From Ectocarpus siliculosus (lineage: Eukaryota > Sar > Phaeophyceae > Ectocarpales > Ectocarpaceae), in the NCBI GenBank assembly GCA_000310025.1, contig FN649728.1, forward strand, positions 1,862,035-1,897,985: 35,951 bases of DNA. Reading direction: 5' to 3'. Position 1 is the first letter of the stretch. Each line of letters starts with the position of its first letter. Below, piece by piece: positions 1 through 35,951 of this stretch. The notes under the pieces are model-generated. The model was not told the origin of the DNA. It saw only the letters and a list, made by a program, of their open reading frames with translations, and ran no database searches. A program made the position numbers and the translations under genes.

Positions 1-367
1 GTGGCCGCGGTGTAGCCCGCTCAATTTGTCTTCTTGGGTGGTGATATCGAGGGTCATAGTAGCGGCATACAATCTGTGCAAATCTCCTCAAATTAGACCA
101 ACACCCAGCGCCAGGGTATGGGTATGCAGTTGGTGGCGCAGCAGCAGCTGGCGGTGCTGTTGGTGCTGCTGCCGTTGCTGCCGCTCCCGGTTGTCGCTGC
201 CACTGGCCCTGTTGAGGGGCAGCGGTACCGGAGGCGGCGGCGACAGTGGCGTTTGGTGTCGTGGCGGTGGTGGCTGCGGTCGCGGTTGACGCCGCCGCCG
301 CCGCCGCCGCCGCGTCCTTCAAGGCCTGCGCCTCGGCGATCCGGCGCTGGAACTCCGCCGGGTCCAT
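1..367 (-). CDS. N-terminal exon of Ala/Pro/Gln-rich protein (partial, runs off the left edge)
   Basis: On the minus strand an ATG at 367-365 in good context (AAGC before, G after) opens a frame that stays open to the window edge. The protein begins MDPAEFQRRIAEAQALKD, a charged probable helix. A run of about eight alanines encoded by a GCG repeat follows (near 289-312), then Ala/Thr/Pro/Gln-rich low complexity with a short PPTAYPYPGAG stretch. Third codon positions are GC-rich, as in the other genes here. A possible splice donor (GG|GTGTTGG) lies at about 105/104. Beyond it the frame becomes Arg/Tyr/His-rich and less protein-like, so the exon may end there. I do not recognise the family; too little is present to assign a function. 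The start and frame are seen in the sequence, the exon end is uncertain, and the rest of the gene lies outside the window. Confidence 0.5.
   Translation of the reverse strand, partial: MDPAEFQRRIAEAQALKDAAAAAAAASTATAATTATTPNATVAAASGTAAPQQGQWQRQPGAAATAAAPTAPPAAAAPPTAYPYPGAGCWSNLRRFAQIVCRYYDPRYHHPRRQIERATPRP
289..312. repeat. GCC/GGC triplet run
   Basis: A short pure GCC tract that reads as poly-alanine in the minus-strand partial gene. It causes overlapping Pro-rich and Cys-rich frames on the plus strand, which I treat as shadows. Confidence 0.8.
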
Positions 368-3300
368 GCTTTTCTTCGCGGCAACCCTCAAATCTTCCCG
401 CCGCCTGCCGCCGCTGTCGCCGCCGCTGATTGCTGTGGAATGTATGTGTACACGCGGCACGCCGTTCATTTCAAGCGATGCAGCAAATCATCATTGCGCA
501 GAAAAATTGTAGCACGGCAGAAGGGGTTGAGCGAGGCGTGCGTGCGTGCGTACAGCGAGCAGTACACGTAACAGGGGTCATTGCCGTGAGGGCACGCACG
601 GTAAACGCTTGTAGGCATTGTGTTCGAGAACACATCTGAGAGCAGAGGACAAGTGTTGGGTTCGAACGCTTCAGAAAGTGCCTCCCGCTTCGACTACGCA
701 CGGTCTTGCTGTTCGCAGTGAATGTACAATAGCATATGCATATGACTCCCTCACTTATGAATGACCTGCTGTGTAACGACACAAGATAAACACACCCCTT
801 GTGACAATACGGCGGCTTCCAAATCTTGTAATCACCGGTCATGCTACCTGCGTGGATGTGTGTGGCATCTAAATGCCGCCTTAACTCTTTGGATCTCGAT
901 CTGGGAGTAAATTAACAAGTCGGGCTCATTTTGACAGATACCATGGCATACAGCAGGTGCAGTAGATCCACAACCATGTGTGGTACGTGGGGGTAGGTGT
1001 TATCTTACGCACACGGACCCATGCCATCTCGTGCACTCTGCCAAACACTACAGTCGTCAGTACGTCAAAGTTCCGAGTGAAGAAGAAGACGATAACTAGT
1101 AGCTCCGCCGCATTGCTCGGCTGCAACGATCAAGATTGAGGTAAACTGCTGCCTGCGCTGCTGCTGTTGCGTGCGGATCTCTTGCTGTGTAATGTATGTG
1201 GATCAGCCGCTGTTGCTGGAGATACATACCGACCCTATCCGAACTACGATCACAACAGCTACAGGTGACCAAACAGAGTTACCCCGCACCTTTCGCCTCA
1301 GAGAGTGGTCCAGTCAAGCCAGCATCCAGTCCACGCACCGCCGAGTAGATTCCTCCACGACAATGGCAGAGCTGACCGATGCGTTGCGCGGTTGCAGAGA
1401 CGCAAGGGGGGCGGTCTGCTGTACGCTGTTGTAGACTCTCTCTTGTCCAGATGTAGCTCACAGCAGCCCTTCTTTCAGACCGCCGAGAGGGCACTGCAGA
1501 GCGTTGCCTGAAACACAGCAGTCCGCCTGCTCTATGGCTTGTCGCAAGCAACTGTGGCCCCTGTTGTCTGTTCCCTCCTCGCTGGTGCGTGGGTGCGTCG
1601 TCCCGCGGCGGCAGTCGGCAGATCGTGGGGGCTCCGTAGATTTGAATGGGAGTTTATATTGTTTTGGAGGCTGTATTCTTCTCCCTGAAACTTGAAACCG
1701 ACACCACACTTCGACGACCCACGCCCACGCCTCACCTGGAGGGATAGTCGCGGGTTCTTCGCGCCTTCGTGGATCGAACAATAGGGACAGGAAATAATGC
1801 ACAGGCAGACCTCTTCAGAGGCAGGACTTGCGAATGGTGCACGAAATGCCGATGACGCCATTGTTGTTTCGTTACGGCAGTCGACCGGGAGATGACCGAA
1901 AAACAGCGGTACTTGTCGTATATAGTTAACGCCGCAAATGGTTTTCTCAGAGACAGACTTTTGCGGTCATGCACAAACACGTGTGTACGTCTGGTTCACA
2001 GATCTACATATATCAAGTTCAAAGAATCACATCTCATCCTAATCATGCTTCTGGGCTAGCCTGTGACCACACGAAGCCTTGTACATCAGTCACAAAACCG
2101 CTGTAGACTACTTCTAGTCAAACTACTGTACTCTGCACACACGCGCGGAACGGAGAGATCTGTTGATGCTACAGAGAAACCCGACGATCCCACTGAAACC
2201 CCCCTCCTCTTTCCCTCCATCCCGTTCCCCCTTTACCCCCGCCCCCGACCCCCCTCCTTCCTCTCTGCTTTCTTGCTTTCTCAAGTTCGTGCGCGTTATC
2301 CCCTTTTTTGTCTTCGACAGCAAGAAAGCCAAAAACTCCACCCTCCCAGCGAACGTGAGTTGCCGCACCTACTACCTCAGACACGAGGAAAATAAAGTTT
2401 TGTAACAGCTTCTAAACTTCTTCAGTACTGTACGCCATTGCGGCGCAGCCCTACCGATCGATGAAAATCTTAGCAAATGAACATATTAAAAATAGTTGTA
2501 TTTCGAAATAAACAATACAAACAATCCTGAAATATACGTCGTATCAATATCCGGCCTGGATGTTGAGCATCCACGCGGAGCGATCAGGCAGACAGCCTAC
2601 GACGAGCCCCAGGAGCGTCTCACCCTGCAAGGACAGGTTCAATGCTGTAAATTACACGATAAACGCTTTGGTACCTAGAAAACATGAATGCCTATAGGAG
2701 ATACTCACTCAGGCTCTACGCTGTAGTCAAGGACACGCACGACCGGCGATGGGTTCAACTACAGGACCGACGACAACCCTGAGATTTCGCCTCTACCAAA
2801 ACCTTTGCAGAAGATGTACAAGTCGAAACAAAGAATGCACCGAAAATAGGCTGATTCAACAAGAAACACCCAGCAAACAATGAATAGATACGCATATCGA
2901 GAAGCGCCGAATATGCCTGTTTCTTTGTACAGCGACATTTAGTCTATTTGTCTATCGAATCAATACTTTATAGTTGTCATTACTACAGCTCAGAGCATGG
3001 TGGCGCACGATTCTTCAACGTTCAAGTCTTTTCACAAAGTCAAGCAGCCATGACTCCCCCCCTCGCCCCCTTGTGGCATCCCTAAAAACATGCTTCTTGT
3101 TGAACTATTCGGCGTTGGCGACTATTTGCAAGCAACGCACCAAACGCTTTCGCCATGACTCCAACTGTAGACCGCTCGATTTGCACTTCGCCACGGACCA
3201 GAAACATTGTACAAATAGAGTAAACAGAACTATTAACAAATATCTGTTGGCACATGCACATTCAGCCACCACCTTCAACTGACCAACGGACGACCTAAAG

Positions 3301-4739
3301 GGGGCTCTAACGTTTTCGCAAGGATGATGGTGCTTGCCTGCTGAGCTATCCCCAACCTTGAGGAGGGATGGCAGGAAGCTTGCACACCAATCCACATTTG
3401 CCCGGCCCTGTCATAACTTACAGAAAGAAAAAATGATCGAAACGAATACTGGCCATCACCATACAGGCACACACATATCACGTGACCCGTTCCCCCCCCC
3501 CCCCCCCCCTCCCTCCCCTCCCTGGAAGGATACTTTCCACTGCTGCTACGTTGCACAATCGCGAACATGTCATTCGTTTTGTCGATCATGTAATTTGCTA
3601 GCCTGGTATCCACGGCTTCGCGTTTTGTTGTATCAGCCCGTTAGTACCCATTTTCCAATCCTCAAAAACGTAACCGCACGACGTATGGATCCGCCGGTTG
3701 TACAAAAGAACCAAAGCGCCCCTCGACAACAATCCCCCAGTATTGAAGCACGCTTCATTGCGCTAAACAGAGGTGTTCAAGAACAGGTTCTATTAGCACG
3801 ACCTCATACGTAGCCTGTACAGCGCATCATGCCCTACCGAAAGACGACCATCCCCACCAGCGCCGTCAAAATCGATAAAATAGACGAAACCTGGATAGCC
3901 AATGGGCTTCATTATCCTTTCAATACCTGTAACATTTTCTCATTGGTTCACTCTCTTGCGTGTGAAATCCGCTGTACTTACACCATGCCGCACCGCCGGT
4001 AGAAAGAAAATTTGGTCCCTGTGCCGCGTTTGTCCAAGGGTCGTTCCGTTCCCACTCCTTCCTTTGCTGATCTCCTGTCGCGATTTCTCAGCAAGCCTCA
4101 CAATTACCAGAGGGGATCTTTTTGCCTCTCCTCCCCAGTCTGAAAGACAGCCAAAACCGGGGGGGAGTGGGTGGGCGCGATGGGGAATAGGGGGTATATG
4201 CACGGATAACAAGATGATGGGGGTTGCCCTGTCGGGTGCATCGTTATTGTGAATTGTTGTTCTTGAAAGATGTTGACGATGTTACCATCTTCAATTTTAA
4301 TGCGCTGTCTGCACATCAAAAATCGCTCCTGTACTCAGAGGTACCCTCTAACATCAGTACTGACACGACTTCCGTGGCCACGTGCCAACTTCCTAAGAAC
4401 GGACCCAGAAAAATCATCGCAAACGAGGTGGATAAGATTCGCTATATGTAGATATTTTGTGGGGCAACACCCGAACGTCTGGGTGAGGACAGGGGAGCGG
4501 AACACATTCGATCGAGCCCCATCAACTTAGCCCGGATCAATCTAGGTACCACCTGTGGTAGATGCAAGTAACCAGTCAACCGCTGAGGCGCGAAGTCGGA
4601 CTTAAGCCTAATATTGGGGGAAACAAGCACATCCGTCCTCCACAGAACAAGTGAACGCGCTGTGTCAGGGAAATCCACGGCATGTAGCACGCCGACAAAG
4701 CACGCACAAATAGGTCCAAGCCCGAAGAGGTTAACATCT
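368..4739. other. Intergenic region, no supported gene
   Basis: Open frames here are short, lack consistent composition and have no recognisable motif. A polypyrimidine-rich stretch lies at about 2198-2290 (CCCCCTCC-type runs) and a run of about 20 C at about 3491-3510. The stretch 4266-4451 on the plus strand encodes an open, fairly protein-like frame (VTIFNFNALSAHQKSLLYSE and onward, ending in a stop at 4449-4451) that might be a terminal exon, but it has no splice or family support. Plus 3685-3813 is a similar 42-codon frame from an ATG. Neither is called as a gene. Confidence 0.5.
3491..3513. repeat. Poly-C tract
   Basis: A homopolymeric run of about 20 C followed by T/C-rich sequence. 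It is a likely site of length polymorphism and sequencing error, and makes a spurious poly-proline frame. Confidence 0.8.
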
Positions 4740-6316
4740 TTATGTATACCATATAATAGCGCGAGCGACAAACCAAGAGATGAGACCACTCACGGCGCGG
4801 TGGCGCCAGTGCTTCTCTCCGGTCACCGGATGGTAGATCTCCTCCCACGGTTGGAGCTGCACATGCGATCCGTCGTTCGATGGCAACGTGGTTTTCGGCG
4901 TCGATTTCGAAGGGTAGCAGGAGGGAGCGGGGGGGATCAGGAGCGGTACAGGGCACGAAAACAATCTCTACAGTAAGGCAATTTTGGCGCTCGGGACCAA
5001 GCCGTGGACTCAGACGAAAAACGGGCCCAAGAAAGGTCAAGGGAAACACGGACATCGTTCAAGACTGCCTCTGGTAGTAGACTCACAAACCAGATCGCAG
5101 GGGGCGGCCCTTGCTGCTCCTCGTCGTCCTTCTTGCTACCCTTGCCCTTGCCCTTGTCAACTGTTGCGGATGCATTTTCCTCATTCTTGTCGACGAATGT
5201 CGGCGCGAAAGAGGCAGGGACGAGTTCCCGGTACTGCACGGTCGGGTAGGATCCCCATGGGCCGAAGAAGAGATCGCGGGTGCACTCTCCTGTGTGGTTG
5301 TTGCGCCTGTATGTCCAACAACGAAAAGAAAGCAAGCAGGACAACGAACACAGACCACGATATCCAAGGAATAGCCAGGAGAGAGTGGAAACCCGGATAA
5401 ACATGATGCGACGGGGCTTATAGCGTGGTAGCTTTTGGCAGACGTCCTCGAGGAGAGAATCCGACAACCGTTACCAGTGTTGATGCTTCTTTATCGTGCG
5501 TGGAAGCGGGGCTGGTGCCATCGTGACCATCGCACTGTGGCGGGTGGTTGAACCGGTACAATACACAGACAATGGCATCGAAACAAGGAAAATAATGAGT
5601 GAAATACACGGACTTGACCGTGAGTTTCGATGGCAAGGCTACAGAAATACAACGTCACCTAAACAGTGGGGGTGCTGAAAAATATCGGTCTGTGTACATA
5701 CTGTAGGTCATGCATCGTTCACCGGACGGAAAGGGTCCCGCGTAGGCCTCCCGGGTGAGGATGCCGTGACTGTGTGTGCTCACCAGAACATGTAGCCTTG
5801 TTTGTGCAGGTGCTGGACCCACGAGCCGGCCGGAACATTGTCGTCGTCCTCGAAGCCCTTGTTTCTGCAACCCTTGCCGTTTTTCTTCGTGTTCTTGTCG
5901 CCACTCATCTTGTCACTCTTGTCACTCTTGGTGCCGTTGTCATTGTCGTTTCTGCTGTTGTGTTGACCGCTAATGTTGCTGGATGGTTTGTTGCTGCCGT
6001 CGCCGCTACTGCTTCTGCCGATTGTGCCCTTTCTTTTCACGCTTTTCTCGCCACCACCCATTCTATGCGTGTGTCGGAAGGTTCCGGGGTAGTCACCTGC
6101 ACGGATTGGCGCCGCCAAGAGGTGGTTGGAAGGGTCCGGGTTAATGAGAAATAATTCTCGACCTTCATCAGATATGAAGGCCGGCTTAAAAAAGAAACAC
6201 CCTGGCCCAGATTTTGCACGTGGTGTGCGACTAGTGTCATCCCCTTCACCAAAGAAGTTATAGCCATTACCGGTTTCGCTACTTTGTTTGATTAAATGGG
6301 TAGCCCCCTTTGCCAT
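4740..6316 (-). CDS. Protein with two WW-like modules (three exons)
   Basis: Minus-strand exons: 6316-5784, 5306-5087 and 4967-4794 or reading on to a stop at 4740. Donors are TG|GTGAGC, TTT|GTGAGT and possibly GCC|GTGAGT; acceptors are ACATACAG and CTGTAG; phases agree (2, then 0). Read through to 4740 the product is 326 aa. Residues 1-165 hold a KPAFISDEGRELFLINPD segment and then a Ser/Asn/Asp/Lys-rich region (KSDKSDKMSGDKN). WW-like module A has Trp166 and Trp178 (QGYMFW), then RNNHTGECTRD. The linker is Lys/Gly and Pro-rich. WW-like module B has Trp292 and Trp305 (PWEEIYHPVTGEKHWRHR). Both modules lack the classical second signature Trp. WW domains bind proline-rich ligands; the partner is unknown. 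Whether translation ends at 4740 or splices from 4794 to an exon I could not find is open. The related gene at 32585-33691 has the same A-B order and the same intron position in module A. Confidence 0.6.
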
Positions 6317-9300
6317 ACGTTGCTACTGCGAACAAGGAAAGGTGTGAGTACGTTTTTCAGAGAAAATAACAGTACACACAGTAGTGTCTTGCTCTCAGTG
6401 CCCAACTTTTTACTGTGATGCGGGAAAAAGACGTGGGTATGCTGGGACTCGATCCCTGACCCCCTGCTGTGGGTTGGACGGGCTATCCGATAATAGGCGA
6501 AACTAGAAAGTACATAGCCAGCGTATTATACACTAAATTGCTGTATAACTGCAGAGCATAGCCTCTCCACCCTGACAGACTCAGCCTCGTGTTAGCAAAA
6601 ACTTTAAAGTCCCGAAGGGTTCAGCGTGGATCTTGTAGAGAAGTCGGTACAGTACCCGGAACAACATATGGCGACACTGCTGCTGTACACTATTGCTCAA
6701 AAACTGTGTCCGACACAAGACCATAGCGCAACAATGAAACAGAAGGCCCAAAAAACATAATGTAGAGTTAGGCGCGCGACCGAGATGGGGGAAGCATGTC
6801 ATATTGATCCAGCGTCGGGAGACCTGATTGCACATGAAGGGTTAGGTGATGCAGCACACCTCCGCGAATCTGTCCAAATCAAAATGTAGAATAGCACCTT
6901 AACCTATCCAAACCTATCCGCCCGTGACGGGTACACACCGGAAAAAATGAACACACAACGGAGTCCGTGCAGGGAAACGGGTCTCTGAGAGCGGAGAGAA
7001 CACTGCTGTAGGGCAGCGGGGGCAGCAAGTGAGGCTACTACTGCTGTACGAGCACATGCAGTGGCATCTGAAACTACATACATGCTGTATAACACCAAGG
7101 GAAAGGGTCTTCAGTGCCACTGCATGCTGACGTGAGGACGGCACGCAGCACGGAAACACAAAACGGGTGAATTTCTTCCCTCCATCTCGTGTGCTATGTA
7201 GGCAGCAGCAATCCGGTCGGCAGGGTTGAAGACTCTGCTTACAGCGCGGCCATGAGATATCTACTGTAAGCGCTGGACGCTGTTTTCGTGGGTACCCCCT
7301 TTGTGTGCATCTGCTGCATATCTGCTGCTGACCCAACCCACACCAACATCTCAAACATGTTCCCATTCTACTCCCGGTCATGTTGCCGAGAGCGACCCGG
7401 ATTTACATTCTGTGGATCCCAGTGTCAGCTTTCTCTATCCCCCCTCTCTGCTTGTTCCTGTCCCTCTTTCTTTCCCTGCCACTCACCGACCGTCGTGTGT
7501 TCCTTGTTCGATCTGCGGCGCTTTGTCCGACTTGGAAGTTAGGTGCTTTGCTGCCGAAAAAGAAAGAGTGGGAGTGAACAGACCGGCCGCCGGTTGAACC
7601 TACGTACGGGAGCCGGTGGTGCGGTTGTCTATACTGTAGGTCTGGGATCGTTGGTGAAGAGGATCAGGAAAAGAGACCGCCTACCCTCCACAGCGCTCGA
7701 TTGCTGCCTGGCCCTGCGGCTGCTCTCTCCTCCCTCTTTCACCGCCGGGCCCTCTTTGAGGTGTGTAGCGTAGCTGCCGCAAAGGCAGCACCAGGCAGCA
7801 AGTCATTACATTGTGTCAAGAAAAAGAAGAATTCGACGGTGAGGGGACGATCTTGCGGGGCAACTTCGACCCACGTCAACCAACAACAACGCAGATCCGC
7901 ACTCATCCGCGAAAACAATACTTTCCTCGACTCCTTTAAAATATTTTTGCGCGATTGATCTCCAAGGGTAGGGTAAACCTCACAGTCGGGTGGGGTGGCC
8001 AATCCTTCCCGATAAAGCAAACAAACCCAACGCCTTGCGTCGCCGTCGAGGGAAAAAGTCGCTCGAGATTACCCCGGATCTGAGCCGCTACGCTGAAGAC
8101 GAAGTAATTATTGTGGAAAACTCGATGTGGTGGCACGGTGACAAAAAAATAGGAATGACGGGGTCATGTGCGCACATGGATCGCCGTTATTTCTACACGT
8201 AGTATCCGGAGAATGGAGGCTTCGTGGGCACTTCGGCAGGCAAAAACACACGTACGTACGTACGTCAAGAACCACCATCGGCTGTTTGATTTCATGATGA
8301 TGACGGTGTAAATTGAGGCGCCGCAAAATGAAGATGCAGGTGTGGTGTATCATCCACTACGCGCCACAATCATCATGTGCCCCACCGTACACAACTATCG
8401 TCTCGCCATAATAGTTCAAATCCGTGGTGATTGTACCCCGGCCCACAGCAGTACGAGTAAAAGGAATGATGAGTGTGTGTGAGGTGTCTTGAAGATTTGG
8501 TAAAACTTTGTGTAACTCTTCTGTTTTCACTTTGCCTGCCCTCGTCATGAGAACATACCATTCGGGGGGAAAGGTATAGCCTGTGGCGAACACGGAACGC
8601 ACCCGCGCCAGGTGGAACATATGAGTTTAAAGGAGGCACTATACCTCTGTAAGAAGCGGTCGGAACGATTTTTTTTGGGAGGGCAAAAACAACAATCAAT
8701 CGCAGACAAGGAACGACGAGCACCACCACCGACGGGAAGGAACACTGAAAATGAAACGTGTCCCTTGCCTTGAATACCAGGAGTGCACCCATCCATGGAC
8801 TCAACTCTTCGTGCGTACTCAGTCTCAGCGATAAGCTCCTATGATACAGGACAACACTCTGGACCCAAAGCATCCAATCATGTTCGACCCCTCCTCGCCC
8901 GAACCACTCTACCACTCCACAGTTTCAAAAATGGAGGGCTATCACGGTACACATCCAATACAATTCCAAAAGGTTGCGTATTCGAGAAAAGCGCAAACTT
9001 TTCTAGAGGTCCCTAGCACGGGGTATATAAATCGTCTCAAATAACCAGGACAGACACAACAAAGTTACATCTGGAATGCCCACGACGGACATACATTTAG
9101 TCAGTTCCACAGACAGATGTCGCCCGTTATCACTCCGAAGATGTGAACAGGCCTACACACACACACATTTTACTATCTTACTTAATGCTTACGTCACCTT
9201 CGTGAATCTGCTAGCTCACGAAGACGCAACCACAACATCCGCCGATGACGAACTAGAAGTTTGGCATGTTGGTTTATTGTCGTCACGGGTCGAGGAGATG

Positions 9301-9555
9301 ACACCAGGGTGTCGTAGACCACGACCCCAAACGTGCCAAACAGCAATATTTCTACTGACCATTTGAACATCTCGATACTCCTTCATTTCACAAAGATCAA
9401 GCCGCATGGTTGCAAGCGGGAATGCATGCACATGACCACGTAGCACAACCTTCAAAGATCTCGGAGGACTCCGTTCTTTCAGGGCAAGACTATAATAAGC
9501 TGTCTCTGCCACCCCCTCTCTAAGCAGCGTGGTGGATCGCCATCGTCTTCTGTGC
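6317..9555. other. Intergenic region with a few weak open frames
   Basis: No recognisable gene. Plus 7990-8202 and minus 8136-7936 are both open and protein-like over the same DNA; without splice or homology support neither can be chosen. A TATATAAA sequence at about 9023-9030 lies about 50 bases before an ATG at 9076 that opens a 96-codon plus-strand frame. That is suggestive but unsupported. A degenerate tRNA-like box lies near 6430-6506. A CGTACGTACGTACGT microsatellite is at about 8250-8264. Confidence 0.4.
6430..6506 (-). other. Degenerate tRNA-like (SINE head?) remnant
   Basis: On the minus strand GGATCGAGTCC matches the RNA polymerase III box B consensus, and a T run (CTTTTT) follows about 25 bases later as a terminator would. 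A partial box A-like GATAGCCCGTCC lies about 40 bases upstream. No acceptor stem pairs, so this is not a functional tRNA gene. It may be a decayed SINE head or chance. Confidence 0.2.
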
Positions 9556-12500
9556 TCAGGGGGGCGGGCACCCCTGCGAAAGCGCCCACTCAACAACCTT
9601 GCGGTGCTTGTGGGTAATTGCGCTCTTGATGGTCTGTGAGTCCCAAGGGCAGCCGCAAGAATGCACCCATCGGAGGATGTTGAGGTGCCCTCCCCCCGCG
9701 GCGGCGCTGCAGGTCATCTCGTCCCACGGGCACCCGTGGAGCCTCGCCCACTTTACGATATCCAGATGCCCGTGGAAAGCGGCGGAGGCAGGCGTGCGGT
9801 GGTTCCACAGGCAGTTCTTGGAGCGGAGCCACTTGAGGATGTCCAGGTGCCCCCCCCGGGCGGCCTCTCGGCAAGTATACTCCCCCCACGGGCAGTGGTT
9901 GGCCCTGGCCCACTTCAAAATGTGAAGATGGCCCGCCCTGGCTGCATCTCGGCAAACCTGTCGGGTGGGTTGCGTGCGAAAACAGGAAGGCAAAAAAAAA
10001 ACCGGCATCTAGTATAGTCTCAAAGTTCTGAGAAGGCACCCGCTGGTTCTCCTTTCGGATGAGCAAGTACGGTGAAAGCCACAATGCCTTCCCAAATAAA
10101 AAAAAATTGGGTAGAGGGAAGGGAATAAATCCGACGCATCAAACGGTTCCGAACGGGAAAAATACAGCATTGATTGGCTGGATATCCAGCCATACTTCCC
10201 GTCTCTCGTGGCAACCTGTATTTTTAATATGACGAGTGTTCGAGAGGATCGACCTGGTGAACATATTTCAGGCAGGCTACTTATCACGAACAGGTGGAGA
10301 AAACGAGGGTGAAGAAAGCATGAAGCGTACAGTGAATCATCGTGTGATCGGGGTTTTGCATGTCTCGAATAAAAGACTAGGGAACTATCTCGAAAGGTTG
10401 CCCGTCAGTTCTTAGGATGTGTTTGTCATGACAAACAAATGGCGGGTATGTAGAAACGCGGCGTAAATGCGGGCAGGACCCCATCAATTGCGCACAGTCG
10501 GCATGCCCCCCCACGAGATATACCGTCGGGGTGAGAAAACGCCTGGAACCAAAAGTGAAGACTCGAACAAGGTGTGCTGCACGATACAAATCATTTGGTC
10601 GAGAACTGCTGTCACCCGCCGAAATATCCAGTACACCACCAAGGCGAGGAGACGTGAATATTCGGAGACATCAATGAAGGTTCGACGATCCTTCTCTACG
10701 CAGAAAAACGCATGAAAAAAGAAACTACCACTCGTACGAGTTCGGGTCTGCCTTGCATCAAGCGAATTGTTATGAGGATGTGGAATGCTTGAACCGAAAC
10801 AGTAAGCCGCTAGATCGTTGCAGATACTGTAGAACCCGTCATCATGACAGATCATGACACGCCTCTGAGCGCGTGCGCGTCTTACACGTGTGCGTGGGGG
10901 GAAGCTCTTCGGCCTGATGGTGATGCGTGTCGCATACGACATGGTTAATCGCGCAACACCCATGCATCGGGATCGCCAGAAAACGTCACAACCATAGTCG
11001 CAGCGACCGCCTCGGACGCGAGTTTTGGTGCTACATCACACCCCATCTGATTCCATTGCTTCATACACGTGAATCTGTGGCAACTAGCTCACGAGCAAAG
11101 AGGGGCTTGGAGGCTTGTCGAGTCCTCAAGCAGATTCCCTCCCAACAGAGGGCGGAGCGAGAACTACCAGCATACTCTCCGAATAAAGATACAAAAATAC
11201 ACCCCTTGGCCAAAATACCGTGGATTCCCAACCAATTGTCACCAGTGTGTGTAATATGTGTATGTGGGGTGCAATACTACTTAGCCCTCTTTCTTGATGC
11301 CAGGGAAATCTGTTTGTTCGGGGCTCACATTGACCCGAAAAATACTATTTACCATCGGGTGCGGTTTTCTGCGGGGGTTACGTGATCGTGAGTGAGTGTG
11401 TGCTATCTTGCGTCATATACGGTATCCAAAAGAGATAGGTAGACTAATCCATATCCCCGGCCTCGCTGTGACGACAGCCTGGGTGTGAGTGGGGTGGCTC
11501 AGTGTGCGCCGCGAGGTTGGTTCGGACGAGCAATTGGGAGTTGCGTGCCCGGCTCAAAGTCAAGCGGACTTGCGTCCCACGTCATGCTCGAGAAATGCAC
11601 ACGAGCAAGGACCAAGAGGACAGGAAAAAGTAGACGAACCTCAGAATTCTGGCGCATAGGAGAGGAGAGCGGAAACAATTTTGTGCCTCCGGTAAGAGCC
11701 CTAGACTTCCGATGAGATAACTGCCCTTCCAACCGAGCCCGATCTTTTTCGTTCTACTCCTCCGAACATCCGTCTGACACAGAGACGCTGAAACCTCTGC
11801 CCCTGCGGGAACGTCCGGCGTTCGGTATGCAACCATATTTACAGCATCGGAAGTCTGAAGAGCAAAAATGTCCGTGCTACCCGTCGGCCGGGGGAAAAAC
11901 ATTTTAATCCACCATGCACACCATGATGGACGAAAAAAGGGCGAGGATCAGAACTCTCACTGACATCAATGATATAGGGTATGCGCGGAAAGGCCACCTG
12001 ACATGCAGAATCATTTTCCGTCAAGTAGAGGCCGCAAAAGAAACTAAAATACACATAGCGATACAGGAACCAACGCTCAGCGGTAGATCCCACACAAAAA
12101 AAAAGGTATCACCCACAAATAACCTGCGCTAGACGGTGGCGACGAAAAAAAAAAGGTATCGAACCTCGACCCCTCAAGTACCTTCGGCGGGCCCACCCGT
12201 CCCCTGCAACAACAATCACGCACTTACCGCATCGTCCCACGGACAGTCATTCGCCCGCGCCCACTGCAGGAGCGAGAGGTGGCCCTCCCGAGCCGCCGCG
12301 CGAGTCGTCGAGCTGTCCCACGGGCAGCCGTTCTGTCGCGCCCACTGGAGCACCTCAGAGTGCCCGCCCTCCGCCGCCGCGCGGCACGTCATGTGGTCCC
12401 ACGGGCAGCCCTTCTCCCTGGCCCACTTGAGGATGTGGAGGTGCCCAGACCTGGATGCGAGAGTCGGACGCAAAATGCTCCGCGCGGTTACCATGTCGGG

Positions 12501-13893
12501 AACTTGAGAAACGACTCATCCGCAAACGCGGTGAACGAGACCTTGGTTTCTTTTTGGGTTGCGCTGATATCCACCGGTAAGCGTTCTGTCTCCGGAGTCG
12601 CAACACACAGGGGGGGTGGGGCAGAACAAGCTCTATAAGAAACAAATCAGCAAGCAACCCGCGCCGAAACGCGGCATGTTGACCCCCCTTGCTGTGCTAG
12701 GGCAACAATTTCGCCTTTTCTGTGGTTGTCTGGAAATAGGGGGAGGGGTGGGGGAGTCCGAAGGCGCCCCGGGCCGGGAGTAGTGTGAGAGAGTAAGATC
12801 GGCGGAAGATCGGCCTACGGCGGCGAGCCGTCGTGCTGGCACCTGCCAGAAACAAGGTTCATGCACAGGCGAACGTCCGTTCCCGAAAACAAGACAAGTC
12901 GGGGTAGTTTGACCACCAAGAAATTGTGTTCATCAGAAGTTACTGTTTTCCCGGCACTGAGTGCTTGTTGCCTCGTTAAGAATGCGCCGACCGTAAGGAA
13001 CCTGGGAGCCCAGACCTTGAGGCTAACAGGAAGAAACGATGATAGAAAATTTTGGAACAAGTGCTCACCCACACTCTGCCTCCGATTTTCGTGGTCTCCG
13101 TCAAAATAGTTCTGTCGTGGACACAAGAGCCTAACCTCCAAATCGTCTCATCTCCAAGTAAACACGGGGTTTAATTGGTCGTCGCTCTGTTTGCTGTCAA
13201 CGGGACCTCATGATATCATCGTCGTGCCACCTGTTTTTTGTTGCTCCCCGTATACCTGGCAGCCGACTTGCACGTGTGCGAGGACATGATGCACTTGTTA
13301 TCGTGCGCCCACTGCAGGATCTCCATGTGGCCCGCCCCGGCGGCCATCTGGCACGTCCAGCTGTTCCAGTAGCAGCCGTACGACCGCGCCCACTTGAGCA
13401 TCTCGAAGTGGCCGCCCCTTGCCGCCTGGCTGCACACCATCTTGCTCCAGGCGCAGCCGCTGGTCCGGGCGTGCATGAGCACCTCCAGGTGCCCGTTGGT
13501 GGCCGCCGCGATGCAGGTGCTCCTCCCCCACGGGCATTTGAGCTCCCGGGCGCGCTTGAGGACCTCCAGCTTCCCGAAGCCGGCGATGGCCTCGCACACC
13601 TCGGCGCGCTTCCGCAGACCGCAGGAGAAGCTCCAACACAGCTGGGACGGGGTGACGTGCTCCGTGATCGCCCGGGTGGAGGTCGGGCGGCGCCCCCAGG
13701 CCTCCCGCCAGAGGGTGGACACGCCCGCGAAGAAGAGGTGTTGCTCGTCGTGGACGAAGTCCGCGAGGCAGCGCACGATGTCCACGTTCGCATCGAGGGG
13801 GTTGTCCACGGCGGCGGCAGCGGCGGCGGCAATTGCTACGCCCCCCGCCCTCGGTCTAGCCACCCTGGGTCGCTTGAGGCGGGGTTCCGGCAT
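9556..13893 (-). CDS. CPWD-type ankyrin repeat protein with F-box-like N-terminus (three exons)
   Basis: Minus-strand exons 13893-13256, 12450-12228 and 9957-9556; introns of 805 and 2270 bp. Junctions are GCCAG|GTATAC, ATCCAG|GTCTGG, GCG|GTAAGT and CCGACAG|GTTTGC; phases agree and the product is 420 aa. The start chosen is the ATG at 13893 (MPEPRLKRPRV), a basic, possibly nuclear-targeting N-terminus. Residues about 33-65 (DIVRCLADFVHDEQHLFF, then STLWREAW) resemble an F-box-like helix set. From about residue 105 there are 12 repeats of roughly 26 residues, such as GHLHILKWAREKGCPWD, GHSEVLQWARQNGCPWD and GHLDIVKWARLHGCPWD. They follow the ankyrin pattern with conserved Trp and Cys-Pro-Trp-Asp. 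Repeats 1-4 and 9 vary in CPWD; the last ends CPPP at the stop. Such repeats are common in brown algae and also occur in their large DNA viruses. The role is probably protein binding, perhaps ubiquitin-ligase substrate recognition if the F-box reading is right; that part is inference. Confidence 0.8.
9958..12227 (-). other. Large intron 2 of the ankyrin repeat gene
   Basis: 2270 bp between phase-0 splice sites. It holds no repeat-coding exon that I can see and no recognisable nested gene; open frames inside are short and without motif. Two copies of an A-run followed by GGTATC lie near its 5' (high-coordinate) end at about 12097-12109 and 12147-12160. Confidence 0.6.
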
Positions 13894-14147
13894 ATTCCAG
13901 TGTGCTGGGGTCACAGTAGCAGTAGCGACGCGGCAAGAACAGGGAGGGAGACTTGTCAAGAGGTCTTGGGCGTGCTCACCGTGGTTAGTTAGGCTGTGAC
14001 GTTCTTTCGCCGTACTGGGGAACACTCAGGAAGCATGCCGGAAAGAGAGTGCGTTTGGAGGTGCCAAAAAATCCCGCGTACACGCAGCACCCGGGAACAA
14101 ACTGCACAGCGAAAACCGGAGGAGGTTTCAGAGAGATCGATATACAG

Positions 14148-14170
14148 AGAGGGAGAGAGGGAGAGAGAGA

Positions 14171-14211
<41 letters not shown>

Positions 14212-14338
14212 NNNNNNNNNNNNNNNNNNNNNNNNNNNNNNNNNNNNNNNNNNNNNNNNNNNNNNNNNNNNNNNNNNNNNNNNNNNNNNNNNNNNNNNNN
14301 NNNNNNNNNNNNNNNNNNNNNNNNNNNNNNNNNNNNNT

Positions 14339-14417
<79 letters not shown>
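14148..14417. repeat. GA microsatellite interrupted by an assembly gap
   Basis: Nearly pure (GA)n from about 14148 to 14211 and again from about 14343 to 14417. The 126 N at 14212-14337 are the gap where the assembly could not cross the repeat. The Arg/Glu and Leu/Ser frames across it are artefacts. Confidence 0.97.
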
Positions 14418-14422
<5 letters not shown>

Positions 14423-14885
14423 CGGGTTGCTGCATGAGGTCGGATGCTCCACCGTGTCGATTGCCCAACACCACAGATTGGAACGTCACCATGCCGAATT
14501 GTTATTCTGGGCCATACTTGCGTGATGCGCTCGTGCCCCCCCCACGGAAAATAAGTCGTCGACATGACTCATGTCGTGAGAGCATTATGGTCATTCCCTA
14601 GAAACACAATCCGAAGCAGACGACCGGGAAGGTCGTGATCCCCCCAGCGGCAAGACATCGTAGACAGAAATTCTGGGTCGCACAACACCCGTAGGTGAAG
14701 AATAGCACCCACAAGAGACGCGGAAAAAAAGGGGGGGGGGGGGTAGGCTCTGAGCCTGCCAACGAGATGGAGAGAAGCCAACTGCGTGGTACGGCATGCT
14801 GAGGATACCGTTGCCAGGTGTTCTCAGACTGAATGGCCTTGCTCCCAGCATATTTACCTTGAAATTGGCGCCTGCTGGGAGGCGG

Positions 14886-15165
14886 TAATCGGTAAAATTA
14901 GACCATCCGGCTAGTCAGCGCTGACTCAGTGGTCTAATTAATGGTCAAAGCGTTTGTAACAAAAGATATACTCTCGGCTCGTTGCCATCCAGCTGGTCAC
15001 TGTGACATTTGGAAGTAGGGATCTCCGGGGACGGACCCCTCGCCAGGCGCTGCCGGAAAAAGAACTAATGGTGCTTGTGAAAGTGACCAGCTGGGATTCG
15101 AACCCGTGCGTGGAACCTTGTGTAAGAACGCTTTGACCATAAGACCACTGAGCCAACGCTGACTA
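14886..15165 (-). repeat. tRNA-like foldback element, copy 1
   Basis: On the minus strand TGGCTCAGTGG (15145-15155) fits RNA polymerase III box A and GGTTCGAATCC (15094-15104) fits box B, in tRNA-like order and spacing. The box A half (about 15119-15165) is repeated in inverse orientation at about 14913-14960, so the element can fold on itself. An inner inverted repeat (CCAGCTGGTCAC at about 14989-15000 and GTGACCAGCTGG at about 15083-15094) encloses a GC-rich core with GGATCTCCGGGGACGGACCC. This is most simply a tRNA-derived SINE-like unit with inverted ends. Copy 3 shares about 155 bases of the body. Confidence 0.7.
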
Positions 15166-15463
15166 CAGCGTTGACTAGCCGGATGGTCTAGTTCCGCGAT
15201 TAAAGGATACCCGCACGAGTTCGAATACCGGCCGGATCACTTTTCTCTGCGTAAAAATTACCATTGACTGAGCAGCCGCGTTTGGCGAGGGGTCCGTCCC
15301 CGGAGATCTCTACTCTCAATCCCAGTGATTAAGCTACGAACAGCCTCAAGCCCATGTGATCCGGCCGGGCGCTAACGAGCTCAGAGCATATATTTTAATC
15401 GGTAAAATTAGACCATCCGGCTAGTCAGCGCTGACTAGCCGGATGGTCTAATTTTACCGATTA
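15166..15463 (+). repeat. tRNA-like foldback element, copy 2 (opposite orientation)
   Basis: It starts head-to-head with copy 1. On the plus strand TGACTAGCCGGATGG is box A-like and AGTTCGAATACC (15218-15229) is box B-like. The body contains the same GGGGTCCGTCCCCGGAGATC core as copies 1 and 3 but on the other strand (about 15290-15310). GGCCGGATCAC (about 15230-15240) has its inverse GTGATCCGGCC at about 15355-15365. The unit closes with an inverted copy of its box A half, which merges into the 68 bp palindrome at 15396-15463. Confidence 0.65.
15396..15463. repeat. Perfect 68 bp palindrome
   Basis: The two 34-base halves are exact reverse complements with no spacer; the centre is AGTCAGC|GCTGACT between 15429 and 15430. 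Each half reads outward as a tRNA-like 5' half (GCTGACTAGCCGGATGGTCT and onward). The left half is also present unchanged at 14886-14919. Confidence 0.95.
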
Positions 15464-16601
15464 GGGGGTACGAATAGATAAGGGCTTCTGCGGTTGGCTA
15501 CCATATCTGCTTCTGAGCTTGACCCGTGTCATAGGGTGAGACACGGCCACAGTGGCGCTCGTTTCGCGATACAGTGGTGCCGTGGTCACCTCGAGAATCT
15601 CATCACGACGGTACTAGATGTACACCAGTATCTACAAACACACGCGCGGCTCGACGGGTACCTCATGCTCTCTCTCTCTCTATGTAGGTCAACTTCGAGC
15701 TCGATTTGTAGACTGCAGCTACAGTGTAGTACATGTAGTGTGCCGCGAGCAGAGACGACTCTGAGTGTCTCCTCTACAACACACAACAGGCAAGCATGCC
15801 TGTGTCCAAGTTGTATCAAGGTTTGGGATCACGTCGATAAGGTCAGGATTAGGTTCGTGCATGTATCTATATGTGAAAGGAATCACAGGAGAAAAACGGT
15901 GCTGCCTTTTGGAAGCAGCTCGTGACGCCTCCCTTTTTGAGATGATGGCGTGCTGCGGAAGACTGCCGCCAGTACTGCTGTAGCCCTACTGCTGTAGATA
16001 CCAACCACCCGAGAAGAGTAGCAGCAGCTGCCACTGCTCCTCCCGCTACGGTGTGTTCTTTTCCCCGCCGTGATAATCAGATCTGAACCCAGGGGTACAA
16101 CACGGTTTTGCCGATGCGTACGGTGCGAGGGGTTCAACAACGAGAGCTTTGAAGGCTGATTATGTGTGTGGTATACGATCCAAATAATGCGAGTAGACTC
16201 CTCGCCGCAATCATACCTGTCTGGCAGTTTCAAGGTCGGTCCTAGTGGGATAAGAAGTGAGTCGCAAGGCAGCGCAGATAGTACGGCTATAGAGCGACAG
16301 CGTAGCAGCGTAGTATGATAAATCGGCGGTCGTCGGAGAGATTCACAAGGGTTTCGAGAAGTTGCGAGGCATTTCTTGCGGCGGTTTCGTCTCGTACGAC
16401 ACACACACGAGCGGCGAGCAGCGAGCTCCGTGCGTTTGCTCCTGTAAGTGTATCTGTCCATCGCTTTTACCTCTGGGTGCTGTGAGAATGAAACAGCCAC
16501 CGGAATCGAAGTGCAAGCACAGTAGCCCCTCCCGCCCTATCACTGTAGTACGTACGCGTATCTATCTTGACATAAATCTTGACGTGTACGATATCCCGAA
16601 T

Positions 16602-16673
16602 GTTAGAAAGGCTTACCCATTAGACTACTCAGTCAGCGCTGACTGAGTAGTCTAATGGGTAAGCCTTTCTAAC
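16602..16673. repeat. Perfect 72 bp palindrome
   Basis: Two exact 36-base inverse halves meet without spacer at 16637/16638 in the same AGTCAGC|GCTGACT centre as the 68 bp palindrome, but the arms differ in sequence (GCTGACTGAGTAGTCTAATG and onward). The right half recurs as a direct copy at about 16845-16880. Confidence 0.95.
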
Positions 16674-16880
16674 AAAAGATATACTCTCGGCTCGTTGCCA
16701 CCCAGCTGGTCACTGTGATATTTACAGGTAGGGATCTCCGGGGACGGACCCCTCGCCAGGCGCTGCCGGAAAAAGAACTAATGGTGCTTGTGAAAGTGAC
16801 CAGCCGGGATTCGAACCCGTGCGTGTATCCTTTGTTCAGTCAGCGCTGACTGAGTAGTCTAATGGGTAAGCCTTTCTAAC
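16638..16880 (-). repeat. tRNA-like foldback element, copy 3
   Basis: Bases 16670-16826 match 14957-15112 of copy 1 closely (body, inner inverted repeat and box B GGTTCGAATCC at 16807-16817 on the minus strand). The expected inverted box A half next to box B is missing. A shortened AGTCAGCGCTGACT junction and a direct copy of the left arm (to 16880) lie there instead, so this copy looks rearranged. Confidence 0.7.
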
Positions 16881-17815
16881 ACCGAAAGTAGTTGGACGAT
16901 TCACTAAACGTTTTAGGCCTACATACAGTGTAGTATTGAGCGCAGCAGCAGCCGTTCCCATCATCTCAAACCCTGTGACGTGGAAAAACTCCGCTGGGCT
17001 ATACAACCATCGCTCTGATTTGAGAAGCCATAGTGAAAGCTTGCTGACTATGTAGTTCGATCTACTGTACACTGACTCAACCGGGTCGGGCAAGAAAGGG
17101 GCCCGAGAGAGATAGAACTCCGGATGCAGACCCGGAACGATATGGCTGGCTGGGGTATCAGAACGGGGGCGACTGCCTGCACCAAAACACACAACCGTTG
17201 CATCTTGTTGTTGTGGAATTGAGGAATGGTATGACTTTGGGGCGCTCTCTCGGATTTTGGCTGTCACCGTGACTTGGGGTGCCCAGCAGCATACTGGCTC
17301 CCGCAACTGGGCCGTTCGTGCCAGTACACTGAGTCGTGTGCAGATACACACACCAGAGACTAAACAAAAAAGCCAGGCGTGCCCGCTGTAGCACCGTACC
17401 CGCAGGAGCTCCCAAAGGCCCAAATATCTGACCGAGGTACTTGAATTTTGGAAGTACCGAGCCAAATCTCTCTCGACCGCTAGTGTAACGGCTTTCCGGA
17501 TGATGAGTCGGTCGACATCAAATACTCTCTTTTACACCTGGTACCAAGCTTGCAGCAAATACAACACCAAGCGAAAGCTTCTCCTCAACCCAAGACAGAA
17601 AAAACCACACAAACAGCAAAGCACATTTCTATAATACCGCGGATAACACAACGCGGGCCCAAAATCTTGGCGTGCTGGCACGCCTCACTATCACGAGCCG
17701 CTCGCAAACTGTGGTCTGAGGGGGACGCACACATTCAAGCAGCGATTGATTGTGCGTCAGTGCACCTGCACGTACACAAGCCCCGCGTTTTTCCACCGCC
17801 GCCAGGCAATTCATT

Positions 17816-20800
17816 TCAAAGCACATTCCAGTCCACGCCGCCGTGTCCAAGCTCTTCGAGGGCATCGTTGGCCTTCTTGAAGCACTCCGATCCGATGAAC
17901 GGGTCCGGCTTCCTCGTGGCCGAGAGGGGGGAAGGGTGCGCGCACGTGATAACGCGGTGCTTGGACGAGTCTATCAGCGCACCCTTTTTCTGCGATCGAC
18001 AGGGGGGGGAAGGGAGGCAGCGAGAGAAAAGCAGGAACACAGACAGAATGACAAAGACGGACAGAATTAGAGACACGAATGACAGGCAGACAGACAAACA
18101 GGGATGCAGGCAGACAAACAGACAGACAGATAAGACAGCAAACACAATACACGGAAGCCGAAAGGGTGGGTGGAGGTGACTTGGATCCGCGGCATCTCTG
18201 ACGACTCTTCTCGGTGCAGTGTGGAGTGGGGGAGGGGAAGGGATCACCAGAGGGCGGCCATTTCTGCAAATAGTGGCAGGCTGATCTTCCAACACCTCCG
18301 GGTTTAAACCCTGCACGAGCACAGGGGAAGACACTGTACTTTCGAGCGAAAAAAACTAACACCGGCTGACACGGCCGCCGTACATGAGGCTTTCGAAAGG
18401 CCGAACAAACTAGCAGTTTGCCAGCCACGGATCTACCGGTAAGACGCGATTGACATTGTCGGCCTCGTGGGGAGCAGAGTCGCACCCGGGAAGGCTGACC
18501 CCAAAAGAGGGAAGAACAACCACCACTATCCCGGTCTTCAACACAAACGAAACACTAGGTGACAGCGGCGTTAGGCTTGTGCAAAAATGCCTAGATGTAG
18601 AAGCCGAAATCAAACCATTAGACCTGACGAGTCTACCGGGTCAATTTCGGCTTCTTAGACCAAGTAAGCACAGCACCAACTTCTACGAGACCCGGCTTCG
18701 GAAGCAAGCGCCCACCTGGGAAGGCTTTCCCCACAGGAGGAAGACCAACCGCCGATCACCCTTGTTCAGCTCCCGCACCACCGCGTCCGTAAACTTTTCC
18801 CACCTGGCGGGTCCAAGATATGTCCCGAATCCATCGAGAGCGAATAAGAAAGTTTGGAGTTCGTGCAAATGGACCCGGTTGTTTCATGCGTGGTGCTTCT
18901 TGTCTCATGGGGCGCGCTAACCAGCAATCGACCCGATTTCGTGGCGGGAGAACGAAGGAAAATTGAGAAGAGGCGGGTACAACGGACGGGGAACATCCTC
19001 GCGAACCGCATCGAGGACAAAGACGCCAACACGAAGGCCACGCCGACGATGTAGAAGAAGATAGGATTGTGCGAAGCAACGAGCAGTTGTTCCTCAAGCG
19101 CACCCTTGGTTCTTGTGCGAGTTAGCCTTGGACCTCTCGACGCTCAGAACCGTGTTGAGCAGCAGGACCCCCTGGCTGCACCAGCTGTCCAGGTTCCCGG
19201 ACTTGGTGGGCGTGATGCCGCAGCAGCTCTAAGCGGACAACACAAAAACGGCATCGAAGGGGTGTGGGTGTGATTGTTTTACGTTGAGTCGCTGAAGAAA
19301 GGGAACATCGATCTAGATCAGCCACCTTCACCACCGCAAATTCCGGCTCTCGGATTTCCCTTTCAGCTCCACTCACATGCGCAAGCACGCGGTCGGCAGC
19401 AGCTCGCCACGTCAGGAGCCTCTCCAAAATCGTCCAATAACAGGTGTGTGTTCTGTTCGTTGGAAAACACGCAGTAACTCTACCACAGCACGGGCGTCGA
19501 AATTCAAACGCAGCCCAAGCCTCTACAAAAAAAACAACTTTGTAGTTTACTCACCACGGCCTCCTTGACCATGTTCCGCAGGCTTGGCGGTTGCATGACC
19601 CCCTTCATCACCGAGAAAGCCAGGCCGTGCGCCTGCCCGGGCTGGTGGTAAGGGTCCTGCCCCAAGATTACCACCTGTGTGCCCCCCCACACCCCACCGT
19701 CATCGCCACCCGCCGTCAAAAGAAGGACAACAAGAGAGCGGCACCGGGCAGAACGAATCACACAGCCAAAAATGAAAACAATGAGTTGCGAAACGATCAA
19801 AACGTGCTGTCGAGTCATGTGGTCGGTATGTAGGTGAAGGCAGCATCGGCGATAAAAGTGTCTTGCACAAAAACACGTTAGTCGAAAATTCGCGACAACA
19901 AGATGGCAAATCACAGGTGCAAAATAAACACTCGCCATGCGGCCAAGTCACGCAAGCGCCTACTTTTGGTTTACTTTTTCTCGCCTTCCTGGGTCTTTTC
20001 CGTACCATAATTCAAAGGCCCACTTGATCAACACGCAGACAACCATACTCCCCTCGAACAGCATCTAAAACGGCATGGTCCACAGGGTACCGCCGAAGAC
20101 TCTTTCAAGAAAATCGCTCAGGAAATCGAGGTGATCGTGGGCTGAACCTCGGCCTCGGCGCACTGGGCCGTACACAACAACCAACGTCATGTACTGCCAA
20201 AATCGCCATCCCCAAATTTTATGCTTCGACGCGACCGCGTGATGAACAGACGTGGCCGGTCCGCACCTTGACGTTACTCAGCGGGCATGAATCGAAGGCG
20301 TTGAACAGCTTGTCCCTCGGCGGGTAGATGACCTTCGAGGCGTACTGCTTGTCCAGGAACGCCTGTAGACGGCCGAAGTACGGCTTGGTAGTCTCCCCCG
20401 ACAGCGCCGTCGCCCACCCATCTTCCTTGATAGGCGAGCCTGCAAGTCCGAGGTTAAGGTAGAACGGCTTTGGCTTTACAGCTGGAGGGCTACGACAATG
20501 TTCGTTTTGTACGAGGCTTACCAACATCATTCAAATCAACACGGGGTGTATTGTAGGGCCGGGCATGAGGACTATTGACATGTTGCTCGTTCTCCTTTTC
20601 TTGTCGGTAAACAGCAAACGCTGTTTGTGGGTGCCCCCACGCCTTTTGTGCAGTTGGAAAGGTGGTAGTCCATTCTAAAATACTTCGTAACGGCTGTGTG
20701 CATCGCGATTCATGACGCAATGTCGTTGAATACCACCCCCCAAAGTTACGCTGTAACCTGGTCGATCCTGTCACACAGGAGATCGGTTCCAATGCTGCCG

Positions 20801-21671
20801 AAGACCTCAGCCGTGCATTAAGGCATAACGGGGAGCATGTATTGCAATACAGTACGCCAAAATCTTCTCGGGCACGCGCAGCAGCGCGTCGGTTGGGAGA
20901 ATCGGTGCCAGCGATTTTGCAAATTTGCCTGCCGTGGGGTGTGTACTGCTGTATGTGTGTAAAAAACTCGTCAAACAATCCGACCTATTTTGAAGAATAT
21001 CCAGCTGACAACAACAGGTTGCCGATCCTGGTTGCTCGTCCTCAACATCGTCTGCGACTGCTTGGTGGTGGATGTGGTCTACTACACCTCCGTACGGTGG
21101 GTGGTCCCCTTTTTGGGAGCTGGGTCTCCCCCCGTCACACCTATCCACAGGACGGGTCCGAATAGGCAGACATGACGGTATCTTACATACCCTGAAAACT
21201 GAAAACCTCTCTGATTCGCGAGCCCATACAAGCCTCGGACGAGAGTCACCCACACGACCATACAGAGTATAGCGAAAACCTATGCGAGGCGATGGAGCGA
21301 AGTCGGTGCTGAGACCTATGTATGCATATACATGATGGCCATGCGTGGAATTCTCCGACGCCGTCTCGCGGCCGAACTCTCGCAAAACAGCAATTGCTCC
21401 TTTCACTCATCAACCTACCTTCGCTGCTGCTGATCTTCGGCCGCTTGGATACCGCCCGCTCGCCTGACCCCAATCCACCCCCCGATGCTGCTGTTCCAGC
21501 TGCAGCATCACTGCTGCTGTCTGGCGACGCGCGCTTGGAGCTGCCGTTGTTGGCGCCGGTGCTGCTGTTTGTTCCTGGCATCTTTGTTAATGTTTTCGTA
21601 GATGATGTCCCCGCTGTACTTGTTTTGGGAGCGAAGAAGCTGGTCAATGATCGCTGTTGTGCTCCAGGCAT
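17816..21671 (-). CDS. UNG: Uracil-DNA glycosylase, family 1, with PIP box (six exons)
   Basis: Removes uracil from DNA, starting base-excision repair. Minus-strand exons 21671-21419, 20439-20267, 19674-19555, 19228-19104, 18803-18716 and 17989-17816; all introns GT-AG, phases agree, 310 aa. Residues 1-85 are a disordered tail starting [13 protein letters not shown], a PCNA-interacting PIP box (QxxLxxFF) placed as in nuclear UNG2. The catalytic core follows: [22 protein letters not shown], the water-activating loop [18 protein letters not shown] (Asp149), [17 protein letters not shown] (uracil-binding Asn207), the SHK motif at 219-221, VFLLWG, and HPSPLS with His271 and Leu275, the minor-groove intercalating loop. 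All key residues are present. The residue after GQDPYH is Gln where Gly is usual. The ATG at 21671 is chosen because the frame upstream has no ATG, only a TTG. The PIP box implies action at replication forks in the nucleus; no separate mitochondrial form is evident. Intron 5 carries a degenerate ACAG repeat and a hairpin. Confidence 0.94.
18081..18137. repeat. Degenerate (ACAG)n / (GACA)n microsatellite
   Basis: Imperfect GACAGGCAGACAGACAAACA-type repeats within UNG intron 5. They generate Cys/Leu/Val-rich shadow frames on the minus strand. Confidence 0.8.
18599..18655. repeat. Inverted repeat in UNG intron 5
   Basis: Arms AGAAGCCGAAAT (18599-18610) and ATTTCGGCTTCT (18644-18655) are exact inverses around a 33-base loop, with GACC/GGTC pairing inside. 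The loop contains CCATTAGACCTGACGAGTCT, faintly like the box A halves of the foldback elements, so it may be a decayed relative. Confidence 0.6.
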
Positions 21672-22474
21672 GATGGAGAGCGACAGCGGCCGAGGCAGCA
21701 AATTCGCGTTCAAATCTGTAGGTAGGCGTGTTTCTGTAACCCTTCCCTCTGTCAGCGAATTCGCGATGTTTCCCTCTTTCTCTCTTGCTCGTCGTCATGG
21801 TGAACCACAGCTTGTGGCGGGGAAATTTGAATTTTTTTTCGGGTTTTGTTTTTTTTAAAGGACCCCAATCAGAATCTTTGAAACCGCTGAAGAAGTTTTT
21901 TTGCGGGGATTTCTCGTCGAGACGTCGAGCCGCGGATCTTGCCGAGCCAATACAGCCCCAAAGGATTGGATCCTCTTTGAGGAGTGCCTCAGGCGGGGTG
22001 TGTAGGGATCTTTCAACGTTGACGGACAAGCCAGGCGGAGGTGAGACTGTTGATGATGTTGTACGCATACAATAGCTACGGGCAAGTACAAAGTGGGCAC
22101 AGCAGCAGTAGACTCGAGGTGAAAGTAATGCCGCGTCGTGTGATAATCTGCCCTTGGAATCAATTACTTGCGAAAACAATTGTGGTCTTATCTCGAATGG
22201 GTACAAGTCTTTCTGTGTTTTTGTATTTATGTTTCCTAATGTTTTGATTGTTGAAGAGTTGATGATCATATGAAGACTTTGTTCGAAGCAGGAAATCTTG
22301 TCCATACTACAGTACGCATTCACCGATCTTCCAAGGCATCCCTCTCAACTGGCCGGCCGACGACGAACTTGACGCCAAGAGCGAACGTGTGCACAGCCCA
22401 CCTTCGCCACTGAGTGGAGAAGGCTGGAGAGGGGCAAGATCTGTGCAGGAACTTGATGAGCACCCTGTTTGGAG
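21672..22474. promoter_or_regulatory. Divergent spacer between UNG and the UFD1-like gene
   Basis: About 800 bp separates the two start codons, which face away from each other. It must hold both 5' leaders and promoters. I see no clear TATA box on either strand. A minus-strand CTACCTACAG at about 21716-21725 looks like a splice acceptor and could mark a non-coding first exon of UNG. The limits are only the start codons. Confidence 0.4.
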
Positions 22475-24704
22475 ATGGTGCGGCCATCGCGTGGGAGAGG
22501 CTTCAACGTTGGGCTTATGTCGGCGGCCCAATATCATGGCACTTCCCTCAGGCTCACCAGACCCCCGTCGGGCATACTCTGCAAGACGTACCAGTGCCAC
22601 TCCATGGCGTGCCTCGATCGACCCGGTCTCGAACTCGGCGACAAGATCATCATGCCTCAGGCGGCATTTCATGAGGCAAGCTCACGACGTTTCGCAGAAG
22701 TTTCTTACAGATGTATGCGTCCCTGGACCCTGGTCTCTGGAGCCTATTTTTTAGTGGTCCTCCTCCTGCCGTAGACTCCTCGCAAGAGACGATGCTCTTG
22801 ACCTTGGGTTACTGTTACGGGTTTACGTAGGCTACCTCGGGCACGCCTACATTTGTACAGGGACCGGAGAGCATGCAGGCGTTGAGGTTTCCAACCACCG
22901 TTCGCACAGCATTTACCTTCGTAGGAGAAATGGGCATGTTTATATATGCCGTTGCCTCGACTCTGCCATCCACGAGCACATAGACACCAATCTACACGAA
23001 CACTACGTGCACCGTAAGCTCCTACTTATATCCCTTTCTGCACCGTCGCTCTGTCGCGCACGCGCATCTCCAGGCACATCGCTTGCGCCTGAAGCTACCT
23101 CTGCTCTTCAAATTGGTAAATACTGATGTCGGCACAAGGAGAATCATGGGTACAACTGGCCCATCCCCATCCCAGTTCTGTGGGGTACTCGAGTTCAGCG
23201 CACCCGAAGATCAGGTGCGCAACACAAAGCATACAGGGCGTAAAATAGTAGAGGCGAATCGCACCTGCATGCACGTTCTTCTCCACGCGACTTGCTCCTC
23301 TACTATTCATTCTGGCGATGCTATTGTAGGCGTTAAGGCTGAGGGCGAGGTAGAAAATGTGCATGAGTTCTCCTGCACCGCTGTCGGACGTACGTAGAGC
23401 TGGCTCATGTCGGGAGGAGAAGGGGTGCCAACTGAAGTAGGGCATTCAATGGTCAGATGTTGTCTCGTGCGCACTCGTTCTCCCCGTTCTGCCGCGGCAC
23501 CGCCACTACTACCACATCCAGGTGTTTCTACCATACTGGCTGATGCAGAACTTGCTGCTGTCAGAAGGAGGCCGGGTGGAGCTCCGCAGCATACTCCGTC
23601 CACCCGCGGGATCTTTCGTCCGGTTCAAGCCGCACGACGAAGCTTTTCTTGGCGTGGCGGCCAAACAGGTAAGGGGAACTCTCGGGGTCACCGCTCTACC
23701 TTCTACCCTTGAGACCCAGACTGCGATCTCAAGGACTTCTGTGTCAAGCTCATCGGTACACCGTATCGATATGTCTGCCCATGCCCAGTCCACATGGTGT
23801 TTCCGTGTCCACCGCGATCGTGGCACAGCATCGAGTCTCGAGATTTGGAGCAAGAACAATTGCCGGCGTAATTCCCGACCAGGATCTAATGGGGGAGCGC
23901 CCATGGGCTACAACAATGGCGTCGCTTGTCGCTTTTTCCCGATACATTAGGTTGGATACGCAAAGAAGGATAATGCTTGTCTTTGCTGGCAAGGTCAGAG
24001 CAGGCCATAGTTGCACCAAAAAACAAATACCTCTTGCCCTTTGCCCCGTCAATGATGTTGTGCCCGCTCTGCAGTAAGGTGTCATCGAAACGCAACTACC
24101 ACATACGTCAGCGTTGACAACAACTACAATAACAAACAACAAACACTGGTCCGTCACTTGCAGGGACCAAAGGCTTTGATGGAGTTCGCTCTTCGCCGAT
24201 ACTCCGTTCTTTCCGAAGGAGCCACCATCCTCGTGCAGGTGAGTCACCTCTTAACGCGGGCTGCATGAAACCGCCATCGCGCACAACGGTAACCATCGGA
24301 CCGATCCTAGTATCCCCACGGAACGTATGCATAGTAGACCAGGGTTTGACAGACCAGGCAGGGTTGTATATTCCAAGCCCGATTCGCTGTGATGTGCTCA
24401 GCGAGTGACGCGAAGAATGTGAAGTGAACCAATCGCAAACGCCCCTTTATTAGGCAGGGAACACTTGCAAGCCGTACATACTCAGTTGATACCTCGCATA
24501 GCGCGCAGAGGGAGTGGAGGATTCCAGAATATCTGTCGTTGATTTCTATTGACTTGCGGACCCCTCGGGGCCAGTTTATTTGAGTCTACCTTTTTAGGGT
24601 AAGTTAACCTGTGACCACGGGAATCGACCGCGTCGAGTGTTGGATCAGTACGGACATACGAAGGTACTGGGTAGAGAGAGATCGGAACGGTTTTTAATGT
24701 GAAG

Positions 24705-24750
<46 letters not shown>

Positions 24751-25737
24751 ATACTTGCGCGTAAGGGTGACAGCATAGAGTGACTCGATTGGTGGGTTTG
24801 TTTCCGGTGTTGGGGGCTCCGCGTCTTGTGTCGTTTGAATCCTGCAATGAATCAGGACGGAATGCGTGTCGCTTTACCCCCTTTGCATACCCGATGCGGT
24901 AGAACAGCTACCTCTCCACGGTAGTCTCTGGCCGTAGTCGTTCATCGTCGTCTTCCTTCATCGCCTTGGTCTAGAAGCGTTTTCAAGGCAGCAGAAACCT
25001 CGAGGAAAAGTCCGGTTGATCGAATAGAGGGTAGCACAGAAAACCAACAAGGCATCACTAATAGACGCCCCGCGATATCACCATACGTTCTTCCTTCCTC
25101 CCGCTCTTTCTAATCTATTTTCGCTACACACCGCCATTTTGGCGGTACAATTCTGGCCCCCTTTTTCCTGCCGCTGTCGATGATTTGTTTTATCCATGAA
25201 ATGCTTTTTGCAGCATGAGGGTGACAATTTTTTCCTCGACGTGATGGAGCTGAGGACGTTCGACTCTGCCCCCGCGACCGTCGTCTCCGACGGCGATGGC
25301 GACGGTCCCAGCCCAGGTTATTCGTCAGCGGCGCCCCGCCCTCCCAGGAACGGAACGCCCGTTGGAACCGGCCACGACAACGACGATGACGACGTCACCC
25401 GCAACGGCGTCAGCAACCATGACCACCACGATGGCAACGGGTCGCCTCATGGCGATGCGGGGAGAAGGGTACGGCAAGATGACAACGGGTCTCCCCGTGG
25501 CGAGGCGGGGAGGAGGGTGCGGCTAGTGGGGCTCCTGGGAGACCTAGACCTCGAGGTGGAGTTTTGCTCGCCCCGCGCCCCGTTACCACCCTCGCCCGCT
25601 CCGCACAGCGGCACCGAAGGAAACGGACGCAACGCGACACGACGGGGCCCCGCGGACGAGGGGGGTGCTTCGATCGGGGAAGTATCGCGGGACCCCGCGC
25701 GTTTCCCGACGCCGGCGTCTTCGTCGTTAGCCCCACG

Positions 25738-25772
<35 letters not shown>

Positions 25773-28436
25773 CGTCGTCGGACCAAGTCTTCGCCGACAA
25801 GGAAGATTCAATGGAGAGCGGCGATGTCGGGTCGACTCTGTCCCTCCCGGCACCCGCCACGGCGAAGAGGAGCAGCGGTGACGATCGCTCGGCGGGTTCG
25901 GGGTTGGAACCGTCGCTGTGGAGAGCGGGTGAGGAGAGTAGGGCCCGAATATACGATTCTTTAGAGAACCGAGAGGGCCTGGCTTTGCCCCCCGACCTGG
26001 AACTCGGTCTCTCCTGGAGGGAGTCTGGACTACGTACGTATCTGCGTGCGTGCGTGGCACCGACAGCCGTCGGCTACCTCACCTGCTTTCCACCCACCCG
26101 GATCCCCCGACAAAGTGGATGCGCATGGCCTTGAAGCACTTCCAACGCTAGATCCGTACTTCATCCCTGCACGCCCAGAATTGTCTCCCTCGTCCCTCCC
26201 GACACCCCAAACGACAACGATTCCACTGTTGCACGCTCAAAACGACGCCGACATGTTTTTATATTTTTTTCTGCGTGCAGGTCACCTAGGGATAAAGCCT
26301 CCCGTCCCTCCCTCGTCGAGGTATTCTTCAAGGGTATCAAAGCGTCAGCCCTTCTCCGGAAAGGGCATGCCGCTGTCAGGGGGCATGGCAACAGCGACCC
26401 CGAACCCCGGCAACGGAGTGGCAACCGCTGGTCGAGAGGACCAATCACCAGAGGCAGGGGAGGCACCGCCAGCAGCAGAAGCGCAAGCTCGGGCGGTGGG
26501 GATTCGAAGCTACAGCGAAGAGGACGTAGATCCCCGGCGAGGTAGCAGCGTAGAGAGACGTTTTGTTAAGGAAGCGGTGGAATCAAGTAGAGGAAGCAGA
26601 GACAGCTTTCCACGACGGGTCGTCGTCGACAGGCTTGGGGTTTCCAGGAAATCCGCGTTCTCGCCCCAAGGGACCAACGAGGCGCGAGGAGCTGTGGAGG
26701 GGAGGATCCTCGGCACAGGAGCACTGGTCGCGTCGACGGTATCATCGGCGTTAGGGACCAGGGGGGACGGTAGCGCGACAGAAACGGAGTCATCGAGGGG
26801 TCAGCGGTCATCCGGCGGCGACGGTGGTTTTGCGGGCGTGAGGTTAGCGGAAGCCCCAGCGGCGGCGGCGGCGGCGGCGGCGGCGGTGACCTCCACCTGC
26901 GGGTCCTGCGGGAAGCTCGTCCCCTCGGCGAACCAACAGCTCCACGCGTTGCGCTGCCGCCCCTCCTCGTCGACTGCCGGACGACGACCAAGACGCGGTG
27001 ACGGCACTATCCCCCCTTCCGACGACGCGCCACCCGTAGCTGCCGCCGAACAGCCGCGGCCGACGGCGGCGAAGCAGGACACCGCTGCAAGAGAGTCCAC
27101 GGCGGCGGCGGCGGCGGCGGTGGCAGCAAGTCTGGTGCCGCCGTTCACTTGCGCGTACTGCGGGCTCTCCTTCCGGACAGCCGGTTCCGCCGGCGACCAC
27201 GAGACGCTCTGCGCCGCGAGGACCGAGCGGTGCGGCCGGTGCTGCGGCCTCGTGCCCCGGGGGGGCGCCGAGGCCCACCGCCGCCCAGGGGGTGGCTGCG
27301 ACGCCGCGATCGCAGCCGCCGCGGAGAGGGAAGAAGCGCAAGCAATCGCGACCGTGGTTGGGGGTGGGGGGAGAGGAGGGGTGGGAGCGACTGGTCTGGG
27401 CCTTGTGGGCAGTGCGGTCGGCGGTGCGGAACCCAGCGGGAGTTTCAACGGCCACCTCGATCCCGGGACGAGCAGGGGCAGGTTCGACGCCCTCCTGGCG
27501 AAAGCCCTGAGTTCTTCCAAGGCAGCGACGGCGGTCTTGGCCGACGCTCGCGCCAAGAACGCCGCAAGGATGGCGGCAGGGGCGGGGTCCCCGACGGGAA
27601 CGGGGGCGGGCTCTCGCTCGCACCGTGACGGCGGCGGCGACGGCGGCGGGGAACATGGCAGTAGAGTCGAGACGGGATCAGTTTCTGGAAACGAAGCTGC
27701 GGCCCTTGCCGTGCCGTCGGCGCCAGTGGGCAGCGGAGGACCGACACCCTCAACAGAACCAGGCGCAGACATCAGCATGACAACGCCTGGGGAGGGGGCC
27801 CGGTACGAGCGCCCCCCTCCTCGCCACTTTGGCGTGGGGAGGGGTACTGACCGGGAAGAGGAGGAGGAAGATAGGGCGGTCAATACCGGCCATCTCAGAG
27901 ATCGGCCGTGGACGTGCTCCCGGTGCACCCTGATGAACCCTCGCCACGTGGGAGCTTGCGAGGCCTGTGGGTCAACGGTCTGGTCGGAAGAGAACGACTC
28001 GGAGAAACAAACCGGCGGCGAGGGGACCGAGCGGGCCAGGACCAAGCCTCCCGGAGCCTTCGAAACCCCGCCGTGTAGTGTCGCTTCTTCGGAAGCGCCG
28101 GCGATGGGGGCGGTCGCTCTGTCGGTGGGGGGTGCCGTATCCGCGCGACCGCCGCACTCGGAGCGCTCCTCCTCACCCAAGCGGTCGATGCCGAGGGCTG
28201 CAGAGGCGGCGGCGGGCGGAGTGACCGTGTCACGGGCGAGGTTTCTTAGGCCACAGGTAGGCGTCGTCGTTGAAAAAAACGCGGCCTCTTTGAAGGCCCC
28301 GAGGGCCGAGCCGCGGTCGCCGCCGCCAGCAGGGGCGGTCCCAGACCACGGACTACCCTCCGGTCTTGACGGCACACGCGGTGCCGGCGGTCTTGTAGTC
28401 AACCATAGCCCACGTTCGACGGCTGCGGCTGCGGCT

Positions 28437-28473
<37 letters not shown>

Positions 28474-29591
28474 GAGAAAAAGGTGTTGTTCGCTCCACCT
28501 CTCCATCGGCTGGGCAGGTCGAGGCCCTGCTGCACCCGTTGCCACCCCGACGAAACACGACGCTGATGGTGCCGGAGATTATGAACGCACTGCAGCAGCA
28601 GCAGCGGCAGCAGGGACGGCAGCAGCAACAGCAACAGCAGCAGCAACAGCAGCAGCAGCGACGGCAGGAGCAACAACGGCGGCAGTGGCATCGACGACGA
28701 CGGGGGGAGAACGCGGGAGCAGCGCAACGGGCGGATCGACGAACAGGAGGAAACCGGCAGCAGCAGGGTTCTCGACGACGGCCAGGACACCGCCCGGGCG
28801 CGCGGCTGGTGGTGACGATGGGCCCCCCTCGGCGTCTAGGAGGCGTCCATTGCCCTTCTCCGATGATGCGGTTATCGTCCCTGTCGCCGTCACTATCATC
28901 AGCGATGCCACCAGACGTAACCCGCCCCATTGGACCGGTGGCGGCGGCGGGGGGGGCATCAGCGGTCACATCGGCGACGGCAGCAGCAGCAGAAGCGGCG
29001 ATGTCGGCGGCGCTTGCATCGTCCGGCGACCGTTCTGGTGGAAGCGGGATGGACCGCCGGCATGGGCATCGTCTGCCTTGCCTTGTTTCTTCTTCCGCGC
29101 CCTTGCCGCTGGCGTCGTCTCGCGGCGGCGGTGGTCTTGATTGCGGCGGCGGCGGCGGCGGCAGAAGAGCTGGCAGTGGCAGCGGTGGCAATAGCCGTAG
29201 TAGACGAAGGGACGCCGGCGGCAACACAAGCGAATTTTCAAGGCGCATCCCGCCAGACCCCGGGCCGCTTCGGACAACACCACCCATCGCCCCTGCGTGC
29301 GACATTTCTTTGTCTATCCTCGGCAGAAGGAGCAGCCAAGGGCGTGTCGGCCTGGAACCCGGCGAAGTTGCAATCGAGACAAGGCCGCCGAGCACTTCTC
29401 TTTCGGTTAGTGAAGTAAGCTTGGTAGCACCCCTCCAGCGGGTGATGCGGGATGCCGGCGGCGGCGGCGGCGGAGATGTTGCTGTAGGTTGGGGAAAGCG
29501 TGACGGGGGTAGAGTGAGAGCGGGGGTGGGAATCGCTCCGGCGAAGTTGCGACGGCGTGTCAGCGACACGCGACTACTCGAACCGCTGTAA
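22475..29591 (+). CDS. UFD1-domain protein with TRAF-type/C2HC and RanBP2/NZF zinc fingers (six exons)
   Basis: Plus-strand exons 22475-22675, 23074-23214, 23522-23668, 24164-24238, 25214-26033 and 26281-29591; all phases agree, about 1564 aa. The UFD1 domain spans residues about 38-305: LELGDKIIMPQAAF, LPLLFKLVN, CGVLEF, FLPYWLMQNLLLSEGGRVEL, GPKALMEFALRRYSVLSEGA, FFLDVMELRTF and, after an insertion, LLGDLDLEVEF. UFD1 serves the Cdc48/p97 segregase in ubiquitin-dependent degradation. Then come low-complexity spacers, a C2HC finger (C668, C671, H683, C687; CGSCGKLVPSANQQLHALRC), a TRAF-type pair (C752, C755, H768, C772; C779, C782, H794, C801), and a RanBP2/NZF finger (W1005, C1007, C1010, C1021, C1024; CTLMN), an Npl4-like ubiquitin-binding type. 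The tail is Ala-, Gln- and Gly-rich. A UFD1 domain plus TRAF-like fingers recalls the plant PRLI-interacting factor K group; the added NZF is notable. Exon 1 ends in a GC donor. The start and the frame after about 28600 are the least certain parts. Confidence 0.87.
24239..25213 (+). other. Intron 4 of the UFD1-like gene
   Basis: 975 bp from CAG|GTGAGT to TTTTTGCAG. Apart from the ACA repeat I see nothing coding in it. The flanking exons join in phase 0 to give SEGATILVQ-HEGDNFFLDV, continuous with the UFD1 fold. Confidence 0.8.
24705..24750. repeat. (ACA)n trinucleotide microsatellite
   Basis: About 15 copies of ACA inside intron 4 (24239-25213) of the UFD1-like gene. It gives a poly-Val frame on the minus strand, which is an artefact. 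Confidence 0.95.
25738..25779. repeat. GCC/GTC triplet run coding poly-proline
   Basis: A CCG/GCC run inside exon 5 of the UFD1-like gene, read there as about twelve prolines and then SSS. The other frames read as poly-Ala and poly-Arg. Confidence 0.85.
28421..28472. repeat. GCG run coding poly-alanine
   Basis: About 17 consecutive Ala codons in the last exon of the UFD1-like gene (mixed GCT/GCG, then pure GCG). Similar shorter poly-Ala runs lie at about 26859-26886 and 27102-27125, each before a zinc finger. Confidence 0.9.
28591..28683. repeat. CAG/CAA repeat coding poly-glutamine
   Basis: Interrupted CAG/CAA repeat giving a Gln/Arg-rich stretch in the assigned frame. The same DNA reads as poly-Ser or poly-Ala in the other two frames, and the protein downstream looks plausible in more than one frame (see findings). 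Confidence 0.85.
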
Positions 29592-32584
29592 CCGGCCCTC
29601 GGTTCTGTCCGTGATTTATCACAACTCTCTGGCCAAGTGTCGGTTGTGCGCATACATAATCGAAACCGAGTTTCGACATCGTGACACCGTACCATCGCCT
29701 TCAATTCTGTGATCCGTGCCGCGTGGTGAGTGGTCGACACGCTTTCGATCTTCCTTCGAACGCATGCCGCAATGATTCTTGACATGTATACCGGGAGCAT
29801 GACACGAATGCAACCATTGCGTAACTTGACGGGGGGGCGTACTCATTTGTTGCTTGCCTTAGTCATTTGACCATTGACCACGCGTCCCTTTCGAGACGGG
29901 GGGGGGGGGGGGTTCTAAGCATGGACAAAAAACATGGTGTTGCAGGGTTGTTTCGGTTACCGACTGCGCGCCCCCCCTCTTTATAGAGGCAAAACAAACC
30001 TGCTTTGGTTGTGCAGACTACGTGCGCTCTTGAATACTGATAAGTGTACCTGACGATGTCAGGTTGTACAACGATGCTTTCCACACTGTGAACACACACG
30101 GAGGTATACGGCACGTCTCCCCCTCGATGCCCAAGCCCAGGAGGTTATTGCCTCTAGTCGGCTAAATAACCAGCTAGCTGTGTCGCAGCAGAGTGTTTAG
30201 TTCCCGCTACTCTAAGACGTCGTGGCCTAAGCAGCAGCAGGTGGTCCTGGGCCGAACGGCGGCGCAGATTAGATTCAGGAATACTTGCTATACAGGTCAA
30301 CATCAGCAGACAACGAACCACGGCCTTAAGAGCAGAGGCATTGGAGGAACGGTTGGTTGCAGGGAAGACCGTGATCGACCTCGGTTCTGCCACGCACCGC
30401 GATCTCCTACCTAGTTTCGCGCGGGACAACAAGGACATGACTAAACGAGAGGCCGAATATGGGCGGGGACTTGTGCAATAATAGTGATGAACAAAAGCAC
30501 AAGTGTTTATACTTTCGAAATACGTGTCGAACCAGAGGCAGGGGTCGTGTCCGCCCAAGGTCGTCACATCCGAACACGCGCGCCAAAGCAAGAGAAAATA
30601 AATTTATCGGCAACTTTAATTGTCGAACCCAACGGACGATACGGAGGTCGTCTCGCTGTGCTCTGCACCGCAAGGATGAAGAACAAAGTACATTAACCTC
30701 CCTTGCGTTGCGTTGAAAATCAATGCAAGTGTGATACTACCGACGGAGCACCGGTGTTAGGCCCTTAAAGGGGGAGAAAAGTAAAGCATAACCTTAGAGG
30801 ACGTTTTCAAAACACAGCACCGAAAAAAATATGGTCGCGACGTCAGACCACACCAAAATAATAAGAGAGAAAGCAACGCAACCATAAAAAAAAAAAGGCG
30901 AGGTGGAATCTGCTGAGGACAAACGACAAAACGCCAACAGCACAGACTACAGCAAGAAAAAATCTGGGGACACCAAAATCGCAATCTCCAGATGGGAAGC
31001 GCATGGAAGTCGCGAGCAAACACGACAAAGAGAGAACGGACAACTGGGAACCTTGAAAAGTTGAAGGCATGGCACCGCGGGGGGGGAAAGTGAAAAACAA
31101 AATGTGCGCCGCAACTGGTGGTGTGTAAAATAGACATACCGGTAGTTGGAGACTGGCGCAAAAATAAATTAGGTGAAAAACAAGAGAAAAAAGCAAAGTT
31201 GGCAGCGACAAGAGCGAAAACAAAGAAAAAAAATATCGAAACAAAGTTCAAGTTCGCAGGGACCAAATACCGACAAAATACAATAGGGCGGGCATTCTAT
31301 TCGGTCTTTAGAAACACGACAGCGATCAAATGATCTACCGAGACTCCCGTTCCCAAACTCCGAGACTTATCCAGAACCAACAGAGGTGATCGCGAAATCA
31401 TCAGAGCAGCGAAACCAACCCCCACACCCCACAAAATACCTCATAATTTTTAACATATACTACTTGATACTGTAGAGCAAACAAAAACTCGGCAGTCCAA
31501 GGACCCCCGATTTTGCCCCAAAACTGCTTCATTTCCTGCTATCGAGAAAATCAACTAGGAGCCCCAGGAGGGCGGGAGGGGGGACAGAAATTATCGCCGA
31601 AACCCTAGAGCTACAGTACACGCTTCCAGGTTTCCAAAATTGTGGGCCTTCAACAAAGGGATGGTCCGAACAACCACGCTGCATCACGAACTACTGCTGG
31701 TGAATCTGCGTGGTAGGCAATCGGAAGGCGGGGGCGAGACGTAGAAAGATTGTATGCCAGATGCTTCCGACACCTAAAACCTGAACCGTCACCGCAGAGA
31801 AGACCCGAACGATCACTTCATATCACAATAACGCACTATCACCTATCGTGCTTACACGGGCAAACAACAAATGACTTCTCTCCACAAGAGTGCGCCAGGA
31901 AACCGTTCTGAGAACCTTCCCCTAAGACACCGCTCGGCACCGTCTTGCTGCAGAGGATAGGACAAGGGATGTTTCGGTGTAGGCCAATACCACCCAGGCG
32001 ATCGAAAACACACATCGCATACCACCTTTCCGGCGCAACACCCACTCTTGGCAGTGCTCTCTCTTTCTCCTGGCGTCAAGCTTTTATGACATACCAACGC
32101 TAGTTTCGGAAGCCAGAGGCTTCCACTTCCTCCTTGTGCGTTATCCGCCAGACATCACCAACCGAGAGCAAGGGGGCTCAGACGGCCATACAGCTTTGCC
32201 GTATCCCCAAAGCCGAGCCACAACGCACGTGCCCAGGGTAGCCCACCACATACGTAACACCTAGCAATATGTCCGCGCCGTACGACGTTGAGAAACGGGC
32301 GCTACTTGTAGACCCATCTACTCTCAAGGGGACACTGCTACAGGTATTGCTCTGCACCACGACAGTCAAGACGGAGGTACCGCGAGAGTCCTATAGATCA
32401 TCCGCAATGTATGTGTTCGTTGCATTCAGTGCGCTAGGGAAGGGCTGCAGCCAAGACGGATGACGTTGTTTCTCTTCGCTGCCGCGGCTAAGGACACAAC
32501 ACTTGATAACCCTTGAGGTTCTTGTACCAAGCGCCGCCGGAGGGGGGTGGGGCGGATGCCCTCCGCCCCCCTCGCATTTTCCTT
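29592..32584. other. Intergenic region, partly A-rich and strand-asymmetric
   Basis: The 3' flank of the UFD1-like gene holds a run of about 13 G near 29899-29912. Two plus-strand frames look mildly protein-like but are unrecognised: 30487-30696 (69 codons, with FEIRVEPEAGVVSAQGRH) and 31118-31333 (71 codons, Lys-rich). From about 30780 to 31560 the plus strand is strikingly A-rich with many A runs. An ATG at 32269 opens a 64-codon frame (MSAPYDVEKRALLVDPSTLK and onward) with a possible donor CAG|GTATTG at about 32343. None has enough support to call as a gene. Confidence 0.4.
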
Positions 32585-33691
32585 TTAGTGATAGGGGTCT
32601 TCTGTGATGATGACGCCCGTCTCTTTGTGGCGCCAGAACTTCTTCCCGTCGGTTTCCTTGTAGCACTCGTCCCAACGGTAGCCGCCGCCGCCGCGGCCGC
32701 CGCCGCCCGCAGTGGCCGCGGAAGGCGGAACGGAGGCGTCACTCCGCCTCTGCCGCCGAGCGCGACGCGGCTGGTGTGGCACTGATTCCCACGCTTGCCC
32801 CGCGGCGAAGCACGGGGACTGGTTCTCCACCGGGTAGGCGTTCTGATCCGGCAGCGGCGGCGGCGGCTGCTGCTGCTGCTGGTCGCGCCGGTGCCCATAC
32901 GGCGGTGACACGCCGCCGGTGCCGGGAGAGAAGTACCCGCGCACGTGGGGCGGCGTCATGACCGGGGGCGACACGTAGCCGTTGTAGGGCGGCGACGCGT
33001 AGCCGCTGATGGGGTAGTCTTCGGCGGCCGGCGGCGCCGTGCAGCCGTAGAATGGGGGCGTCACGCGGCCGCATTCCGCCGGCGTCACGCACCCGTCGCC
33101 CGGCGTCCTGCATCCGCTCCGGAACGGGGTCACCGCCACGGGCGACGCGGATTGCCGCTGCTGCAGCTGCGACGGCAACGACAACGATGACGGCGAGGCG
33201 TAGCTCCCGTCTTTGCTCGGGTCTTCCAGCGTGGCTTCGTGTGTTACCCCGTTGTACCTGTTTTCGCCGGAAGGAAACGAACAGGACGGCTTTAGGCGTC
33301 GGGAGTTGTTTTCTCGTGGAGCTCGCACACATTGTGGTGGTATGCAAACAATATGACCAGCTTGGGATACGGCGGAAACACTGTGGGTGTGTTTTTGCAT
33401 TACAGAGCAGCGGCCGGGATGACGAGCGAGAGAGGTTGTGTGACTTGCTGCGACAAAGCGGAAAAACCGGCGGCTTGGTGGGTGGCCGTCGACTGTGTCT
33501 CAAACACGCAGATGCAGCCCAGCAGAGAGACGATCCGCCGATGCACAACTTATGTTCAGCAGCATTCAGTCTACGTGTACTCACCAGAACGCACGACCAC
33601 TACCGTCACGGGCACCCGTCCATTCAACGGCCGCTTCCGACGCCTCGAAGCGCTTTTCTCCCAGCACAGCTTTCGCCGCATAGGCCAGCAT
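32585..33691 (-). CDS. Small proline-rich protein with two WW-like modules (two exons)
   Basis: Minus-strand exons 33691-33585 and 33257-32585 with a 327 bp intron (TTCTG|GTGAGT, GAAAACAG|GTACAA). The intron splits a Trp codon in phase 2, and the model gives 259 aa. WW-like module A: Trp24, then GSGRAF, Trp36, YNGVTHEATLEDP (Pro49), matching the aromatic pair, Asn, Thr and Pro of WW domains but with Leu for the second Trp. Residues 60-190 are Ser/Pro-rich with repeated short motifs such as GYASPP, GYVSPP, GRVTPP and GYFSP. QQQQQPPPPLP and a Gly-rich hinge follow. Module B ends the protein: Trp231, KKFW (Trp244), RHKETGVIITEDPYH then stop. WW modules bind Pro-rich ligands, so the protein's own SPP/TPP repeats could be bound within or between molecules; this is inference. 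Upstream exons may exist: an in-frame stop lies about 60 bases before the ATG, with a possible acceptor between. Confidence 0.68.
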
Positions 33692-35905
33692 CTTGGTCAA
33701 CAACGTGTGAAACCGTGGCAGATGCAGACCGGCCGACTAATTGGTGCTATTGCTGTTCTTGATAGCGAGAGCTCGAAGGCGGCAGAACCCAGGTTTTCTC
33801 GCGGCGTGACGCCCGGGAAAAGAGATGGTGTATGCGGCACGTGCCCTGTGCGGAAGGACGGGACCAAACAGGACGGGAGAGAAAGGCACAGCCGGCGATG
33901 CAAACGTTTTAGGGGGGAATGTGATGTCGAGAGGCCTGGCAAGGAAGGGTTAGGTGGGGAGGCTCAGCTCTCCTTTTGTGATTAGCATTCTGTCTGATTC
34001 CGCAGAGACTTCCAACACGGAGAAAAAAAATCCACGCCTCAACGGGAGCCGAGGCCACGACCTGCTCCCAACCTCGGAACCTTGACGGATTCCTGCCGTC
34101 AAACTCGCTCGGAAATATTGACTCTGCCACTGAGTTCGTGTCTGATCGTGGCAGTATCGGTGGTATTTTGGTTTTTGGTTGTTTCGCATCGAACACGTCT
34201 GTTAATCCAACTCTTCATCCCCTCTGCCATATTGCTACAGCACAGCGGGAGAAATCTTAGTCTTTTCTCTGTGTAAACCGCGCGTAATTGCCATGTGAAA
34301 GTAGGAAGGGTCAACAGCGGCAACCGGTTCCCTACCATGGAGGGCCAAGTGGTTCTCCGTACTATGACCACGACGAAAGATAAAATTGAACAGATGAAGG
34401 GCACATATCCTCAGCAAGACATGAGGGAAATGTAGAGAACGGTGTATGGTTTGGCGGCTGTGGCCTCCTGGCCACAGAATCAAGGAATGCTGATGTTTGG
34501 GCAGCCACTGCTGAAAGCACAAAATATGTCGTTTGGCAAGGAATGCGGCATCGTGTCTCGCTTGGGAGCTCATGCGATTGGGGACCTCACAAACAACAAG
34601 CCGAGGGGTCAAGAACTCATCTTGCTTGTATTTGCAGGAAAACTCGGAATTTTACCTCGACTCAGATTCCACCGAGTCTACGGCGAAGGCTGTGTCACTG
34701 TGGTGGACGGTTCACCGATTGCAAAAAGACGCCCTTCGCAAGAAACTCGGTAAATACGCACGGCGTCGCAACGTCCACAAAGATTTCACCACTCCGCGAA
34801 GAGCACGGGCACACTCGTGGGCCACACGCAGTCAAGAATTTCAGCATCCAGCTCTTAGCAGACAGAGAAGCCGCAACCAAAGCAGGGTATTGTAGTCTCA
34901 GCCCAACGTGTTTGGGGTCAAGGTTGGACGTCGGGCTGCACGCACACGCCCGTGCCTGCAAGAATTAATTATAGGCTAGCCCCCGTGAACGCGTCACCAC
35001 CAAGCACTGCTGCGAGAAAAATTCACACCCACCGCCCCAGGGCTTCGTTCAGGCCCCCGGTCTTCCCAACTACAGTACCACAGCTGATTTTGGTTGTTCC
35101 CCGTTCACTGACGACGTGCAAGGCAGGAAGAAATGACGTTTCTGGCTTTACAACCCCATGTGTCTGCAAATAAATAACAACCATCAACCTCCACTCACGT
35201 AAGTTGCCCTGATGTGCAGAGAAAGGAAAGCGGCTATGGCGAGGTGAGGAAGAAGCTATGCTGGGGTGCGTCGTCGGACGATGATGGCTTCTCAGGGTCT
35301 TGCTTGATCAGCGCTCGCGAAGGCGAAGAAGTCCGCAGCAGTTGTTGGATGTGTGGTGTGTGAGGGAACAGGGGGTGTTTCCTGCTAGTGGGGTAGTGGT
35401 GCTCTTCTGGAGCAGCCGAGAGATGGAACAGATTATTGATGATTGAAGATGAGTGTGGTGACGCGCCTTGTTCTCCGGGCCTTTTTATGTAACTTAATCG
35501 CCATTGTATGCACAAATAAGCATGCTGATATTTTGGCGCAGTGTCGGTATGTAGACTACATATATATGTAGACCTTTGCGACACGAATATAGACATGCTT
35601 CTCTGGCTCTCTGCTTCTACAATACTCCATGGTAATGGAAATCGATTAAATCGCACTATATCTACGAGCGACATTCTCGACCCCACATCGAGATCCTTGA
35701 TCTGAGGCCTCCAGTTTGAAAGAGCCTCGATCCTAGTGCAGTCCGATCTTGTGAGCAACACGGTTACGACTGGGAGAGGGATCCAACGTGCCTCATTTTG
35801 AGCCGGTCCCGACGCAACATTGCATAGACTACACACGCACGGGTACTGCTGCAGATAACGGCACGTGTAGACGTTTTTCGTAAGAGGGAGCGAGTCAGTA
35901 GAAGG
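33692..35905. other. Right-hand region without a firm gene
   Basis: Protein-like fragments lie on the plus strand between 34277 and 34968 but in different frames and with a stop at 34433-34435. One, 34640-34751, has a good acceptor (TATTTGCAG) and a donor (CTCG|GTAAAT). No family is recognised. The minus strand may carry non-coding first exons of the WW gene to the left. Confidence 0.35.
35198..35492 (-). promoter_or_regulatory. Candidate promoter and ATG-free leader exon
   Basis: On the minus strand ACATAAAAAGG (about 35480-35490) is TATA-like. The next ~290 bases contain no ATG and end at a strong donor, TTAC|GTGAGT (donor at 35198). This is how a 5' leader exon could look, possibly for the WW-like gene at 32585-33691. 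The same spot also reads as a donor on the plus strand (CAC|GTAAGT), so strand is not settled. Confidence 0.25.
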
Positions 35906-35951
35906 AGAGAGAGAGAGAGAGAGAGAGTCAGTAGAAGGAGAGAGAGAGAGA
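35894..35951. repeat. GA microsatellite with tandem unit at the right edge
   Basis: GTCAGTAGAAGGAGAGAGAG-type sequence occurs twice in tandem (about 35894-35925 and 35928-35951), each copy with its own (GA)n run; the second is cut by the window end. Confidence 0.85.

Follow-up and report, generated by a model that had tools for sequence, protein, structure and literature searches.

Several kinds of short mobile element invite comparison with the elements described here. tRNA-derived SINEs carry a box A and a box B, and are without palindromic ends or target duplications fixed at 5 bp; Cassandra TRIMs have direct LTRs; and MITEs and foldback DNA transposons such as Galileo are non-coding, with inverted ends, hairpins, deletion derivatives, movement in trans and nested composites. 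Long perfect palindromes are usually unstable. The closest known kind is TRIMp3/Helenus: in the accessible part of Kojima (2024, PMC10886601), Helenus elements are short (311-1263 bp) and have tRNA-like boxes in their LTRs, they generate 5-bp duplications in fungi and plants, and the primers of the fungal elements are of the anticodon-loop type. The same part of that source reports them from fungi, animals and one plant, and a word search of it returned neither brown algae nor Ectocarpus. For Ectocarpus, the accessible part of a 2025 transposon survey (PMC12477816) gives 35 Copia and 32 Gypsy families; a word search of its main text returned no word that starts with palindrom-, tRNA or foldback, and the one possible SINE named there is of another kind; the 94 unknown and 51 unclassified DNA families of the survey could include the elements considered here. 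In the open-licence literature searched, no description of palindrome-ended pol III elements was found.

The window analysed here is a 35,951-nucleotide stretch of the Ectocarpus siliculosus genome (contig FN649728.1, positions 1,862,035 to 1,897,985), and the cluster within it at 14886-16880 proved to be two insertions, i.e., a nested A/B/A composite and a single C unit. The three related units with inverted ends that the initial annotation had described were recovered when the sequence was inspected directly and searched for repeats. The first two make up the composite (14886-15463, 578 bp, in the order A1 arm, B unit, A unit, A1 arm), whose ends are outer palindrome ends (TAATCG..CGATTA) and whose flanks, GGCGG at 14881-14885 and GGGGG at 15464-15468, agree at 4/5 bases and are possibly a 5-bp duplication. 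The third unit belongs to a separate element, C (16601-16881, 281 bp), with a 5-bp target site duplication of its own, CCGAA, at 16596-16600 and 16882-16886. The composite opens with a 34-bp outer A1 arm (14886-14919) that meets unit B (14920-15166, minus strand, head towards 15166) at a chimeric A1/B junction; unit B meets unit A (15167-15429, plus strand, head at left) head to head, the boundaries of both units being approximate, and a perfect 68-bp terminal palindrome of A1 arms (15396-15463) closes the element. Element C begins with a perfect 74-bp terminal palindrome (16601-16674, arms TGTTAG..CTAACA), continues through unit C (16638-16844, minus strand, head towards 16844) and ends in a right terminal palindrome with its inner arm mostly deleted (16836-16881). 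Perfect palindromes of 68 and 72 bp had been claimed; both are perfect and the first length was right, the second being 74 bp. On folding, single strands of the units, A and B included, form long imperfect hairpins.

Repeat searches and inspection located the exact 14-bp centre, AGTCAGCGCTGACT, four times in the cluster, i.e., at the A1/B junction (14913-14926), in the 68-bp palindrome (15423-15436), in the 74-bp palindrome (16631-16644) and in the right palindrome of element C (16838-16851); a fifth junction, between units B and A (15155-15172), has the variant sequence AACGCTGACTACAGCGTT. With three arm types and four exact centres, the earlier observation that arms differ around a constant centre holds. 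A GC-rich core, GGCGAGGGGTCCGTCCCCGGAGATC, is common to the three units (15020-15044, minus; 15284-15308, plus; 16733-16757, minus), that of the second copy lying on the other strand, just as had been noted. The box B attributed to every unit is exact, GGTTCGAATCC, in units 1 and 3 (15094-15104 and 16807-16817, both minus), and unit 2 has merely a similar motif, GAGTTCGAATACC, followed by TTTT (15217-15229, plus). A solo palindrome of the F family, decayed and with its centre lost, lies 1.7 kb downstream of the cluster (18594-18657). Two further observations concern the surroundings: an N run within a GA microsatellite at about 14212-14337 is an assembly gap close to the cluster, and the ORFs at 9556-10008 and 13216-14025 (-) repeat GHLEVLKWAR..GCPW-like motifs that by eye are ankyrin-like.

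The genome searched comprised 189 Mb in 492 contigs. A search for the EsV-1-7 family gave 880 candidates and 150 scored matches in it, vs none in 14 control genomes, which, taken with the genome size, is consistent with a brown alga such as Ectocarpus. The exact centre was present at 318 places, vs 0 for its reversed control and about 0.7 expected in random sequence, and with one mismatch the whole-genome count was 582 places vs 9 for the reversed control. The family is dispersed, as had been proposed, and the cluster is not the only copy. At least six types of outer arm were distinguished across the genome copies: 18 bases of the outer arm of C had 56 exact matches, 21 bases of the D arm matched at 255 places and 23 bases of the F arm at 218 (both at one mismatch or fewer), and the reversed controls each gave 0. 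Arms are 34-40 bases long. Their outer termini vary (TGTT, TAAT, TATA, TATT), starting with TG in families C, D and E and with TA in A, F and G, and their inner end, AGTCAGC, is constant, an outcome favoured by a choice of loci made partly on inner sequence. Among the loci examined, no outer end flanked by a duplication belonged to family B. The core that follows an arm usually starts AAA, AAGG, CAAG or GAGG, a rule that marks 93/172 arm ends as core-abutting. The composite of the window also recurs: six further loci match 429-475 bases of it, spanning both units, and in the one displayed in full (C18_4167552) the B and A heads lie head to head as they do in the window. A locus unlike the other families is L035 (1440-1600), in which F-type half palindromes occur in a 60-bp direct repeat with A-rich linkers.

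The relationship between the two arms of a palindrome was surveyed at 87 exact centres for which 45 bases or more were available to either side, A1 and A2 being counted apart; these loci were picked by similarity, contig order or choice from lists, and so form a non-random sample of the 318. Arms of the same family flanked 53 of the 87 centres, vs 10.4 ± 2.9 on shuffling (maximum 20 in 2,000 shuffles). The others comprised five A1+A2 joins, ten centres uniting arms of different families, which upholds the suggestion that units join exactly at the 14-bp centre, and 19 with at least one unclassified arm. In permutation tests, the arms within a palindrome agreed better with each other than with the arms of sister copies in families C (p 0.002), D (0.008), A2 (0.021) and E (0.032), and A1 and F stayed within the permutation range (p 0.19 and 0.35). 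In four of the six families tested, therefore, the arms covary around an unchanging centre, and the covariation whose absence would have spoken against a family was found.

What had not been foreseen in the initial annotation is that these elements insert in the manner of transposons, with 5-bp duplications at the outer palindrome ends and empty sites elsewhere. A fixed rule, requiring that no core sequence abut either end, selected 20 elements for the duplication test. An exact 5-bp duplication was present in 12/20, and a further three matched at four of five bases; exact flank matches at 3, 4 or 6-9 bases occurred in 0/20 and at 2 bases in 4/20, and shuffled pairing of flanks gave a mean of 0.6 exact 5-bp matches, with a maximum of 5 in 5,000 shuffles. 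Among the five misses, C17 and C9 were paired wrongly under the rule (AGAGA is present twice at the outer ends of C17), and the duplication was absent from the three that were correctly paired, namely the D/F chimera C26, the F solo C2_3834792 and C3_4482638. All three solo C palindromes fetched as suspected solos are complete elements of 74-76 bp with exact duplications (TCAAC, ACGGA and CGTTC), and are counted among the 12. Outside the rule, exact duplications picked by eye flank C23 (GCGCA), C456_845840 (GGGTG), C13 (AAGTC), C3_6559941 (TATGC) and C16_3123882 (GGTTG), and none was seen at the one-ended copies C67, C10 and C22. In addition, two internally deleted copies have about six terminal bases left at one end and retain an exact duplication; the deletion in such copies may have followed insertion. 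Two suspected D solos, C217 and C242, were rejected for having core on one side.

Empty sites were sought for 15 insertions by joining the flanks over one copy of the duplication, and 40 matches were scored among 233 candidates. Among those scored, at least three of the 15 insertions have empty sites elsewhere: C367 has at least eight at full length (96-99%) plus one shorter, the 874-bp composite C33_678122 has at least 25 (89-98%, two slightly short), and C3_6298453 has at least six (88-90%). In most rows the query and the match span the same length, so that these sites are empty and contain the 5 bases once. C93 is embedded in a minisatellite, and the adjoining repeat unit, by eye, is its empty form with a single GGCCA. 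As an observation in its own right, the C elements at L064 (C22_1944321) and L056 (C45_361209) are followed by similar flanks, AGACTTCTTC.CATGAA, possibly a shared target repeat, and at L064 the C element is separated from that flank by 14 T in a row. The elements, then, are dispersed insertions at many sites, bounded by 5-bp duplications at their outer palindrome ends, and the forms so bounded comprise solos, single units and composites, with inter-family joints at the centre.

These results bear directly on whether the structures are false head-to-head joins made during assembly, of which perfect palindromes are classic chimera signatures. At C53 the flanks are inverted too (97887-97987), as such joins would have it; however, false joins would hardly yield arms specific to each family, at hundreds of loci, together with 5-bp duplications and empty sites, and we regard an artefact as scarcely credible. 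The C53 locus (L101, L102) deserves mention for itself: the sole fully free D palindrome inspected (C53:97899) has no 5-bp duplication and has inverted flanks instead, the perfect inversion running at least 12 bases past the palindrome, which would be either an inverted duplication about the axis of the element or an assembly error.

The promoter boxes were counted on 204 sides of centres, one mismatch in the centre being allowed. A box A at one mismatch or fewer lay 4-15 bases from the axis on 160/204 sides, 72 of them exact, and four control windows gave 20-24 sides (1-3 exact). A box B at one mismatch or fewer lay 40-74 bases out on 10/204 sides vs 0-1 in five control windows, and at two mismatches on 28 sides vs 4-10 in controls. 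In the units displayed, the opposite arm has no box B at the matching place; the terminal repeat holds box A, and box B is outside the repeat on one side only. Conservation of box B among copies ranked 3/236 windows in B, 66/254 in A and 36/189 in C; it had looked better against flanks alone, and as proof of function was dropped given the ordinary ranks in A and C. By eye, TTTT follows the tRNA-like part in 10/11 A heads, and internal T-runs accompany 15/28 box-B matches vs a background of 28%, some of the 28 being chance matches; T-runs as proof against a full-length pol III RNA were likewise dropped, being clear in A heads only.

ARAGORN (bacterial code) found 0 tRNAs in the window and 26 loci, the Rfam tRNA model RF00005 had no match at E<=5 in 14860-16900, and Rfam at its gathering threshold had none. 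Relaxed Rfam searches returned nine matches, mostly miRNA-precursor hairpins on palindromes and all below gathering scores, which were taken as generic hairpins. Because neither ARAGORN nor RF00005 detected a tRNA, the label "tRNA-like" of the initial annotation stands for the promoter boxes and not for a cloverleaf. That the elements are ordinary tRNA-derived SINEs moved by LINEs, in inverted order by chance, would account for the tRNA-like distance between box A and box B and for the one-ended copy C22, which ends in 14 T, but not for exact duplications of fixed 5-bp length, nor for palindromic ends on both sides without a tail in the 12 elements displayed, and it sits poorly with the lack of a tRNA match; we hold it to be very improbable.

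The reading we favour, with a probability of roughly 0.45, is that the elements are of a foldback, non-autonomous kind and that a DDE/integrase-type enzyme moves them in trans through a DNA route. The minimal element would be two 34-40 bp ends back to back, i.e., a palindrome, and larger elements would hold one or more hairpin-folding units between such ends. The enzyme, acting in trans on a double-stranded DNA copy with inverted ends in the style of MITEs and foldback elements, would join the outer ends to the target with a 5-bp stagger; fold-back repair would keep both arms of a palindrome alike, and the 14-bp centre would serve as the joint for new units. On one side only, the head with box A and box B might be transcribed by pol III into a short RNA. 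The elements do have terminal inverted repeats, the outer arms being inverted at both ends. In the window composite, C11, C33_678122 and C23, the outer arms match while the inner arms differ, and C33_678122 and C23_2424362 have outer arms that differ from their inner arms and are arranged inverted at both ends. When the ends of the 20 elements were compared, inverted matches were better in eight, direct matches in one, and 11 were tied; for ends with an exact or 4-of-5 duplication, two favoured an inverted match (C33_678122, C23), two a direct one (C3_6298453, at 52 direct vs 48 inverted, and C27, ahead by one base of 22) and eight tied.

Several points were weighed against movement of DNA by such an enzyme. 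A pure DNA route leaves nothing for the pol III boxes to do, which was counted against it, and the bases common to the families sit on the inner side of the arm, whereas a transposase would cut at the outer terminus. To our knowledge, the DNA superfamilies listed for Ectocarpus do not typically generate duplications of 5 bp, and we know of no DNA transposon superfamily with a 5-bp duplication plus T(G/A) ends. As for an autonomous partner, or a transposase gene with such ends, no clear pair at coding length was found in the 56 C places, in 100 listed of the 255 D places or in 100 listed of the 218 F places. Two wide spacings were observed separately: two D palindromes lie 11.3 kb apart at C2:8450851-8462197 (L099, L100, L105, L106), with outer flanks GTTCA and GCTCA that are 4/5 alike, and are two elements or one long one, and two inward-facing F arms lie 5.5 kb apart at C6:3785858-3791365, again as separate elements or one long one.

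A retroelement origin was considered in two forms. In the first, the elements would be miniature LTR-type retroelements of the TRIMp3/Helenus sort, copied by reverse transcription and integrated by an enzyme of the Copia integrase type, with the tRNA-like pol III promoter in the terminal repeat, the palindromes as LTRs and the solos as solo LTRs. The 5-bp duplications fit, as do the TG..CA ends of families C, D and E, a box A in the repeat with box B outside it, solo repeats with duplications, copies with up to eight arms and the better direct match of the C3_6298453 ends (52 vs 48); Copia and Gypsy families are, moreover, reported from Ectocarpus in the accessible part of the survey (PMC12477816). 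However, in five elements a TGG-type primer site was not found just inside the ends, and by eye no purine tract was seen within 20 bases inside either end. The repeat, in addition, has box A only, with box B outside it on one side, the TTTT of 10/11 A heads would stop pol III, the ends of C33_678122 and C23 are inverted and not direct, and those of A, F and G are TA..TA. We consider this origin doubtful, though it deserves serious thought.

In the second form, a pol III transcript started at the centre would fold back, and its 5' arm would prime reverse transcription on the complementary arm; the hairpin cDNA would then be inserted by a borrowed LTR-type integrase. The palindrome would act as both promoter and primer and be rebuilt in every round, and the self-complementary 14-bp centre would let unrelated units join as composites, so that the elements would be a distinct class of mobile element. 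Consistent with self-priming are the arm length of 34-40 nt, to which 5' tRNA halves are similar, and the ending of the arms at the core start (with the break between ..CTTT and T.. or between ..A and AAAG..), together with arms of one palindrome that copy each other in 4/6 families and a box A that is 4-15 nt from the centre on 160/204 sides at one mismatch or fewer. In chimeras (the window composite, C11 and C33_678122), on the other hand, the outer arm is no copy of the inner arm, and runs of four T occur within A units; a self-primed route seems unlikely.

Whichever enzyme moves them, the centre is fixed in hundreds of palindromes here even as the two arms vary in concert, and an inserted element can consist of a 74-bp palindrome and nothing else. 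Should the pol III boxes prove functional, the palindromic type would join the few elements that pair a pol III promoter with integrase-type insertion, and the 14-bp joint between different units offers a testable system for template switching at palindromes.

Set beside the known systems, the alga's elements resemble tRNA-derived SINEs in their box A and box B, and differ from them in having no recognisable tRNA head, duplications fixed at 5 bp and no tail in 12 elements, although the one-ended C22 ends in T14. With MITEs and Galileo they share non-coding copies, inverted ends, hairpins, nested composites and deletion derivatives, and, like MITEs and foldback elements, they show a target duplication of fixed length and empty sites; in contrast, their ends hold pol III boxes, and it is the inner rather than the outer end that is conserved. 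The Cassandra TRIM, in the accessible part of its description, is likewise non-autonomous, with a pol III promoter in its terminal repeats and tandem arrays, but its promoter is of the 5S type, not tRNA-like. The likeness to TRIMp3/Helenus, again by the accessible part of its source (PMC10886601), extends to small size and a lack of autonomy, to terminal repeats that hold a tRNA-like pol III promoter, to solo repeats and tandem copies, and to a tRNA identity that is mostly lost with the boxes kept. In the alga's elements, on the other hand, the terminal repeat is palindromic around a constant 14-bp centre and contains box A only, the ends can match inverted, and neither a 3'-tRNA-type primer site nor a purine tract was found in five elements. 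Since box B lies outside the repeat, and neither the purine tract nor the primer site was found, we have not filed the elements under TRIMp3/Helenus, the kind that is nonetheless closest to them and that may work similarly.
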